Below the pieces are notes generated by a model. That model made no database searches and was not told the origin of the DNA. It saw only the letters and a program-made list of their open reading frames with translations. The position numbers were made by a program, and so were the translations under genes. DNA of 64,000 nt from Petrimonas mucosa (lineage in GTDB: Bacteria > Bacteroidota > Bacteroidia > Bacteroidales > Dysgonomonadaceae). Position 1 is the first letter of the stretch, and each line of letters starts with the position of its first letter. Location of the stretch: NCBI RefSeq assembly GCF_900095795.1, contig NZ_LT608328.1, positions 558,001 to 622,000 of the forward strand, written 5' to 3'. Positions 1-64,000 of this stretch are shown in pieces.

Positions 1-1627
1 CGGCAATGTGCAGCAGGTTCAGGCGCTTCGCATTGGGCAAGTCGGCATCGAACGAGGGGATCACCGCCGTGCGTCCACCCTGCGGGGAGTGAAAGCAGGT
101 TGCCTGTGTCAACCCTTCAGGTAGAGGAATTTCAGCAAGCAGGGTGTCCACTCCCCGCTCCCTGGCCACTTCCCATGCAGGCGCATCAAGCAGTATCCCG
201 CGGTGCCTGAAAAGATCTCCGATCTCCGAATCGGTGAGTCCCCTGACCGCCTCCGCATCCATGAGGAGGGCCGACGGACGGTTTCCGTCGGGAGAGAACG
301 GGAGACCTAGAAAGGATAGCGGGAGAACCTGATCGTTGGCTCCGGTGGTGATCCATCCGAAGGGAGCCTCCCCAGGCAGTTTTTCCCTTAACACCTGTTT
401 CGGGCCGATATGGGGATCGAGCCCTCCCGGCTCGGTTCCCCGGTTGAACCGGGCGTACTCCTCGTAGAAGGGACGCCACTGCTGCAGCTTCCTGAAGTAG
501 TTGCCGGCATACCACTCCATGGGTTCAGATGCGGAACAGATGATGGCGTATGAGAGCTGGGTTACGCCCATCGACAGGTAGAACATCGACTCGACGCACA
601 ATCCGTGTGGGGACTTCCCGCTGGCGTAGTGGCGGTATCCCTCAATCTCGGCGGCAATCTCGCTTATGTCGGGATCGAGCCGGCGGATCTGCCGCGCCAT
701 GTCGTACCCCTTCACGACCATTCCCCGCGGGGCATGGTCGTTGTAAAAGCCGTTTCCAGGCCGTGAAGCCGGCGTCAACCCCGTCTCCTCCTCCATTGCC
801 CGGAAGATGGGATTCCAGTCCCTGCCCTCGAGAAGTTCCCTGTGGAAGTTGGCATGCTGCAGCCCCATGCGCGTTCTGGGCGAAACGGCGTGCACGCTCC
901 TGGAGATGGTGCGTGCTACACTTGCCAGGCTCTCCTGTGAGAAGGCGATCCACTGTTCGCGAACCGCTCCCCCTTCAGCGTTTGCCTCCAGTGCCTCTAC
1001 CAGGCTCGTCCTGCTCCAGTGCCCGCCATACTCCTCATTGAAGTGGCGGATGCAGGTGTCGCAGAAACAGAGCTGCCGGGCAGGCCAATGGTTGGTCACC
1101 CGAAGGTCGTCATCCAGCCAGACGACTGCCGGCTGGCACATTTGGGCATAGAGAGCGTATACCTCCTTCAGGTACTCGTGGAAGCCCGGCTGGCGTGGGC
1201 AGTGTCCACTACGTGTAACTGCACCGGATGCATCGATGATCGTGCCCCATGCGGTGGGTATCAGCTCTTCTGAACCGCTTTCGAAGTTGTCGCCATGCCC
1301 CAGCGTGATTCCCTGGATGGAGGGGGTTACCCCGATCTCCCGCATCTTTTCAGCGGCGACAGCCATCGCCTCCGCCGATTTGCGGTGGGCCTCCATGGAA
1401 AGGGTCTCGAACTCCGCACAGAACCATACCTCCTCGAAGGTGTTGGGATAGGCCTGCATCGCCTGCAGCAGCTCGTTTCTCAAAACAGTGTCGTTGTGAT
1501 GTTCGGGCCACAGCCGCAGGATCATCTTGAAATCTGATGATGCGGTTTCAGGAGATTTTACTGACTCGATACAGGATGTTGTCAAAAGCATTCCTAAAAT
1601 GAGAATGGCAATAAATCTGGTCTTCAT
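1..1627 (-). CDS. Secreted glycosidase-like lipoprotein, C-terminus cut off by window edge
   Basis: An open frame runs from an ATG at 1627 to the left edge without a stop, giving at least 542 residues. The N-terminus is a hydrophobic signal ending in a lipobox-like LLTTSC, so the product is probably a lipoprotein. Around residues 170-191 there is a conserved-looking stretch with WLDDDLR followed by the tight cysteine motif CFCDTC. An acidic strand end followed by C-x-C-x2-C occurs in poorly characterised TIM-barrel glycoside-hydrolase-like proteins, and that is my inferred class. The gene is co-directional with a GH2 enzyme and a sialidase-like gene just upstream (62 bp gap to the GH2 stop), which suggests one glycan-degradation operon. 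Exact family and substrate are not recognised, and catalytic residues are not assigned. Confidence 0.7.
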   Translation of the reverse strand, partial: MKTRFIAILILGMLLTTSCIESVKSPETASSDFKMILRLWPEHHNDTVLRNELLQAMQAYPNTFEEVWFCAEFETLSMEAHRKSAEAMAVAAEKMREIGVTPSIQGITLGHGDNFESGSEELIPTAWGTIIDASGAVTRSGHCPRQPGFHEYLKEVYALYAQMCQPAVVWLDDDLRVTNHWPARQLCFCDTCIRHFNEEYGGHWSRTSLVEALEANAEGGAVREQWIAFSQESLASVARTISRSVHAVSPRTRMGLQHANFHRELLEGRDWNPIFRAMEEETGLTPASRPGNGFYNDHAPRGMVVKGYDMARQIRRLDPDISEIAAEIEGYRHYASGKSPHGLCVESMFYLSMGVTQLSYAIICSASEPMEWYAGNYFRKLQQWRPFYEEYARFNRGTEPGGLDPHIGPKQVLREKLPGEAPFGWITTGANDQVLPLSFLGLPFSPDGNRPSALLMDAEAVRGLTDSEIGDLFRHRGILLDAPAWEVARERGVDTLLAEIPLPEGLTQATCFHSPQGGRTAVIPSFDADLPNAKRLNLLHIA

Positions 1628-1688
1628 ATAAAATCAAAAATCATTTTGACAGAGCTCTTGAGGCCTTGGGGCATCCATCAGTTATAAC

Positions 1689-4409
1689 TTAATTAAGCGG
1701 AAATACCTGTTTGTCGATATTCCAGCCTTTCACCACCAGTTTTCTATTTTCAGGCAGTTTCTCCTGATTGACCTCTATGGTGATGGTTTTCTTCTCACCG
1801 GGAAGCAACGAGAAGAAGTTGTCGGTATAAAAAGAGGGGCGAATTGGAGATCCGCTGCCATCCAGAAATTGCAGCTGGGTGAAAAAGGCAATAGAGCCGG
1901 ATCTGTTGTTGATATCTATCTCAACAAAATAGCTATTGTTCTGCTTGCGTGTTTTGTAACTTACCTTGAGTTTGGCTTTTTTCAGTTTGGAGAGCTCCTG
2001 GAATCCGGCGGTTGTTGGTCCCGTTAATCTGTTTTTCCCTTCATATTTACTGTTGGAGCGCCAATAGAAATTACTTCCTGCCTCTTTCCCGTTTTCATCC
2101 AGTAATCTAAGTTTTATGAAATGGACACTTGTTACATCCGACGGAAAATCGATTTTGAAGATATCCTCGCAAACGCCATCTTCGGGAATATTGATTTTTG
2201 CCTCTCTGGAGAACACTTTCCTTGAATTCAGGTCGTAAACTTCGGCGCTTACCCTATAATTGTCAAAAGAGCGGTAATAGTCATTCACCACCGAAACTCT
2301 ATTCTTAAGATAGTCGAACTGAGGATGTAACGGTTCACAGGCGTTCTGGGCGGCATACAGGGCCGCCGTTGGTTCCAGCGACCAGTCCCACATGCGGGAG
2401 CAAACCTGACGGATGGGAGAGTTGTGGTACCAGAACAGAAATCCGGAGGTATAGCGGTCGCCATGGTTCAATTTATTATAATTCCATACTTCCCAGATAC
2501 TTTTATAATTGAATGCCCCGACAAACTGTCCCTTCTCGGCAAACTCCTCAATGTTTTTAGATGGGCCGTATTCATTGACCATATCGGTATAGAGTGATGT
2601 CATCAGGTGAAACCCGTTGCCATCGGAGTAATCCCAGACAGTCTTGTTGATTGGCCAAAGATCTTCCTCATCCATCATTTCACGTAAACATTCCACTATG
2701 GGCAGGCATGGTGCCCCATACTCGGGGTTGAAACCATCAATGCGGCTTCCTCTATCGGAAGCTGTGTTTTCGTAATGACGCATGATGTTCACCTGCTTAT
2801 ATGGACTCCCATCATGTATTCCGCAACATTCCGACTGCATCTGATACCCGCGTGTACCGTCCAGCCGGTTGATCAGGGCTTCAGTTTCGGGCATCTCCGT
2901 AGACTCGTTGGATGAAACATAATAGGCCAAGGAGGGGTGATTGCGGATCCGTTTGACTGTAGAGGCAACATTGCTGTAATAGATGCTCTTGTCTGCCGGA
3001 TGTTTTGTGTCGCCAGTCATCCAGAACTCGGTCCATACCATGATACCCAGTTCATCACACAACTGAAAGAAATAATCGGATTCGGTAATTCCGCCACCCC
3101 AGAAGCGGATCATATTAATTCCCGCCTGTGCCGTATAACGCAGTTCGGCATAGGTGCGCTCGTTTGAATTTCGAAGCATGTTTTCAGGAAGCCAGTTGGT
3201 CCCCTTTATAAAAATCGGTTTGCCGTTCACGCAAAATGTGCGTGAGCCGTCCGGGGTATCGGTGTGGGAGGTTATCTCCCTTATCCCAAATTTTACGGAG
3301 ATGGAGTCGAGGATATTTCCCGATTTATCCTTCACCCTTAAGCTAAGATCATACAACTCCTGTGATCCTTTATTGATGGGCCACCACAGGCGGGGATTCT
3401 TGATAACCAACTGGGGATACTCATCCGGTGTAAAAAGCACCTCTTGCTGTTGTCCCCTGATTAACCGCACCTGCTTTTCAAAGGTGATCTTCTCATTTTT
3501 GATTTCCCCTTCAACGGTCACTTCATGAACTGTCCAACTGTCATCGGGATTGACAACCTCCACCGAAACTGTTTGTCGCGACAGATCATAACCCGGTCTG
3601 GACAAGTCGGACTTGATAAAAGGGTGACGAAGCGTCACATGCCCCGTAGTATATATGGAGATATCTCTCCAAATCCCGGTATTGCGATCCCTGATCCCGT
3701 CCAGGAATGTAAAGTCCCAACCCACGGTCATCAGTTGCGTCACGTTTCTTCCGATCTCTCCGTTGCCACCGTTCTGGAACTCATCATTGAGTGCACCAAT
3801 CGTTTTCTTCCCTTTCGGTTTTATTGTACCCGGCACATCTACGGGATAAACTTTAATTGCCAATACGTTTGTCCGATCAAGATGAATGTAATCGGATATA
3901 TCTATATGATCCTGATAGAACATGCCGGCAATGTTACTTATCATCTTACCGTTCAACCACAGTTCGGCGCGGTAATTGATCCCGTCTACCTGCAACCACG
4001 TTTTTTTATCCTTGAAATCCTTGGCGGGTGTCTCAAACTCTGTTCTGAACCAGTAGGTATAGAAATCGCGACCCGCATGGAAAAGATCCGGAATCAGGTT
4101 TGATTCCAGTTTATTGTTTAATCCATAATAAGGTTCTGGATATATTCCATTATATACCAAAGAGTTGAGTACAGTGCCGGGAACAATTGCCGGCATCCAG
4201 TCACCGGTAGAGGTATTTGTTGTGGAGAGGGCTTCGGTTCTTGCCGTCAAATCAGTCGCCTTCTTCATTTTCCAGACAAATTGACCTTTGTGCCCATCCT
4301 GTGATGTAAGCACTGCTTTATACGTGCGTTCGGAATTTACCTCTTGTCCATAGCCAAAGTATGTGCAGCATAATGCGATAACAAATAGTAATGTAATTCT
4401 GGTTTTCAT
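1689..4409 (-). CDS. Glycoside hydrolase family 2 (exo-beta-glucosaminidase / beta-mannosidase-like), secreted
   Basis: The 906-residue product starts with a signal peptide (MKTRITLLFVIALCC, then FGYGQ) at ATG 4409. A longer in-frame start at 4472 overlaps the upstream stop as ATGA but would bury the signal under 21 polar residues, so I prefer 4409. GH2 architecture is visible: sugar-binding jelly roll (about 40-190), immunoglobulin-like domain, then a TIM barrel with RFWGGG, the acid/base in SSNES (Glu near 502) and the likely nucleophile in FNPEYGAP (Glu near 563). These motifs resemble the exo-beta-D-glucosaminidase/mannosylglycoprotein endo-beta-mannosidase branch more than classical beta-galactosidases. 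Its neighbours, a sialidase-like gene and a glycosidase-like lipoprotein, suggest degradation of host or N-glycan-type material. Exact specificity cannot be read from sequence. Confidence 0.85.
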   Translation of the reverse strand: MKTRITLLFVIALCCTYFGYGQEVNSERTYKAVLTSQDGHKGQFVWKMKKATDLTARTEALSTTNTSTGDWMPAIVPGTVLNSLVYNGIYPEPYYGLNNKLESNLIPDLFHAGRDFYTYWFRTEFETPAKDFKDKKTWLQVDGINYRAELWLNGKMISNIAGMFYQDHIDISDYIHLDRTNVLAIKVYPVDVPGTIKPKGKKTIGALNDEFQNGGNGEIGRNVTQLMTVGWDFTFLDGIRDRNTGIWRDISIYTTGHVTLRHPFIKSDLSRPGYDLSRQTVSVEVVNPDDSWTVHEVTVEGEIKNEKITFEKQVRLIRGQQQEVLFTPDEYPQLVIKNPRLWWPINKGSQELYDLSLRVKDKSGNILDSISVKFGIREITSHTDTPDGSRTFCVNGKPIFIKGTNWLPENMLRNSNERTYAELRYTAQAGINMIRFWGGGITESDYFFQLCDELGIMVWTEFWMTGDTKHPADKSIYYSNVASTVKRIRNHPSLAYYVSSNESTEMPETEALINRLDGTRGYQMQSECCGIHDGSPYKQVNIMRHYENTASDRGSRIDGFNPEYGAPCLPIVECLREMMDEEDLWPINKTVWDYSDGNGFHLMTSLYTDMVNEYGPSKNIEEFAEKGQFVGAFNYKSIWEVWNYNKLNHGDRYTSGFLFWYHNSPIRQVCSRMWDWSLEPTAALYAAQNACEPLHPQFDYLKNRVSVVNDYYRSFDNYRVSAEVYDLNSRKVFSREAKINIPEDGVCEDIFKIDFPSDVTSVHFIKLRLLDENGKEAGSNFYWRSNSKYEGKNRLTGPTTAGFQELSKLKKAKLKVSYKTRKQNNSYFVEIDINNRSGSIAFFTQLQFLDGSGSPIRPSFYTDNFFSLLPGEKKTITIEVNQEKLPENRKLVVKGWNIDKQVFPLN

Positions 4410-4468
4410 TTCGTAATAAACAAATCTTATGTGTGGTTTTTTCATTTTTTGCTCACTATGCGATGTTG

Positions 4469-5623
4469 TCATTCATATATCCATTTCAGTGGCAACAGGG
4501 TGTTGACCGTTACGGCCAGCTCTGTTTTGCGTGACTGGCTTCCGGCGCAGTAACTGAGGAGCAGATGCTTGTTGTCGACAAAGTGGATTGCCGTGTAGCA
4601 ATACCATCCGTCGGGATCGTCGTGGATATTTTTGACTCTCTCCCAGGTTTGTCCCTCATCCTTTGAGATAGCAACGGTCAACGGTGTTCTTTTGTTAGCT
4701 GTACCAGGGTTTGTGCCGTCGTTGTTGTTCCAGACCAGTATCCAGTCGCCGCTCTCCGGAACCTTTTCAATCGTTGCCGGCGACAAGGGTGACGGAATGT
4801 TGCCGGGCTCGATGTGACTCCAAGTCTCCCCCCTGTCGGAGGAGTAGGAGAGTTGTTGGAGACCCCCGCTCGCACGGATATACATCATGATTCTCCCATC
4901 TTTCATCTCGATCACTCCGGGTTCCTGGGTAATGGTCTCTCCGCTGTTCGGGACCTGTGAACTGGCATGCCAGGTGCGACCGTTGTCATCCGAATGGTAA
5001 CAGTAGAGTGCGGCCCTGTTTTCCCATTTTCCTCCCGGTACATTGTGCAACGCCACTGGCATCAGCAGCCGGCCATCTTTGAGTTGAACTACCCTGTCGT
5101 TGTTGAGCACAAAATATCCTTTCCTGTCGGTAATGCAGGGTATCGGATCACTCCATGTGCGGGCTTCATCCTTGGAGATCCGCATCATCGGAATACAATC
5201 TTCAGTGGAGTTCTTCCTCAGGTAGAAAAGGGCAATCTCCCCGTTCTGCAGGCGAAGCAAGGAGACCGACATCACATTCATCCCTCCCTCATTCTCAACA
5301 ACGATCACATCCTCGGTTGTCCAGCTCATTCCACCGTCATGGGAATATCTCCCGGCAAGGAAGGCAGGATCATGATCCCCTCCTGTTCCGGCGGTATAGT
5401 GGCTGTACACAAACAAGATCCTTCCGTCCTTCAGTGTGATGAAGTCGCCTTCACTATTACGGGGGTTATCGGCAGATGGGGTAAGCCCCAGGACCGTTTC
5501 AGGTATTCTGCCGGGCTTTTCTCCTCTATTCCTGACCGAGGAACAGGCAATGAACATAACGGTTATCAGCATGAGGCAGAAAAGTCGGATGGGCCGATGG
5601 CAGCGACAGGATAATCTGTTCAT
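4469..5623 (-). CDS. Exo-alpha-sialidase-like lipoprotein (BNR/Asp-box beta-propeller)
   Basis: The 384-residue product has a signal with lipobox FIAC (Cys27), so it is probably anchored in a membrane. Five Asp-box motifs (S-x-D-x-G-x-T-W type) are visible near residues 94, 150, 211, 261 and 320, the hallmark of a six-bladed sialidase-type propeller. I do not see the N-terminal RIP motif of classical GH33 sialidases, so the substrate may not be sialic acid. The stop overlaps an upstream in-frame ATG of the GH2 gene by 4 bases, arguing for a common transcript. A -7-like box TACCTTCG lies at 5652-5659 on this strand. A decayed homologous fragment lies just upstream at 5698-5876. Confidence 0.82.
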   Translation of the reverse strand: MNRLSCRCHRPIRLFCLMLITVMFIACSSVRNRGEKPGRIPETVLGLTPSADNPRNSEGDFITLKDGRILFVYSHYTAGTGGDHDPAFLAGRYSHDGGMSWTTEDVIVVENEGGMNVMSVSLLRLQNGEIALFYLRKNSTEDCIPMMRISKDEARTWSDPIPCITDRKGYFVLNNDRVVQLKDGRLLMPVALHNVPGGKWENRAALYCYHSDDNGRTWHASSQVPNSGETITQEPGVIEMKDGRIMMYIRASGGLQQLSYSSDRGETWSHIEPGNIPSPLSPATIEKVPESGDWILVWNNNDGTNPGTANKRTPLTVAISKDEGQTWERVKNIHDDPDGWYCYTAIHFVDNKHLLLSYCAGSQSRKTELAVTVNTLLPLKWIYE

Positions 5624-5697
5624 AGGATCAACGTTCTAAGATTGCATTTTACGAAGGTAGGAAAAAAAACGACTCGAAGATGAATTGTATTCGCAAA

Positions 5698-5876
5698 GTT
5701 CAGGGCTCACCCTGCTTCTCCTGCTGATAGAATACCGTCAATATGGTTCCATCATCCAGCTCTACACTTGCCGGATGGCCCAGGTCTCCATTGTATGCTT
5801 CATGCCGCCAACAACCAGCCGTTGTCTAGCTGTAGCAAGTGGGGTGGAAATCCCCAGATTACACTCTTGAATATTA
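5698..5876 (-). pseudogene. Remnant of a second sialidase-family gene
   Basis: On the minus strand one frame reads VIWGFPPHLLQLDNGWLLAA before a stop. The next frame reads EAYNGDLGHPASVELDDG followed by TILTVFYQQEKQGEP and a stop. Both pieces match typical conserved C-terminal segments of sialidase/BNR proteins (PPHLLxLxDGRLL and DLGYPxSVxLDDGxILTVYY, recalled from the family). Here they are out of frame and closer together than normal, so the segment between them is apparently deleted. No start codon or N-terminal domain is recognisable. I read this as a gene relic, probably a duplicate of the adjacent sialidase-like gene that decayed. Confidence 0.6.
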
Positions 5877-6692
5877 GTTTTTTTACAATATAATCAACCC
5901 ATCTGGTTCATGATTTGACATCACAAGTGTCTGGTTAAGGGCAAGATAATCTCATGTGTATTGCCTGTATGGAATTAATTACATTCGATTTTCCACTTGG
6001 TCGATTTGATTTCATACTTTTGCTTATGTAATAATATTCAAATGGATGAATGCCGGCAACACGGTTCTATCACAACTAATGGTGTTTAGATCAGATTTTC
6101 AATTCCAAAGATGCGTTGATCGCTACAGGGGTGACTTCAGGGTAAGAAGATTCACCTGTAATGATCATTTTCTGGTAATGAGTTTTGCCCAGCTGGGCGA
6201 TCCCTGGAAACTAACTTATCTTTGAGTAAAATTTGTCTAAAGAGAGGGAGAGGTATAACAGTCCGATTATCCCTTACTGCCACTTTGAGAAAATTAAACC
6301 GGACAGTAGTGATTTTCTGTGCATGCCGAATCAACAAATCTTTATGGCAAACAAATTTATAAAAAAGCTTCGCATCGCTTTTTATATCTACATAATCTAC
6401 ATAGTCTATATCAACTTTGCCCAAAATGGATTCATCTTTATTACATCCAGGAAACAACGGAAGTATCAACCCTTGGTCAACAAACATGAGATAGTGTAGT
6501 CTGGTTTTGCATAAACTATATGAAAGTTTCTCAAATTTTGTTATCCAACAATACCGACATATAGGAACTTTCTATTTTCATATCGTACAAACATCACAAT
6601 TGATAAATTGGATAAAAAAACAGAGTTATAGCACAAATTGTGCGAATAACTGTGCGTAAGAATCTAGAAAAAAGGGATCTAAGCTGTTAAAA
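5877..6692. other. Gene-free stretch of about 0.8 kb
   Basis: No reading frame here looks like a real gene; the two longest opposing frames (6152-6487 and 6233-6499) have no recognisable domain. A TAnnTTTG box (TACTTTTG, about 6014-6021, plus strand) resembles an orphan promoter. A perfect 13-base palindrome GCACAAATTGTGC lies at 6631-6643, just past the stop of the zinc-ribbon gene. Together with the sialidase relic next door, this looks like decaying DNA. Confidence 0.5.
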
Positions 6693-7028
6693 TTATTTTT
6701 TCAGGAATTCTGTCTTTAGAAATATTACTTGACCATCTACTTTTGCCTGCACATGGGTAGGATCATCTTCAGAAAGTCTTATTCCACGAGCACGAGTACC
6801 ACGTTTTACAACCATTGAAGAGCCTTTTACTTTTAAATCTTTGATTACAGTAACATCGTCTCCGTCAAACAATTCATTTCCATTACTATCGATAACTTTA
6901 GCGGAATCTTCTGCTAAGTCGATATCGGCTTGTGTCCACTCATGAAAACATTCGGTACAGTGAAAAAGTGATCCGTCGAAATAGGTTACGCCACTCTGGC
7001 ATTTAATACATTTCGGTGTTTGTGTCAT
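6693..7028 (-). CDS. yjdM: Zinc-ribbon protein of the YjdM/PhnA family
   Basis: This 111-residue cytoplasmic protein carries two CxxC pairs (Cys7/Cys10 and Cys24/Cys27) forming an N-terminal zinc ribbon. It is followed by the compact domain with DSNGNELFDGDDV, KDLKVKGSS and KRGTRARGIRL that is characteristic of YjdM, formerly PhnA. Length matches the family. The family was named for alkylphosphonate metabolism, but its true function is unclear and no phosphonate genes are nearby. It has its own divergent promoter (7051-7081) and is transcribed alone, away from the CotH gene. Confidence 0.9.
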   Translation of the reverse strand: MTQTPKCIKCQSGVTYFDGSLFHCTECFHEWTQADIDLAEDSAKVIDSNGNELFDGDDVTVIKDLKVKGSSMVVKRGTRARGIRLSEDDPTHVQAKVDGQVIFLKTEFLKK

Positions 7029-7050
7029 TATTATTTTTGTTTAATTGATG

Positions 7051-7081
7051 CAAAGATAGGCTACAAAAGCATCTCTTCAAA
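7051..7081 (-). promoter_or_regulatory. Promoter of yjdM
   Basis: On the minus strand TTTG (7081-7078) is followed after exactly 19 bases by TATCTTTG (7058-7051). This is a full match to the Bacteroidota housekeeping consensus TTTG-N19-TAnnTTTG. The ATG lies 23 bases beyond the -7 box. Confidence 0.75.
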
Positions 7082-7133
7082 ATCTCAATATTCAGCAAAT
7101 AAGAATACGAATTGTGTTAATATGAACGATGTG

Positions 7134-7165
7134 ATTGTTTTATGCATAAATAAATCCTACATTTG
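7134..7165 (+). promoter_or_regulatory. Promoter of the CotH gene
   Basis: ATTG at 7134-7137 is followed after 20 bases by TACATTTG at 7158-7165, a near match to the Bacteroidota consensus. The start codon is 28 bases downstream. It is divergent from the yjdM promoter. Confidence 0.6.
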
Positions 7166-7193
7166 TGCATAATATTAATGATAACATCTTATC

Positions 7194-8795
7194 ATGATGA
7201 GTTTTATTAAATCGCGTAGTTTACTATATCTTGCTCTAATACTGTTAACCGGTCTTATTGCTTGTGATAAAGAATCGGAAAAAGAAGTCCTGGAGCCTAA
7301 GTTTGAATCTTTTACATTACGACCTGAATTCAACAGTGGTTTGAATGAGGTTGTTGTGGGCGATAGATCTGGCATTGAAATAAAATTGACTGTTCCATAT
7401 AATGTTTCACTCAACAACCTTGTTGTTTCCTTTAATTATGTGGGTGTTAAGGTTGAAGTAAATGGCGTTGAACAAATAAGCAACGTTACGGCAAACGATT
7501 TTAGTCAACCTGTTACATATACGGTTTTTGGAATTAATAGTGAACCGCGCGAATACACAGTTACGATAACGAAAAAACTTCCACAGCTGCCGCAAGTATA
7601 TGTTGAGGTGGAAGGTCGTCAGGAGTACAGGGATGATGAAAAGGAGACATATAAGAAAATTACGCTAAAAGTTATGGACCCCGATAATTTATATACAAGT
7701 ACCACAGAATTCAATGCTATAGGTGAAATGAAAGGTAGAGGAAATTCTACTTGGTATGGGGTTCCTAAAAAGCCTTATAGAATTAAACTTGATGAAAAAA
7801 GCTCGCTGTTAAGCATGAGTACGGATAAAAATTGGGCTCTGCTTGCCAACTTTTATGATAAAACACTGTTGCGAAACCTGACCGCTTTTGAGATTTCCAA
7901 AATTGTGGAAATGCCATGGACACCTAAGTCTGTGAGTGTTGATTACTATATGAATGGAACCTATAGGGGTGTTTATACTCTGACTGAACATGTTAGGGTA
8001 TCGGACGAAAGAGTTAATCTGAATATTGTTTCTCAAAATGATAATTCGGGAGATGCTGTAACAGGTGATTATTTTCTGGAGCTTGACTTTCATTATGATG
8101 AGCCATACCGATTCAGGACAAATAAGAAAAATCTACCTATCATGTTTAAAGATCCTGAAGAGCCAACTACAAATCAGTTTAATTATGTAGAGAACTTCTT
8201 CAATATGGCCGAGGAAGTGCTTTACTCTGAGAATTTTACAGATCCTGTGGAAGGTTATAGAAAATACATTGATGTTCCCTCTTTTATTAACTATTACATT
8301 GTGCAGGAGTTGGCAAAAAATGTAGATGGCAATCTACGTGGTAGTTGCTACATGGCACTCCGGAAAAAGGGGAAAATTGAATTTCCGCTTGTTTGGGACT
8401 TCGACCTTGCGTTTGGAAATGCCGACCATATAACATGGGAACAGGGGGCGACGTCGAGTGAATGGGATGGATGGTTTATTAAAACCCAGTCGCCTTGGTT
8501 TGATCGTTTATTCCAAGATCCTCAATTTGTAAATGAGTTGAAAAGTCGCTGGAACGAGTTGAAACCAGAGTTAAACATGATTCCGGATTTTATTAAGGAA
8601 CATGCACATTTATTGAATGATTCACAGAAAAGGAATTTCAGTCCAAAGCCAATTGGCGCCGGTTGGAGTATCACTGACCAACAATGGAATACAAGTAAAA
8701 TAAGAGGTTCGTACGAAAAAGAGGTGGAATACCTGATCAATTTTGTTGAAAAACGGTTGGAATGGCTGGATACAAATATTAATGCGCTGAAATAA
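7194..8795 (+). CDS. CotH kinase family lipoprotein
   Basis: The 533-residue product has a signal peptide with lipobox GLIACD. Residues about 35-130 look like a beta-sandwich (Ig-like, DUF5018-type) ending in EYTVTITKK. The CotH core follows: GEMKGRGNSTW with KKPYRIKLD (about 182-203), KNWALLANFYDKTLLRN, and the metal-binding LVWDFDLAFGN (about 400). CotH proteins are atypical protein kinases first described in Bacillus spore coats. In Bacteroidota they are mostly uncharacterised surface lipoproteins, often near polysaccharide-degradation genes, as here. Two adjacent ATGs (7194, 7197) are both possible starts. The codons are more AT-rich than in the following GH5 gene. Confidence 0.85.
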   Translation: MMSFIKSRSLLYLALILLTGLIACDKESEKEVLEPKFESFTLRPEFNSGLNEVVVGDRSGIEIKLTVPYNVSLNNLVVSFNYVGVKVEVNGVEQISNVTANDFSQPVTYTVFGINSEPREYTVTITKKLPQLPQVYVEVEGRQEYRDDEKETYKKITLKVMDPDNLYTSTTEFNAIGEMKGRGNSTWYGVPKKPYRIKLDEKSSLLSMSTDKNWALLANFYDKTLLRNLTAFEISKIVEMPWTPKSVSVDYYMNGTYRGVYTLTEHVRVSDERVNLNIVSQNDNSGDAVTGDYFLELDFHYDEPYRFRTNKKNLPIMFKDPEEPTTNQFNYVENFFNMAEEVLYSENFTDPVEGYRKYIDVPSFINYYIVQELAKNVDGNLRGSCYMALRKKGKIEFPLVWDFDLAFGNADHITWEQGATSSEWDGWFIKTQSPWFDRLFQDPQFVNELKSRWNELKPELNMIPDFIKEHAHLLNDSQKRNFSPKPIGAGWSITDQQWNTSKIRGSYEKEVEYLINFVEKRLEWLDTNINALK

Positions 8796-8853
8796 GGACT
8801 CATTGGGTTTGCAGCCATTGCTGCTTAAACCTAAACTATATTTTTAACGAACT

Positions 8854-8908
8854 ATTGATAAATTGATAAATAAAAGGAAATATTGATAAATTTGTTGTCA
8901 GGCTGACA
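8854..8908 (+). promoter_or_regulatory. Direct repeats and possible promoter upstream of the GH5 gene
   Basis: ATTGATAA occurs three times (8854, 8862, 8882). The last copy runs into TAAATTTG (8887-8894), which fits the TAnnTTTG -7 box, with an ATTG 21 bases upstream. The inverted repeat TGTCA-GGC-TGACA (about 8896-8908) follows immediately. The cluster may be a promoter with an operator, but no regulator is identified. Confidence 0.4.
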
Positions 8909-8968
8909 GACAAGCGCTGTACCATGAATAAATGAGAAAACAAAACCTCAATAAAACCAGACAACAAG

Positions 8969-10069
8969 ATGAAACGACGCGATTTTATCAGGACAATGGG
9001 TGTTGCCTCGGCGATAACTCTTCCCGGGGTTGGCAACCGGCTGATCTCTTCACCCGATTTGTTCACAACTAACAACAGCAACCAGTTACTCCCTACCTGG
9101 AAAGGATTCAATCTGCTCAACAAGTTCAACCCGGACACACAGAGCGACTTCAGCGAGAAAGATTTCGAGATCATTGCCGAATGGGGGTTCAATTTTGTCC
9201 GCATCCCTCTCTCTTACTGGTGCTGGAGCAGTGAAGAGGATTGGTACAATGTGGATGAGAAGGTGTTGAAAGAGATAGATGTGGCGGTAGATCTGGCACG
9301 GCAGTACAACCTGCACATCAACCTCAACTTCCACCGCGCGCCGGGATACTGCATCAATAATCCCCGCCCCCTGCCCACCAACCTGTTCGAAGATGAAGAG
9401 CCCCTGAAGGCGTGTCAGTTTCATTGGAGACTGTTTGCCGAACGATATAAGGGGATACCCAGCTCACAGTTGAGCTTCAATCTGATCAACGAGGCCCCTT
9501 CGGTTGAAGATGAGAAATATGACCGGGTGGCCCGTCGCCTGATCTCGACGATCCGTGAAGCAGACCCGGACCGCCTGATCATCGTAGATGGCAAGGATGT
9601 AGGGCGTACTCCATTGATGACAGTAACAGATATCCCCAATATTATCCAGAGCGGCAGGGGATATGATCCGATGCTGATCTCCCATTTCAGGGCTACCTGG
9701 CCGGGGGCGAAAATCCTGATGGAGTTTCCCGAGGAGAAGCTCACCTGGCCACTCCATCTGGATGGAAAAGTGCATGACCGGCAATCGGTCTACCAGGCCT
9801 GTGTGGCTCCCTGGAAACCCTGGGTAGAGAAAGGGGGAAAGGTCCACATCGGCGAAATGGGCTGTTACAACCAAACCCCTCACAAGGTGGCCATGGCCTG
9901 GCTGGAGGATCTCTTCACCATCTTCAGGGAGCAGAACTGGGGATGGTCGTTATGGAACCTGCATGGCAGTTTCGGGGTACTGAACAGCAACCGGAAGGAT
10001 GTAAAATATGAGAACTATAAGGGCCTCCTGCTCGACAGGGAGATGCTTGAACTGCTGAAACGGAGTTAG
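8969..10069 (+). CDS. Glycoside hydrolase family 5 enzyme (cellulase-like), Tat-type signal
   Basis: The 366-residue product starts MKRRDFIRT, a twin-arginine-like signal, so export of a folded enzyme is plausible. The TIM barrel shows the GH5 landmarks: GFNFVRIPLSYW, the acid/base in NLINEAPS (Glu175) and the nucleophile in HIGEMG (Glu296), ending with a Trp-rich WGWSLWNLHGSFG segment. GH5 covers endoglucanases, mannanases and related activities, and the exact substrate is not determined here. The gene stands alone, with repeats upstream and a convergent DHFR-like gene downstream. Length is normal for a single-domain GH5 enzyme. Confidence 0.88.
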   Translation: MKRRDFIRTMGVASAITLPGVGNRLISSPDLFTTNNSNQLLPTWKGFNLLNKFNPDTQSDFSEKDFEIIAEWGFNFVRIPLSYWCWSSEEDWYNVDEKVLKEIDVAVDLARQYNLHINLNFHRAPGYCINNPRPLPTNLFEDEEPLKACQFHWRLFAERYKGIPSSQLSFNLINEAPSVEDEKYDRVARRLISTIREADPDRLIIVDGKDVGRTPLMTVTDIPNIIQSGRGYDPMLISHFRATWPGAKILMEFPEEKLTWPLHLDGKVHDRQSVYQACVAPWKPWVEKGGKVHIGEMGCYNQTPHKVAMAWLEDLFTIFREQNWGWSLWNLHGSFGVLNSNRKDVKYENYKGLLLDREMLELLKRS

Positions 10070-10152
10070 TGCTTTTGCTTTCACGTTCTTCAGCCATCGA
10101 AACTCTTACCTCTCCTTGACTGGCACATTGAGATTTTCATGATGTCGACTAT

Positions 10153-10725
10153 CTATCTTTTTGGTTCGTAGTGAAGCAGCACTATTCCGCAATCGTAAAC
10201 AAGTGATCTTTTTAGCTTGAGTTGTCTGTAACTCTCCAGTTTGTCAAATATGGGAACGCCTTTTTTGCCAAGTATGACGGGATTGAGAAAGAGGTGATAC
10301 TCATCAATCAGTCCACTACTGATCAGCTCCGAAACAAAAGTTGTCCCGCCATAGACGATAATGTCTTTCCCGTTCTGTTTCTTCAGTTTGTACACCTCGT
10401 CAACTAAATCTCCTTTCGCCAGTTCAGTATTATCCCATAGAGACTTGTCCAAGCTTTTTGAGAAAACGATCTTCTTTTGTGATACTTTGATTTTTGCAAG
10501 TTCATACATCGGATTGTCTGGTCTTCTATTGGCCTCTAGCCAGTAGGGAATATAGTCAACCGCCAGTCTTCTGCCTATTATCTCGGTATCACAACTGTTT
10601 GCCAAGTCAAGAATATAATTTTTGATTTCGTCCCAGGCCCTGATGACCCAATGCTGTTCATCATTCGCTCCATATTGAGGGAAACCGTCAATGGAGGTTT
10701 GCATCTGTAATTTTAATTTTCTCAT
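10153..10725 (-). CDS. Dihydrofolate reductase-like (RibD C-terminal fold) protein
   Basis: The 190-residue cytoplasmic protein has the RibD_C/DHFR-like pattern. It opens with KLKLQMQTSIDGF, has IIGRRLAVDYIPYW in the middle and DIIVYGGTTFVSELISSGLIDEYH near residues 133-160, the usual NADP-binding and core motifs of YyaP/YwjB-type proteins. The family is often annotated as a dihydrofolate reductase family protein with no proven substrate. It is monocistronic, convergent with the GH5 gene and followed by 80 bases with no obvious terminator. Confidence 0.85.
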   Translation of the reverse strand: MRKLKLQMQTSIDGFPQYGANDEQHWVIRAWDEIKNYILDLANSCDTEIIGRRLAVDYIPYWLEANRRPDNPMYELAKIKVSQKKIVFSKSLDKSLWDNTELAKGDLVDEVYKLKKQNGKDIIVYGGTTFVSELISSGLIDEYHLFLNPVILGKKGVPIFDKLESYRQLKLKRSLVYDCGIVLLHYEPKR

Positions 10726-11213
10726 TGTCGTTAAAAATAATTACCTGTTTGTAAATCTGCTGCAACCATGCCCTCGAAGTGCAAGAATTGCTGTTACTGG
10801 CCACCTGCAGTTGCTGTTGCATACGATAAAATGAGTCACTGTCGTGTAGAACATCAGATCAGGAGAGGAACAAATATCACCCATAGAGCTGCTTCTACAA
10901 CCAAGGTTACAGGAAGTTGGACTAACTGGACATATGGCGGCATCATTTGACAAATGTAGCTGATTATTTGCATATTCCAAGATACTTCGCCATAAATATC
11001 TCCATCACAAAACTCATGGAGTACTCTCCCCTGACGATGCATCAGGGAATCTGAACTAACGCCGATTAATACGCTTTCGAGCTGCAAGTGCAGATTTGGC
11101 CATTACTTACAGCAGACTCATGCAGATGGATATTAATGGTCTTATATATAGGTGTTTACAGAATGAATCCTGGATGAATTTAACAGTTGGAAACATTTTT
11201 TTTACCCTAAAAA
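10726..11213. other. Gene-free stretch of about 0.5 kb
   Basis: Three overlapping frames of 60-79 codons (10741-11087) show no recognisable domain and no promoter. An interrupted inverted repeat CCCTGA-N7-TCAGGG lies near 11028-11046. It could be a decayed gene or a structured RNA; I cannot tell which. Confidence 0.4.
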
Positions 11214-11244
11214 TTTGTTCTTAATGAAAACCGGCGTACTTTTG
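11214..11244 (+). promoter_or_regulatory. Promoter of the redoxin-fold gene
   Basis: TTTG (11214-11217), exactly 19 bases, then TACTTTTG (11237-11244) is a perfect Bacteroidota consensus promoter. The start codon is 99 bases beyond, so the 5' leader is about 90 nt. Confidence 0.8.
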
Positions 11245-11343
11245 TCCCCGTTAAAAATGGCTTTTAGCGAAAAGTCAACAACAGGAAACTTGATGAAATG
11301 CGTGAAGCACAGACAAGTTTGAGTATTAACTAAAACTTTATTT

Positions 11344-11835
11344 ATGAAGTATTTGAACTTTTGCCTGGTAGCAATTGCTTCGCTTTTTTTGATGTCGAGC
11401 TCGATTCAAACCGAGAAACCCTCCACAGGTTATTACCCTGGAGAACAGATACCCAATATTGTTCTCGATGGTTGGGAAGGTAGACGTCTCGATTTAAGCG
11501 AATATAAGGGCAGAAAAGTAGTACTAAGCTTCTGGGCGGCTTACGATGCCCAGTCAAGAGCCAGCAATGTCTCGCTCTATAACTATTTGAAAGCGGTAGC
11601 CCCCGACGTGGTGTTTGTGTCGATCTCGTTTGACGAGAACCGGACAGTTTTTGAACGTACGGCGCTCTTGGACAGGATTGACCTACATGCACAGTTCTGC
11701 GACGAAACAGGTGCCAATTCGGCAATTTACAAGGAGTTTCGCTTGAAGAACGGCTTCAGGAATTACTTGATCGATGAAAACGGAGTAATTTTGGAGATAG
11801 ATTTGTCGGTCGAAAAATTGAAACGTCTGATCTAA
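11344..11835 (+). CDS. Secreted thioredoxin-fold (TlpA/redoxin-like) protein without a CxxC motif
   Basis: The 163-residue product has a signal peptide (about 20 residues) and a redoxin fold: YYPGEQIPNIVLDGWEG, then GRKVVLSFWAAYDAQSR, a DVVFVSISFDEN strand and GFRNYLIDENGVI near the C-terminus. TlpA-type proteins have FWAxWCxxCR at the active site. Here the aligned residues are FWAAYDAQSR (63-72), so both catalytic cysteines are replaced (Asp68, Ser71). It therefore cannot work as a dithiol oxidoreductase and may be a binding or structural protein. It has its own strong promoter and a shared bidirectional terminator with gpmA. Confidence 0.8.
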   Translation: MKYLNFCLVAIASLFLMSSSIQTEKPSTGYYPGEQIPNIVLDGWEGRRLDLSEYKGRKVVLSFWAAYDAQSRASNVSLYNYLKAVAPDVVFVSISFDENRTVFERTALLDRIDLHAQFCDETGANSAIYKEFRLKNGFRNYLIDENGVILEIDLSVEKLKRLI

Positions 11836-11854
11836 GTAGTTAAAACGTATTGAT

Positions 11855-11894
11855 AAAGTCAGGGTGCCCGATTTGAGCACCCTGACTTTTTTTA
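11855..11894. terminator. Bidirectional rho-independent terminator
   Basis: AAAGTCAGGGTGC pairs perfectly with GCACCCTGACTTT (11855-11867 with 11876-11888) around an 8-base loop. A T-run follows on the plus strand and an A-run supplies U residues for the minus strand. It ends the redoxin-fold gene; gpmA transcripts converge on it. Confidence 0.9.
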
Positions 11895-12641
11895 TTTCTT
11901 CTTGGCTTGGTTGGCCACGGCATCCATCAGTTTCTTGATCTCTTCCGGATCGCCCAGGAAATAGTCTTTCAACAGATTCATGTTGTCGTCGAACTCAAAG
12001 ACATAGGGTACAGCTGTTGGCAGGTTCAAGCTGATGATATCCTCGTCGGAAATCCCTTTCAGGTGCTTGATGATTCCACGCAGGCTGTTTCCGTGAGCAG
12101 CGATGATCACTTCGTTGTACTTCTCTTTCATCTCGGGAACAACGGTATTGTTCCAGTAGGGGAGGATACGGTCTACAGTATGAACCAGCGCTTCCGTAAG
12201 TGGCAGATCCTTTTCGTCCACACCCTTGTAGCGAGCATCCACGAAAGGAGAGCGGGGATCATCCTTGGCCAGCGGTGTTGGAGGAACATCGTAACTCCTG
12301 CGCCAGATGAGGACCTGCTCGTCTCCATATTTCTCAGCCGTTTCGGCTTTATTCAATCCCTGAAGCATACCGTAATGCTTCTCGTTGAGACGCCACGTTT
12401 TTTCCACGGGGATCCAATCGAGATCCATCTCATCCAGGACCACGTTCAGGGTCTTTATTGCCCGTTTCAGGTAAGATGTGTAGGCCTTTTCGAACTGAAA
12501 GCCCTCTTTTTTCAACAACTTACCGGCTTTGTGTGCTTCTTCAACACCCTTCTCGCTCAGATCCACATCGGTCCATCCCGTGAAACGGTTCTCCTTGTTC
12601 CACACGCTTTCGCCGTGGCGAATTAATACTACTCTCTTCAT
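11892..12641 (-). CDS. gpmA: 2,3-bisphosphoglycerate-dependent phosphoglycerate mutase
   Basis: The 249-residue product interconverts 3- and 2-phosphoglycerate in glycolysis and gluconeogenesis. It has the phosphohistidine motif [10 protein letters not shown] (His9), [13 protein letters not shown], the [13 protein letters not shown] and [25 protein letters not shown] segments, and a second histidine in AAHGNSLRG, all typical of cofactor-dependent GpmA. The frame is open for 18 more codons upstream (to 12695), but the family N-terminus is [10 protein letters not shown], so ATG 12641 is the start. A TAGTTTTG -7 box lies at 12690-12683. Confidence 0.95.
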
Positions 12642-12682
12642 TGTATATTCTTTATTGATTACTTTCTGAAGTTTTGGAGGTA

Positions 12683-12690
12683 CAAAACTA
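12683..12690 (-). promoter_or_regulatory. Likely -7 box of gpmA
   Basis: TAGTTTTG on the minus strand fits TAnnTTTG and lies 41 bases before the gpmA start. No clear TTTG at -33. Confidence 0.4.
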
Positions 12691-12744
12691 CTCAAAAAGG
12701 ATGAATTTTCCGAATTTTTGCAGGGCTATTTGCAAGGCGGCTGT

Positions 12745-14121
12745 TCAATGGTAGAGCGGTTGGCTCTCCTGCATGGCTCGGATAATTTTTGTTTGTCCCA
12801 TAAGCAGATAGAGTGAAAGCAACGATGCCAGGAAGTCTGAAACCGGCATGGCAATCCAGACTCCGTTCAATCCGAACAAGGGGGGGAAAAACAACAGCGC
12901 CGGGACCAGGAAGATGATCTGTCGGCTGAGACTCTGGATAATTGCCTGTTTTGCGCGACCGATACTCTGGAAAAAGTTCCCTGCAACCACCTGGAATCCC
13001 ACCAGAGGGAAGGCTATCATGCTCAGCCGGATGCCATTTTCGGCAATATCGAGCAGTTTCTGGTCGCCAGTAAACGCGGCGGCAAACTGACGGGGAAAAA
13101 ACATGCCGATGACAAATCCGCTACAGGTGATGATGGTCGCCACCTTTATAGCATAGAGGAGGGTCTCTTTCACCCTGGAATAGTTGCCGGCTCCGTAGTT
13201 GTAGCCTATGATTGGCTGTGTACCCTGATTCAATCCCACCACAGTCATCACAACGATGAGCAACATGGAGTTGAGGATCCCGTATGCGCCTACGGCCAAG
13301 TCTCCGCCATATTTCAACAGGGAGGTGTTGAGCAGAACCGCCACGCCAGATGCTGCCACCTGCATAAAGAAGGGGGAGAGTCCGATCGAGACGATAGCCA
13401 TGACGATCTTCCAGTCCAGCCCAATGTTCTTCTTCCGTATCCGGATCATGCTGGTTTCCTGTGCAAAATGGTGCATTACAAACAACATGCCGATAAACAT
13501 GGAGATAACTGTGGCCCAGGCAACGCCGGCGATGCCGAGGTCAAATACAAAAATGAATATCGGGTCGAGGATGATATTCAGTACAGCGCCAATCAGCATG
13601 GTAATCATCGCTTTGCGGGGATATCCCGATGCGCGCATCATGTTGTTGAAGCTGTAACAGAGACTGATGAAGAGGTTTCCGATCAGAACGATCTGCAGAT
13701 ACTCCCGGGCATAGGGCAGTGTGTTCTCCGTAGCTCCGAATGCCAGCAGGATCTTGTCGAGATAAACATAAAAGAGGGTGATGATCACAGCGTTGAACAG
13801 AAGAATAAGCATCAGGGAGTTGCCAAGTATCTGCTCTGCTGTATGCTTCTTCTTTTCACCCAAGCTAATGGATATCCGGCTGGCTGCACCCACCCCAATC
13901 AGCATGCCAAGCGATGAGGCAAGCGTGGTGACTGGAAAGGTGATGGCCAGGCCCGATATGGCATAGGCGCCAACCCCCTGTCCGATAAAGATCCGGTCGA
14001 CAATATTGTAGAGTGAATTTACGAGCGTGCCGATAATGGCCGGTATGGAGTATTCCCAGACCAGGGAGCTTATCTTTTTTGTTTCGAACGCAAGTTCCTT
14101 ATCCGTGATGGAGTTATGCAC
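12745..14121 (-). CDS. MATE family efflux transporter
   Basis: This 458-residue integral inner-membrane protein has about twelve hydrophobic segments. The MATE repeats are visible as YSIPAIIGTLVNSLYNIVDRIFIG near the N-terminus and LNQGTQPIIGYNYGAGNYSRVKE in the second half, the latter typical of the MepA/DinF-like branch. Such transporters export drugs or metabolites using a sodium or proton gradient. The start codon is GTG (14121), as no suitable ATG is near. It lies 73 bases downstream of cyuA in the same direction and may be co-transcribed with it. Confidence 0.9.
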   Translation of the reverse strand: MHNSITDKELAFETKKISSLVWEYSIPAIIGTLVNSLYNIVDRIFIGQGVGAYAISGLAITFPVTTLASSLGMLIGVGAASRISISLGEKKKHTAEQILGNSLMLILLFNAVIITLFYVYLDKILLAFGATENTLPYAREYLQIVLIGNLFISLCYSFNNMMRASGYPRKAMITMLIGAVLNIILDPIFIFVFDLGIAGVAWATVISMFIGMLFVMHHFAQETSMIRIRKKNIGLDWKIVMAIVSIGLSPFFMQVAASGVAVLLNTSLLKYGGDLAVGAYGILNSMLLIVVMTVVGLNQGTQPIIGYNYGAGNYSRVKETLLYAIKVATIITCSGFVIGMFFPRQFAAAFTGDQKLLDIAENGIRLSMIAFPLVGFQVVAGNFFQSIGRAKQAIIQSLSRQIIFLVPALLFFPPLFGLNGVWIAMPVSDFLASLLSLYLLMGQTKIIRAMQESQPLYH

Positions 14122-14194
14122 TGTCGGTAACTGGTGATTAAGCTTGATTTGTCCGTCTTATAACGGATATCGATGGACTTATGTTCGGTAAATG

Positions 14195-15478
14195 TTATGC
14201 TTTGTGCGTCATTACCTTGAGTACGATCCTGTCCGTTTCTGCCATTCCCTGGCGACCGATAATGGCGAGATTCTGGATGGTCTTGTCCACATCTTCGTTC
14301 ACAATTCCTTCATGCGGTGTCACCACCCGATTCTCTATGGCCATCAATGCGGAAAGCATTGCGGTGGAGGTGCCGCTGGCAATCTTCAGTGCACAACTCG
14401 GTTTTGCACCGTCGCAGATCATGCCGGTGATATTGGCGATCATGTTCTTGACGGCAAAGGTAATCTGATCGTAGTTGCCTCCCATCAGATAGGTTATGCC
14501 GCAACTGGATCCGGCCGATGCCACCACGCAACCGCATAATGCCGATAGTCTGCCCAGGTATTGTTTGATATGGATGACTGTAAGGTTGCTGAGGATCAGA
14601 GCCCTGATCAGGCTTTCCCGGTCGCTGCCCACATCCTCGGCGTAGGTAAGGACGGGGAGTGTTGCGGCTACACCCTGGTTGCCGCTTCCGGAATTGCTCA
14701 TTACAGGAATTAGGGCGCCATCCATCCTGGCATCGCATGCGCCTGCAGTTGCCGAGATCATTCGGCTATGTATATTTTCACCGAAAATGGCCCGTCCCCT
14801 TTCACCCATCAGGCTCTTGGCTACGTCGTGACCATATTTCTGTTTCTGTGACTGGAGCGATGCTTCACGGTTCATCTTCGCTGCTTCAAGAATAAATTCC
14901 AGTTCATCGATGGGCGAATCGGCTGCAAATTCATAGACTTTCCGGAAGGTGAGCGGCACCTCTTCCACCTTCTCCTCTGCGCCTTTTGTATCGTTCCTAA
15001 GCAACTCTTCCCCGTTCTTCCCGATGTAGGAGAAGCGGGTATGGCTACCACGGATAACGGCGATGGAGGAGTCGTTGCCGGAAAAACAACGAACCTCGAT
15101 ATAGAGTTTCTCTTCAATCTCGGTATCAACGTCGATCTTGATCCGTTGCTCCTGGACATATTGCCGTGCCCGTTCCACGTCGGCGGGCTGAAGATCGCGA
15201 AGAACCTCCAATCCGTACTCCGGTTTTCCGATAAGCGCACCCAGCGCAACGGCGATGGGAAGGCCGATCATCCCTGTACCAGGTATTCCGACCCCCATGG
15301 CGTTCTTAAGTACGTTGGGGCTCAGGATCACCCCGATCTGTTCAGGCTCCACTCCCAGTACCTGCGTAGCCTTTGCCACACAAAGCGAGACGGCAACCGG
15401 CTCCGTGCAACCGATGGCCGGAATAATCTCCTGCTGCATCAATCGCCTGATCTTTCTTCGTTCCTGCTGGTTTAACAT
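14195..15478 (-). CDS. cyuA: L-cysteine desulfidase / L-serine dehydratase alpha-like protein (CyuA/YhaM)
   Basis: The 427-residue product opens with MLNQQERRKIRRLMQQEIIPAIGCTEPVA, and the IGCTEP motif is diagnostic of the UPF0597/CyuA family. Further cysteines in the C-terminal half (AGACDAR, LSALCGCVVASAGSSCG, MICDGAKPSC) fit ligands for an iron-sulfur cluster, as in iron-sulfur serine dehydratases. The family degrades L-cysteine to pyruvate, sulfide and ammonia in the cytoplasm. A TAACTTTG -7-like box lies at 15519-15512. The MATE gene downstream may be its partner. Confidence 0.88.
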   Translation of the reverse strand: MLNQQERRKIRRLMQQEIIPAIGCTEPVAVSLCVAKATQVLGVEPEQIGVILSPNVLKNAMGVGIPGTGMIGLPIAVALGALIGKPEYGLEVLRDLQPADVERARQYVQEQRIKIDVDTEIEEKLYIEVRCFSGNDSSIAVIRGSHTRFSYIGKNGEELLRNDTKGAEEKVEEVPLTFRKVYEFAADSPIDELEFILEAAKMNREASLQSQKQKYGHDVAKSLMGERGRAIFGENIHSRMISATAGACDARMDGALIPVMSNSGSGNQGVAATLPVLTYAEDVGSDRESLIRALILSNLTVIHIKQYLGRLSALCGCVVASAGSSCGITYLMGGNYDQITFAVKNMIANITGMICDGAKPSCALKIASGTSTAMLSALMAIENRVVTPHEGIVNEDVDKTIQNLAIIGRQGMAETDRIVLKVMTHKA

Positions 15479-15601
15479 GCAAATTTGTGATTCATGTGGT
15501 TTTGATCATGGCAAAGTTACTGAAAAAAACGGCAGAAAGCTGTCAGGAGAAAGAAATATTGAAGGCGGATAAAAAGGGTTGACTTGAGCGGAATATAGTT
15601 G

Positions 15602-15609
15602 TATATTTG
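15602..15609 (+). promoter_or_regulatory. Likely -7 box of the DUF2851 gene
   Basis: TATATTTG matches TAnnTTTG, with a weak GTTG about 20 bases upstream. The DUF2851 start codon is 24 bases downstream. Confidence 0.5.
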
Positions 15610-15632
15610 AACTGCTGACATTTTAGAGGGTT

Positions 15633-16907
15633 ATGGCAACCAGCGAATATTTGCTTCATTATGTTTGGAAATACCGGATTTTCGACCGGACCGACCTCCA
15701 AACGGTGGATGGAGAGCCTCTGGAGATCATTGACCCCGGGGTGCGGAACAGCGATGCCGGGGCCGACTTCTTCAATGCAAAAATCAGGATAGGAGAGAAG
15801 ATATGGGCTGGCGACGTGGAGCTGCATGGCTCTTCCGACGAATGGACCAGGCATGGTCACCATACCGACGAGCGTTTCAACTCGGTTATCCTGCATGTGG
15901 CGGAGAGGGTGAAGGGTAGCGTGAGGAACCAGAAGGGCGCGTTAATTCCACAGATGCAGCTCATCATCCCCGAAAAGGTAAAACGGAGTGCCGACTACCT
16001 GCTCAACAGCAGGTCGAACCTGCCATGCAGGTACCAGCTTCCCCTGGTAGAGAGGGAGATCGTCACTACATGGTTGGCGGCAACGGGGATTGAGCGTCTG
16101 GAGCGGAAGATCAACGATATCCGCAAACACCTTGAACGGTTCAATAATTCATGGGATCAGGCCTTCTATGTTTTGCTGACCCGGAACTTCGGATTTGGGC
16201 TGAACTCCGACATCTTTGAACGGTTGGCATTGAGCCTGCCCTTCAACTGTATCATGAGGCATGGCGACAGCCTTCTTCAGGTTGAGGCTTTGCTGTTCGG
16301 ACAGGCAGGCATGTTGTATGGCGATGGGGCTACCGATGATTACTGCCAGCAGCTCAGGAGAGAGTATGAGTTTCTGAGGCTAAAGTATCGGTTGCAACCT
16401 GTTCCCAGTTACCTCTTTAAGCAATTGCGCGTCCGACCCAACGCGTTTCCGCAGGTACGCATTGCACAGCTGGCGGCACTACTGAAGCAGAGGGGGCGAC
16501 TCTTTCCTCTGCTGCTGGAGGAGGATGATCCGGCCCAGTTACGGCTCTATTTTCAGGTGGAGGCCTCCGACTACTGGCATACCCACTACTCCTTCGGGAA
16601 GAGGTCAACAAAGTCCCGCAAGTATCTGGGAGACTCCTCCTGCAATGTGATCCTCATCAATACGGTTGTGCCCATGTTTTTTGTCTACGGGCAGAAGACC
16701 GGCCAGGAGAAATTCTGTGAAAGGGCGATGCAACTCCTGGAGTCGCTGAAACCGGAAAGAAACGCTATCATTACCGAATTTGAAAAGGCAGGAATCTTTC
16801 CAGCCAATGCATTCGACTCCCAAGCACTTATCCAGCTGCGAAGAGCCTACTGCGAAAGAGGGAAGTGTCTCTACTGCAAGATCGGATACCGGATTTTGTC
16901 GAGATAA
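15633..16907 (+). CDS. DUF2851 family protein
   Basis: This 424-residue soluble protein is recognised as DUF2851 from its opening EYLLHYVWKYRIF, the DPGVRNSDAGADFFNAKIRIG segment, GDVELHGSSDEWTRHGHHTDERFNSVILHVA (about 56-90) and the final RAYCERGKCLYCKIGYRIL with a C-x4-C-x2-C cluster. The GDVELH and HxxD motifs and terminal cysteines suggest a nuclease-like or metal-binding fold, but no function is established. It is divergent from cyuA. Confidence 0.88.
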   Translation: MATSEYLLHYVWKYRIFDRTDLQTVDGEPLEIIDPGVRNSDAGADFFNAKIRIGEKIWAGDVELHGSSDEWTRHGHHTDERFNSVILHVAERVKGSVRNQKGALIPQMQLIIPEKVKRSADYLLNSRSNLPCRYQLPLVEREIVTTWLAATGIERLERKINDIRKHLERFNNSWDQAFYVLLTRNFGFGLNSDIFERLALSLPFNCIMRHGDSLLQVEALLFGQAGMLYGDGATDDYCQQLRREYEFLRLKYRLQPVPSYLFKQLRVRPNAFPQVRIAQLAALLKQRGRLFPLLLEEDDPAQLRLYFQVEASDYWHTHYSFGKRSTKSRKYLGDSSCNVILINTVVPMFFVYGQKTGQEKFCERAMQLLESLKPERNAIITEFEKAGIFPANAFDSQALIQLRRAYCERGKCLYCKIGYRILSR

Positions 16908-16983
16908 GGCTACAAAACAGCGTCGATTTGTCAAATTTCCGTTTTTTTAATTGTCTATTATCAGAAAACTACTTAATTCGTTG

Positions 16984-16991
16984 TATTTTTG
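16984..16991 (+). promoter_or_regulatory. Likely -7 box before the Ig-like lipoprotein gene
   Basis: TATTTTTG fits TAnnTTTG, 31 bases before the ATG at 17023. The -33 element is weak. Confidence 0.45.
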
Positions 16992-17022
16992 CGCCAATTA
17001 AGCTAACGGTTGTAAGGGAATA

Positions 17023-18990
17023 ATGATAAGGTTGTTGAAACATCTATCCGTACTTTCTTATCTTGCGGGAACACTTTTCCTGTTGAACTCATGCGCAAAT
17101 ATGGCTTCTCCCACGGGCGGACTGTATGACGAGACACCTCCGAGGCTCATCCGCTCCAATCCGAAGAACAATGCGCTGAACGTAAGCCGAAACATCGTAG
17201 AGATTGAGTTTGACGAGAACATAAAGGTGGAGAAGCCGACCGAAAAGGTGATCATCACCCCCCCACAGATCAATATGCCGGTAATCAAGGCGGTAGGAAA
17301 GAAGGCGGTAGTGGAGTTCAACGACGAACTGCTGCCCAACACTACCTACACCATCGATTTCACCGATGCGATCGTCGACAACAACGAAGGCAATCCGCTC
17401 GAAAATTTCTCACTCTCCTTCTCTACAGGCGATCAGCTCGATACGTTGGCCGTTTCAGGGAAAGTGTTGTCGGCAGAAAACCTTGAACCTGCCCAGGGGA
17501 TCTATGTGGGAATGCACACCAACTTCGACGATACCGCTTTTGTAAAGACCCCTTTTGAGAGGATATCCAGGACCGACTCGCGCGGAAGGTTCACCGTGAG
17601 GGGGCTAGCGCCAGGGAGGTATAAGATATTTGCCCTTGACGATAAGAACAGGGATTACAAGTACGACAATCCGCAGGAGGCGATCGCGTTTCTCGACTCC
17701 ATCGTGGTGCCCTCGTCAATGCCTGCAGTGAGACAGGATACCGTGTTCAAGGACAGCCTGACCATCGATTCCATCATAACGGTGAACTATACCCGATTCC
17801 TTCCCGACGATCTTTTGTTGCGCTCATTTACATCGGACTTTCAGCGAAAGTACTTACAAAAAAGCGAACGGAACCAGCGGGAGAAGTTAATCGTCTACTT
17901 TGCCGCTCCAACCAGCGAGCCCGTTTTCGAACTCCTGAGCCCTCTGCCTGAGAGGAGTGACTGGTATGTGATGGAGAAGAGCAAGGGAAATGATACCCTG
18001 ATGCTCTGGATTGTCGACTCGCTCGTTTTGCGTCAGGATACCATTACGTTGAAGATGGATTACCTGAAGACCGATTCGCTGAACCTCGACCAGGTACAGA
18101 CCGATACACTGTCTTTTACCTTCCGTGAACCGAAACAGAGCCGCAAGGAGAAGGAAGAGAAAGAGAAAAAAGAGAAAGTGGAGGTGCGTTTCCTGGCGAT
18201 CAACCACAATATCCGTTCAGCGCACGAGATCTATCTGCCGGTTCAACTCGAATTTGAGCAGCCCGTGATAGATTTCGATTCATCAAAAGTACGGCTGATG
18301 CAGGTGGTTGATTCGGTCTCTTCGCCCATCCCATTCACGGTGACCGGAGATACGCTCAATCCCAGGAAGTATTCGCTCCGGCACAAGTGGGAACCTGGGG
18401 GGAAATATTCGCTGGCTATCGACTCGGCTGCCATTCACAGCATCTATGGCCTTTGGAACAATAAGGTGGAGCAGGTGTTTACCGTAAAGACGCTGGATCA
18501 GTACGGCAACCTGATGATTCATCTGTCTGGTCTGCCGGAAGGGAAACCGGCTTATGTGGAACTGCTCGACAAGTCGGATAAACCTTTTAGGAAAGTGCGC
18601 GTCAAAAATAGCGAAGCGCTGATTTTCGACATAAACCCGGGAGTGCTCTATATCCGCCTTTTTATAGACGATAACGAGGATGGGGAATGGACAACAGGCG
18701 ATTATGAACAGGGAAGACAACCCGAAATGGTCTATTACTACCCGGCTGCATACGAGATCAGGGCCTATACCGACCACGAAGAGTCGTGGAACGTGACTGA
18801 ATTGCCGCTGGACAAGCAAAAACCGCTCGATATCACCAAGAATAAACCGGAGGAGAGGAGGCGCCGGAGCCTGAATGAGGAGCGACAGCAACAACAGAAT
18901 CAACGCGGCAGTTCGCCATTCTCCGGAGGTTCCGGTGGTGGAAGTGGAGTGACTACTCCTACCCCAAGACGGGGAGTCCCATCCCTATAG
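17023..18990 (+). CDS. Ig-like (Big_5/SbsA-type) domain lipoprotein
   Basis: The 655-residue product has a lipobox LLNSC (Cys24) followed by ANMASPTGGLYDETPP, the signature start of a widespread Bacteroidota lipoprotein family. Residues about 39-135 form a bacterial Ig-like domain (PKNNALNVSRNIVEIEFDENI through TYTIDFTDAIVDNNEGNPL). A carboxypeptidase-regulatory-like segment (RFTVRGLAPGRYKIFALDDKNRDYKYD) follows, then more beta-rich sequence with a KEKEEKEKKEKVE charged linker and a Gly/Ser-rich C-terminus. It is probably an envelope structural protein. It leads a run of plus-strand genes with a DUF3108 gene 17 bases downstream. Confidence 0.8.
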   Translation: MIRLLKHLSVLSYLAGTLFLLNSCANMASPTGGLYDETPPRLIRSNPKNNALNVSRNIVEIEFDENIKVEKPTEKVIITPPQINMPVIKAVGKKAVVEFNDELLPNTTYTIDFTDAIVDNNEGNPLENFSLSFSTGDQLDTLAVSGKVLSAENLEPAQGIYVGMHTNFDDTAFVKTPFERISRTDSRGRFTVRGLAPGRYKIFALDDKNRDYKYDNPQEAIAFLDSIVVPSSMPAVRQDTVFKDSLTIDSIITVNYTRFLPDDLLLRSFTSDFQRKYLQKSERNQREKLIVYFAAPTSEPVFELLSPLPERSDWYVMEKSKGNDTLMLWIVDSLVLRQDTITLKMDYLKTDSLNLDQVQTDTLSFTFREPKQSRKEKEEKEKKEKVEVRFLAINHNIRSAHEIYLPVQLEFEQPVIDFDSSKVRLMQVVDSVSSPIPFTVTGDTLNPRKYSLRHKWEPGGKYSLAIDSAAIHSIYGLWNNKVEQVFTVKTLDQYGNLMIHLSGLPEGKPAYVELLDKSDKPFRKVRVKNSEALIFDINPGVLYIRLFIDDNEDGEWTTGDYEQGRQPEMVYYYPAAYEIRAYTDHEESWNVTELPLDKQKPLDITKNKPEERRRRSLNEERQQQQNQRGSSPFSGGSGGGSGVTTPTPRRGVPSL

Positions 18991-19007
18991 CTAATTAATC
19001 CAAATAG

Positions 19008-19814
19008 ATGAAAATGAACAGGAAAATCCTATTGTTTCTTCTCATCGGCTTGATTCTGCTCCCTGCCCAGAGAGCAGCGGCCCAATGCAAGTTGGTCAAC
19101 AACGCATTCAAGGACGGAGAGCAGATCACCTACGATCTCTATTTTAACTATGGCATAGTGAGAGCCAGAGCCGGCGCGGGCTCACTTACCACCGACCTGG
19201 TCAATTACAAGGGAAGCAGTGTCTTTAATATGCGGATGCTGTTGAATACCAGTGGTTTGGCTGGTGGTGTCTATACGGTCAACGATACACTTGTCTCTTA
19301 TGTTGATATGGATATGAGGCCGCTTCTTTTTTCGAAGCGTGCTTTTGAGGGAAAGGACTACTCTATCGAAGTGCAATCTTTCAACTATGCGGAAGAGGGT
19401 GTAAAGGTGAGGACCAGCCGCATCTTCAACGGGAAGAAGAAATTTGAGGAGACCCTTACCACCAACGACTGCACATACGACTACCTGTCGGTTCTGGCAT
19501 TGATCCGGAACCTGGACTACTCCGATATGAAGCCGGGTGACAGCAAGGAGATTCACTTTCTTTCGGGAAGGGAGATCGTGAACATGACCGTAAACTACAA
19601 CGGTACTGCAAAGATCAAGGCCAATGACGGACAGACCTACAACACGGTCCAGATCGTGCTGACCATCTACGACAAAGCGTTCAAAAACAAAAAAGAGGCG
19701 ATCAGTGCGTCATTGACCGACGACTCAAACCGGATACCCGTGATCATCAATACGCATCTGAAAATAGGAGCAATCCGTGCTGTACTGAAAAGTGTTACCG
19801 GTCAACGTAACTGA
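19008..19814 (+). CDS. DUF3108 domain-containing periplasmic protein
   Basis: The 268-residue product has a signal peptide ending AAAQ. The DUF3108 pattern is visible: FKDGEQITYDLYFNYGIVRARAGAG near residues 33-57, LLFSKRAFEGKDYSIE, and the late TYNTVQIVLTIYD and RIPVIINTHLKIGAIRAVLKSV. The family adopts a beta-barrel-like periplasmic fold with no proven role. Its short spacing from the upstream Ig-like lipoprotein gene implies one transcript and a shared envelope role. Confidence 0.85.
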   Translation: MKMNRKILLFLLIGLILLPAQRAAAQCKLVNNAFKDGEQITYDLYFNYGIVRARAGAGSLTTDLVNYKGSSVFNMRMLLNTSGLAGGVYTVNDTLVSYVDMDMRPLLFSKRAFEGKDYSIEVQSFNYAEEGVKVRTSRIFNGKKKFEETLTTNDCTYDYLSVLALIRNLDYSDMKPGDSKEIHFLSGREIVNMTVNYNGTAKIKANDGQTYNTVQIVLTIYDKAFKNKKEAISASLTDDSNRIPVIINTHLKIGAIRAVLKSVTGQRN

Positions 19815-19840
19815 TTCATCGATTATAAATTTGGGAACCT

Positions 19841-20242
19841 ATGAAAAAGAGACTATTTGTTTTAGCAGCACTCTCTCTTGTGCTTTTCTCTGTTTTTCCC
19901 CGCCCGTCACAGGCGCGGGATGCCGGCGATCCTTATGTGATTCTGGTTGAGTTTTTACTGAATGAGGCAACACTGGACGAGGCGATCGATCTGTTGTCGG
20001 AAATCCAGACGCAGACGCTGGAGAACGAGGATGGTTGTCTGGTCTATGATGTCCTGTTGAGCGAGGAAAATCCCGCTCAGGTATTTCTTTACGAAAGTTA
20101 CGAAAGCGGGGATGCCTATAAGGTACATACCAATGCTCCCTATTACAAGGAGATTGTCCTGAAAAAACTGAAACCGCTGATCAAAAGCCAAAAGATCATC
20201 AAGGTCTATCCGCTGAACTTTGAAGGGGAAAATGCTCCCTGA
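19841..20242 (+). CDS. Secreted antibiotic-biosynthesis-monooxygenase (ABM) fold protein
   Basis: The 133-residue product has a signal peptide (MKKRLFVLAALSLVLFSVFP) followed by one ABM domain: YVILVEFLLNEATLDEAIDLL, ENEDGCLVYDVLLSEENPAQVFLYESYESGDAYKVH, and a final NAPYYKEIVLKKLKPLI. The YgiN-like ferredoxin fold is usually cytoplasmic and dimeric and includes quinol monooxygenases. Here the export signal would place it in the periplasm, which is less common. It lies 26 bases after the DUF3108 gene, so is probably in the same operon. Confidence 0.78.
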   Translation: MKKRLFVLAALSLVLFSVFPRPSQARDAGDPYVILVEFLLNEATLDEAIDLLSEIQTQTLENEDGCLVYDVLLSEENPAQVFLYESYESGDAYKVHTNAPYYKEIVLKKLKPLIKSQKIIKVYPLNFEGENAP

Positions 20243-20344
20243 CCGGGTGCTCTCTTCAGCTCCTCCTTCAAGCTTTTTTTGTTCTATTAAAGATTTTGTT
20301 CCTTATTTTATCCATTGAAATAAACCTAATTACTAAAAAACAGC

Positions 20345-20352
20345 TATCTTTG
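20345..20352 (+). promoter_or_regulatory. Likely -7 box of rex
   Basis: TATCTTTG fits TAnnTTTG and lies 21 bases before the chosen ATG, which would give a very short leader. It also argues that upstream in-frame starts are not used. Confidence 0.5.
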
Positions 20353-20373
20353 CAAATCAAAACGGATCTGTTA

Positions 20374-21015
20374 ATGAATCGTGACAACTATCATTCGAGA
20401 ATCCCTGAGCCGGCTTTGCGAAGGCTGCCGTGGTATTTGTCTTACGTTAAGTTGCTAAAGAAACAAGGCTACAGTAAAGTCTCTTCCACGCAGATTGCAA
20501 AAAAGATCAACGTTTCCGCTACACAGATTGCGAAAGATCTTTCCTATGTGAATGTCAGCGGGAAAACCCGGGTGGGGTATGATATTGACAGATTGATAGA
20601 GGTGTTGGATGATTTTCTGGGATTCAAACGGATGCATACAGCCGTTCTTTTCGGTGTGGGGAGTCTGGGTGCAGCCTTGCTTTCCGACTCGGGGCTTGAA
20701 CAGTATGGTCTGAAGATCCGTGCCGGTTTTGATGTGGATGCATCGATCGTCGGACAGAAGATCAACAACATTCCCGTGTTCCATTCAGACGAATTTGTTT
20801 TGAGAAACAAGAAAATTGAAGCCCAGATTGGTGTTCTGACTGTGCCTCCCGACATTGCCCAGGAGGTTGCCGACTTTATGATTGAGGGGGGGATAGAGGC
20901 GATTTGGAACTTTACCCCTTTCAGGATACGGGTTCCCGAACATATTGTCTTGCAGAACACTTCGCTTTATGCACATCTGGCAGTGATGTTCAACAGGCTT
21001 GTAAAGGAAGAGTAG
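20374..21015 (+). CDS. rex: Redox-sensing transcriptional repressor Rex
   Basis: The 213-residue product senses the NADH/NAD ratio and represses fermentation or respiration genes. It has an N-terminal winged helix (EPALRRLPWYLSYVKLLKKQG, STQIAKKINVSATQIAKDLSYV), the Rossmann motif FGVGSLGAALL, and the C-terminal TPFRIRVPEHIVLQNTSLYAHLAVM helix that inserts into the partner subunit. The frame is open upstream to 20296, but ATG 20374 (MNRDNYHSRIPEPALRR) sits just after the -7 box and fits the family length. An FAH-family gene follows 49 bases later. Confidence 0.94.
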   Translation: MNRDNYHSRIPEPALRRLPWYLSYVKLLKKQGYSKVSSTQIAKKINVSATQIAKDLSYVNVSGKTRVGYDIDRLIEVLDDFLGFKRMHTAVLFGVGSLGAALLSDSGLEQYGLKIRAGFDVDASIVGQKINNIPVFHSDEFVLRNKKIEAQIGVLTVPPDIAQEVADFMIEGGIEAIWNFTPFRIRVPEHIVLQNTSLYAHLAVMFNRLVKEE

Positions 21016-21064
21016 CGCAGGAGCGGTTGAATGAACATGACGCAAGTCCCTGTTCGAAAAAGAG

Positions 21065-21679
21065 ATGAAAATATTTGCTGTCGGCTTAAATTACGATTCT
21101 CACAACCGGGAGATGAGACGGACCTTCGAGGCCAGTGAACCGGTTATCTTCATGAAACCCGATACGGCACTGCTCCGTAACGGCAATCCTTTTTTTCTGC
21201 CCGATTTCTCCGACGAGATCCACTATGAAACTGAACTGGTGCTGAAAATAAGCAGGTTGGGTAAAAATATTGCCGAAAAGTTTGCTCACCGTTACTACGA
21301 TGAGATTACCGTAGGTATCGATTTTACCGCACGCGATCTGCAGCGGAAACTGAAGGAGAAGGGGTTGCCCTGGGAGATTGCCAAGAGTTTCGATAATGCT
21401 GCACCGATTGGTGATTTCATTCCTAAGACAGTTTTGCCGGATATCAACAATATAAATTTTCGTCTCGATATCAACGGTGCAACAGTCCAGCAGGGGAACA
21501 GTCGCGACCTGATCTACTCGTTCGACAAGATTATTGCCTATATCAGCCGTTTTTTCACATTAAAGATAGGAGACCTGATTTTTACCGGGACTCCGGCAGG
21601 AATAGGGGGCGTATCGATTAACGATCGCCTGGAGGGTTATATTGAAGGGAACAAGCTGCTAGATTTTCGGATTAAATAA
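21065..21679 (+). CDS. Fumarylacetoacetate hydrolase family protein
   Basis: This 204-residue cytoplasmic enzyme has the FAH catalytic fold: VIFMKPDTAL, the metal-binding IHYETELVLKISR (Glu-x-Glu type) and VGIDFTARDLQRKLKEKGLPWEIAKSFDNAAPIG near residues 80-115. It ends with GDLIFTGTPAGIGGV. Members cleave or hydrate acyl pyruvates or decarboxylate oxaloacetate. The short YcgM-like length suggests an acylpyruvase or oxaloacetate decarboxylase, but the substrate cannot be assigned. It lies between rex and porV. Confidence 0.88.
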   Translation: MKIFAVGLNYDSHNREMRRTFEASEPVIFMKPDTALLRNGNPFFLPDFSDEIHYETELVLKISRLGKNIAEKFAHRYYDEITVGIDFTARDLQRKLKEKGLPWEIAKSFDNAAPIGDFIPKTVLPDINNINFRLDINGATVQQGNSRDLIYSFDKIIAYISRFFTLKIGDLIFTGTPAGIGGVSINDRLEGYIEGNKLLDFRIK

Positions 21680-21738
21680 ACTCCGAAACAATAAAAAGAG
21701 ACTATAATTGTTTGAGAATAAAACAAAATATACAGCAT

Positions 21739-22908
21739 ATGCGATCGAAATCCGGCTTCTTCACTGCCATCTGTCTTGTTGGCGCATCCGTGCTTTTCTC
21801 GGGCACTGCTTTTGCCCAGCAGCATAACCCGATTCCTGTGGCAGTGCCGTCTCTTCAGATTGCACCTGATGCGCGGGGGGGAGGTATGGGTGATATTGGC
21901 GCAGCCACCATGCCCGATCTCTATTCACAATATTGGAATGCAGCCAAGTATCCGTTTATTTCCGGCACAAGCGGGTTTTCGGTCGCTTATACTCCCTGGC
22001 TAAGCAGACTGGTCAACGATATCGACCTGGTCTACCTTTCAGGGTTCTGGAAGTTTGGTAACGACAACCTGAATGCGATCAGCGCTTCGTTTCGTTACTT
22101 CTCGCTGGGAGATGTGGAGGTGTTCGACCAGAATACAGATTTCGTGATGGCGGTTTCGCCACACGAATACGCGATGGATGTGGCCTATTCGAGAAGATTG
22201 TCCGAGACTTTCTCGGGAGCTGTCACTTTGCGCTATATCCGCGCGGACTACTCCACGGGAGATGACGACACGACGCCAGGTAACGCATTCTCTGCGGATA
22301 TATCAGGCTACAATGAGTCCTATCTCTATCTTGGACGCGCCGAAGCATTGCTGGGATTTGGTTTTAATCTCTCGAACATAGGGACAAAGATCTCTTACGA
22401 CGGTGGCAACACATCGATGTTTTTGCCTGCAAATCTGAGGCTGGGCGCTTCGTTGGGCTTACCCGTGGACAACAAGAACACCATCTCGTTCAGTGCCGAT
22501 ATCAACAAGTTGCTCGTCCCTACGCCAAAGCTGCCTGTAGAAGGAGAGACCGGCGAAGAGCAGGCAAGAAGAGTACAGGAGTATTCAGAGATCTCCCCGG
22601 TTTCCGGGATCTTCAAATCGTTTGGCGATGCTCCCGGTGGATTCAGGGAGGAGATGCAGGAGGTGATGTGGTCGGTTGGTGTTGAGTACACCAACAATAA
22701 CCGTTTTTCGCTACGGACGGGATATTATCACGAAAGCGAATATAAGGGAAACCGCCGTTACGTCGCTTTCGGTGCCGGATTCAGGATGGAATCCTTTCAG
22801 ATTGATGCGGCATACCTGGTTTCAACTGCCCAATCCAACCCGTTGGATCAGACCTTGCGCCTTTCGCTGGGTGTCGATTTGGAAGGAGTCAGGAAATTAT
22901 TGAAATAA
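21739..22908 (+). CDS. porV: Type IX secretion system outer-membrane protein PorV
   Basis: The 389-residue product has a signal peptide ending in GTAFAQ. PorV hallmarks follow: PSLQIAPDARGGGMGDIGAAT and LYSQYWNAAKYPF, then a FadL-like beta-barrel with alternating aromatic strands and a terminal strand LRLSLGVDLEGVRKLL. PorV shuttles C-terminal-domain cargo to the PorU sortase on the cell surface. The frame extends upstream to a TTG at 21712, but the ATG at 21739 gives a clean signal peptide. porU is not in this window. The presence of PorV implies that proteins carrying a type IX C-terminal domain are secreted by this organism. Confidence 0.92.
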   Translation: MRSKSGFFTAICLVGASVLFSGTAFAQQHNPIPVAVPSLQIAPDARGGGMGDIGAATMPDLYSQYWNAAKYPFISGTSGFSVAYTPWLSRLVNDIDLVYLSGFWKFGNDNLNAISASFRYFSLGDVEVFDQNTDFVMAVSPHEYAMDVAYSRRLSETFSGAVTLRYIRADYSTGDDDTTPGNAFSADISGYNESYLYLGRAEALLGFGFNLSNIGTKISYDGGNTSMFLPANLRLGASLGLPVDNKNTISFSADINKLLVPTPKLPVEGETGEEQARRVQEYSEISPVSGIFKSFGDAPGGFREEMQEVMWSVGVEYTNNNRFSLRTGYYHESEYKGNRRYVAFGAGFRMESFQIDAAYLVSTAQSNPLDQTLRLSLGVDLEGVRKLLK

Positions 22909-22941
22909 TGCGCTGATATATCTGGCTCTATATAATATTTT

Positions 22942-23424
22942 ATGACGAATTTTCGTATAGGTTTTGGATACGATATGCATCGCCTGACCGAAGGCCGGGA
23001 GTTGTGGATGGGTGGAATAAAGCTGGACTTTGAGAAAGGTCTGCAGGGCCATTCCGATGCAGATGTATTGATTCACACTATTTGCGACGCTTTGCTCGGA
23101 GCGGCCAATCTGAGGGATATCGGGTTTCACTTTCCGGATACCTCGGAGGAGTTCAGCGGAGTCGACAGCAAAGTTCTGCTGGAGCGAACCGTAGCACTGT
23201 TGCGCAAGAAAGGTTTTGAGATTGGTAACGTAGATGCGACCATCTGTGCCGAGGTACCCAAAATGAACCCGCATATCCCCCAAATGCAGCAGAAGTTGAG
23301 TGAAGTTATGGGTGTCAATATTGACTCGATCTCCATCAAGGCCACTACTTCGGAGAAGATGGGATTTGTGGGCCGGCAGGAAGGCATAACGGCATATGCG
23401 GTAGCATTGATTTATAAATTTTAA
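22942..23424 (+). CDS. ispF: 2-C-methyl-D-erythritol 2,4-cyclodiphosphate synthase
   Basis: This 160-residue cytoplasmic enzyme makes the cyclic diphosphate of the MEP isoprenoid pathway. Motifs are GFGYDMHRL (metal ligands Asp11 and His13), LQGHSDADVLIHTICDALLGAA, RDIGFHFPDT, and the C-terminal SIKATTSEKMGFVGRQEGITAYAVALI. Length and motif spacing are standard for a trimeric IspF. It is 33 bases after porV and just before the methyltransferase-like gene. Confidence 0.96.
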   Translation: MTNFRIGFGYDMHRLTEGRELWMGGIKLDFEKGLQGHSDADVLIHTICDALLGAANLRDIGFHFPDTSEEFSGVDSKVLLERTVALLRKKGFEIGNVDATICAEVPKMNPHIPQMQQKLSEVMGVNIDSISIKATTSEKMGFVGRQEGITAYAVALIYKF

Positions 23425-23436
23425 TTATTCAAAGTT

Positions 23437-24063
23437 TTGCTTTTAGATTGGCTTAAACGAAAAAAACAGGCAAAAGGATATGGTATCCATTCGCCTTTTG
23501 CGTATGAATTGATTACCCGTGTTATCAAGGAGGAGCATGGGTATACTGCTTTTTCGGATATCGAAGAGATTTTGCGCGAAAATAATATTGAACCCGGAAA
23601 CAAGAAACTGAACCATCTTTCATACAGGCTTGTCGGCTATTTCAAGCCGGGTAAAATCCTCGAACTGGAGACGGGGCAGGGGGTAAATACTCTCTACATA
23701 AGCGCAGCTTCGAAAGATGCAGTCTGTCATTGTTTCGATCCGGATGGAAAAAATGTGTTGTTGGCAAGGAATTTGCATACAACTTTCAGCAATCGGGTCA
23801 CTTTTATCGACGAGATTGACATTTCCGAATCGTACGACGCCATATTTGTCTATCTGGACAGTTTCCCCATCGATATGGAGAACCTGCTAGAGATGAGTTC
23901 AGGGAACACTTTCTGGGTTATCTCCGGCATCAAGACCTGCAGCGGCAAACGGTTCTGGGCTGCAATCACAGCCGACGAAAGAGCCCGGATCACTTTCGAC
24001 CTGAACGGTATTGGTATTGTCATTCTGGATAAATCGCATCACAAGGCAAACTATATGCTTTGA
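23437..24063 (+). CDS. Class I SAM-dependent methyltransferase-like protein, TTG start
   Basis: The 208-residue product shows the Bacteroidota-specific opening DWLKRKKQAKGYGIHSPFAYELITRVI. A Rossmann-like region follows: KILELETGQGVNTLYISAASKDAVCHCFDPDG, where LELETGQGVNTL replaces the usual LExGxGxG loop. No ATG precedes the conserved IHSPFAYEL motif in this frame, and TTG at 23437 is the best start, 12 bases after the ispF stop. Substrate unknown. Its position between ispF and the adenosyltransferase gene suggests only an operon, not a function. Confidence 0.72.
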   Translation: MLLDWLKRKKQAKGYGIHSPFAYELITRVIKEEHGYTAFSDIEEILRENNIEPGNKKLNHLSYRLVGYFKPGKILELETGQGVNTLYISAASKDAVCHCFDPDGKNVLLARNLHTTFSNRVTFIDEIDISESYDAIFVYLDSFPIDMENLLEMSSGNTFWVISGIKTCSGKRFWAAITADERARITFDLNGIGIVILDKSHHKANYML

Positions 24064-24098
24064 GAGGTGTTGGATGGAATGTCCCATATCATGATAAA

Positions 24099-24659
24099 AT
24101 GAAAAGAAGTTCACTATATACTAAAACGGGAGACAAGGGAAAGACATCGTTGGTGGGAGGTACAAGGGTATCTAAGAGCCATATACGGCTGGAAGCCTAC
24201 GGAACGATAGACGAACTGAACAGTTTTGTCGGTTGGTTGAACTGCGCCGTCGAGGACGAGGAGAGTGGCCGGTTTCTTTTGTTTCTACAGCACAAGCTTT
24301 TTACGGTAGGCTCATATCTGGCAACCGAGACCGAGCAGATCCAGCCCAAAGCGGCCAGCATCATTACCGAGAGGGATATTGAACGTGTTGAACGGGAGAT
24401 TGACCGTATAGACAGTAGCTTGCCCAGGTTGAACCGTTTTATCCTTCCCGGAGGAAACGAATCTGCGGCACGGGCACACATCTGTCGTACCGTTTCCCGT
24501 AGAGCGGAGAGAAATGTTTACCGTGTTGCGGAAGAATTTCCGATTGCCGATTTTGTTCTGATCTTCCTTAACCGGCTGTCAGACTACTTTTTCGTACTGG
24601 CTCGATCAGAAAGCAATAAGAGCGGAAAAGAAATAAATTGGGAACAGGAGAATATCTGA
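24099..24659 (+). CDS. Cob(I)yrinic acid a,c-diamide adenosyltransferase, PduO type
   Basis: The 186-residue product transfers the adenosyl group of ATP to cob(I)alamin to give adenosylcobalamin. Diagnostic motifs are YTKTGDKGKTSLVGGTRVSK (ATP-binding), RLEAYGTIDELNSFVG, and ILPGGNESAARAHICRTVSRRAERNVY near residues 120-147. ATG 24099 is used because the upstream extension to 24060 starts with TTG and adds non-conserved residues. The commonest targets are B12-dependent mutases, none of which are in this window. Confidence 0.93.
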   Translation: MKRSSLYTKTGDKGKTSLVGGTRVSKSHIRLEAYGTIDELNSFVGWLNCAVEDEESGRFLLFLQHKLFTVGSYLATETEQIQPKAASIITERDIERVEREIDRIDSSLPRLNRFILPGGNESAARAHICRTVSRRAERNVYRVAEEFPIADFVLIFLNRLSDYFFVLARSESNKSGKEINWEQENI

Positions 24660-24669
24660 TTTTTTTGTA

Positions 24670-24677
24670 TATTTTTG
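24670..24677 (+). promoter_or_regulatory. Likely -7 box of the DUF2795 gene
   Basis: TATTTTTG fits TAnnTTTG. A purine-rich AAGGAG lies at 24704-24709, eight bases before the ATG, an unusually clear Shine-Dalgarno for this phylum. Confidence 0.5.
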
Positions 24678-24716
24678 CGCTATATTTATGAAACAACTAA
24701 CCCTAAGGAGATAATT

Positions 24717-24938
24717 ATGTATTGGACACTCGAATTAGCTTCAAAACTGGAAGATGCTCCCTGGCCGGCAACAAAGGATGAGCTTATCGATTTTGCTCAA
24801 CGTTCCGGTGCTCCACTCGAAGTGATTGAGAACTTACAGGAGATTGAGGATGATACGGAAGTCTTCGAGACCATCGAGGACATTTGGCTCGATTATCCCA
24901 GCAAAGAGGATTTCTTTTTCAATGAAGATGAGTATTAA
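24717..24938 (+). CDS. DUF2795 domain protein
   Basis: The 73-residue acidic protein (MYWTLELASKLEDAPWPATKDELIDFAQ, then GAPLEVIENLQEIEDD) matches the small DUF2795 family common in Bacteroidota and Actinobacteria. The DELIDFAQRSGAPLEVIENL part is a predicted helix-turn-helix-like core. Starting at ATG 24717 is supported by the strong Shine-Dalgarno and the -7 box; 24675 would begin inside the promoter. Function unknown. It ends in the short tail EDEY before an efficient terminator. Confidence 0.85.
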   Translation: MYWTLELASKLEDAPWPATKDELIDFAQRSGAPLEVIENLQEIEDDTEVFETIEDIWLDYPSKEDFFFNEDEY

Positions 24939-24967
24939 CCTCTAATCTCTTCCAGCAACAGAATTTT

Positions 24968-24997
24968 CAGCCGTCCGGTTTTCCGGACGGCTGCTTT
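24968..24997. terminator. Rho-independent terminator between DUF2795 and pgeF
   Basis: CAGCCGTCCGG (24968-24978) pairs perfectly over 11 bases with CCGGACGGCTG (24983-24993) around a TTTT loop. CTTTATTTT follows on the plus strand. Convergent genes probably share it. Confidence 0.85.
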
Positions 24998-25008
24998 ATT
25001 TTGGGGTG

Positions 25009-25821
25009 TTAGCGTAGCATAATACCGGTGAGCATCCGTCCCGAGTGCTGCGACTGGCGACGGGCCGAGAAGAAAAGCCGGCTGTTGGTGCAGGTGCAGT
25101 AACGTGTCTTCTCGATCTGCTGCCGGGGAACACCCAGGCGGATAAGTTCTTGGCGGTTGATCTCCTTGAGGTCGAGATGCAACTTTCCGGAGATGTTGTG
25201 GCGGTAGGCAACAGATGAGGTAAGTTCAAAGCCGTTCTCCCTGAAAGCCGCTTCCACTTCCATGCCCACCTCGAACTTGTCGATGCTGATGGCTGGACCG
25301 ATGGCGGCAAGCAGATCACTTGCTTCGGTTCCGAAGTTTCTCTTCATCTCGGCTATCGTGCGTTCAACAATTCTTCCCGCTGTACCTCGCCATCCCGCAT
25401 GAATGGCGGCGATGGCCTCGTTCTTCCGGTCGAACAGCAACAACGGTACGCAGTCGGCCGTGGTGACACAGAGAAAAAACCCTTTTTCGCGTGTAATTGA
25501 AGCATCATAGCCGTAGAGCCTTTCCAGTTTCTCTGCATTGGGAAGATCCAGAAAAGCGGCATCGATAAGCAGTACTCGGTTGCCATGTGTCTGATGCGGC
25601 GTGATCAGGTCGTTTGCCTCCTTGTAGAACTTCCGGGCGACGATCGACCGGTTCTCGAATATATTGAGGGGATCGTCGTCGGAGTAGTTGCCCAGGTTTA
25701 ACGACCGGAAATTGCCGCGACTCACGCCACCAGTCCGCGTGGTGGAGAAATGGAGCACCCGTTGTTCATCGGCAAGGATCCTGAAGAAAAGCAGATTGGA
25801 ATAATTGGGGTCGCGGAACAT
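25009..25821 (-). CDS. pgeF: Purine nucleoside phosphorylase / laccase-fold protein (PgeF/YfiH)
   Basis: The 270-residue protein has the DUF152 signatures TTRTGGVSRGNFRSLNLG, LITPHQTHGNRV, VTTADCVPLLLFDRKNEAIAAIHAGWRGT and a C-terminal CTCTNSRLFFSARR. The conserved His, Cys and His form the zinc site of a family reported as adenosine/purine phosphorylase and peptidoglycan-editing factor. Length is normal. It follows obgE after 3 bases and completes an adk-obgE-pgeF operon. Confidence 0.9.
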   Translation of the reverse strand: MFRDPNYSNLLFFRILADEQRVLHFSTTRTGGVSRGNFRSLNLGNYSDDDPLNIFENRSIVARKFYKEANDLITPHQTHGNRVLLIDAAFLDLPNAEKLERLYGYDASITREKGFFLCVTTADCVPLLLFDRKNEAIAAIHAGWRGTAGRIVERTIAEMKRNFGTEASDLLAAIGPAISIDKFEVGMEVEAAFRENGFELTSSVAYRHNISGKLHLDLKEINRQELIRLGVPRQQIEKTRYCTCTNSRLFFSARRQSQHSGRMLTGIMLR

Positions 25822-25824
25822 GGC

Positions 25825-26964
25825 TTAAAAATCCTCCTCGTAATAGTTCTCCTCCTCATCGTAATCGTCGTCAATATCCTCTGCAATCTCATCTTCCGGA
25901 TCAAACTCCAGCGATTGTATGTCAAGAGGCCTGTGGATCAGCGACTCTTTCGATGCGACGACGCGAACGGTCTCCTCCGAGTTGAGTTCCCTCCAGAGCA
26001 TATCTTTCAATGCGGGGATGCCGTAACCGGTGATTGAGGATATGAAGAGATGGGGAATCTGGGGCAAGTCGGCAGCTATCTCATGCATCAGCTCGTCGTC
26101 CAGCATGTCCGACTTGGTGATTGCCAGAACACGGCGCTTGTCCAGAAGTTCAGGATTATATTGGGTGAGTTCCCTCAGCAGGATATTGTACTCTTTGTGG
26201 ATGTTGTCTGCATCGGCAGGAACCATGAACAGCAAGAGCGAGTTTCTTTCTATATGACGCAGGAAACGTAGTCCTAGCCCCTTCCCTTCACTTGCCCCTT
26301 CAATGATTCCCGGGATATCGGCCATGACGAACGACTTTCCTTCGCGGTAGCTGACAATTCCCAGATTGGGTTCCAGGGTGGTGAACGGATAGTTGCCTAT
26401 CTTCGGTTTCGCTGCGGATACCACCGAGAGGAGTGTCGATTTCCCCGCGTTGGGAAAACCTACCAATCCAACATCGGCCAACAATTTCAGTTCAAGCACC
26501 ACCCATCTCTCCTGGTAAGGTTCGCCCGGTTGCGAATAGCGGGGAGCCTGGTTGGTAGATGTCTTGAAGCTGGTGTTCCCCAATCCGCCGCGACCGCCCT
26601 TGAGCAGGATCACCTCCTGTCCGTCGTCGGTAATGTCGCAAAGGTATTCGCCAGTGTGGGCGTCGTAGGCTACCGTTCCGCAAGGCACCTCGATGATCCT
26701 GCTCTCGCCGTTCTTTCCTGTACTGTTGCGTCTTGAACCGCTCTCGCCGTGTCCGGCGAAGATGTGGCGTTGAAACTTCAGGTGAAGCAGTGTCCAGTAG
26801 TTCCGGTTGCCACGCAGGATGATGTCTCCCCCATCGCCACCGTTTCCACCGTCGGGTCCCCCTTTAGGGATATATTTTTCCCGCCTGAAATGGGTAGATC
26901 CTCGTCCCCCCTTCCCCGAACGGCAAAATATCTTTACATAATCGACAAAATTTGTTTCAGCCAT
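25825..26964 (-). CDS. obgE: Ribosome-associated GTPase Obg/CgtA
   Basis: This 379-residue essential GTPase acts in late 50S assembly and stress signalling. It has the glycine-rich Obg domain ([30 protein letters not shown]), the G1 loop [12 protein letters not shown] (166-177), the G3 [16 protein letters not shown] and the G4 TKSD. The C-terminus ends in a strongly acidic, tyrosine-rich tail ([18 protein letters not shown]), typical of variable Obg tails. The start overlaps the adk stop by 8 bases, indicating coupled translation. Confidence 0.96.
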
Positions 26965-27544
26965 TTGCTCCTCCCGTGAGGCTATCTATCACCTCCACTA
27001 TCGAGTTGAATACTTCGTCAATCGCTCCTTCACCCGGTATGTCAACCAGTTTGCCCTGTCTGGCATAATACTCCTTCAACGGCTCCGTTTGCTGGTGGTA
27101 CACGCGTAGACGAGATGCGATGGTTTCACCGTTATCGTCGGATCGACCAGAAAGCTGCCCGCGTTTCAACAGGCGGTCGGTCAGTTCTTCATCCCTTACC
27201 TCCAGACTCAGCACCGACGAGATTGCCATGCTGTTTTTCTTCAGCATGTTGTCCAATGCCTCACCTTGAGGAAGCGTGCGGGGGAAACCGTCGAAGATGA
27301 ACCCTTTTTTGTCCATGTTTTTCAGGATGACCTCCTCCAGCATTCCAATCACAATTTCATCGGGCACCAGTTCACCTTTCGAGATGTAGCGGTCTGCTGT
27401 TTTGCCGAGTTCTGTGCCTGCCTTGATCTCAGATCGCAGGATTTCTCCTGTGGATACATGTTTTAGTCCATATTTACTGATCAATAAATCACTTTGTGTT
27501 CCTTTTCCTGAACCGGGAGCACCAAAAATTACGATATTCAGCAT
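26957..27544 (-). CDS. adk: Adenylate kinase (short-lid type)
   Basis: The 195-residue enzyme catalyses ATP + AMP to 2 ADP. The P-loop GAPGSGKGT (8-16), the AMP-binding [23 protein letters not shown] and the [26 protein letters not shown] region are clear. The lid lacks the long zinc-type insertion, so it is the short form. Tandem TACCTTTG and TATCTTTG boxes (27572-27565 and 27580-27573) lie upstream. It is first in the adk-obgE-pgeF operon. Confidence 0.96.
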
Positions 27545-27564
27545 AAATAATTTACTTCTGTGTA

Positions 27565-27580
27565 CAAAGGTACAAAGATA
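27565..27580 (-). promoter_or_regulatory. Tandem -7 boxes upstream of adk
   Basis: Two adjacent matches to TAnnTTTG, TATCTTTG and TACCTTTG, lie 21-36 bases before the adk start on the minus strand. Either could set the transcript start. Confidence 0.45.
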
Positions 27581-27665
27581 AGGTTTTTTTGCTTTAAATC
27601 TATCGTTTTGAACTTAATAAGGCCGATATCTGTTTTAATGTCAGATAACCTAATAGAAGCAAGAT

Positions 27666-27971
27666 ATGATCAAACAGGAATTCAGGCAGAGAGCGCAGGA
27701 GATATTGGATCAACTGGAAGAGAAGATCGACGAGATGAAGCAAGGCATAAGCAATATTGCCGAAGAAGCCCGTGATGAGTATGCAGAACAGCTGGAAAAG
27801 TTGAAGAGCCTGAGGGATGAGCTGGCGGAAAAACTGACAACGTTCGACGATATTGCCGAGAGTAGATGGGATGTGGTAAGAGAGAGCGCAATCAGCTTCT
27901 TTTCCAAGGTTAGCGAGGCCTGGAAAGAGGATTTTGAAAGGGTAAAACAGGCTTTCAGAAAGCAAGAGTGA
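27666..27971 (+). CDS. Small coiled-coil protein of unknown function
   Basis: The 101-residue product is almost entirely charged amphipathic helix (EEKIDEMKQGISNIAEEARDEYAEQLEKLKSLRDELAEKL), with no signal peptide or cysteine. The Lys/Glu-rich heptads suggest a coiled coil, resembling small stress-response or apolipoprotein-like proteins, but I do not recognise the family. It is convergent with the Skp-like gene and shares a terminator. A real gene is supported by codon use and an intact 306-base frame. Confidence 0.65.
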   Translation: MIKQEFRQRAQEILDQLEEKIDEMKQGISNIAEEARDEYAEQLEKLKSLRDELAEKLTTFDDIAESRWDVVRESAISFFSKVSEAWKEDFERVKQAFRKQE

Positions 27972-28005
27972 TCCGGTTCGATAAGGTGAAGTGACAGAAC
28001 AATAC

Positions 28006-28037
28006 AAAAAAAGCCCCCTGATCAGGGAGCTTTTTTT
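28006..28037. terminator. Bidirectional rho-independent terminator
   Basis: AGCcCCCTGATCAGGGaGCT is a near-perfect palindrome flanked by an A-run (28006-28012) and a T7 run (28031-28037). It can end transcripts from both convergent genes. Confidence 0.85.
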
Positions 28038-28054
28038 GTATCTGGATGAAACTT

Positions 28055-28561
28055 TTACTTAATTCCCAGTTTCGATTTAACCAGGGGCGTTGCGTCTTCA
28101 GCGGTTGTGCTGACATAGACAAGGTTTCCTGCCGCAAGGTCAAAGATATAGGTGTATCCCTTCTCATCCCCGACAGCCTTGATGGCGTTGGCAATCTTCT
28201 GCTGGATAGGGGCAAGCAGTTTCTGGCGCAGCTCCTCCATCTCCCGTTGGCTGTTCTGTACAAACATCTGATACCTTTCCTGAATCTGATCCAGCTGCTT
28301 TTGCTGATCGGCCTTTACGGTCTCGGACGAGGTGGGTGCCAGTTTCTGGAATTCTTCTGCTTTTTTATTGAACTCATCAACCAATGCTTGTCCGTTCTTG
28401 GAAATCTCTTCCTGTTTGTTGTTCAATTGGGTCTCGATTCCCGGAATTTCAGGCATTTGATTAAAAAGCTCGGAAGTGTTTACGTGTGCCAATTTTACGT
28501 TCTGAGCAAAGGCAGCGATAGGGACAATCGCGAACAATAAAATGATTAATTTTTTCGTCAT
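28055..28561 (-). CDS. OmpH/Skp family periplasmic chaperone (copy 1)
   Basis: The 168-residue product has a signal peptide ending AAFAQ, then KLAHVNTSELFNQMPE and a long coiled-coil arm (residues about 45-125, rich in Glu, Gln and Lys), ending in YTYIFDLAAGNLVYVS. This is the Skp jellyfish fold that delivers unfolded outer-membrane proteins to BamA. It is the last gene of the uppS-bamA-skp-skp set; the second paralogue lies 103 bases upstream. Confidence 0.9.
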   Translation of the reverse strand: MTKKLIILLFAIVPIAAFAQNVKLAHVNTSELFNQMPEIPGIETQLNNKQEEISKNGQALVDEFNKKAEEFQKLAPTSSETVKADQQKQLDQIQERYQMFVQNSQREMEELRQKLLAPIQQKIANAIKAVGDEKGYTYIFDLAAGNLVYVSTTAEDATPLVKSKLGIK

Positions 28562-28664
28562 GATTAATGTATTGAATTTTATTAAGTTCCTTTTTTGGCT
28601 GAATCGGTTTCCCGCTCCAACTCATCTCTTTTTTTGCGGGACAAAGATAATAATTATATGGTTA

Positions 28665-29177
28665 TTAATATCCTAAACGGGCCAAAACTTGATCACTGAT
28701 ATCGATCTCTGGCGATGCGAAGATGACCGACGTGGCTGAAGCGCGGTCCACAACTGCCTGGTAGGAGTTGGCCGTGGCGATCTCCTTTACTGCATTGTAG
28801 ATGCTATCCTGGATAGGTTTCATGATCGCCTCACGCCTTTTGAACAGTTCGCCCTGCTGTCCGAAATATTTGTTGCGCAATGTGTTGATTTCGTTCTCCT
28901 TGGCTACAATCTCATTTTCACGTTTTGTCTTCTCCTCACCTGCCAGGAAAACCAGGTCTGCCTGGTACTTCTTATACATTGCCTCCACTTCACGGCCAGC
29001 CTGGTCTAACTCTTCCTGCCACTGTTTCGATAGTGTTTCGAGCTGCTTGTTCCCCTCCTCGTATGCCGGGATTTTTCCCAGAATATACTCCATATCTATA
29101 AATGCATACTTTTGTGCATAAGAGGTTCCAATGGTCAGGGCCAAGAGGAGGCCAACTAAAAATAATCTCCTTTTCAT
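28665..29177 (-). CDS. OmpH/Skp family periplasmic chaperone (copy 2)
   Basis: The 170-residue product starts MKRRLFLVGLLLALTIGTSYAQ (signal peptide), followed by KYAFIDMEYILGKIPAYEEG and coiled-coil arms through RNKYFGQQGELFKRRE. The terminal YQAVVDRASATSVIFASPEIDISDQVL fits the trimerisation core. It lies 83 bases after bamA on the same strand. Two adjacent Skp-like genes after bamA are usual in Bacteroidota, and the two proteins have diverged substantially. Confidence 0.9.
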   Translation of the reverse strand: MKRRLFLVGLLLALTIGTSYAQKYAFIDMEYILGKIPAYEEGNKQLETLSKQWQEELDQAGREVEAMYKKYQADLVFLAGEEKTKRENEIVAKENEINTLRNKYFGQQGELFKRREAIMKPIQDSIYNAVKEIATANSYQAVVDRASATSVIFASPEIDISDQVLARLGY

Positions 29178-29260
29178 ATGGGTAGGTTTTTTTGTTCTAT
29201 GAATATAAAGACAACAGAGAATGCATTTCGTTTATACTGACACAAATAAATTTTGTTAAA

Positions 29261-31957
29261 TCAGAACTCCTGTCCAATGATGAAGTGGAACTGGCTTCCG
29301 CTGTTGGTCCTGCTTCCCCTGACCGGGTCGAAACCGTAGGCCCAGTCGATACCCATCAATCCAATCATGGGGAGGAAGATACGTGCACCCACGCCGGCAG
29401 AACGCTTCAGATCGAAAGGATTGACCTCTTTCAGCGTGTACCACGCATTACCTGCTTCCAGGAACCCTACGGCATATATGGTTGAGTTGGGTTCGAGGAT
29501 CAACGGATAACGGAGTTCCATTCCCAGACGGGTATAGGCCCTCGCTTGCTGTGCGATGGAGTTGTTGTCGTAACCGCGAAGTGCAATGTTTTCAGTTGCA
29601 AACGAAGAGGAGTAGCCGCTCATGCCGTCACCACCCACGTCAAACGTTTCAAACGGAGTCTGTTTATATTTGTTATAGTGTCCCAAAACCCCAAACTCGG
29701 TACGGGTTGCGATAACCGGCGTCCGTTTCACGGTAAGCGGGGCGAGCGGGGTGTAGGTCCTGATCTTAAGCTTCCATTTGTGGTACTCGTTCCAGGTATA
29801 CTTGCTCGGATCTGAATAGGCTATCTTGGAGTAGTCGGTGGTGCTGAAGAGCGAGAAGGGAGGCGTGGCGCTTACACTCAACGTGAACTGCGATCCCATA
29901 CGTGTATAGATGGGGTTGTCGATAGAGTTACGCTGTAGTGTTATACCCAAGCTGACGCTGTTGCTCGAGCCGGTCTGGAAAGGGAACTGCTGCCACGACC
30001 AGTTCTTGAGGTTGTAGCGCTGATATCCCAGTTCGGCCATGATCTGGAAGTAATCGTCGGGCCAGTCGAGACGTTTCCCGTATCCGAAGGATGCTCCAAT
30101 CATCTCAAATACCTGGTTGGGGTCGTACGAATACTCCATCATATCCTGATATCCGTATCCATATCCGCCATATCCTCCATACCCTCCATACCCTCCGTAA
30201 TAGGGGTATCCGCCATATCCGTACCCCCCGTAATAGGGATAGCCGCCGTACCCTCCATACATATAGGGATTCATCTGGGTGTAGTAGTCGGAGTTGAGTC
30301 CGGTGTACCTCGAGTAGAAGGCGCTTAACGAGAAGTTATTGGGGCGTTTTCCTCCAAACCAGGGCTCAATAAAGGAGAACTGGTAAGATTGATAGTAACG
30401 TCCGTTGGTCTGCGCGCTCAGGATGAGCGTTTGTCCCTCGCCCTGGGGAATGATACCCCTGCGGTTTTCCTGACTGATCAGGTTTTTCAATGAGAAGTTA
30501 TTCAGTTTCAGACTCAGCTTTCCAACAAGTCCGGTAACACCCCATCCCGCGGAGAACTCAATCTGGTCGTTTCCTTTGGAGATCAACGGGTAGGTGAGGT
30601 CTACCGTCCCGTCTTCCGGGTTAGGATTGACGCCCGGTTGCAGGTTTTCAGGATCGAAGTGTCCGGTTTGGGCAATTTCACGAACCGAACGGATCAGGTC
30701 CTCTTTGCTGAAGACGGCTCCCGGTTTGGTGCGCAACTCCCTGCGGATAACATCTTCGTAGAGGCGGTCGTTCCCCTGGATGATCACCTTCTTGATCGTA
30801 GCCTTGGGACCTTCGGTAACGCGAAGTTCCAAGTCGACAGAGTCGTTTTCGATATTGATTTCGATCGGATCGATATTCGAGAAGAGGTAGCCGTTGTTCT
30901 GATACAGGTTGATGGCTGCATCCTCATCAGAAATCAGCCTCTCCTGCAATTTTTTCTGGTTATAGACATCGCCGGGGTTCATGTTGAGCATCCGGCCCAG
31001 GTCGTTGGAGTTGTATTGTGTATTACCCACCCAGTTGATTGAGCGCACGTAATACTTCGGGCCTTCCACCACCTCGATGTCGATATTTACCGTCTTCTCG
31101 TCATGCTTGTATACGGAGTCGCGGATAATCTCTGCATCGCGATATCCGAACTCGTGGTATTTGTTGATGATGTTCTGCTTGTCCTCCTTGTAAAGATCCT
31201 CTACAAACTTCTTCGACCGGAAAAGGTGTCTGAGGTTCCCTTTCTCGTTTGTCTTCTTCATTGCCCATTTGAGTGTCCGGTCTGAAATGGCCTCGTTACC
31301 CTCGATATTGATCCGGTTGACCTTGATCTTCTCTTTCTTGTCTACCTCGATATCAAGGATAACCTGGTTCTTGGCACTGGCATCGGGACGCTGGACGATC
31401 GAGACCACCGCATCCCCAAATCCCTTCTCGTCGAAATATTTCTCGATGATGATTTTTGCGCGGTCAATCTGGTTGGGAGTAATCTGGACCCCTTTTACCA
31501 TTGAGATCTTCTTTTCGATATCTTCACGTTCGCTCTTCTTCATTCCGATATAGCGGATATCGGAGACACGCGGCCTGTCGGTCAATCTGATCTCGAGCCA
31601 GGTACTGTCGCCCACAATTTTGGTCTGCAGGATCTTTATGTCGGAGAAGAGTCCCTGTTTCCAGAACCGCTGAATTGCGTTGGTGATCTCCTCGCCGGGA
31701 ATCTGGATCTCCTGTCCCTTGGACAGTCCTGAAAAGCTGACCAGCACAAAAGGCTGAGATTCATACATGGTCCCTTCGATACCGGTGACCTGGATGTCGG
31801 CAATAATATATTTCTTGGGTGTTGCCGTGTAGTTCACCACGGGAACATCCTCAACAGGCTCAGGCTTGATGGTGTCGTTGCCGCTTATCTGTCCGAACGA
31901 CCTTACCTGGGAAATCAGGACAAAAAGTATAACTAGATGAAATGTCTTCTTCAACAT
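29261..31957 (-). CDS. bamA: Outer-membrane protein assembly factor BamA
   Basis: This 898-residue integral outer-membrane protein has a signal peptide (to about residue 23), five POTRA repeats beginning IIADIQVTGIEGT and ending near RSVREIAQTGHFDPENLQ, and a 16-strand Omp85 barrel ending in FHFIIGQEF, with a terminal Phe as in substrates' beta-signals. It inserts barrel proteins into the outer membrane. A Gly/Tyr-rich stretch (residues about 566-605, MYGGYGGYPYYGG onward) lies inside the barrel, probably in a surface loop, encoded by partly repeated DNA at 30140-30262. Two Skp-like genes follow. Confidence 0.95.
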   Translation of the reverse strand: MLKKTFHLVILFVLISQVRSFGQISGNDTIKPEPVEDVPVVNYTATPKKYIIADIQVTGIEGTMYESQPFVLVSFSGLSKGQEIQIPGEEITNAIQRFWKQGLFSDIKILQTKIVGDSTWLEIRLTDRPRVSDIRYIGMKKSEREDIEKKISMVKGVQITPNQIDRAKIIIEKYFDEKGFGDAVVSIVQRPDASAKNQVILDIEVDKKEKIKVNRINIEGNEAISDRTLKWAMKKTNEKGNLRHLFRSKKFVEDLYKEDKQNIINKYHEFGYRDAEIIRDSVYKHDEKTVNIDIEVVEGPKYYVRSINWVGNTQYNSNDLGRMLNMNPGDVYNQKKLQERLISDEDAAINLYQNNGYLFSNIDPIEINIENDSVDLELRVTEGPKATIKKVIIQGNDRLYEDVIRRELRTKPGAVFSKEDLIRSVREIAQTGHFDPENLQPGVNPNPEDGTVDLTYPLISKGNDQIEFSAGWGVTGLVGKLSLKLNNFSLKNLISQENRRGIIPQGEGQTLILSAQTNGRYYQSYQFSFIEPWFGGKRPNNFSLSAFYSRYTGLNSDYYTQMNPYMYGGYGGYPYYGGYGYGGYPYYGGYGGYGGYGGYGYGYQDMMEYSYDPNQVFEMIGASFGYGKRLDWPDDYFQIMAELGYQRYNLKNWSWQQFPFQTGSSNSVSLGITLQRNSIDNPIYTRMGSQFTLSVSATPPFSLFSTTDYSKIAYSDPSKYTWNEYHKWKLKIRTYTPLAPLTVKRTPVIATRTEFGVLGHYNKYKQTPFETFDVGGDGMSGYSSSFATENIALRGYDNNSIAQQARAYTRLGMELRYPLILEPNSTIYAVGFLEAGNAWYTLKEVNPFDLKRSAGVGARIFLPMIGLMGIDWAYGFDPVRGSRTNSGSQFHFIIGQEF
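30140..30262 (-). repeat. GGY-type repeat inside bamA
   Basis: The minus strand encodes repeated GGYGGYPYY and GGYGGYGGYG units with two roughly 30-base near-copies around 30196-30256. It is low-complexity and in frame. Confidence 0.75.
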
Positions 31958-32014
31958 TGTAATTTTTTTTTCTTTCGCTTCAACTGTTCCGTTTTCAGTT
32001 TAGTATATCGAAAT

Positions 32015-32767
32015 TTATGAGTTTTCCTTTTCCAGCTGCTCGCTGATCTTACCAAACCGCCGCTCTTTCTTCTGGAAATCGAGAATTGCCTTGTAGAGGC
32101 TCTCCTCATCGAAATCCGGCCAGAAAACGTCGGTAAAGTAGAGCTCCGAGTAGGCCGCCTGCCACAACAGGAAGTTGCTGATGCGGATATCTCCCCCGGT
32201 GCGGATCAGCAGATCGAGCTCGGGCAGCTCCCTGGTGGCCAGGTATCTGTTGACGGTCTCCTCCGTAATGGAGGTTGGATCCAGGAGCCCCTCCTTGACA
32301 TCGGCCGCAATGGATCTAGCCGCATTGGTCAGCTCCCAACGCGACGAATAGCTCAAGGCCAACACCAAAGTGAGGTTTTTCCCGGTGGAGGTCTGTTCGA
32401 TGCAGCGGTTCAATGCATCCCGGGTCTTCTCTGGCAATCGTTGGATATCCCCGATACATTGCAGGCGGATCCCGTTTTTGATCAGGTTTCCCGTCTCGTT
32501 GGCCACAGTATGCACCATCAACTCCATCAGCGTCTGAATCTCCTCTTCCGGCCTGAGCCAATTCTCGGTAGAAAATGCATAGAGGGTGAGATAATCCACT
32601 TTCGCTTTAGTAGCAGCCTCCACTACTTTCCGTACCGATATGGCTCCCTGCTTATGGCCTTCGGTTCTGTCCAACCCTCTGGATTTGGCCCATCTGCCGT
32701 TGCCATCCATGATGATGGCTACATGCCGGGGAACATTATGTTTATCAATCTTGTCAAGTAATGACAT
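32015..32767 (-). CDS. uppS: Undecaprenyl diphosphate synthase (isoprenyl transferase)
   Basis: The 250-residue product condenses isopentenyl diphosphate to the C55 carrier lipid for peptidoglycan. Motifs are VAIIMDGNGRWA, TEGHKQGAISVRKVVEAA, LYAFSTENW, LSYSSRWEL, DLLIRTGGDIRISNFLLWQAAYSELYF, standard for cis-prenyltransferases. I start at ATG 32767 (MSLLDKIDKHNVPRHVAI), which matches family N-termini; an ATG at 32794 overlaps the upstream stop as ATGA but adds nine unconserved residues. It lies between DUF6089 and bamA. Confidence 0.94.
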   Translation of the reverse strand: MSLLDKIDKHNVPRHVAIIMDGNGRWAKSRGLDRTEGHKQGAISVRKVVEAATKAKVDYLTLYAFSTENWLRPEEEIQTLMELMVHTVANETGNLIKNGIRLQCIGDIQRLPEKTRDALNRCIEQTSTGKNLTLVLALSYSSRWELTNAARSIAADVKEGLLDPTSITEETVNRYLATRELPELDLLIRTGGDIRISNFLLWQAAYSELYFTDVFWPDFDEESLYKAILDFQKKERRFGKISEQLEKENS

Positions 32768-32790
32768 ATATCGTCTTAATTCTCTATTGA

Positions 32791-33498
32791 TCATTCACAA
32801 CACGGATCCTTTCTGATCTCAAAATCCCAGGTCAGAAAGACCATCGTGAGTGAATACCCATCCTGGTTTTTTAATATACTGCTCTTTATGCCGTATGGCG
32901 CATCCAGACTTCTGCCGGCACTGTTTTCCGGCATCTCAAAATCATCTCCGAACAGTTTCCTGAAAGAAAACTCGAGTCCGACATTCAGCCGTTCCTGTAT
33001 CTTATACTTGAACCCGATACCCACCGGTATATGTGCATAAAAAAACGGCTCGCCGCTCATAGCGAGGGTTGTCCCGGCACCGGTAAAAATATAGGGCGTA
33101 TATGGCTTAGCCCCTTTGTAGGAGAACTTGTCGCTGAAAGGCAAAAAGTTAAATTCAAGTTGCCCCCCCAGGTCGATAAAACTCCTGACAAACGAGAGCT
33201 GCTGTTCAAACGGGAAAACATTGGCGGCATCCGCGCTATTTCCCGATACCTGACCAGCAACCAGATTGGCTTTTATTGCCCAGTGAAAATTGAGGTTGTA
33301 CCGGTAGATCATACCCCCGGAAAATCCCGGATGAAGGTAAAGCCTCGTTCTGTTGGCATCGCCCAGGTAAAAGGATGTCCCCAATGTTCCGCCGGCTTCA
33401 TGTCTGTATTCCTGCGGTTTAGCTTCGTTTACGCAAAATAGGGCCACAATCAGAAAGAGGCTAAAGCACAATTTTTTCTGTTTGATAGCCGGATCCAC
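32791..33498 (-). CDS. DUF6089 family outer-membrane beta-barrel protein
   Basis: The 235-residue protein has a signal peptide (KQKKLCFSLFLIVALFCVNEAKPQ) then EYRHEAGGTLGTSFYLGDANRTRLYLHPGFSGGMIYRYN, the DUF6089 signature, and an eight-strand-like barrel. It almost always sits upstream of uppS-bamA in Bacteroidota. GTG at 33498 follows the upstream stop by one base and gives a short n-region. The alternative ATG at 33543 would overlap the DUF6242 gene by 44 bases and lengthen the signal. The start is therefore uncertain. Function unknown, presumed envelope biogenesis. Confidence 0.8.
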   Translation of the reverse strand: MDPAIKQKKLCFSLFLIVALFCVNEAKPQEYRHEAGGTLGTSFYLGDANRTRLYLHPGFSGGMIYRYNLNFHWAIKANLVAGQVSGNSADAANVFPFEQQLSFVRSFIDLGGQLEFNFLPFSDKFSYKGAKPYTPYIFTGAGTTLAMSGEPFFYAHIPVGIGFKYKIQERLNVGLEFSFRKLFGDDFEMPENSAGRSLDAPYGIKSSILKNQDGYSLTMVFLTWDFEIRKDPCCE

Positions 33499-33499
33499 T

Positions 33500-34855
33500 C
33501 TACTTTGCCAACTTGTTGAGTCTTCCCCTCCAGACATCTGCAATGGGCACCTGCGCCCCGGATTCTCCGCCGAAAATCCAGATGAAATTATTGGAATCGG
33601 TAATTACCGATGCACCTATCCGTCCTGTAAAAGTGTCGGGCAGTTCCTGTTCGGTTCCTGCCGAGATCCAGTCCAATCCATATCTTTCAGAATAATAGAG
33701 CCGGTTTTTGCCTGTTTCGTAGGTCATCAGATAGACCTTGGCGTCGTAAACGAACAGCTGGCTTACCTGAAGAGGAACGGTTGAAGTCTCAGAAAGCAGT
33801 GTGATTTTACCCTCTTTCTCCTGAATGATCCAAAGTTTATTGTTTGCAATGTTGTTCTTCTCTTTCCCCCCGGCCAGAATAATATATTTGGCTGAATGGA
33901 CCGCAGGGTTCTCCATGCTGGTCGAAGTGAAATCCGCCACAGGGAAGGTGTCGTCAGCAGGAAGGGCCTCTTTGAGGCTAAAGGAGACAAAGTCGTTTGT
34001 CAGGGCAAATTTCAGTATGCCTTCGTCGTTTATGGCTGTGAGTACTGCCATCTCGCCCGACAGTGATGGCAGTATACCGTATATGGCGACAACCGGATAG
34101 CCGGAATTGATCCTGTTCCAGATCAACCCGTCGGTCGATGAGTAGACCGTGCTGTCGGCGTCCAGGGCATAAATCGTGGAGGTGTTGCCATTGGTTGCGG
34201 AGAGGAGAGTGTTTACCCTTATGGTAGCCGGTAACCCCGAGACGGTAACCGGAGTCCACTCTTTCCCGTTTGTTGACGGGGAGGTGGAAGCCTTGATCAT
34301 ATCCCCCGATTTGTAATAGGTGATGAATTTCCCTTCGTGAAGAATACTTTTCTGACTCTCAACCGGGCCGATCAGGTGGTTCTGCGTGATCCTGCTCCAG
34401 TTCAGGAGATTGGGATTCTGTTGGTGAATATTCACCTTGATCCTGTATTTCCTCGTGGTTATTCCGTCTTCAGCGGTTGTTTCGATCGACTCCAGCCGTT
34501 TAAAGGCAACGGAATCTTCTCCGTTCCAAAGGTATGTGCTGTCTCCGTTCTGCAGGTTGATAACGATCTTGGAAAAGGAGTATGACGTTTTCCCTGAAAC
34601 TTTCAGTGAAATGCTGTCGACATCGAAAAGATAGGGAAGTGAATCCTGGTTGAATATCAGGTTGTTGAGCTGGTCGATGGTGAACTTGACACCTGGAAGT
34701 ACCTTGGTGGTGTCTTTCTTGGACTCCATGCTGAACGAATAGATCTGGGCGTCGTGAGAAAACTCGAACTCACTTTCCGACGAATTGAGGCAGGAAGAGA
34801 ATGCCAAGACCCATAATAGTAATAAGACAGCTCTGTGGAGATATTTTAATGTCAT
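33500..34855 (-). CDS. DUF6242 domain lipoprotein
   Basis: The 451-residue product has a lipobox AFSSC and then the conserved SSESEFEFSHDAQIYSFSM motif typical of DUF6242. Two domains appear: an N-terminal beta-sandwich (DTTKVLPGVKFTIDQLNNLIFNQDSLPY, ending near KVNIHQQNPNLLNW) and a C-terminal propeller-like region with NGKEWTPVTVSG, DGLIWNRINSGYPV and GLDWISAGTE. ATG 34855 is preferred over 34930, because the longer form would put a second hydrophobic block before the signal. It heads the DUF6089-uppS-bamA transcript. Confidence 0.82.
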   Translation of the reverse strand: MTLKYLHRAVLLLLWVLAFSSCLNSSESEFEFSHDAQIYSFSMESKKDTTKVLPGVKFTIDQLNNLIFNQDSLPYLFDVDSISLKVSGKTSYSFSKIVINLQNGDSTYLWNGEDSVAFKRLESIETTAEDGITTRKYRIKVNIHQQNPNLLNWSRITQNHLIGPVESQKSILHEGKFITYYKSGDMIKASTSPSTNGKEWTPVTVSGLPATIRVNTLLSATNGNTSTIYALDADSTVYSSTDGLIWNRINSGYPVVAIYGILPSLSGEMAVLTAINDEGILKFALTNDFVSFSLKEALPADDTFPVADFTSTSMENPAVHSAKYIILAGGKEKNNIANNKLWIIQEKEGKITLLSETSTVPLQVSQLFVYDAKVYLMTYETGKNRLYYSERYGLDWISAGTEQELPDTFTGRIGASVITDSNNFIWIFGGESGAQVPIADVWRGRLNKLAK

Positions 34856-34894
34856 TTGTTTCAAAAAAATATTGTACAGTTGGTATAAGTTCTG

Positions 34895-34902
34895 CAAAAG
34901 TA
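34895..34902 (-). promoter_or_regulatory. Likely -7 box of DUF6242 / uppS-bamA operon
   Basis: TACTTTTG on the minus strand fits TAnnTTTG, 40 bases before the DUF6242 start. No -33 TTTG at the expected distance. Confidence 0.5.
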
Positions 34903-34939
34903 GAAAGATTTTTCGCTTAAACCATAGCAAAATAAATAT

Positions 34940-36001
34940 TTAAAGAAAATTTTGAGTTATTTTATTCTTTAAATGATGCTGAGTGGAGTCCAAATATCTG
35001 TTTATGATTGCATTATCCAATGGGATTGACGGAGCTTTCACCCCAGTGAGGAGTCTCTTGGCGGCAACCTCGATAAAGGCTTCGTCCCAGAGATTCTTTT
35101 CGATAAAGGTAGACAACAGGCGAGCTCCGCCCTCAACCAGAAGCGAGTGGATCCTTTCGGTATAGAGCTGTTGCAGGATCTGCCGGTTGGTGTCTCCTTC
35201 GAAATCGATGATAATGGGTTTCACGTTCTCCTTTTTTACCCGATAATCTCCCCGGGTGAAGACGATAACCTTTGCGTCGTCGTTAAAGATGGCTGCATTT
35301 GACGGAATCCTTCCCTCCCTGTCGATCACTATCCTTGTCGGATTATCTCCGTACCATTTCCGGGCGGTAAGTTTCGGATTGTCCAGTATGGCGGTGTCGG
35401 TGCCAACCATGATGCCCTCCACCCGGGTGCGAAACTTGTGGACGATGGAGTGCGTCACCTCATTCGAGATCTGGGCTGGAGCCACTTCCGCGGACGACCG
35501 GCTATGGTCGATGAATCCATCGGCACTTTGCGCCCACTTAAGGATCACATAGGGACGGTTATATAGTTGATTCACGAAAAAGAACCGGTTTAAATCCTCG
35601 GCCTCCTTCTCGAGGGTGCCTACCGTAACTTCTATTCCCGCTCGCCTCATCTTTTCGATACCTTTCCCCGACACCTTTGGATTGGGATCCAGAACAGCTA
35701 CAACCACTTTCGGGATTCCCTTCTCGATGACCAGGTCGGCACAGGGCGGCGTTTTCCCGTGATGGGCGCATGGCTCCAACGAAACATAGAGGGTGGAGGA
35801 AGAGAGCAGTGAGGGGTCCTTTACGGAACGGACAGCATTCACTTCGGCGTGGGCTTCGGCAAACTGGCGGTGATACCCCTCCCCGATAATCTTGCCGTCA
35901 TGCACGATAACCGCCCCGACCATGGGGTTGGGCCGGGTAAAACCTTCTCCTTTCTTGGCAAGCTGCAGGCAGCGGTGCATAAATTTTTCGTCTGTCGTCA
36001 T
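34940..36001 (-). CDS. ribD: Bifunctional riboflavin deaminase/reductase
   Basis: The 353-residue protein performs the second and third steps of riboflavin synthesis. The N-terminal deaminase has the zinc motif HAEVN (51-55) and PCAHHGKTPPC (Cys78, Cys87), with NPMVGAVIV. The C-terminal reductase (from about 150) shows PYVILKWAQSADGFI, VEGIMVGTDTAILDNPKLTARKW and LLVEGGARLL. It is divergent from prmC and monocistronic here; ribF lies at the other end of the window. Confidence 0.95.
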   Translation of the reverse strand: MTTDEKFMHRCLQLAKKGEGFTRPNPMVGAVIVHDGKIIGEGYHRQFAEAHAEVNAVRSVKDPSLLSSSTLYVSLEPCAHHGKTPPCADLVIEKGIPKVVVAVLDPNPKVSGKGIEKMRRAGIEVTVGTLEKEAEDLNRFFFVNQLYNRPYVILKWAQSADGFIDHSRSSAEVAPAQISNEVTHSIVHKFRTRVEGIMVGTDTAILDNPKLTARKWYGDNPTRIVIDREGRIPSNAAIFNDDAKVIVFTRGDYRVKKENVKPIIIDFEGDTNRQILQQLYTERIHSLLVEGGARLLSTFIEKNLWDEAFIEVAAKRLLTGVKAPSIPLDNAIINRYLDSTQHHLKNKITQNFL

Positions 36002-36007
36002 TTTTTC

Positions 36008-36015
36008 TATCTTTG
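36008..36015 (+). promoter_or_regulatory. Likely -7 box of prmC
   Basis: TATCTTTG fits TAnnTTTG, 22 bases before the prmC ATG at 36037. The intergenic region with ribD is only 35 bases, so the promoters overlap back to back. Confidence 0.5.
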
Positions 36016-36036
36016 TTTAACGAAACAGTCCCCGCG

Positions 36037-36876
36037 ATGCAAGATATAAAAAGCTACCTAAATGATGAACTGGGCACCCGCTACTCCCCAGGAGAGATCA
36101 GCTACCTGACCCGCCTGATACTGGAAAGGGGGCTTTCGATCCCGCTGACGGATATTCTGGCATGCAAATTTAACCATTTATCCGATGTGGCAGTGCGCAA
36201 AGTGCATGAAATTGCCGGACGGTTGAAGCAGGGCGAGCCCATCCAGTATATACTGGGCGAGACCGATTTTTTCGGTCTCACCTTTTCGGTCGACTCTTCG
36301 GTACTGATTCCGCGCCCCGAAACTGAGGAGTTGGTGCAATGGATCATCAACACCACCATTGATGGGGCCGTAAAGATTCTCGACATCGGAACAGGCAGCG
36401 GTTGCATTGCCGTCACATTGGCGAAGAAGTTGCCGATGGCCGAGGTGCATGCCTGGGATGTCTCGTCGGCTGCACTCGAGGTGGCCCGAAAAAATGCGGA
36501 GAGGAATGGAGTACATCTCATTTTTTCGGAAAGGGATGTGCTGCAGGATCCTGTTCCGGAAGTAAAATTCGACATTGTGGTGAGTAACCCTCCTTACGTG
36601 ACAGCGTCTGAAAAGGAGGATATGGAAGAGCATGTGCTGAAGTTCGAGCCCCATCTGGCCCTCTTTGTTCCGGACGACGATCCGCTGCTCTTTTACCGTA
36701 AGATAGCCGACGTTGCCGGATTGAACCTGAAGCGGGGAGGCTCCCTTTTCTTCGAGATTAACCGTGAAAAGGGGGAGCAGGTGGAGGTTTTGCTACGACA
36801 AAAAGGGTTCCGGAGTATCGAACGGCTGAAGGATATTTCCGGTAATGATCGGATGGTTAGGGCTGTCAGGGAGTAA
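36037..36876 (+). CDS. prmC: Release factor glutamine methyltransferase PrmC
   Basis: The 279-residue enzyme methylates the GGQ glutamine of RF1 and RF2. The helical N-terminal domain is followed by VLIPRPETEELV, the SAM loop ILDIGTGSGCIAVTLAKK and the catalytic NPPY (184-187) in DIVVSNPPYVT. The ATG at 36037 (MQDIKSYLNDEL) is chosen over the TTG extension at 36013, which overlaps the -7 box. It overlaps no gene; recX follows with a 4-base gap, so translation is coupled or nearly so. Confidence 0.95.
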   Translation: MQDIKSYLNDELGTRYSPGEISYLTRLILERGLSIPLTDILACKFNHLSDVAVRKVHEIAGRLKQGEPIQYILGETDFFGLTFSVDSSVLIPRPETEELVQWIINTTIDGAVKILDIGTGSGCIAVTLAKKLPMAEVHAWDVSSAALEVARKNAERNGVHLIFSERDVLQDPVPEVKFDIVVSNPPYVTASEKEDMEEHVLKFEPHLALFVPDDDPLLFYRKIADVAGLNLKRGGSLFFEINREKGEQVEVLLRQKGFRSIERLKDISGNDRMVRAVRE

Positions 36877-36880
36877 GAGG

Positions 36881-37369
36881 ATGGAGAGTAATACCAGAGC
36901 GCGAAAACCGGTTTCGGAAGAGGTGGCCTATCAACGTATGGCCAGGCTCTGTTCGATGAGGGAGTATGCTACCTTTGATATCCGGCAGAAGTTGCAACGA
37001 ATGCAGCTCGACGAGGGTGTGGTGCGCGCCATTCTCTCCCGGCTGGAGAAGCATCGCTTTATCGATGATGCCCGGTTTGCCCGCAGCTTTATCAGTGACA
37101 AGCTTCGTTTTGGCAAATGGGGGAGAGCCAAAATCGTTTATGCTCTCAGGCAGCGACAGGTTCCGCAGGAGATCATCGACGAGGCGTTCGACGCTCTTCC
37201 CGATGAGGCGGTCACCCGGCAGCTAAGACCGCTCCTGGAAAAGAAACTGCAATCATTGCAGGGAAAGAGCGGATATGAAAGGCGGACCAAAGCCATCCGG
37301 TTTGCGCTGAACCGGGGATTTTCAATGTCGGAGATCCTGGAGTGTCTAGGTGAAATCGAGGAGGAGTGA
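36881..37369 (+). CDS. recX: Regulatory protein RecX
   Basis: The 162-residue protein inhibits RecA filaments. It shows three-helix RecX repeats: ARLCSMREYATFDIRQKLQRM, VVRAILSRLEKHRFIDDARFARSFISDKLRFGKWGRAKIVYALRQR, and the C-terminal SGYERRTKAIRFALNRGFSMSEILECL. ATG 36881 follows the prmC stop after 4 bases. Length fits the family. It precedes comF by 7 bases, forming prmC-recX-comF. Confidence 0.92.
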   Translation: MESNTRARKPVSEEVAYQRMARLCSMREYATFDIRQKLQRMQLDEGVVRAILSRLEKHRFIDDARFARSFISDKLRFGKWGRAKIVYALRQRQVPQEIIDEAFDALPDEAVTRQLRPLLEKKLQSLQGKSGYERRTKAIRFALNRGFSMSEILECLGEIEEE

Positions 37370-37376
37370 ATGGATA

Positions 37377-38066
37377 ATGATAACCCTTTTGAACTGCTTG
37401 TCGGATCTCTTCTTTCCGGATTGTTGTCTACTCTGCAATACCCGGTTGTTACCTTCCGAAGAGGGAGTCTGTCTGCAGTGTCTCCATGCACTTCCCAGGA
37501 CAGAAAACTACAAGGAGCCCGGTAATCAGGCCGAGACACTTTTAGCTGGGAGGTTCCCGTTTGTGAGGGTGGCAACATTCTGCATCTATTCGAGTGGAGG
37601 TGTGCTGCAACCGCTTATCCATCAACTCAAGTATGATGGCAAGAGGGAGATAGGCACCCTGTTGGGGAGATTGTTCGGCAGAGATCTGTATGGAAGTGAA
37701 TTTATCCGTTCCATCGATCTTATTGTGCCTGTACCCCTGCACCCCGCAAAAGAGAAGCTCAGGGGGTTCAATCAGGCGGAAGTGATTGCCCGGGGGTTGT
37801 CCGAAACCACCATGATTCCTCTATCCACCGGAAACCTGGTACGCTCCATCTCCAATCCCACGCAAACCCGTCGTACAAAAACGGAGCGCTGGGAGAACGT
37901 GAAAGGGATCTTCGACCTGCTCGATCCCTCCCTCTATGCCGGAAAACATCTCCTGCTGGTTGACGATATCATCACTACCGGGTCGACAATCGAGGCGTGC
38001 GCCTATGCCCTGCTGAAAAGTCCGGGAGTAAGGATAAGCATCGCCACACTGGGTGAAGTGTTGTGA
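37377..38066 (+). CDS. comF: ComF family phosphoribosyltransferase-like protein
   Basis: The 229-residue protein begins with a zinc-finger-like region (DCCLLCNTRL, GVCLQCLHAL) and continues with a PRTase fold ending in the PRPP loop LLLVDDIITTGSTIEACAYAL. The RGFNQAEVIARGLSE and QTRRTKTERWENVKGIF motifs are diagnostic. ComF homologues serve DNA uptake in naturally competent bacteria, but the role in Bacteroidota is unclear. ATG 37377 is used rather than the GTG at 37350, which overlaps recX. Confidence 0.9.
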   Translation: MITLLNCLSDLFFPDCCLLCNTRLLPSEEGVCLQCLHALPRTENYKEPGNQAETLLAGRFPFVRVATFCIYSSGGVLQPLIHQLKYDGKREIGTLLGRLFGRDLYGSEFIRSIDLIVPVPLHPAKEKLRGFNQAEVIARGLSETTMIPLSTGNLVRSISNPTQTRRTKTERWENVKGIFDLLDPSLYAGKHLLLVDDIITTGSTIEACAYALLKSPGVRISIATLGEVL

Positions 38067-38123
38067 CAATAAAAAATTATCTATCCACCCTGCACATTGT
38101 GCCGTTTTTTGCTCTAAAAAGAC

Positions 38124-38131
38124 TATTTTTG
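38124..38131 (+). promoter_or_regulatory. Likely -7 box of pyrE
   Basis: TATTTTTG fits TAnnTTTG and lies 23 bases before the pyrE ATG. It suggests pyrE has its own transcript despite its proximity to comF. Confidence 0.5.
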
Positions 38132-38153
38132 CAGTTCATTAAGTTATGGAGAT

Positions 38154-38804
38154 ATGAAAACTGTAGAAAAATTAACAGCCGAAAAGCTTCTCAAGATAAA
38201 AGCGGTCAAGCTGCAGCCATCGAACCCTTTTACCTGGGCTTCGGGATGGAAGTCGCCCATCTATTGCGATAACCGGAAACTGATGTCTTATCCGCCCATA
38301 CGCAACTTCCTCAAGGTTGAGTTTTCACGGATAATCCTTGAAAAGTTTCCGCAGGTAGAAGCGATTGCCGGCGTGGCAACAGGAGCCATAGCTCCCGGAG
38401 CCATCGTGGCCGATGCGTTGGGACTTCCGTTTGTCTATGTTCGCTCGGCACCTAAGGATCACGGATTGGAGAACCTGATTGAAGGTGATCTGAAACCGCG
38501 GCAAAAGGTTGTGGTGATAGAAGACCTTGTCTCTACAGGGCAAAGCAGTCTGAAGGCAGTTGAAGCGATTCGACAGAGCGGATCGGATGTACTTGGCATG
38601 GTGGCAGTTTTCACATATGGCTTTCCTGCTGCTGAAGCCAACATGAAGGAGGCTCGTGTAGATCTGATTGCGCTGACCAATTACAATGCTATTCTGGATG
38701 AGGCGCTCAAGATCGATTATATCGCTGAATCTGACGTGAAGACATTGCAGGATTGGCGTAAGAATCCCGAAACGTGGGGAACCACAAAAAAGACAACCCG
38801 ATGA
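38154..38804 (+). CDS. pyrE: Orotate phosphoribosyltransferase
   Basis: The 216-residue enzyme converts orotate and PRPP to OMP in pyrimidine synthesis. Motifs are FTWASGWKSPIYCDNRKLMSYP, IAGVATGAIAPGAIVADALGLPFVYVRSAPKDHGLENLIEG, and the PRPP loop VVVIEDLVSTGQSSLKAVEA. It is longer at the C-terminus than E. coli PyrE but typical for Bacteroidota. The stop overlaps the SRPBCC gene start as ATGA. Confidence 0.95.
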   Translation: MKTVEKLTAEKLLKIKAVKLQPSNPFTWASGWKSPIYCDNRKLMSYPPIRNFLKVEFSRIILEKFPQVEAIAGVATGAIAPGAIVADALGLPFVYVRSAPKDHGLENLIEGDLKPRQKVVVIEDLVSTGQSSLKAVEAIRQSGSDVLGMVAVFTYGFPAAEANMKEARVDLIALTNYNAILDEALKIDYIAESDVKTLQDWRKNPETWGTTKKTTR

Positions 38805-39220
38805 CAGAATTTACCAGCGACGTAAAGACCATTTTTCACAATGATGAGGTTGTCTTCCACGTGCTCTCTGATCTGAGCAAGATAGAATTGATAAAAGATC
38901 AGATCCCTGCCGACAAGATCAGGGATTTTGCGTTTGATAGTGACTCCTGCTCGTTTCGGGTCGATCCGGTAGGCGAGGTGAAGTTCCGGATTGTGGACCG
39001 GGAGCCGAACAAACTGGTCAAGTTCAAATCCGAGAACCTCCCCTTTGAGGTTTTCCTCTGGATCCAGTTGGTGCAGAAGGCCGAAAAGGATACCAGGATG
39101 AAGATTACCCTTCGGGCCGATCTCAACCCATTTATCAAGGGTATGGTTTCGAAACCGCTGCAAGAAGGGTTGGAGAAAATAGCCGACATGATTGCGGAAT
39201 TACCTTACGATAAAATCTGA
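38801..39220 (+). CDS. SRPBCC/polyketide-cyclase-like small protein
   Basis: The 139-residue cytoplasmic protein has the START-like pattern: DVKTIFHNDEVVFHVLSDLSKIELIKDQIP, a CSFRVDPVGEVKFRIVDREPNKLVKFKSENLPFEVFLWIQL sheet, and a C-terminal helix LQEGLEKIADMIAELPY. Members bind hydrophobic ligands; no specific role is known. Start at 38801 overlaps the pyrE stop (ATGA) and is very likely translationally coupled to it. Confidence 0.82.
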   Translation: MTEFTSDVKTIFHNDEVVFHVLSDLSKIELIKDQIPADKIRDFAFDSDSCSFRVDPVGEVKFRIVDREPNKLVKFKSENLPFEVFLWIQLVQKAEKDTRMKITLRADLNPFIKGMVSKPLQEGLEKIADMIAELPYDKI

Positions 39221-39542
39221 CGAAACAACCAAATTGTTTTTTTGTCGATTCCGCATCTGCCATACATGAACGTTAAAAAGCTCATGATGTGAAAAGATTT
39301 TTACTTATTCTATAAAGTCTTTCTTATCCAATAACCCATGAACCATTGTCTACGATAAAATTAATACCGTCTTTTTTCGTGGAGATGGTGCTTATCCTTA
39401 TTCATTGCCGGAAACTGAAAATAACAGCTAGATGATGAAAATTGGCGAGCGGGAATATCCGTGTTCTTTTGAAAAAGGCAAAACGATTTTTTCCCGGACT
39501 TCTGTGGACTGTTCCGATAACCTGCCTGGCAGTGATTCTTTC
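39221..39542. other. Gene-free stretch before the ECF sigma gene
   Basis: No coding frame or strong hairpin is visible. Only the sigma-gene promoter at its right end (39543-39573) is recognisable. Confidence 0.5.
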
Positions 39543-39573
39543 TTTGAACATCTCCATTTTTTTACTACTTTTG
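39543..39573 (+). promoter_or_regulatory. Promoter of the ECF sigma gene
   Basis: TTTG (39543-39546), 19 bases, TACTTTTG (39566-39573) is a perfect match to the Bacteroidota housekeeping consensus. The sigma ATG is 26 bases beyond, so the regulator itself is driven by the primary sigma factor. Confidence 0.8.
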
Positions 39574-39598
39574 CGCCTTGTTCTATACTAAAGATTTG

Positions 39599-40108
39599 AT
39601 GCTGACCTCAAAAAAACAGTTTTCGGAATATTATCACGGCTATTATCGTCAACTTTGCTTGCACGCCTTGCATTTTTTGTGCGACGCCGATGAGGCGGAG
39701 GATGTGGTACAAGATACATTCGTAAACTTATGGGATAAAAGGGATCAGCTGGAAAAGATCAAATCGGTGAAAGCGTATCTTTATACTGCTGTTCGAAATA
39801 ACTGCCTTACCCGCATCCGCGACGCCAAGCCAACTACCTCTCTCGATAAATGGTCCGGAGAAGAGTTGCTTACAGGGGACGAACAGATGGAACGTGCCGA
39901 GATGGAAGCGCGTGTCTGGAAGATGATCGACGAATTGCCGGAGCGGCGCCGTGAAATCTTTTTAATGGCTAAGCGCGACGGGATGCGCTACAAGGACATT
40001 GCCGAACAAACCGGGCTGACCGTAAAAACCGTGGAAAATCATGTCCTGCGTGCCATGCAATCGTTACGTGCAAAAGATATCAAGGCTTACCTCTTCTTCT
40101 TTGCTTAA
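39599..40108 (+). CDS. ECF RNA polymerase sigma-70 factor (FecI-like)
   Basis: The 169-residue regulator has sigma region 2 (FSEYYHGYYRQLCLHALHFLCDADEAEDVVQDTFVNLWDKRDQL) and region 4 (RVWKMIDELPERRREIFLMAKRDGMRYKDIAEQTGLTVKTVENHVLRAMQSL). This is the Bacteroidota RpoE-like type that partners with a FecR anti-sigma and a TonB transducer. It lacks region 3, as all ECFs do. ATG 39599 is preferred over a TTG at 39578 that lies too close to the promoter. The partner FecR gene is at 40709, with a small gene in between. Confidence 0.92.
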   Translation: MLTSKKQFSEYYHGYYRQLCLHALHFLCDADEAEDVVQDTFVNLWDKRDQLEKIKSVKAYLYTAVRNNCLTRIRDAKPTTSLDKWSGEELLTGDEQMERAEMEARVWKMIDELPERRREIFLMAKRDGMRYKDIAEQTGLTVKTVENHVLRAMQSLRAKDIKAYLFFFA

Positions 40109-40183
40109 AATATTTCCCTTTGGAGAGAGGGATTTTCTGCTTTTTTGCATCTTATAGGTAGAAAAAGCAACGGAAGAGAAGAA

Positions 40184-40684
40184 ATGTGTAGAAAAATTAT
40201 CGTGTCCCTTTGCCTTATTATTTGTCCTGTATTAGCTGTAAATACACAAGGCCGGGATAGTGACACAGATCTGCGGATAGGGCTGGGTTTTTCCACACTT
40301 AAGCAGGGAAATGTTTTTTTGGTGCTTAGCGAATATGAACTTGATGCTAAACTGTCGGATTATTTTACAGTTGCTCCATCCATTGTGCTAAATGTTGTGG
40401 ACAAGTGGAAGTCAGATTCGGAAAAATTATTTCAAGCAAACATGAATGTTTTTTTATCTCCTTTTCGCAATAACAGGAGAAACGATTTCAGGATTGGGAG
40501 TGGATTGAGTTTTTATAAGTTTAACCAGCCTGTGATTCGCAGTGCATTCGGTTTTAATTTAATTGTTGAAGATTCTTATTCAATAAATGATCGATTTTTC
40601 ATCGGGGTCAAAGCATTTATGCAGCCGTATTTTAACAGAGAATCCAGTTCCGGCGTATTGTTGAAGGCCGGAATAAATCTGTAG
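40184..40684 (+). CDS. Secreted outer-membrane-like small protein, unrecognised
   Basis: The 166-residue product has a signal peptide (MCRKIIVSLCLIICPVLAVNTQG) followed by alternating polar/hydrophobic strands (DLRIGLGFSTL, LDAKLSDYFTVAPSIVLNVV, RNDFRIGSGLSFYKF, NDRFFIGVKAFMQPYFN) ending in SGVLLKAGINL. The pattern fits a small beta-barrel envelope protein. I do not recognise a family. It sits between the sigma factor and FecR, where those two genes are normally adjacent, and appears AT-richer than its neighbours, hinting at separate origin. A longer frame to 40145 begins with TTG. Confidence 0.6.
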   Translation: MCRKIIVSLCLIICPVLAVNTQGRDSDTDLRIGLGFSTLKQGNVFLVLSEYELDAKLSDYFTVAPSIVLNVVDKWKSDSEKLFQANMNVFLSPFRNNRRNDFRIGSGLSFYKFNQPVIRSAFGFNLIVEDSYSINDRFFIGVKAFMQPYFNRESSSGVLLKAGINL

Positions 40685-40708
40685 ATTGCCAAAAATGAAA
40701 ATGATGTA

Positions 40709-41530
40709 ATGGAAAATCAACCACAACATAATATAGACGAGGGCATCCGGTTTGTAGTCCGGTATTACAAACCCAATTCTTTTGATTCCCGGAAAGGGTG
40801 GAGAAGGATACAAAAACACATCGCACCCGAACGGAACTTGCGCAAGATGCAGGTCTTCTATGGTGCTGCGGCTGCTGTCGCCTTATTGCTGGTTGTAAGT
40901 GTTTTTTATTTTACGTCAAGTACCGGAACAAAGTGGGTAGCCAAAGCCGATAATGTTTCCTATGTGTTACCCGACAGTTCCCGAATCGAAATGCAACAGG
41001 GAGCACAATTGAAATACGATAAAAGTTTCGGTAAGTCAGAACGCCGTGTTTCCATGTTGGGAGAAATTTCGTTTGCCGTCGCTCGAAACGAAAGCCTGCC
41101 CTTTGTTGTTTCCACGCCCGGAGCAGAAATCCAGGTGCTCGGCACGGAATTTACCGTGCAGGCCGATAACGCGGAAACCCGCCTTAGCGTGGTGTCGGGG
41201 AAAGTGCAGTTTACGCCCGAAAGCCCCGTTATTCCGCTATTGTGTAGTGCCGGTATGACAGTGCATTACACTTCCGGAACCGAAATTGTTAAGGTTGTTT
41301 CGTCCGGTAGTTCGATGGAAATCAACGGAAAAGACAGCTCGCTTGTATTCAACAATACGCAACTGAAAGAGGTGGCGTTGGTTTTGTCGCACTTCTATAA
41401 CGTGCCGATAGAATTGCCTGGAGACGAATCCACGCTCACGTTTACATCGTCATTTACACAAAAAAACATCATTGAAATTGTTGATATTATTAATTTAACA
41501 CTGGATACTCATATAAAAATTGAAAAGTAA
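40709..41530 (+). CDS. FecR family anti-sigma / sigma regulator
   Basis: The 273-residue inner-membrane protein has a short cytoplasmic N-terminus, one membrane helix (about 50-70, VFYGAAAAVALLLVVSVFYF) and a periplasmic FecR domain (WVAKADNVSYVLPDSSRIEMQQGAQLKY, LGEISFAVARNESLPFVVSTPGAEIQVLGTEFTVQ). A C-terminal DUF4974 domain (DSSLVFNNTQLKEVALVLSHFYNVPIEL) follows. The cytoplasmic part of about 48 residues is shorter than in many FecR proteins, though long enough to hold the sigma factor. It senses the state of the downstream TonB transducer. Confidence 0.92.
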   Translation: MENQPQHNIDEGIRFVVRYYKPNSFDSRKGWRRIQKHIAPERNLRKMQVFYGAAAAVALLLVVSVFYFTSSTGTKWVAKADNVSYVLPDSSRIEMQQGAQLKYDKSFGKSERRVSMLGEISFAVARNESLPFVVSTPGAEIQVLGTEFTVQADNAETRLSVVSGKVQFTPESPVIPLLCSAGMTVHYTSGTEIVKVVSSGSSMEINGKDSSLVFNNTQLKEVALVLSHFYNVPIELPGDESTLTFTSSFTQKNIIEIVDIINLTLDTHIKIEK

Positions 41531-41535
41531 GCAAC

Positions 41536-41560
41536 CCTCTCCCCCGGTTGGGGGAAGGGA
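41536..41560 (+). promoter_or_regulatory. Hairpin between fecR and the TonB receptor gene
   Basis: CCC-TCT-CCCCC pairs with GGGGG-AA-GGG around a GGTT loop, an imperfect GC-rich stem with no U-run. It could stabilise or process the message so that receptor and anti-sigma levels differ. Confidence 0.4.
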
Positions 41561-41629
41561 ACGGACTTCTATGTTTGGAGCAGCGGTTAATGTTCCATCT
41601 CCGCGACTCAAAACTCAAAACTTGAAAAA

Positions 41630-44356
41630 ATGAAACGCTATACTATCCTTGTTTTGTTGGCTGTTTGCTCCTTTTTAGGAGCATCAGCCCAGCAAAACAT
41701 TACAATTAACGTCGAAAAACAGCCGGTTACCTCTGTGTTGCAACAGATTGAGAAGCAAACGGGATACACGTTTTCATACAATCCGGAACTGTTGAGGGAC
41801 TTTCCGCCCGTAACGCTTCATGTAGGGAATATGTTGTTGCAACCTTTGCTGGAAAAGTTTTTCAGCAAGACCGGTATCCAATTTATGATCCGCGGCAATT
41901 ATGTTATTTTGAAAGAGCGTCCGAAGAACGTTACGATAAGCGGATTTATCCACGAATCAGGGTCGCGCGAAACACTTATCGGCGCCAATGTATTCGACTT
42001 GCTTTCGCAAAAAGGAGCCGTAAGCAACAATTTCGGTTTTTTCAGTCTTCCCATTCCCCCCGGAGAAGTCCGTTTAAGGGGAAGCTACGTAGGATACACA
42101 TCACAGGAGATCACATTTGTTGTAGAAAACGACACGGTTATCCATTTTTTCTTAGAGCCTACCTCTTTGCTTAAAGAAGTGGTGATAGAGGGTAGGCAAA
42201 CCGGACCACTACATAACGTAGAAACCGGAAAGATAACACTTACTACGCAAACGCTGCAGGCTTTGCCTTCTTTTTTGGGAGAAAAAGATGTGATTAAAAC
42301 CCTGCAACTTTTACCGGGTGTGGCCGCCGGGACCGAAGGTGTGGCAGGTATGTACGTGCGGGGTGGAAATTTAGATGAAAATCTCTATCTGGTGGATGGG
42401 AATCCGCTTTATCACGTGAACCACTTGGGCGGCATGTTTTCCACATTCAATCCCGAAGCGGTGAAAACCATGGATTTTTATAAAGGCAGCTTTCCTGCGC
42501 GTTATGGCGGTCGCCTTTCGTCGGTAGTAGATGTGCGTATGAATGACGGCGATATGAATAAACTTGGCGGCACGGCTTCCATCGGACTGATTTCATCGCG
42601 ATTTAATTTTCAAGGTCCACTAGTGAAGGAGAAGACTTCATTCAATGTTTCCTTTCGCCGAACATACTTGGATTTAATGGTGCGCCCTGCATTATATTTT
42701 GCGGGGAAGAAAGATGAAAAGGACAATCCCGATGATTATAATAAACCGGATGTGGGATATTATTTTTATGATTTTAATGCCAAGGTCAACCATAAATTCT
42801 CCGAGCAAAGCCGCCTTTTTTTGAGTATCTACGACGGGAAAGACAAGCTCTTTCTGAATATGGATGCCAAAAGTGAACGTTCTTACAATTTAGATCCGGA
42901 TAACAATTCTCCTGATCCGGCGTTCGACACGCACCACGAAATAAATAAGAACAAAACCAATTTTGACACCGGTTGGGGCACGCGAATGGCATCGCTCAAT
43001 TGGGCCTATGCCATGAACAATAAGTTGTTTAGCAATGCTACACTGATTTACAGCCGATACTCGTCGGATATTGTAACTAAATCGATTAGCGAAAAAGAGT
43101 TGATTATATCGGAAGAAAATTCGGACAAGATTGAGAAAGTGATCGATAAAACAAAAGACAATACCCATTACCGCTCCGGAATTCAGGACATAGGTTATCG
43201 CCTGGAGTTTGACTACACACCGGTGAGCAATCATTTTATCCGCTTCGGAACATTGTTGCTGCACCACCGGTTTCGTCCCGAACAAAGCGGAATTGTTTTG
43301 ACAACAGAAAACGATACCGAGAAGCGAAACGATACCGTTACTTTTGCCAACGAGCGTGTTTTGGTAAAGGAACTTTCGTTCTACGCTGAAGATGAAATGA
43401 TTTTGAACGAACGCATGAAAGTGAATACGGGCATACATTTTTCTGGATTCCTGGTGCAGGGAAGATCTTATGTCAGCGCACAGCCCCGCCTTTCGGCACG
43501 TTACCTGCTCGGCAACGATTGGTCGCTGAAAGTATCGTATGGCAAAATGAACCAGTATGTACATTTGTTGCAAAGCAGTAAGATAAATCTACCTAACGAC
43601 TTGTGGGTTCCCATTACGAAAAATGTAAAACCGATGGTCTCACATCAGGTTTCGGGTGGCGTTTTCGGACGTTGGCGCGGGTTTGACCTTTCGCTGGAAG
43701 GATATTACAAATCTTCCAGGAATCAGGTGGAATATAGGGAAGGTACTTCCTTGCTTTCGGGTAATCTTAATTGGGAACAGCGTATAGCGCAAGGATTAAG
43801 TAAATCGTACGGTATGGAAATGATGGCGAGCAGGATTTTCGGAAATACATCGGGATGGTTGGGCTATACGCTATCGTGGTCGAATCGTCATTTTCCGAAC
43901 GGTGAGATAAACCGCGGACTTGTCTATCCGGCGAAATACGATAACCGCCACAAAATAAACGCGGTGGTGATGCATAAATTCGGTAAAAAATTCGATGTGA
44001 GCACGTCGTGGATATATTCTACCGGTAACTGGGCTACGCTGGCAAAGCAAAAGTACATTAACGACATGGGAGAGGAAACGGATTATATTGATAAACTCAA
44101 CAATTTTAAAATGCCTTCCTATCACCGCCTCGATTTAAGTTTCAATTATTACCGCCACAAAAAGAAAGGTCGGGTGGGGATTTGGAATTTAAGTATTTAC
44201 AATGCGTATTCGCATCACAATTCGTTTATTTTAGTGCCTACTACCGAGGCCGAGTTTTTTACTCAGGAAGAGAAACAAGACAGAAGTAAACCGGTATTAA
44301 AAAGTTTGTCGATTTTCCCTTTTATCCCATCATTTTCTTACACGTATAAGTTTTGA
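41630..44356 (+). CDS. TonB-dependent outer-membrane receptor (transducer type)
   Basis: The 908-residue product has a signal peptide (to about residue 20, GASAQ) and an STN domain (NITINVEKQPVTSVLQQIEKQTGYTFSYNPELL, about 22-95) that signals to FecR. A carboxypeptidase-regulatory-like beta-sandwich follows (ISGFIHESGSRETLIGANVFDL, about 100-180), then a plug (GVAGMYVRGGNLDENLYLVDGNPLYHVNHLGGMFSTFNPEAVKTMDFYKGSFPARYGGRLSSVVDVRMNDG) and a 22-strand barrel ending in FSYTYKF. The STN plus plug arrangement fits SusC-like or FecA-like transport. The adjacent DUF4249 gene, rather than a SusD gene, suggests a substrate other than a large glycan. Confidence 0.93.
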   Translation: MKRYTILVLLAVCSFLGASAQQNITINVEKQPVTSVLQQIEKQTGYTFSYNPELLRDFPPVTLHVGNMLLQPLLEKFFSKTGIQFMIRGNYVILKERPKNVTISGFIHESGSRETLIGANVFDLLSQKGAVSNNFGFFSLPIPPGEVRLRGSYVGYTSQEITFVVENDTVIHFFLEPTSLLKEVVIEGRQTGPLHNVETGKITLTTQTLQALPSFLGEKDVIKTLQLLPGVAAGTEGVAGMYVRGGNLDENLYLVDGNPLYHVNHLGGMFSTFNPEAVKTMDFYKGSFPARYGGRLSSVVDVRMNDGDMNKLGGTASIGLISSRFNFQGPLVKEKTSFNVSFRRTYLDLMVRPALYFAGKKDEKDNPDDYNKPDVGYYFYDFNAKVNHKFSEQSRLFLSIYDGKDKLFLNMDAKSERSYNLDPDNNSPDPAFDTHHEINKNKTNFDTGWGTRMASLNWAYAMNNKLFSNATLIYSRYSSDIVTKSISEKELIISEENSDKIEKVIDKTKDNTHYRSGIQDIGYRLEFDYTPVSNHFIRFGTLLLHHRFRPEQSGIVLTTENDTEKRNDTVTFANERVLVKELSFYAEDEMILNERMKVNTGIHFSGFLVQGRSYVSAQPRLSARYLLGNDWSLKVSYGKMNQYVHLLQSSKINLPNDLWVPITKNVKPMVSHQVSGGVFGRWRGFDLSLEGYYKSSRNQVEYREGTSLLSGNLNWEQRIAQGLSKSYGMEMMASRIFGNTSGWLGYTLSWSNRHFPNGEINRGLVYPAKYDNRHKINAVVMHKFGKKFDVSTSWIYSTGNWATLAKQKYINDMGEETDYIDKLNNFKMPSYHRLDLSFNYYRHKKKGRVGIWNLSIYNAYSHHNSFILVPTTEAEFFTQEEKQDRSKPVLKSLSIFPFIPSFSYTYKF

Positions 44357-44443
44357 CCGACTGTATCGGGTGGTTCATAGGTCTCTCGACACGTGAAGAA
44401 AGTAGAAATAAATAGAAATATAAAATTCAAGACAGATTCTAAA

Positions 44444-45595
44444 ATGAAGAGAAAATATATTTCGTTTCTGATAACAACGATTCTATTGCTGTCGTGTGAG
44501 CGTATGCTTGAAGTGAATTTTTCCGATGAAAAGCCGCTTATTGTGATGAATGGAGTTGTTGAACCCGATAAGCCAATAAGCGTTGCTGTCAGCAAAAGTT
44601 TCTTGTTCACCGATACCGACAGCACTGCGCCTTATTTGAAAGATGTTTCGGTGGAATTGCACGTTAACGATACATTTGTTGAAAAACTGCAACGCTTCGC
44701 CATAGATACTGCCAAGTACCGGGCTCGAAGAGGAAATTCTTATTTCCGTTCCGAGTCACACGTTAAAGTCGGCGACCGGGTTAAGATTAAGGCTTCGGCA
44801 CCAGGCCTCGAGACCGCATGGGTGGAGACCGTTATTCCCACACCGGCTGCGATTGAAAAGGTGGATACGGCAACGTTTTTCGTACCGGCACCAGGCAACA
44901 ATACGTTCGGATTCTACTGGAATCCATACGGCGAGTATTCCTGGGACTCAGACAGCGGATGGGGGTACGGCGGATATTATATTCCAGTTCCGGAAATATT
45001 TTACGAGCCGTTTTATCGGAGGATGCGCTTGCATATTGGGGTTCGAAAACAAAAAAACGATGTGGCACATTATTTTCTTTTGAGGATCGTTGCGGAGAAC
45101 CCCGAGTACAAAGATTATCCTTTTTACTTGCCTGTCGAAACACAGGATGATCCCATTTTCGCGAGAGATCCTAAAAATCTTTTCCTCGAAAAGCTGTTCA
45201 ATAACAATTACTCCACAAATAGTTCATCCGTTTTTACGGATAACTTGTTTAAAGATAATGCCTATACGTTAAATGTCTCCACCGGAGGATTATACACGGT
45301 GAAAGTGGAACACACCAAACCGGAAAAGGAGGGGGAGAAACCGGAATATTTAAGTCACGAAGTGAAAAATCCGCCAATAGAAGTGCGGATTTACACGCTG
45401 TCTCACGATTATTATTCGTACCTGAAATCGGTTGAAAAGTGGGATTACGATAAGGAGTTCGACTTTATCTCCGAACCCAGGGTTACCTACTCCAACGTAC
45501 ACAACGGAATCGGATTTGTGGGATCCATGTCGTACATATCTGAGCGTATTCAGATACCGTCTTTTCCCGGCGGTAAGAACACAGTTCCAAGGTGA
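44444..45595 (+). CDS. DUF4249 domain lipoprotein
   Basis: The 383-residue product has a signal with lipobox LLLSC (Cys18), so it is probably surface- or periplasm-anchored. Conserved DUF4249 elements are EVNFSDEKPLIVMNGVVEPDKPISVAVSKSF, the ELHVND domain and GNSYFRSESHVKVGDRVKIKASAPGLETAWVETVIP. The C-terminus has VTYSNVHNGIGFVGSMS. DUF4249 genes commonly follow TonB receptors in Bacteroidota, and this one lies 87 bases behind the receptor. It may help capture the ligand. ATG 44444 is used rather than the GTG at 44393. Confidence 0.87.
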   Translation: MKRKYISFLITTILLLSCERMLEVNFSDEKPLIVMNGVVEPDKPISVAVSKSFLFTDTDSTAPYLKDVSVELHVNDTFVEKLQRFAIDTAKYRARRGNSYFRSESHVKVGDRVKIKASAPGLETAWVETVIPTPAAIEKVDTATFFVPAPGNNTFGFYWNPYGEYSWDSDSGWGYGGYYIPVPEIFYEPFYRRMRLHIGVRKQKNDVAHYFLLRIVAENPEYKDYPFYLPVETQDDPIFARDPKNLFLEKLFNNNYSTNSSSVFTDNLFKDNAYTLNVSTGGLYTVKVEHTKPEKEGEKPEYLSHEVKNPPIEVRIYTLSHDYYSYLKSVEKWDYDKEFDFISEPRVTYSNVHNGIGFVGSMSYISERIQIPSFPGGKNTVPR

Positions 45596-45601
45596 GCTTC
45601 T

Positions 45602-46486
45602 TCACAGAAAGAAGATACTTGCCCCGGCAATGCTGATCACTGCCCCGATCACCTGGCGGACGGTAATCTTTTCATTGAACATGATGGCCGAAGGCACAAT
45701 GATAAAAATGGGAACCAGAGCCATCAGCGTAGCGGCAATGCCGGTGTGGGTGTGCTGCACGGCAAATAGCGATAGCGCCACGCCCACGAAAGGCCCGAAA
45801 ACAGCCCCCAGGGTGATGGATTTCATGCTTGCCCGGTCTTTCACGGCCAGGGAGACCCTTCTCCACCGTTTCAGAAAAGTGACCAGCAGGAAAAAAGAGA
45901 CAAATCCGAAAATGGCCCTGATCTGCGTGGCCGCAACGGCATCGTAATCGCCCATCCCCTTCTTGCTCAACACCAGGCCGACAGCCTGCCCCAGAGCGCC
46001 GCCAAGCACATAGAAGAACCCCTTGAGCGGAATATTGAGCTTCAACTTCTTGCCGGCCACGGCAATGATGATTCCCGTGATGCTGACTACTATCCCCAAG
46101 ATACTTTTTACCGGCAATATCTCCGCCAGGAAAAGCCACCCGATAATTGCCGTTATCATCGGAGCCAGGCTCATGATCAGCTGTGAGGTGCGCGATCCGA
46201 TCAGGGTGTAGGATTTGAAGAGGAAGAGGTCGCCCAGAAAAAAACCTACCACTCCCGACAGTCCCAGCCAGAACCAGTTGTATGGCGCCGCATCTACCGG
46301 AAAGAACATCCCGCGGGTAAATAGCGTGGTGATGCCAAGAAAGAGGATTCCCAGAAAGATCCGGATGATGTTTACCGACAGCGAGCCCACCTTTGCACCC
46401 GCCTTTTGAAAGAAGAGGGCGCTCAACGTCCAGCATACGGCTGTCAGTAGCGATGCGATCTCACCGATGTGTGATTGAAACAGCAT
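45602..46486 (-). CDS. EamA/DMT family transporter
   Basis: This 294-residue inner-membrane protein has ten predicted helices in two EamA repeats (about 4-135 and 150-290). GEIASLLTAVCWTLSALFFQKAG and the second-repeat YVLGGALGQAVGLVLSKKGMG are typical. It probably exports or imports a small metabolite. It is convergent with DUF4249 (6 bases apart) and has its own TACCTTTG -7 box at 46532-46525, so it is probably independent of the trp operon despite following trpA. Confidence 0.88.
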   Translation of the reverse strand: MLFQSHIGEIASLLTAVCWTLSALFFQKAGAKVGSLSVNIIRIFLGILFLGITTLFTRGMFFPVDAAPYNWFWLGLSGVVGFFLGDLFLFKSYTLIGSRTSQLIMSLAPMITAIIGWLFLAEILPVKSILGIVVSITGIIIAVAGKKLKLNIPLKGFFYVLGGALGQAVGLVLSKKGMGDYDAVAATQIRAIFGFVSFFLLVTFLKRWRRVSLAVKDRASMKSITLGAVFGPFVGVALSLFAVQHTHTGIAATLMALVPIFIIVPSAIMFNEKITVRQVIGAVISIAGASIFFL

Positions 46487-46524
46487 GAAATTGTCTATCG
46501 GTCCTGTTTGTCCAAAAAATTATG

Positions 46525-46532
46525 CAAAGGTA
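46525..46532 (-). promoter_or_regulatory. Likely -7 box of the EamA transporter
   Basis: TACCTTTG on the minus strand fits TAnnTTTG, 39 bases before the transporter start and just past the trpA stop. Confidence 0.45.
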
Positions 46533-46554
46533 GGTGAATATGGGCAATTTCCCG

Positions 46555-47331
46555 TTATGAACCGGTAACAGATTTTTTCAATTTTTGCACTGCTGCCTCT
46601 ACCGACTCCTCCCCACCGAGCAACGAGACGAACTTGCTGCCGATGATGGCTCCCGAAGCGTGGTCACAGGCCGCGTCGAAGGTGGCCTTGTTGGATATTC
46701 CGAACCCGATGAGCCGGGGATGGCGCAGATTCATGCCGTTCACCCGCCTGAAGTATTGCAGGTTCTCTTCCCCGAAACCCGACTTTGCACCGGTGACCGA
46801 TGCCGACGATACCATGTAGATAAAGCCGCCGGTGTTTTCATCAATCAGCCGGATGCGCTCCTCCGACGTTTCCGGAGTGATCAGCATGATCATGTGAAGA
46901 CCATATTTTTCGGTACTGCCCTTGTACTCCCGCATATATTCGGCAAATGGCAGGTCGGGAATGATCAGCCCGTCGATACCGCAGCGTTGTGCCTCGGCAC
47001 AGAACCTGTCGAACCCGAACTGCAGGATGGGATTCAGATAACCCATCAGTACCAACGGGGTCTCTACCGCAGTACGGATCTGGTCGAGTTGTCTGAAAAG
47101 CACTTTCAAACTCATGCCATTCCTGAGCGCTTCTGTTCCCGATGCTTGGATGACAGGTCCGTCAGCCATCGGATCGCTGAAGGGGATACCTATCTCGATC
47201 AGGTCTACGCCATTTTTTTCGAGCGACCGGATGATCGGGACGGTGTCGTCGAGGTTGGGATATCCTGCCGTGAAATAGACGGAGAGGATGTTTTTACTCT
47301 TTTGTTGAAACAATCGATCTATTCTGTTCAT
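46555..47331 (-). CDS. trpA: Tryptophan synthase alpha chain
   Basis: The 258-residue TIM barrel cleaves indole-3-glycerol phosphate to indole and glyceraldehyde 3-phosphate. The catalytic Glu is in [20 protein letters not shown] and the Asp in [18 protein letters not shown] and GFGISN complete the active site. It is the last trp gene. Its beta partner trpB is first, six genes upstream, an unusual separation compared with trpBA neighbours in many bacteria but normal in Bacteroidota. Confidence 0.96.
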
Positions 47332-47347
47332 ATTGGATGAAGGTGAT

Positions 47348-47959
47348 TTATGATTTCAGCGTTGCAATAAAGTGTCTGATCTTTTGAAGATCCTTCTTGG
47401 CCGGAGTAATCTCGAACCGGCTGTTGATATCAATCCCGATCAGTTTCGGGTGAAGGAGAGTTTTCAATATCCCGGTGTCGTGCGGAGCAATTCCGCCGCT
47501 CAGCAAAAAGGGAGTGTCGCCGCTGTAGTCAGAGAGCAGGTTCCAGTCGAACCGCCTCCCCGAGCCGCCGTGTAGTTTGGTTTGGGTGTCGAACAGGAAG
47601 TAGTCGCACGTGTCGCGGTACTCGGTTGCCGTCTCATCGGGAAACCGGTCGCCCACAGACAACGATTTGATCACTCCTATGCCGGTTTGCCGGATCTCCT
47701 CACAAAATCGTGGGGACTCACTGCCGTGAAGCTGTACCAGCTCCAGTCCGAAAAGCGATGCCGTTTCGATGATCCGCTCTTTCGGTGCATCCACAAAGAC
47801 TCCTACCCGCCTTGCCTGTTGAGGCAGGTATGCCGGAATCTCGCTTACATAACGGGGGGATGCCGGATGGAAGATAAACCCTATCCAGTCGGCCCCGGCC
47901 CGTTCCACCCCTTGTATGTTGGCCGCATCGCGCATTCCGCAAACCTTGATCAGTCTCAT
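47348..47959 (-). CDS. trpF: Phosphoribosylanthranilate isomerase
   Basis: The 203-residue enzyme isomerises PRA to CdRP. Motifs are [12 protein letters not shown] (catalytic Cys7), [39 protein letters not shown] and [10 protein letters not shown] (catalytic Asp near FLFDTQ). It is a separate protein here, not fused to trpC. Its start overlaps the trpC stop by 4 bases (ATGA), implying coupling. Confidence 0.95.
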
Positions 47960-48765
47960 CTTCCCATGCCCCCCTTTCCCGATTTTATCCCTTCGATAAA
48001 CTTTGCCAGGCCTGCTCCGGGATTGGCCTGCTTCATGAAGTTCTCCCCGATGAGGAAACCGAGGTATCCCGCCTTGCGAAGCGCCGTCACCGTTTCCGGA
48101 TTTGAGATCCCGCTTTCCGATACCCGGACGGCATCCTTTGGCAACAATCGGGCCATCTTGCTGGATTTTTCCAGATCGGTCACGAAGCTGCCGAGGTTCC
48201 GGTTGTTGACACCGATGATGTCGTTTTCAGGCGCAATATGTCCGGTCTCCCGTTCGTCGTGAAGCTCCAGCAGCACCTCCAATCCCAGCTGCTTTGCAAA
48301 CCGTGTAAGCCGGAAGCTCTCCTCTACTGTAAGTGCCGCTGCGATCAGCAGGATGGCACTGGCTCCCGCCAACCGGGCCTGCAGGATCTGATACTCATCC
48401 ACGATAAACTCCTTGCGCATCACCGGGATCGATGCCTGGGCTGCCACCTGTTGCAGGTCGTCCAGCCTGCCTCCAAAATAGGCGAGGTCGGTCAGCACCG
48501 ACAGTGCAGCAGCTCCGGCTTTCTCATACCCTCCGGTCACCTCCACCGCATCGGCATGTTGATTTATCCACCCCTTGCTCGGCGATCGGCGTTTGAACTC
48601 AGCGATGATTCCCGTATCGGATCGGAGTAAAGCCTCCTTCAGTGAGTAGACGGGTAGGGAGCAATCTGCCACCTGTCGTTCCAGGCTGGTGTATGATATA
48701 CTCCTCTTTTGCCTCTCTATTTCGTATCGCTTGTGGGCGATGATTTCATTCAAGATATCTCTCAT
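47956..48765 (-). CDS. trpC: Indole-3-glycerol phosphate synthase
   Basis: The 269-residue enzyme closes the indole ring from CdRP. The motif IIAEFKRRSPSKGWI carries the catalytic lysine; LSVLTDLAYFGG, PVMRKEFIVDEYQI, IIGVNNRNLGSF and VSESGISNPETV follow in TIM-barrel order. It overlaps trpF by 4 bases and follows trpD by 11. Confidence 0.96.
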   Translation of the reverse strand: MRDILNEIIAHKRYEIERQKRSISYTSLERQVADCSLPVYSLKEALLRSDTGIIAEFKRRSPSKGWINQHADAVEVTGGYEKAGAAALSVLTDLAYFGGRLDDLQQVAAQASIPVMRKEFIVDEYQILQARLAGASAILLIAAALTVEESFRLTRFAKQLGLEVLLELHDERETGHIAPENDIIGVNNRNLGSFVTDLEKSSKMARLLPKDAVRVSESGISNPETVTALRKAGYLGFLIGENFMKQANPGAGLAKFIEGIKSGKGGMGR

Positions 48766-48776
48766 GTGGGTTTCTC

Positions 48777-49772
48777 TTATCCGTTAACTTCGATAAACCG
48801 TTTGAGTGCATTCAACGCCTTTTTTCCGTACAACGACTCCCGTGCTATCCCGATACACTCCGCGATCGGTTTCTCCGGTTCGATGATCTGAATGGCGAAT
48901 GCGGCATTGGCTACAACCACCTCCATCTGGGCCCGCGTTGCCGTGCAGTTGAGCACCTTGTTGAAGAGGGAGACCGCCTCGTCGATTGTCTCTCCTCCAA
49001 AGATTTCAGCCTCTGTTACCCTGCTGAACCCCAGCTCTTCGGGCATGAAAAGCTGTTCGCCCCGGTTGGTGATCACCTTGAACTGCCCCGTAAGCGAAAT
49101 CTCATCGTAGCCATCCAGGCTGTGAACGATGCCGAACTTTTTACGGCTCGCCTGATAGATATAACTGTAGAGACGCGCCATCGAGAGGTCGTAAACCCCC
49201 AGCAGCTGGTACTCCGGATCTGACGGGTTGATGAGTGGGCCGAGCACGTTGAAGAAATTTCTTACACCCAGACTTTTTCTCACCGGTGCCACCGCCTTGA
49301 GTGCCGGGCTGAAGAGCGGGGCATGAAGGTAGGCGATGTTGGAATGTTCGATGCTTCTTTTCAGGATATTTATGTCGGTGGTGAATCTGATCCCCTGCCG
49401 CTCCATGGCGTTGCTCGATCCGCTGACCGATGTTGATCCGTAATTTCCGTGTTTCACAACGGGATATCCGGCGCCGGCAACCACAAAACAGGCAGATGTG
49501 GAGATGTTGAAGGTGTTTTTCCCGTCGCCCCCGGTTCCGACAATATCGATGGCCCCGTACTCTTTCAGCTCTACCGGCACCCTCATCTCCACCAGTGCCT
49601 CACGGAATCCGAGCACCTCCTCTACCGAGATGCTGCGCATCAGAAAGATTGTGATCAGGGCAGAGACCTGTGTGTCGGGCAGCTCTCCCCTTACGATGGC
49701 CATAAGCAGTTCGCGCGCTTCGTTGCGGCTCAGGTACTGGTACTCCAGTAACTTGACAAGTATATGTTTCAT
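48777..49772 (-). CDS. trpD: Anthranilate phosphoribosyltransferase
   Basis: The 331-residue enzyme adds phosphoribose to anthranilate. The glycine-rich VGTGGDGKNTFNIST, KHGNYGSTSVSGS and the FSPALKAVAPVRKSLGVRNFFNVLGPLINPS motifs define the PRPP and anthranilate sites. It is a stand-alone protein, not fused to trpG. Its start overlaps the trpG stop by 4 bases. Confidence 0.96.
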   Translation of the reverse strand: MKHILVKLLEYQYLSRNEARELLMAIVRGELPDTQVSALITIFLMRSISVEEVLGFREALVEMRVPVELKEYGAIDIVGTGGDGKNTFNISTSACFVVAGAGYPVVKHGNYGSTSVSGSSNAMERQGIRFTTDINILKRSIEHSNIAYLHAPLFSPALKAVAPVRKSLGVRNFFNVLGPLINPSDPEYQLLGVYDLSMARLYSYIYQASRKKFGIVHSLDGYDEISLTGQFKVITNRGEQLFMPEELGFSRVTEAEIFGGETIDEAVSLFNKVLNCTATRAQMEVVVANAAFAIQIIEPEKPIAECIGIARESLYGKKALNALKRFIEVNG

Positions 49773-50335
49773 TTTTCCAGGAAATTTTTTACGATTGTTG
49801 TTCCCAATGGGGTAAGGACCGATTCCGGATGGAACTGGACGCCGTGGATATCCAGGCTCTTATGTCTGATTGCCATGATCTTTCCCGACTCGTCCCGGGC
49901 CGTCACCTCCAGTTCGGATGGGAAATGGTTGTCCGATACGATCCAGGAGTGGTAGCGACCGACCTCTATCCGCTCCGGGAGTTCGTTGAAAATATAATCG
50001 GGGGCGACTATACTGATGGGGGTCTGTACGCCGTGGTGCACCAGGGGAGTGTTCTCGAGGATGGCTCCGAACGACAGACCAATCGCCTGGTGACCCAGAC
50101 AGACGCCCAGTATGCTTTTCAGATGCGCATACTGCCGGATCAGGGGCAGCAGGTCACCCGCCTCCTCCGGAATTCCCGGTCCGGGAGATAGGATAATCTT
50201 GTCGTAGTTGACCACCTCCTCCAGATCGATCTTGTCGTTCCGGATGACGTCGATATCGGTGTAGCCCAATGTGCGGACGACATGACGCAGGTTGTAGGTG
50301 AAGGAGTCGTAGTTGTCGAATATCAATATTTTCAT
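49769..50335 (-). CDS. trpG: Anthranilate synthase component II (glutamine amidotransferase)
   Basis: The 188-residue class I amidotransferase supplies ammonia to TrpE. The nucleophile is in GVCLGHQAIG, with DNYDSFTYNL at the start and GVQFHPESVLTP carrying the catalytic His and Glu. The trpE gene ends 24 bases upstream. It could also serve folate synthesis as PabA. Confidence 0.95.
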   Translation of the reverse strand: MKILIFDNYDSFTYNLRHVVRTLGYTDIDVIRNDKIDLEEVVNYDKIILSPGPGIPEEAGDLLPLIRQYAHLKSILGVCLGHQAIGLSFGAILENTPLVHHGVQTPISIVAPDYIFNELPERIEVGRYHSWIVSDNHFPSELEVTARDESGKIMAIRHKSLDIHGVQFHPESVLTPLGTTIVKNFLEK

Positions 50336-50359
50336 CTTCTTGATCTGTTCTGTTAAACG

Positions 50360-51766
50360 TCATGCATTGTTCAGCTTCCCTGCCAGGTCGATCGCCTTCT
50401 TGAGGGCTCCCAGCTTGTTGTTGACCTCCCGGAGTTCATTCTCGGGAACGCTCTGTGATACGATTCCTGCACCGGCCTGGTACCAGAGCTGGTTGTTCCG
50501 GCTCACAAAGGTGCGGATGGTGATCGCCTGATTGATATCGCCGTTGAAACCGATAAACCCGATACAGCCCCCGTATGCCCCGCGGTTGTGCTCTTCGATC
50601 TCCGAGATCAGTTGCATCGCCCTCACCTTGGGTGCTCCCGAGAGGGTCCCGGCGGGGAAGGTGTCGAAAAAGGCCTGGATGGGATGGACGCCCTCATCGA
50701 GCGTTCCGCTTACACGTGAGACCAGGTGGATGACGTGCGAGTAATACTGCACCTGCCGGTAAAAATCGAGCTTGACCCTTTGGGCGTTCCGGCTCAGGTC
50801 GTTCCGGGCCAGGTCGACCAGCATCACGTGTTCGGCATTCTCTTTGGGGTCGTTTTTGAGGCGTTCGGTCGCCCGGGCATCCTCCTGAATGTTCCCTGTA
50901 CGTTTGGCCGTTCCGGCAATCGGATCGATGCTGATTGTCCTGCCGGTAATCCGGCAATGGGTCTCGGGCGACGAGCCGAAGATGCGGAAGCCGCCAAAGT
51001 CGAAGTAGAAGAGATAGGGTGAGGGATTGATGGTACGCAAGGCGCGGTAAACCTTGAAATCATCGCCCGAGAACTCCTGCACGAAACGGCGGGAGAGAAC
51101 GATCTGGAACAGATCGCCCCGATAACAGTGATCGATCCCCTGCCTTACATGCTCTATGAACTGCTCGTCGGTAATGGGACTCGATTCCCGGCCGTGGATA
51201 AAGAAGTCGTACGATGCGAAATTCCTGGCATTGATCCGGTTCTCCAGTATATGGAGGGAGCTCTCTTCGCCATCGGAAAGCAGTTCGATCAGCAGCAGTT
51301 CGTCGCTCTGGTGGTTGAAGACCATCAGGTATTTGTAGAGGATATACCTCATATCGGGTGCGTCGTTGCGCTCCTCGGTACTCTCCTTGATGTTGATCCC
51401 CTCGGTATACTTCACACAGTTGAAGGTGGTATAGCCGAAAAGTCCCGTTAGGGATGCATTGTCGCCCTGGATCCGGAAATTGCTGATAAAGCTGCTCAAT
51501 GCCGCTGATATGGTAACCTCTTCCGATATACGGGTATTGACGGTTCTGCCGTCGGGATAGCTTTCGATACACTCGCCCCGGTTAATGTCGATGCAGGCAA
51601 TCGGTTTCAGTCCGATATAGGATGTGCTGTTCTCGTTGGCGTGATAATCGGAGCTTTCGAGCAGAGCCGACTGGGGAAAGGCGTCACGGACCTTCAGGTA
51701 GAGGCTTACCGGCGTATGGAGGTCGCCCATCACCTTTTTGCAGTTCGTTGTATAAGCGTATGACAT
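50360..51766 (-). CDS. trpE: Anthranilate synthase component I
   Basis: The 468-residue catalytic subunit turns chorismate into anthranilate. The LLESS motif near residue 35 is part of the tryptophan feedback-inhibition site. The chorismate-binding half has RFVQEFSGDDFKVYRALRTINPSPYLFYFDFGGFRIFGSSPE and DPIAGTAKRTG. It is followed by GTLSGAPKVRAMQLI and EHNRGAYGGCIGFIGF. ATG 51766 is chosen; a GTG at 51805 overlaps the trpB stop but adds 13 lysine-rich residues. Confidence 0.96.
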   Translation of the reverse strand: MSYAYTTNCKKVMGDLHTPVSLYLKVRDAFPQSALLESSDYHANENSTSYIGLKPIACIDINRGECIESYPDGRTVNTRISEEVTISAALSSFISNFRIQGDNASLTGLFGYTTFNCVKYTEGINIKESTEERNDAPDMRYILYKYLMVFNHQSDELLLIELLSDGEESSLHILENRINARNFASYDFFIHGRESSPITDEQFIEHVRQGIDHCYRGDLFQIVLSRRFVQEFSGDDFKVYRALRTINPSPYLFYFDFGGFRIFGSSPETHCRITGRTISIDPIAGTAKRTGNIQEDARATERLKNDPKENAEHVMLVDLARNDLSRNAQRVKLDFYRQVQYYSHVIHLVSRVSGTLDEGVHPIQAFFDTFPAGTLSGAPKVRAMQLISEIEEHNRGAYGGCIGFIGFNGDINQAITIRTFVSRNNQLWYQAGAGIVSQSVPENELREVNNKLGALKKAIDLAGKLNNA

Positions 51767-51801
51767 GGCTGTTGTTTTTTTCAATTTTAATCCTTCTTCA
51801 C

Positions 51802-52992
51802 TCACTCTATAATATCGTTGATCTTGAAATAGGTCTCCAGGTCCTTGTCGCCTCGACCCGACAGGGTGAGGACAACCAGATCGCCCTGGTTGAACCGGAT
51901 CTTGTCGAGGGCAGCTATCGCATGGGCCGATTCCAGGGCAGGAATGATCCCTTCGTTTCGGGTGAGTGCAAGACCTGCCCGCAGTGCTTCGTCGTCGTTG
52001 ACGGCAACCACCTTTGCCCGTCTGGTTTTAGCCAGATGGGCGTGGATGGGACCGATACCCGGATAGTCCAGTCCTGCCGAGATGGAATAGGGTTCGGTGA
52101 TCTGCCCGTCTTCGGTCTGCATCACCAATGTTTTGCATCCATGGATGATCCCTTCGGTGCCGATCTGGATGGTGGCGGCAGACTCTCCGCTGTGGATCCC
52201 CTTGCCGCCCGCTTCGGCCAGCACGATCTTCACTCTCTCCTCAGCAAGGAAGTGGTAGATGGTTCCGGCGGCGTTGCTGCCTCCGCCCACGCACGCAACA
52301 AGGTAATCGGGAGAGGGACGGTTCTCCTTTTCCATCAGTTGCCTGCCGATCTCTTCACTGATGACCGACTGCAGTCGGGCCACCATGTCGGGGTAGGGGT
52401 GCGGTCCTACGGTGGAGCCGATGATGTAGTGGGTGTTTGCGGGGTTGCAGCACCAGTCGCGTATCGCCTCGTTGGTAGCATCCTTCAGCGTCATGTTTCC
52501 CGAGGTGACCGGGACGACCGTCGCGCCCAGCATCTCCATCTTTCTGACGTTGACCGCTTGTCGCTCCACATCGGTCTTGCCCATATATACGATACACTCC
52601 ATCTGCATCAGCGCACAGACGGTGGCGGTTGCCACACCATGCTGTCCGGCGCCGGTTTCGGCGATGATCCTGCTTTTCCCCAGTTGTTTGGCGACGAGGA
52701 TCTGGCCGATGGTGTTGTTGATCTTGTGTGCCCCGGTGTGGTTCAGGTCCTCCCGCTTGAGGTAGACACGGCAACCGTGCCTGGCGGAGAGGTAGCCGGA
52801 GAGGTAGAGCGGAGACGGCCTGCCCACATAATCCCTCAGCAGCCGGTTGAACTCCTCCCTGAAGGCGTCGCTTTCCAGGATCTCCAGGTAGGAGTCCTGC
52901 AGTTCGGTGACGCAGCGGTGAAGAATTTCGGGGATATAGGCCCCGCCGAATTCACCGTAAAATCCCGATTTATCCACTGAAAATTTTTGCAT
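51802..52992 (-). CDS. trpB: Tryptophan synthase beta chain
   Basis: The 396-residue PLP enzyme joins indole and serine. The PLP lysine is in NHTGAHKINN; the glycine-rich phosphate site is VGGGSNAAG; and the substrate motif AETGAGQHGVA and SAGLDYPGIGP are present. It is the first gene of the trp operon, directly after the attenuator at 53020-53049, so its expression depends on antitermination. Confidence 0.97.
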   Translation of the reverse strand: MQKFSVDKSGFYGEFGGAYIPEILHRCVTELQDSYLEILESDAFREEFNRLLRDYVGRPSPLYLSGYLSARHGCRVYLKREDLNHTGAHKINNTIGQILVAKQLGKSRIIAETGAGQHGVATATVCALMQMECIVYMGKTDVERQAVNVRKMEMLGATVVPVTSGNMTLKDATNEAIRDWCCNPANTHYIIGSTVGPHPYPDMVARLQSVISEEIGRQLMEKENRPSPDYLVACVGGGSNAAGTIYHFLAEERVKIVLAEAGGKGIHSGESAATIQIGTEGIIHGCKTLVMQTEDGQITEPYSISAGLDYPGIGPIHAHLAKTRRAKVVAVNDDEALRAGLALTRNEGIIPALESAHAIAALDKIRFNQGDLVVLTLSGRGDKDLETYFKINDIIE

Positions 52993-53019
52993 ATCCTGTT
53001 GTTTTTGTCAATTCCAACG

Positions 53020-53049
53020 AAAAAAGCCTGTCGCAGGTGCGACAGGCTT
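53020..53049 (-). terminator. Trp attenuator terminator
   Basis: On the minus strand AAGCCTGTCGCA-CC-TGCGACAGGCTT forms a strong hairpin (about 10 pairs, 6-base effective loop) followed by six U residues. It lies between the leader peptide stop and trpB (28 bases upstream of trpB), exactly where an attenuator is expected. Confidence 0.85.
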
Positions 53050-53093
53050 CTCTATATTGTTGCTCATTCTTGCTGATAGATACGACTGCTTCC

Positions 53094-53116
53094 CTTACGA
53101 CCGGTCGGGTAGTAAG
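53094..53116 (-). promoter_or_regulatory. Possible protector hairpin of the trp leader
   Basis: CTTAC (53116-53112) pairs with GTAAG (53098-53094); an inner ACC/GGT pair adds three bases. It would sequester CGACCGG (53107-53101), which can otherwise pair with CCTGTCG of the terminator stem except for one mismatch. Confidence 0.55.
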
Positions 53117-53154
53117 TGACGCCACCAATATCTGTTTGCAAGTGAAGTGTACAT
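53095..53154 (-). CDS. trpL: trp leader peptide (19 codons, tandem Trp)
   Basis: The minus strand reads ATG at 53154 then MYTSLANRYWWRHLLPDRS and TAA at 53095. Tryptophan codons are rare, yet two occur side by side at codons 10-11 (53127-53122). Ribosome stalling at these codons when Trp-tRNA is scarce would leave the CGACCGG segment free, about 15 bases downstream, for antiterminator pairing. The start is 19 bases past the TACATTTG promoter box, and the attenuator terminator follows 45 bases after the stop. The peptide probably has no function beyond sensing tryptophan. No database search was possible, but layout and codon content are decisive. Confidence 0.82.
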   Translation of the reverse strand: MYTSLANRYWWRHLLPDRS

Positions 53155-53172
53155 TTTCGTCTTATTTTGCTG

Positions 53173-53203
53173 CAAATGTAGGATGAAAAAAATAAAATGC
53201 AAT
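53173..53203 (-). promoter_or_regulatory. Promoter of the trp operon
   Basis: On the minus strand ATTG (53203-53200), 19 bases, TACATTTG (53180-53173) fits the Bacteroidota consensus apart from one base in the -33 box. Transcription would begin near 53166, about 12 bases before the leader ATG. Confidence 0.75.
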
Positions 53204-53241
53204 ATGTTTTTAAAAATTTAACATTTTTAATATTTGGGTGG

Positions 53242-53280
53242 CAGCTACTGGCAAGATGATGGGTCTTATGCCCGTAGCTG
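53242..53280. repeat. Inverted repeat in the trp/beta-galactosidase intergenic region
   Basis: CAGCTAC-t-GGC pairs with GCC-c-GTAGCTG across a 17-base loop. No U-run follows, so it is more likely an operator or an insulating structure than a terminator. Confidence 0.5.
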
Positions 53281-53353
53281 TAGGTGGAGCCACGGATGCC
53301 GGTATGTAGGAGAGGGTGTCGCTTTGTTTTTGTAGCTAAAAAGTCGTTTCTTT

Positions 53354-53377
53354 GTCCTGCTCAAAGTCCTGCTCAAA
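53354..53377. repeat. Perfect 12-base tandem repeat
   Basis: GTCCTGCTCAAA occurs twice back to back, 44-67 bases before the beta-galactosidase start, and could bind a regulator. Confidence 0.6.
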
Positions 53378-53420
53378 GCCTGGCGATTATTTCCAACAAA
53401 CAACATAAGATCACTTTTTT

Positions 53421-55913
53421 ATGAGAAAAGCTCAACTTCTAACAATACTTTTGCTTCTGGCAGCGGTTTTCGCTGCCGGAGCACAACCAAGAAGAGAGAT
53501 TACCCTAAAAAAGGGGTGGCTCTTTTCCCGCGAAGATAATCCGGCCGCAGCTCAATCCGGGTTCAATGATGGCAACTGGCAATCGGTGACGGTTCCACAC
53601 GATTGGGCCATTTACGGCCCGTTCGACAAGTCGAACGATATCCACCGGATGGCTATCGTTCAGGACGGACAGACCACTGCTATTGAACATTACGGCCGGA
53701 CAGGGGGATTGCCCTTTACCGGTGCAGGATGGTACCGGAACCGGTTTACCATCCCCGGCTTTACCGGCGGGAAGCGGGTCCATCTCCTGTTCGACGGGGC
53801 GATGAGCAATGCCCGGGTTTATGTAAACGGCAGGGAGGTAGGTTACTGGCCCAACGGATACAACAGTTTTTATTTCGATATTACAGACTTTGTTCATGAG
53901 GAGGGGAGGGAGAACCTGTTGGCTGTCCGGCTCGAAAATTTTGAAGAGCAGTCGCGCTGGTACCCGGGTGCAGGGCTTTACCGCAATGTACACCTGATTG
54001 TTACGGAGAAAACATATATACCTATCTGGGGAAGCTACGTCACTACTCCCGTTGTGACCCCCGGTTTTGCACGGGTGAATGTCCGTACGCGCGTGGAGAG
54101 TGCCGGCGGGGGGACCTTGAAGCTGGTCACTCAGATCAGGGATGAGACGCAGCAGACAGTCGCTACTGCAGAGAGCACTCTCTCGGAAAGCGATATGGGC
54201 CAGTTCTCACAGGAGCTGGTCGTTGAAAATCCCCGGTTGTGGGACATCAAACAGCCGAACCTCTATACAGCGGTATCCCGGCTGTATGAAGATGGTCGGC
54301 TGGTGGATGAGTACTGCACCCCTTTCGGAATCCGGACCCTGGAGATCAGGCCCGACGAGGGATTCTTTCTCAACGGCAGAGAGGTCAAGTTCAAGGGTGT
54401 CTGTCTCCATCACGACTTGGGACCGCTGGGTGCTGCCGTCAATGAGGCGGCCATCCGTCGCCAGATACGTACCATGCAGGATATGGGTGCCAATGCGATC
54501 CGCACCTCCCACAACATGCCCGCACCCGAATTTGTCCGGATTGCCGATGAGATGGGGATGATGCTGATGGTGGAGAGCTTCGACGAATGGGCCATCCCGA
54601 AGGTGAAAAATGGGTACAACCGCTATTTCAAGTCGTGGGCGGAGAGGGATCTGGTCAACCTGTTGCACCACTACCGGAACAATCCCAGTGTGGTGATGTG
54701 GTGTATCGGCAATGAGGTGGAGGAGCAGAGCCATAAGCATGGTTCGCGGGTGGCGAGATTCCTGCAGGATATCTGTCACCGGGAGGATCCGACGCGTCCG
54801 GTAACCAACGGGATGGACCGGCCCGATCAGGTACTTTCCAACCATATGGCGGCGATGATGGAGGTCCCGGGATTCAACTACCGGCCCTTCCGTTACCGGG
54901 AGGCGTATGACCGCCTGCCACAACAGATCATACTGGGCAGTGAGACCGCCTCCACCCTCAGTTCGCGCGGGGTATACAAGTTTCCGGTAGTGCGGAGGTC
55001 GATGGCCCAGTACGATGACCACCAGGCGTCATCGTACGACGTGGAGCACTGCAGCTGGTCGAATCTGCCAGAGGACGATTTCATCCAGCACGATGAGTTA
55101 CCCTATACCATCGGTGAGTTTATCTGGACAGGCATCGACTACCTGGGCGAGCCCACCCCCTACTACAGCGCCTGGCCCAGCCACAGCTCCCTCTTTGGGG
55201 CGGTGGATCTGGCAGGTATCCCCAAGGATCGTTTCTATCTCTACCGCAGTCACTGGAACAGCGACGCGGAGACCCTCCATATCCTGCCCCACTGGAACTG
55301 GAAGGGACGTGAAGGGGAGGTGACACCTATCTTTGTCTATACCAGTTACCCGTCGGCCGAACTCTTCATCAACGGGAAGAGTCAGGGTCTCCGCACGAAG
55401 GATCTCTCCGTACCACTCGAAGGGAGCGATTCGGCCGAAGCACGGAAAAGGTTAGAACGGCAGAAACGGTACCGGCTGATGTGGATGGATACCCGCTATG
55501 AGCCGGGGACGGTAAGGGTGGTGGCTTACGATAACGATGGGAAGGCGGTTGCAGAGAAAGAGATACATACTGCCGGAAAGCCGCACCGTATTGTGCTGGA
55601 GGCCGATCGCCGCGAGATCGATGGCGACGGTGAGGATATTGCCTTCGTGAATGTGAAGCTCGTGGACAAGGCTGGCAATTTCTGTCCCACGGATGACCGG
55701 GAGATCAGCTTCACGGTGAAGGGTGCCGGCAGATTCAAGGCGGTCGCCAATGGAAATCCGGCCAGCCTGGAGTCGTTCCAGCTTCCCCGGATGAAGCTCT
55801 TCAGCGGCCAGCTCACAGCCTTGGTGCAGGCAGGAGAAGAGTCCGGGACTCTTGTGTTGGAAGCAAAGGCGGAAGGGGTTCGCAGCGGCCGGGTCGAGAT
55901 TCGGGTAAAATAG
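53421..55913 (+). CDS. Glycoside hydrolase family 2 beta-galactosidase-like, secreted
   Basis: The 830-residue product has a signal peptide ending AAGAQ. The order is sugar-binding domain (about 30-195, with GLPFTGAGWYRNRF), Ig-like domain, TIM barrel with GVCLHHDLGPLGAAVN and RTSHNMPAPEF, acid/base in MWCIGNEVEE (Glu432) and nucleophile in ILGSETAS (Glu508). C-terminal Ig-like domains follow (DUF4982 type from about 620, then a domain starting HRIVLEADRREIDGDGED). This pattern is typical of Bacteroidota GH2 beta-galactosidases that act on oligosaccharides or host glycans. It is divergent from the trp operon with a repeat-rich promoter region. Confidence 0.9.
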   Translation: MRKAQLLTILLLLAAVFAAGAQPRREITLKKGWLFSREDNPAAAQSGFNDGNWQSVTVPHDWAIYGPFDKSNDIHRMAIVQDGQTTAIEHYGRTGGLPFTGAGWYRNRFTIPGFTGGKRVHLLFDGAMSNARVYVNGREVGYWPNGYNSFYFDITDFVHEEGRENLLAVRLENFEEQSRWYPGAGLYRNVHLIVTEKTYIPIWGSYVTTPVVTPGFARVNVRTRVESAGGGTLKLVTQIRDETQQTVATAESTLSESDMGQFSQELVVENPRLWDIKQPNLYTAVSRLYEDGRLVDEYCTPFGIRTLEIRPDEGFFLNGREVKFKGVCLHHDLGPLGAAVNEAAIRRQIRTMQDMGANAIRTSHNMPAPEFVRIADEMGMMLMVESFDEWAIPKVKNGYNRYFKSWAERDLVNLLHHYRNNPSVVMWCIGNEVEEQSHKHGSRVARFLQDICHREDPTRPVTNGMDRPDQVLSNHMAAMMEVPGFNYRPFRYREAYDRLPQQIILGSETASTLSSRGVYKFPVVRRSMAQYDDHQASSYDVEHCSWSNLPEDDFIQHDELPYTIGEFIWTGIDYLGEPTPYYSAWPSHSSLFGAVDLAGIPKDRFYLYRSHWNSDAETLHILPHWNWKGREGEVTPIFVYTSYPSAELFINGKSQGLRTKDLSVPLEGSDSAEARKRLERQKRYRLMWMDTRYEPGTVRVVAYDNDGKAVAEKEIHTAGKPHRIVLEADRREIDGDGEDIAFVNVKLVDKAGNFCPTDDREISFTVKGAGRFKAVANGNPASLESFQLPRMKLFSGQLTALVQAGEESGTLVLEAKAEGVRSGRVEIRVK

Positions 55914-55965
55914 GTTTCGGGCAGAATGGAATATTGCATACCTTTGCACATTCAATAAATGAACC

Positions 55966-57378
55966 ATGGCAAAAAAGAGAAAGCAACTACCCTTGTTGGA
56001 AAAGATACCGATTACCGGCGTGGCGGCAGAAGGTAAAGCGATTGCCCGGATTGACGGGATGACGCTCTTTGTCCCTTTCGCCGTTCCTGGCGATGTGGCC
56101 GATATACAGATTACAAAAAAGAAGAGCAATTATGCCGAGGGACGGGTGGTCCGGTTTGAATCCCTTTCCGAAAAGAGAACGGCTGCCTTTTGCGACCATT
56201 TTGGTGTCTGCGGGGGGTGCAAGTGGCAGATTCTTCCTTACGAAGAGCAGTTGAAATATAAGCAGCAGCAGGTTGAGGATAACCTGACACGCATCGGCAA
56301 GGTGGAACTGCCGGAAATCTCCCCCATCTTGGGAGCCGAGGAGACCACCTTTTACCGGAACAAGTTGGAGTTCACCTTTTCCGACAAGCGGTGGCTGACT
56401 GAGCAGGAGCTGGGCTCGGTGAGTGATCCGGGGCAGATGAACGGATTGGGATTCCATATCCCCGGCATGTTCGACAAGGTGCTTGATATCCGGAAATGTT
56501 GGCTGCAGGACGATCTCTCCAACCAGATCCGTAACGCCGTCCGGAGCTTTTGCCTTGAGAACGGCTACACCTTTTTCGACCTGAGAAACCAGAGCGGACT
56601 GATGCGCACGCTTATCCTGCGCAATACTTCAGCGGGAGAGTGGATGGTGATTGTGGTGTTCTACGAGGAGGACGAGGAGAAGCGGGAACGGCTACTCAAC
56701 TTCATTGCCGGTAAATTCCCGCAAATCACCTCGTTGCTCTATATCATCAACCGGAAGGCCAACGATACCATTACCGACCAGGAGGTGGTTTGCTGGAAGG
56801 GGCGCGATCATATCGTGGAGGAGATGGAGGGACTACAATTCAAGATTGGACCCAAATCGTTCTACCAGACCAACAGCCGCCAGGCTTACAATCTCTATCG
56901 GATCGCGCGGGAGTTTGCCGGGCTGACGGGTAGCGAATGTGTCTATGATCTCTATACCGGGACGGGAACCATTGCCAATTTTGTGGCCCGGATGGCCGAC
57001 AAGGTGATAGGTATAGAATATGTGGAGGAGGCAATCGAAGATGCGAAGGAGAATTCGCGCAACAACAACATCGCGAATACCTCCTTTTTTGCCGGCGACA
57101 TGCGAAAAATCCTTACGGCGGAGTTTATCCGGGAGCATGGTCGTCCCGACGTGATCATCACCGACCCGCCTCGCGCCGGGATGCACGACGACGTGCTGCG
57201 GGTCATGCTCGCGGCAGAACCAAAGCGGATCGTGTATGTGAGTTGCAACCCGGCAACCCAAGCACGAGACTTGGGCCTGTTGGATACCAAATACAAGGTG
57301 ACGGCGGTGCAGCCGGTTGACATGTTCCCGCATACCCATCACGTGGAGAACGTGGTGTTGCTGGAAAAGAGGGTATAG
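55966..57378 (+). CDS. rlmD: 23S rRNA (uracil-5-)-methyltransferase, RlmD/RumA type
   Basis: The 470-residue enzyme methylates 23S rRNA, by family at U1939. It has an N-terminal TRAM-like domain (ITGVAAEGKAIARIDGMTLFVPFAVPGDVADIQIT), an iron-sulfur cluster region with Cys76, Cys82 and Cys85 (CDHFGVCGGC) and a further Cys near 173. The SAM loop CVYDLYTGTGTIANFVA and catalytic SCNPATQARDLGLL complete it. The RlmCD branch could also be possible. It lies 52 bases after the beta-galactosidase. Confidence 0.93.
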   Translation: MAKKRKQLPLLEKIPITGVAAEGKAIARIDGMTLFVPFAVPGDVADIQITKKKSNYAEGRVVRFESLSEKRTAAFCDHFGVCGGCKWQILPYEEQLKYKQQQVEDNLTRIGKVELPEISPILGAEETTFYRNKLEFTFSDKRWLTEQELGSVSDPGQMNGLGFHIPGMFDKVLDIRKCWLQDDLSNQIRNAVRSFCLENGYTFFDLRNQSGLMRTLILRNTSAGEWMVIVVFYEEDEEKRERLLNFIAGKFPQITSLLYIINRKANDTITDQEVVCWKGRDHIVEEMEGLQFKIGPKSFYQTNSRQAYNLYRIAREFAGLTGSECVYDLYTGTGTIANFVARMADKVIGIEYVEEAIEDAKENSRNNNIANTSFFAGDMRKILTAEFIREHGRPDVIITDPPRAGMHDDVLRVMLAAEPKRIVYVSCNPATQARDLGLLDTKYKVTAVQPVDMFPHTHHVENVVLLEKRV

Positions 57379-57381
57379 GGC

Positions 57382-58287
57382 CTATTTCACCGGGTCAACC
57401 CGGTATCCCAATTTGCGAAGCCCCTCGATCAGCCCCTCCTTGCCCACCAGGTGGAGACACCCTACCGCAATGAATGAAGGCTTTTCCTGCATCATGTCGG
57501 GCAGCAGTGATAACCATCGTTCGTTCCGGTCCTGGTTGATAGCTCTTTTTTCTTCCGGGGTGGAGGGGCAGGGATCATCGGGTAGCTCCTCTTCATATAT
57601 CGTATTGAGTGCATGGAGATCCTGGGCCATATATGCCGACTGTAGCCGGTCGATTTCTGCTTTCAGCATCTCGGGGTGATGCACCAGACAGACAAGCAGT
57701 TCGACCTGTCTTTCGATAGATTGCGACTCCAACAGAAGATGGGCCTGCTCTTCGGCGGTCTCCAGCGACCGCACAGGACGGGAACGCCTCGCCGCTTCCT
57801 CCTGGAAATATTGATCGATGCTGATCTCCTCCGAAAGTGTAGGGTAATATTTATGATAGAGCGTGACGATAATCAAGTTTTTCAGCATGGCCGGCTTCAT
57901 CCTGTCGAGCTGCTCCAACCCCATGCCGGTATACTCCTTCAGCATCTTGTCGATCAACCGGAAGTCCGATTCGCTTGTCAACGACCGGTAGTCGTATCCG
58001 TCAGGCATGATGGCCGCTCCCATGATCACTGCCTGCATCTCATTCATTCTGCTCATATCCAGTTCTCCCACCGTCTGCTCCGTCTTGTCGAACGCTTCGT
58101 GCAGACCGGGGATGCTGTCCAGAATCGATAACGGGATCAGGTGATGTGTCCCGAACAGATAGGAGGGAGACTCCAGTCCGTTCCCCGAGATTCGCCACAA
58201 CAGCGAACTGGTCTTGTTTTTTGTAGTAGCACAGGCTGCCAGGGCAAGCAGGAGGAGCAGGCATCCGGCTATATTTCTTATCTTCAT
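57382..58287 (-). CDS. TraB/GumN family lipoprotein
   Basis: The 301-residue product has a lipobox ALAAC and then the TraB/GumN fold: LLWRISGNGLESPSYLFGTHHLIP (the GTHH motif), LDSIPGLHEAFDKTEQTVGELDMS, and a late EERNERW-type region with SFIAVGCLHLVGKEGLIEGLRKLGYRV. The family has conserved histidines and glutamates resembling metalloproteases. Specific function is unknown. The start overlaps the stop of the upstream membrane-protein gene by 4 bases (ATGA). It is convergent with rlmD. Confidence 0.88.
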   Translation of the reverse strand: MKIRNIAGCLLLLLALAACATTKNKTSSLLWRISGNGLESPSYLFGTHHLIPLSILDSIPGLHEAFDKTEQTVGELDMSRMNEMQAVIMGAAIMPDGYDYRSLTSESDFRLIDKMLKEYTGMGLEQLDRMKPAMLKNLIIVTLYHKYYPTLSEEISIDQYFQEEAARRSRPVRSLETAEEQAHLLLESQSIERQVELLVCLVHHPEMLKAEIDRLQSAYMAQDLHALNTIYEEELPDDPCPSTPEEKRAINQDRNERWLSLLPDMMQEKPSFIAVGCLHLVGKEGLIEGLRKLGYRVDPVK

Positions 58288-58607
58288 TTGTCTGTTTCGG
58301 TATTGGGTATTTCGATAAAATCTGTATCCACCGCTGGATTGTCTTTTTCAGCTTTTTTACCGATCTTCAGAAAGTCGAACAGGAACCAAAAGATGGTGAA
58401 CGACGGAATCACATCTGTAACAGGCAGGATCTCCTCAATAAAGGTGATGATCGATGTATATTTTCCCCGTTTATCGCCAAACATCCTGTAACTGATAGAT
58501 GCTGCAACCGGAGCCCAGATAACGTCGATCACCGGCAAGGTTGCGGAGACCATTCCGATGGCGTCCAGGATGAGACATTTGATGAGTTTCTTATATTTTC
58601 TTTTCAT
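58284..58607 (-). CDS. Small membrane protein, unrecognised
   Basis: The 107-residue product has two hydrophobic segments (about 11-40 and 64-83) bracketing a polar stretch FGDKRGKYTSIITFIEEILP, and a charged tail. The paired helices suggest a small inner-membrane protein; I do not recognise a family. It is translationally coupled to the TraB/GumN gene, so a shared role is possible. No signal peptide as such. Confidence 0.68.
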   Translation of the reverse strand: MKRKYKKLIKCLILDAIGMVSATLPVIDVIWAPVAASISYRMFGDKRGKYTSIITFIEEILPVTDVIPSFTIFWFLFDFLKIGKKAEKDNPAVDTDFIEIPNTETDK

Positions 58608-58683
58608 TTGCTTGATTCCTTGAATATCTCTCCAACCGGTTTCACCTGCCGAAGGTTGCGGGTTACGCTTCGGATAATAACTA

Positions 58684-58722
58684 AACTACCTTGCACAAAA
58701 GCGATCTTTGAGCAAGGTAGTT
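58684..58722 (-). terminator. Likely terminator after ferritin
   Basis: AACTACCTTGC (58684-58694) pairs perfectly with GCAAGGTAGTT (58712-58722) across a 17-base loop, 23 bases past the ferritin stop. The following minus-strand bases are T-rich (TTTAGTTATT). Confidence 0.7.
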
Positions 58723-58745
58723 ATAGATGTCTCGGGAGATAACGG

Positions 58746-59267
58746 TTATTCGGCTGTCGTACCGGTGCCCAGCGGTGTGTAGGTCCGTTGAGCCAACTCT
58801 TTGTCCATCGTGTAGATTCCGAAACCGTTGGTGCCGATCAGCTTCAGGCTGTCGATCATGCCCTGTGCTGTCTCCTCTTCTTCAACCTGTTCGTTTACAA
58901 ACCATTGCAGCATGTTTTCAGTTGCATAGTCATTTTCGCTTCTTGCGATACTGACCAGGTTGTTGATCAGTCCGGTGACCACCCTTTCGTGTGCCAGGGT
59001 GTCTTCGAATGCTTTCAATATCGATTCCCAAGAGGTTTCTACCTTTTCAATGGGCTTCAATTCTACTTTATTTCCTTTGGAAATCAGGTAGTTCATAAAT
59101 TTCTGTGCATGATCCTGTTCTTCCTGGAACTGTACTTTAAACCAGTTCGAGAATCCCATCAATCCCTGATTGGCGAAATGGGCCGACATGGAGAGATAGA
59201 GGTAGGCAGACCAGAATTCTGCGTTAATTTGCGCATTAATAGCGTCTTCAAGCTTTTTACTTACCAT
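58746..59267 (-). CDS. Ferritin (bacterial FTN type)
   Basis: The 173-residue iron-storage protein is a four-helix bundle with ferroxidase ligands: LEDAINAQINAEFWSAYLYLSM (Glu17, with Tyr24), WFKVQFQEEQDHAQKFMNYL (Glu50, His53) and WFVNEQVEEEETAQGMID (Glu near 130). Length and helix order match bacterial non-haem ferritins rather than Dps. Monocistronic with its own hairpin terminator. It is the last native gene before the insertion elements. Confidence 0.93.
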   Translation of the reverse strand: MVSKKLEDAINAQINAEFWSAYLYLSMSAHFANQGLMGFSNWFKVQFQEEQDHAQKFMNYLISKGNKVELKPIEKVETSWESILKAFEDTLAHERVVTGLINNLVSIARSENDYATENMLQWFVNEQVEEEETAQGMIDSLKLIGTNGFGIYTMDKELAQRTYTPLGTGTTAE

Positions 59268-59531
59268 GGTGTATGTTTTTAATGATTCGTTAATCCTACC
59301 GTGTTAAACGTTTTTCCTACAAAAATGTTTACGCATATTTTTGCTTTTTTATCCCGCACCGGAAAGCATTTCGATGAGAGGTTCCTGACAGCGATGCATA
59401 ATGAATTGATTTATTGTCAACAGCTTTGCACTGTCCTAAGTTCAACTTAGAAGTGCAACATCCACGTGTTGTTTTTTGAAATGATTCTTCACAACAATCA
59501 TGAAAAACACCGGGGGGGTTTGCCTAACGGC

Positions 59532-59551
59532 CGGGGGCGCGCAAGCCCCCG
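59532..59551. repeat. GC-rich hairpin at the left IS30 end
   Basis: CGGGGGC pairs with GCCCCCG around GCGCAA. It lies next to a UUCG terminator; both may block read-through into the transposase gene. Confidence 0.6.
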
Positions 59552-59572
59552 AAGAGAGTCGGACAGCAACAT

Positions 59573-59598
59573 AAAAGAAAAAGGAGACCGAAGTCTCC
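59573..59598 (-). terminator. UUCG-loop terminator on the minus strand
   Basis: On the minus strand GGAGAC-TTCG-GTCTCC is followed by TTTTTCTTTT. A six-pair stem with an extra-stable UUCG tetraloop and a U-rich tail is a strong intrinsic terminator. It would stop transcripts leaving the IS5-like transposase gene. Confidence 0.75.
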
Positions 59599-59610
59599 CT
59601 AAAATTAACT

Positions 59611-61082
59611 AGTCGAGCCTTAAAAAGCCCATTTTTCTCTGGTTTGTAAAATTTCACCTCCCCTGATGGGGTGAAGTTGCCTGTTCAGGAACACAATTAT
59701 CTTTTCAAGGAAGAGCCAAAAAGATGACTTCCACTTGTTCATCATCCTTTTGAAGTTGAATCCGGCAGCTGCGAGCATAACATTGATCTCATCCCCGGTG
59801 ATTCCCTTGTAGTAATTGCAGGAGAGACGGTGATCTTCTTTCAGGTGTCCGATTACAGGCTCAATACCTGCCCGCTTGCGGAAGTACTTTCTCTCTTTAT
59901 TCTTCCTATAGGTGCTTAGAGCCTTTGAAAAGGATTTGGGGATGTGGATGAGTGTATCCCTGACTTTACTTCTTCCCCGGTACCCCCTGTCGCAGATACC
60001 GTTTCGGGGTTTTCTTTCCGTCAACTTCTCCACTTGCTCGATAGCCTTGTCTAGCGTGTGCCCGTCAAATTCATTTCTAAAACTCAGTGCTCCAACAATT
60101 ACACCGCTACCGGTTCGTGTGATGGATACCTTGTTTCCAAACTCGTACAGTTTATGCTCTTTCCCCTTGCTGATGCATTGCACATCCACCTCGTGCAGTG
60201 AATAAACCTTGTTCTTGTCTTTCTTCTTCTGGGCCAGTACCCGCTTGTACAGGTCCAGTTCATTCCGGTAACCATCAACCATGGTACCCAGCTTCCTTTC
60301 CACATCGCGTACCAGCCGTCCGGCTATGGTTCTCACTTTCTTATCCGCTTTCCTGGCTTTACCCTTGTTTCGTGGGTGATTTCGGAAGCGCTGATCGTAG
60401 GAAAGATCTTTCAGGATTCGCCTGTAACTCTGGCGCAAATCCAAACTGTTCCTGTCTGCTATCTTCCAGCACCTCTTGATAATCTTCTTTGCCAGTTTGT
60501 CATCCGTGGGGAAGGTGATATTTTTCTCCTGGACAGTGGTGTCGATGTAAACGTCCTTGTCGTTCGAGTCTTTACCATTGATACGGATGCTCTCCCTTAA
60601 GATCAGCTCAATACCCTCTTTGCCGATGCGGTGACGGAAATGAACCAACTCTGACGCTTCACAAGGAACACGAGGTTGGAATTCCTGTTCACCACAAAAA
60701 TACTGGTAGTAATTGTTTTCACTCCATTGTTCCACCACGCTTTCATCCGAGAGATCTCGGATGTGTTTCAGGATCAATAATCCCACCATCAGGCGAATGG
60801 GCTTCGCCGGACGTCCGTTATCGGGACAATACAGGGGTGAGAACTCTCTTTCAAACATCTCCCAATCAATTTTATTGGCCAGAATGAATAGCGGGTGCTT
60901 ATGATTCAATGTGCTTTCCAGTGAAAAGAACAATGAGTGTTGTGAACGGTCTTGTTGTTTTGCCAGCATGATTTTCTGCAAGATTTATATCTCAAATTTA
61001 CGAAAACTTGCAGATATAACCAAGGAAAATATCTATTATTTTACTGTATCATAGACGATTGAATACTTTTTAAGGGCTGACT
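59611..61082 (-). mobile_element. IS5-superfamily insertion sequence
   Basis: The 1,472-bp element has imperfect terminal inverted repeats, AGTCGAGCCTTAAAAAG (59611-59627) and the complement of CTTTTTAAGGGCTGACT (61066-61082), 14 of 17 bases matching. The four bases AACT flank both ends (59607-59610, 61083-61086), consistent with a target duplication. One intact transposase gene fills it, so the element may still be active. Confidence 0.75.
59620..60969 (-). CDS. IS5-superfamily transposase (DUF772 plus DDE domain)
   Basis: The 449-residue product has an N-terminal DUF772-like region (LFILANKIDWEMFEREFSPLYC, GRPAKPIRLMVGLLILKHIRDLSDESVVEQWSENNYYQYFCG) and the DDE catalytic core: Asp in KDVYIDTTVQEKNI, Asp in GICDRGYRGRSKV and Glu in AGIEPVIGHLKEDHRL. 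No frameshift or stop was seen. ATG 60969 is preferred to the TTG at 60981. It carries out cut-and-paste transposition of the 1.47 kb element. Confidence 0.9.
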   Translation of the reverse strand: MLAKQQDRSQHSLFFSLESTLNHKHPLFILANKIDWEMFEREFSPLYCPDNGRPAKPIRLMVGLLILKHIRDLSDESVVEQWSENNYYQYFCGEQEFQPRVPCEASELVHFRHRIGKEGIELILRESIRINGKDSNDKDVYIDTTVQEKNITFPTDDKLAKKIIKRCWKIADRNSLDLRQSYRRILKDLSYDQRFRNHPRNKGKARKADKKVRTIAGRLVRDVERKLGTMVDGYRNELDLYKRVLAQKKKDKNKVYSLHEVDVQCISKGKEHKLYEFGNKVSITRTGSGVIVGALSFRNEFDGHTLDKAIEQVEKLTERKPRNGICDRGYRGRSKVRDTLIHIPKSFSKALSTYRKNKERKYFRKRAGIEPVIGHLKEDHRLSCNYYKGITGDEINVMLAAAGFNFKRMMNKWKSSFWLFLEKIIVFLNRQLHPIRGGEILQTREKWAF

Positions 61083-61089
61083 AACTATT

Positions 61090-62049
61090 ATGTTGCTTAT
61101 GAAAAAATACAAACAGTTAACTTCAGAACAAAGGTACGCGATTTATTTAGGTTTAGAAAACGGTGACACCCAGCGGACGATCGCTAGCTTGATAGGTGTC
61201 AGTCCTTCAGCGGTGTCCAGGGAGTTGCAGCGCAACAAGGACAAGCGCGGGGGCTACTCGTGGCGACTGGCCCACGAGATGGCGATGGAGAGAAGGGAAC
61301 GCCTGCCCGGCAACCGGGCCACCCCGGAATGGATCAAACAAAAGGTGATCCGGCTCGTGCGCAAGGACTGGTCGCCCGGGCAAATCAGCGGACACCTGAG
61401 AAAGAAGGAGAATATCCGGGTCTCCCACGAGACCATCTACAAGTGGATCCGGGAGGACAAGAAGGCCGGGGGCGACCTTTACAAGCATTGCCGTCACAGG
61501 CTCAAGCACCGCAAGAGACCGGTGGGCTCCGTTAGAGGCATCCCCAACCGCAGGAGCATCCGGGAAAGGCCCGTGGAGGCCGACGGGAAGCGCTTCGGCG
61601 ACTTCGAGATGGACACGATGATAGGGGCCGACCAGTCGGAGGCGATACTGACGGTGACGGAAAGGAAGACGAACCTCGTGATGATCGGGGAACTGCCCCG
61701 CGGAAGGGACTCGAAAGGGTTGGCCAAGGTGCTGTGCCGCATGTTGCTACCCTACAAGGACGTGATAAGGACGATCACCACGGACAACGGCTTGGAGTTC
61801 GCGGCGCACGAACGGATCACGGAGATGCTGGAAGCCCCGGTGTACTTCACCGACCCCTATTCGGCATGGCAAAAAGGATCGATCGAAAACGCGAACAAGC
61901 TCATCCGGCAATACATCCCCAAGGGGGCGTCCTTCAAGAACTATCCACCCGACAGATTGAAGCGGATACAGCACAGGCTGAATGAAAGACCGAGGAAAAA
62001 ATTGGACTTTAACACACCCAAAGTTGAGTTTTACAAACAATTAATGTAA
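61090..62049 (+). CDS. IS30-family transposase
   Basis: The 319-residue product starts KKYKQLTSEQRYAIYLGLENGDTQRTIASLIGVSPSAVSRELQRN, the helix-turn-helix of IS30 transposases. The RNase-H-like core has Asp in FGDFEMDTMIG, Asp in ITTDNGLEF and Glu in SAWQKGSIENANKLIRQYIPKG. It looks intact, but the IS5-like insertion sits directly upstream (ends 61082) and probably separates it from its own promoter. M4 (61099) is the alternative start. Confidence 0.93.
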   Translation: MLLMKKYKQLTSEQRYAIYLGLENGDTQRTIASLIGVSPSAVSRELQRNKDKRGGYSWRLAHEMAMERRERLPGNRATPEWIKQKVIRLVRKDWSPGQISGHLRKKENIRVSHETIYKWIREDKKAGGDLYKHCRHRLKHRKRPVGSVRGIPNRRSIRERPVEADGKRFGDFEMDTMIGADQSEAILTVTERKTNLVMIGELPRGRDSKGLAKVLCRMLLPYKDVIRTITTDNGLEFAAHERITEMLEAPVYFTDPYSAWQKGSIENANKLIRQYIPKGASFKNYPPDRLKRIQHRLNERPRKKLDFNTPKVEFYKQLM

Positions 62050-62121
62050 ATTGCACTTGCTGCTTGACTCTGCCTGTCGGTATATTTTTGTCTGCTCACT
62101 TCGCATTCTGAGAAATATTCG

Positions 62122-62129
62122 TATCTTTG
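62122..62129 (+). promoter_or_regulatory. Likely -7 box of spt
   Basis: TATCTTTG fits TAnnTTTG, 59 bases before the spt start and 54 bases past the IS30 end, so spt keeps its own promoter. Confidence 0.5.
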
Positions 62130-62187
62130 TGTCTTAGTTTTTATTGGAAAATAGATAAAATATCCAACTCATTTTAATTTTTATCTG

Positions 62188-63378
62188 ATGAATCTGTTAA
62201 AAGAGAAGATGATGAAATATGATGCCCCGCAGAAATTCAAATCGGCAGGCATTTATCCATATTTCAGGGTTATCGAAAGCGATCAGGATACGGAGGTGGT
62301 TATTAATGGCAAGAAAGTGTTGATGTTTGGTTCAAACGCTTATTTGGGCCTGACCAACCATCCGAAAGTAAAGGATGCGGCGATCGAAGCCACCAGAAAG
62401 TATGGGACAGGCATGGCCGGTTCTCGTTTTCTGAACGGTACATTGGATATCCATGTAGAGCTCGAGCGCAAGCTGGCTAATTTTTTGAGAAAAGATGACG
62501 CCATCGTTTTCTCCACCGGATTCACGGTAAATGAAGGTGTACTGGGCGCTGTCACCGGACGAGAAGATTATATCATCTGGGATGAAAGGAACCATGCTTC
62601 CATTATCGAAGGGACCCGTGTCTCTTTCTCAACCAAGTTCAAGTTCCGCCACAACGACATGGTATCGCTGGAAAGGCAGTTGAAGCGTTGCGATCCCAAC
62701 AAGGTGAAACTGATTGTAGTGGACGGTGTCTTCAGTATGGAGGGAGATCTGGCCGATCTGCCGGGAATCGTCAAGCTGGCCAGGAAGTACAACGCCAACA
62801 TCATGGTGGATGAAGCACATGGTTTGGGGGTATTGGGCCGGAAGTACAACGGAAAGGGTACGTGCGACCATTTCGGGTTGTTGCCCGAGGTGGATCTTAT
62901 CATGGGTACTTTCAGCAAATCGCTCGCTTCCATCGGAGGTTTCATCGCCGGAGACTATCATACGATCAATTATCTGCGGCACAATGCCCGCACCTATATC
63001 TTTAGTGCGAGCATTACGCCTGCAGCAACTGCCGCCGCATCGGCAGCGCTGGATATATTGCGCAGCGAGCCCGAGCGGATCAAGCGCTTGTGGGAGTTGA
63101 CCCACTATACCATTCAGCAGTTCAAGGATCGCGGCTTCGAGGTGGGTCCCACTTCAACGCCGATCATTCCGCTCTATGTCCGCAGCGACGAGAAGACCTT
63201 TGCCATAACGAAAGAGCTGTTTGAAGAGGGTATCTTCGTGAACCCGGTAGTTCCTCCCGCCGTCGCTCCGAACGAAACGTTGCTCCGTTTCTCGTTGATG
63301 GCGACACATACATACGAACAGATCGATTTCGCCATCGACCATATAGATAAAATATTCCGGAGATATGGTGTGATCTGA
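62188..63378 (+). CDS. spt: Serine palmitoyltransferase (alpha-oxoamine synthase)
   Basis: The 396-residue PLP enzyme condenses serine with a fatty acyl-CoA, the first step of sphingolipid synthesis, a hallmark of Bacteroidota. Motifs are MFGSNAYLGLTNHPKV, GTGMAGSRFLNGTLDIHVELE, WDERNHASIIEG, MVDEAHGLGVLGRKYNGKGTCDHFG, and the PLP lysine in GTFSKSLASIGGFIAGD (near 245). The related 2-amino-3-ketobutyrate ligase is less likely given the sequence pattern. It is adjacent to the nested insertion elements and followed by ribF. Confidence 0.9.
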   Translation: MNLLKEKMMKYDAPQKFKSAGIYPYFRVIESDQDTEVVINGKKVLMFGSNAYLGLTNHPKVKDAAIEATRKYGTGMAGSRFLNGTLDIHVELERKLANFLRKDDAIVFSTGFTVNEGVLGAVTGREDYIIWDERNHASIIEGTRVSFSTKFKFRHNDMVSLERQLKRCDPNKVKLIVVDGVFSMEGDLADLPGIVKLARKYNANIMVDEAHGLGVLGRKYNGKGTCDHFGLLPEVDLIMGTFSKSLASIGGFIAGDYHTINYLRHNARTYIFSASITPAATAAASAALDILRSEPERIKRLWELTHYTIQQFKDRGFEVGPTSTPIIPLYVRSDEKTFAITKELFEEGIFVNPVVPPAVAPNETLLRFSLMATHTYEQIDFAIDHIDKIFRRYGVI

Positions 63379-63399
63379 CATGAAAATAAGGACGACAGC

Positions 63400-63430
63400 A
63401 AGACCTCGAAATTCGCTTTCGGGGTCTTTT
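63400..63430 (+). terminator. Terminator after spt
   Basis: AAGACCtCGAA pairs with TTTCGgGGTCTTTT around a short loop, followed by TTTTGCTT. It sits 22 bases past the spt stop. Confidence 0.7.
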
Positions 63431-63493
63431 GCTTCATACGAAAAACCAAAGATATCCTTTAGACGTTAAGAGTATTCACAAAGAGAAACTATC

Positions 63494-64000
63494 TTGCAAC
63501 TCATCGATTTATCCCATAGGAGAAAAACCGGATTGCCCGGAGTAGTAGCAACCCTGGGCTTTTTTGACGGTGTACATGTCGGCCACCGCCATCTGATCAG
63601 CCAGGTAAAAGCCGAAGCTGGCCGGCTGGGATTGCCATCGGCTGTCATCACCTTTCCTGTACACCCGCGAAAGGTGTTGCAGGCCGACTATCAACCCAAG
63701 CTGCTTTGCGGTTATGAGGAAAAACTTGAGCAGCTGGCTACCACAGAGGTAGATTATTGTATCAGCCTGCCCTTTACTACGGAACTCTCCAGACTTACAG
63801 CACGTGAATTCATCACTGACGTGTTGACGGAGCGTATCGGGGTACACACCTTTCTTGTGGGTTACGACCACAGGTTTGGACATAACCGGGAAGAGGGCGT
63901 TGATGCCTACCTCTCTTACGGCAACTCAGTGGGAATGAATGTTATCCAGGCAACGGAGTTGCGAGTGGAGGGCGAAAATGTGAGCTCGTCCCGGATCAGG
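63494..64000 (+). CDS. ribF: Riboflavin kinase / FAD synthetase, C-terminus cut off by window edge
   Basis: An open frame of 169 codons runs off the right edge. It starts with TTG at 63494 (MQLIDLSHRR), the usual N-terminus of Bacteroidota RibF; no ATG is present. FAD synthetase motifs are ATLGFFDGVHVGHRHLI, SAVITFPVHPRKVL, LPFTTELSRLTAREFI, GYDHRFGHNREEG and the ENVSSSRIR end seen here. The kinase domain would lie beyond the window. Together with ribD at 34940-36001 it makes FMN and FAD. Confidence 0.88.
   Translation, partial: MQLIDLSHRRKTGLPGVVATLGFFDGVHVGHRHLISQVKAEAGRLGLPSAVITFPVHPRKVLQADYQPKLLCGYEEKLEQLATTEVDYCISLPFTTELSRLTAREFITDVLTERIGVHTFLVGYDHRFGHNREEGVDAYLSYGNSVGMNVIQATELRVEGENVSSSRIR

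Follow-up and report, generated by a model that had tools for sequence, protein, structure and literature searches.

A tryptophan leader upstream of trpB in Petrimonas mucosa with a predicted antiterminator that pairs with the terminator loop and 3′ arm

The window analysed here is a 64,000-nucleotide stretch of the Petrimonas mucosa genome (NZ_LT608328.1, positions 558,001–622,000), and coordinates are positions within it unless stated otherwise. It contains a tryptophan biosynthesis operon transcribed on the minus strand, with a gene order of trpB-E-G-D-C-F-A that is consistent with NCBIfam matches. The first gene is trpB (51802–52992; TIGR00263, 565.9 bits), followed by trpE, trpG, trpD, trpC, trpF and trpA, in that order (46555–51805); trpB, trpD, trpC, trpA and the TrpG/PabA subfamily score above cut-off, and trpE and trpF are assigned from best hits below it. 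The closest named TrpB among the matches listed is from Petrimonas sp. IBARAKI (87% identity). A second, distant TrpB homologue (36% identity) is encoded outside the window in the same genome (G000:C1:2086981–2088039) and is present in further genomes of the genus. A divergent gene on the plus strand (53421–55913) points away from the trp promoter, and its best match is the beta-galactosidase GalB (NF041463; 873.2 bits, slightly below the 900-bit cut-off).

The minus-strand segment from 53202 to 52993 contains, in order, a promoter-like pair, a 19-codon open reading frame and a long hairpin, followed by an intrinsic terminator whose U run comprises six residues. The promoter-like pair comprises a −33-like TTG (53200–53202) and, 19 nt from it, a −7-like TACATTTG (53173–53180); the combination TTG-N19-TACATTTG (53202–53173) fits the Bacteroidota −33/−7 consensus, in keeping with the Bacteroidota promoter of the initial annotation of this region. 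A sigma-70 promoter scan is uninformative for the trp promoter, as its consensus does not cover the Bacteroidota −33/−7 type, and its listing lacks the minus-strand terminator because the U run lies partly within the stem. The leader ORF (MYTSLANRYWWRHLLPDRS; 53095–53154) runs from an ATG at 53154 to a TAA stop at 53097–53095 and includes two adjacent Trp codons, TGG TGG (53127–53122). The terminator (53020–53052) has a stem extending from 53052 to 53021, with a 5′ arm (53052–53039), a loop (53038–53035), a 3′ arm (53034–53021) and a U6 run (53025–53020), and lies 28 nt upstream of the trpB ATG at 52992. These coordinates confirm the 19-codon frame with tandem Trp codons and the hairpin-plus-U6 terminator that had been read from the sequence initially. 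Between the Trp codons and the terminator, CUUAC (53112–53116) forms the 5′ arm of a protector and would lie under a ribosome sitting on the Trp codons; its 3′ arm GUAAG (53094–53098) shares nucleotides both with the stop codon and with the antiterminator arm described below. Both belong to a 1:2 hairpin (53069–53142) identified from a model alignment and predicted folds. The 155-nt leader RNA has a folding z-score of −4.29, and none of 200 shuffled sequences is equally stable.

The leader is a member of a catalogued Bacteroidota family, RF01692 (Bacteroid-trp, the "Bacteroidete tryptophan peptide leader RNA"), and is thus not new for the lineage. The initial annotation knew of no description in this lineage, and that claim does not survive the Rfam entry, nor Table 1 of PMC2864571 (2010), where Bacteroid-trp is given as an RNA that is probably cis-regulatory in Bacteroidetes. 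The RF01692 model aligns over its full length (positions 1–131) at the trp leader (53041–53175, minus strand), in an orthologous position before trp genes, with 40 bits (E 0.0016 in a 261-nt stretch); this falls below the 49-bit gathering score, which is a curation cut-off and not a property of the RNA. A scan of the whole window with Rfam yields no family at gathering score, T-box, TRAP and other listed leaders included. Two of ten genomes in the genus carry loci above the RF01692 cut-off (G006, 59.5 bits; G001, 52.0 bits), two have matches below it (G005 and G007), and the remainder have no match at E 0.001; the window leader can be aligned with the loci that exceed the cut-off, and each lies before trpB. 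A search of 61 related genomes, with filters strict enough to overlook the window locus itself, yields matches at E 0.001 in 23 and scores above the cut-off in 16. RF01692 and the window leader share the position before trp genes, a YWW(W) leader, the same 1:2 hairpin and the start of the terminator 5′ arm. However, that hairpin is the only one in the RF01692 structure line, which ends inside the terminator 5′ arm and includes neither a terminator nor an antiterminator, whereas the window leader has a terminator and a predicted antiterminator.

Conservation of the Trp codons was evaluated at named loci anchored on trpB, because circularity was to be avoided. These are the best 80 of more than 594 TrpB-matching stretches, of which 78 have at least 150 nt upstream. 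A short ATG-initiated ORF with an in-frame TGGTGG precedes trpB at 61 of these 78 loci, compared to 15 of 3900 dinucleotide shuffles, and it is followed by a terminator in 59 of the 61, such that the tandem Trp codons of the initial annotation are widely kept in relatives. Nine of the 17 loci without such an ORF have Prevotella, Prevotellaceae or Segatella titles; examples of loci lacking the leader are L285 (Segatella baroniae), L277 and L289. Within the genus, a canonical trpB is present in eight of ten genomes (in two pieces in G008), and all eight have the leader before it. The other two (G003 and G004; 89% and 97% complete) contain only distant TrpB homologues and no strong leader match, an apparent joint loss of trpB and leader, or else assembly gaps.

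A covariance model was built from 24 leaders and given no structure other than the terminator. At E 0.001 it matches 92 of 101 genomes of the family, 124 of 295 of the order and 79 of 395 of the phylum, tallies that include many weak and probably chance matches; weak matches (about 30–40 bits) were left out of the leader count. From fetched loci up to class level, 164 distinct leaders were selected for tandem TGG and a terminator; the terminator is strong in 161, and dereplication at 75% gives 79 representatives. Because TGGTGG was a selection requirement, this larger set is silent on Trp-codon conservation, which rests on the trpB-anchored loci. A pattern search finds no second leader copy in the P. 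mucosa genome, using a pattern that fits neither stop type exactly and may miss some. Two loci, L196 (G296) and L198 (G042), each have two leaders with tandem Trp codons, arranged in succession and with a terminator for each; these, and perhaps L192, L200 and L201, could be tandem Trp attenuators.

Comparison of these leaders supports an antiterminator in which GUCGURAG, located at the leader stop codon, is predicted to pair with the terminator loop and 3′ arm. The corresponding outer helix in the window has a leader arm GUCGUAAGGG (53092–53101) and a partner CACCUGCGAC (53030–53039) composed of terminator loop and the start of the 3′ arm; it is imperfect, with a bulged A. Two types are distinguishable by eye: leaders with a UAA stop have GUCGUAAGG and terminators containing CCU(U)GCGAC, and leaders with a UGA stop have GUCGUGAG and terminators containing CUCACGAC. 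Rarer types also have matching partners: L187 and L189 have CGGGAG:CUCCCG, L192 has GUUGCAGUU:AACUGCGAC, and further types occur in L205, L206 and L209. In two leaders (L016 and L020) the ORF ends elsewhere and GUCGURAG is still present, which marks it as an element of the RNA rather than a mere stop codon.

The pairing was evaluated with an alignment-free swap test, in which the duplex energy of each of the 79 representative leaders with its own terminator is compared with that for swapped terminators in 5000 permutations. For the loop plus 3′ arm, the mean is −11.07 with own terminators and −9.52 (sd 0.23) with swapped ones, and none of the 5000 permutations is as good. The own terminator is better than the median swap in 57 of 79 leaders, a number that rises to 70 if the loop plus 3′ arm is trimmed to its first 9 nt. 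A point against the pairing is that, taken individually, only 34 of 79 leaders outscore all but 2 of 40 shuffled versions of themselves. Clade structure alone was considered as a source of the signal and rejected, as the result holds at 65% and 58% dereplication (23 of 26 leaders better with their own terminator at 58%; 0/5000) and within sets containing only TGA-stop (40) or TAA-stop (27) leaders (0/5000 in each).

Covariation in a structure-blind alignment of 158 leaders points to the same contact. The seven highest-ranking pairs are all within the terminator, and the eighth and ninth connect leader and loop (49:106, z 7.6; 47:108, z 7.2), with a further leader:loop pair (46:109) ranking lower (z 4.7). 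Within the terminator the loop is unpartnered, so that similarity between the leader and the 5′ arm cannot account for this covariation. Across 93 dereplicated rows, 642 of 737 cells of the outer helix are paired (87%) and 59 have both sides changed, compared to 23–46% paired and 13–19 both-sided cells when the helix is slid; these cells come from relatives and are not independent events. The terminator itself is paired in 879 of 910 cells. The protector proposed initially (CTTAC/GTAAG; 53116–53112 and 53098–53094) is likewise conserved, with 372 of 451 cells paired, but has few both-sided changes (six, versus 8–24 when slid). Comparison shows four elements, namely the Trp codons, the protector, the terminator and the leader:loop/3′ arm pairing. 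The antiterminator suggested in the initial annotation, CGACCGG with CCTGTCG, is present with one mismatch as described, but its pairing is not conserved in the same alignment (a raw frequency of 296 of 627 cells, 47%), and it was rejected in favor of the contact with the loop and 3′ arm.

The strongest alternative is that the switch is wired as in Escherichia coli, with a leader segment pairing with the terminator 5′ arm, through CGACCGG:CCTGTCG or something close to it, and that the loop/3′ arm pairing is incidental. The E. coli trpL leader (NC_000913) does resemble the window leader in having tandem Trp codons (10–11) in a short ORF, a U-tract terminator and a logic based on ribosome position. 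It differs in that its stop is five codons past the first Trp codon, whereas the predicted antiterminator arm of the window spans the stop codon, and in that the same treatment gives five leader pairs with the 5′ arm and none with the loop plus 3′ arm. For the Bacteroidia leaders, textbook 2:3 pairing that sequesters the 5′ arm leaves no comparative signal. In the swap test against the 5′ arm the mean is −6.56 for own terminators and −6.52 for swapped ones, with 2052 of 5000 permutations as good, and shuffled leaders are at −6.37. The test is weak on this arm because the arm is nearly invariant, and a short 4-bp helix to it, GCAG:CUGU, is part of the predicted antiterminator; the low frequency of CGACCGG:CCTGTCG pairing speaks against the E. 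coli wiring. The swap test can moreover detect 5′ arm pairing, as it does in His leaders of the Bacteroidales. Like the Trp leader, these precede a biosynthetic gene (hisG), with a His-run leader ORF and a terminator, but in 24 leader–terminator pairs there is a signal for both the 5′ arm (0/5000) and the loop plus 3′ arm (4/5000). Overall, we regard E. coli-like wiring as improbable.

The P. mucosa genome itself contains one such His leader outside the window (L323, G000:C1), a His-rich ORF MKVNKLHHHHFHTCCQAR and a terminator upstream of hisG (1925437–1925901, minus strand). A His-rich ORF is found within 760 nt upstream at 22 of 30 hisG loci of the order, as a raw count. In PMC1262725, predicted trp attenuators of the Actinobacteria have UGG repeats and antiterminators and terminators with common segments, as in the window, but they are described with shared complementary triples and belong to a different phylum.

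Folding calculations indicate how the arms might be exchanged, using a ribosome that covers 12 nt downstream of its codon, a figure given in PMC4833913. With the ribosome placed on either Trp codon, CUUAC is covered and GUCGUAAGGG is free. The RNA beyond it is then predicted, unprompted, to form three nested helices: an inner UCUAU:AUAGA (53076–53080 with 53051–53055), a middle GCAG:CUGU (53086–53089 with 53042–53045, in the terminator 5′ arm) and an outer helix that joins GUCGUA.GGG to the loop and 3′ arm. In the extending transcript, these two segments stay with the leader to reference position 115, with a near tie at 116 (window position 53027); from position 117 the terminator is favored, by about 12 kcal/mol at the end. 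The modelled antiterminator therefore prevails over the terminator up to the point where about 8 nt of the 3′ arm have emerged. RNA polymerase conceals roughly the last 9–14 nt of a transcript, and the exposed end with polymerase in the U-tract would therefore be about where the antiterminator is favored. With the ribosome on the stop codon, the antiterminator arm is covered, which leaves the modelled terminator to form. The terminator also forms in the ribosome-free model, where the arm is kept in the 1:2 hairpin.

Similar calculations for the 79 representatives place the antiterminator first among the folds for at least one 3′ end in 75, compared to 36% of 790 shuffled leaders, and four have no such fold. 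In 78 representatives the arm starts past the footprint of a ribosome on the first Trp codon. A ribosome on the stop codon covers half of the arm or more in 66, and arm and stop codon overlap in 48 (random placement, 33%). The full-length RNA has the terminator as its best fold in 76 of 79, and the antiterminator must therefore act within a short kinetic window.

This preference of the full-length RNA for the terminator, together with the involvement of loop nucleotides that are free in a finished hairpin, is what a different role for a genuine leader:loop contact would call for: one opposite to antitermination, or acting after the decision on the completed terminator or the released RNA, in stability or pausing. 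Such a role is also improbable, and slightly more so than E. coli-like wiring. The contact extends into the 3′ arm, which is occupied in the finished terminator, and an arm that is freed by a stalled ribosome and covered by a terminating one is in line with a Trp switch. A chance ORF ahead of a constitutive, promoter-proximal terminator without regulation is scarcely credible, given the excess of tandem-Trp ORFs at trpB loci over shuffles, the covariation and the existence of the Rfam family.

We therefore consider it very probable that the locus is a transcription attenuator of the ribosome-mediated type, with charged tRNA-Trp as the signal sensed, and that it uses an antiterminator between the leader and the terminator loop and 3′ arm. 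It has a leader ORF with tandem codons for the amino acid of the pathway, an intrinsic terminator before the first structural gene and, by comparison and calculation, an antiterminator that excludes the terminator and becomes available when the ribosome stalls. We infer the Trp response, the ribosome stalling and its timing against polymerase to be as follows. When Trp is low, the ribosome would stall at UGG UGG (53127–53122) and hide CUUAC, setting free GUCGUAAGGG, the arm across the leader stop codon. As the terminator emerges from polymerase, GUCGUAAGGG would pair with CACCUGCGAC in order of its appearance, the loop before the beginning of the 3′ arm, and the outer helix would enclose UCUAU:AUAGA and GCAG:CUGU, which hold the region. 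With polymerase still in the U-tract, the 3′ arm would be captured before it could zip with the 5′ arm, and trpBEGDCFA would be transcribed. When Trp is sufficient, a ribosome at the stop codon would hide the antiterminator arm and the terminator would form; in the absence of translation, the 1:2 hairpin would retain the arm with the same outcome.

The attenuator is an ordinary kind of system that was correctly spotted in the initial annotation, and the specific part is the antiterminator wiring, which is well supported. A search of the open-licence PMC literature found no description of this wiring, and one may be present in the attenuation survey of Lopatovskaya et al. (2010) or the supplement of PMC2864571. 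With less assurance than for the single locus, we favor the generalization that in the class Bacteroidia the Trp attenuators have their antiterminator reversed, with a stop-codon arm that captures the emerging loop and 3′ arm instead of the 5′ arm beforehand. If so, the decision would be a co-transcriptional race, and the stop codon, protector and terminator loop would co-evolve, with CCUGCGAC accompanying UAA, CUCACGAC accompanying UGA, and rarer combinations such as CGGGAG with CUCCCG.

RF01692, which has been catalogued apparently without a described mechanism, is thereby linked to a definite one, with a precise antiterminator that differs from the textbook model and is open to test. If this is correct, a phylum that matters in guts and digesters would carry out amino-acid attenuation by capturing the late side of the terminator, which would bear on how fast nascent RNA must pair and on how RF01692 is modelled.
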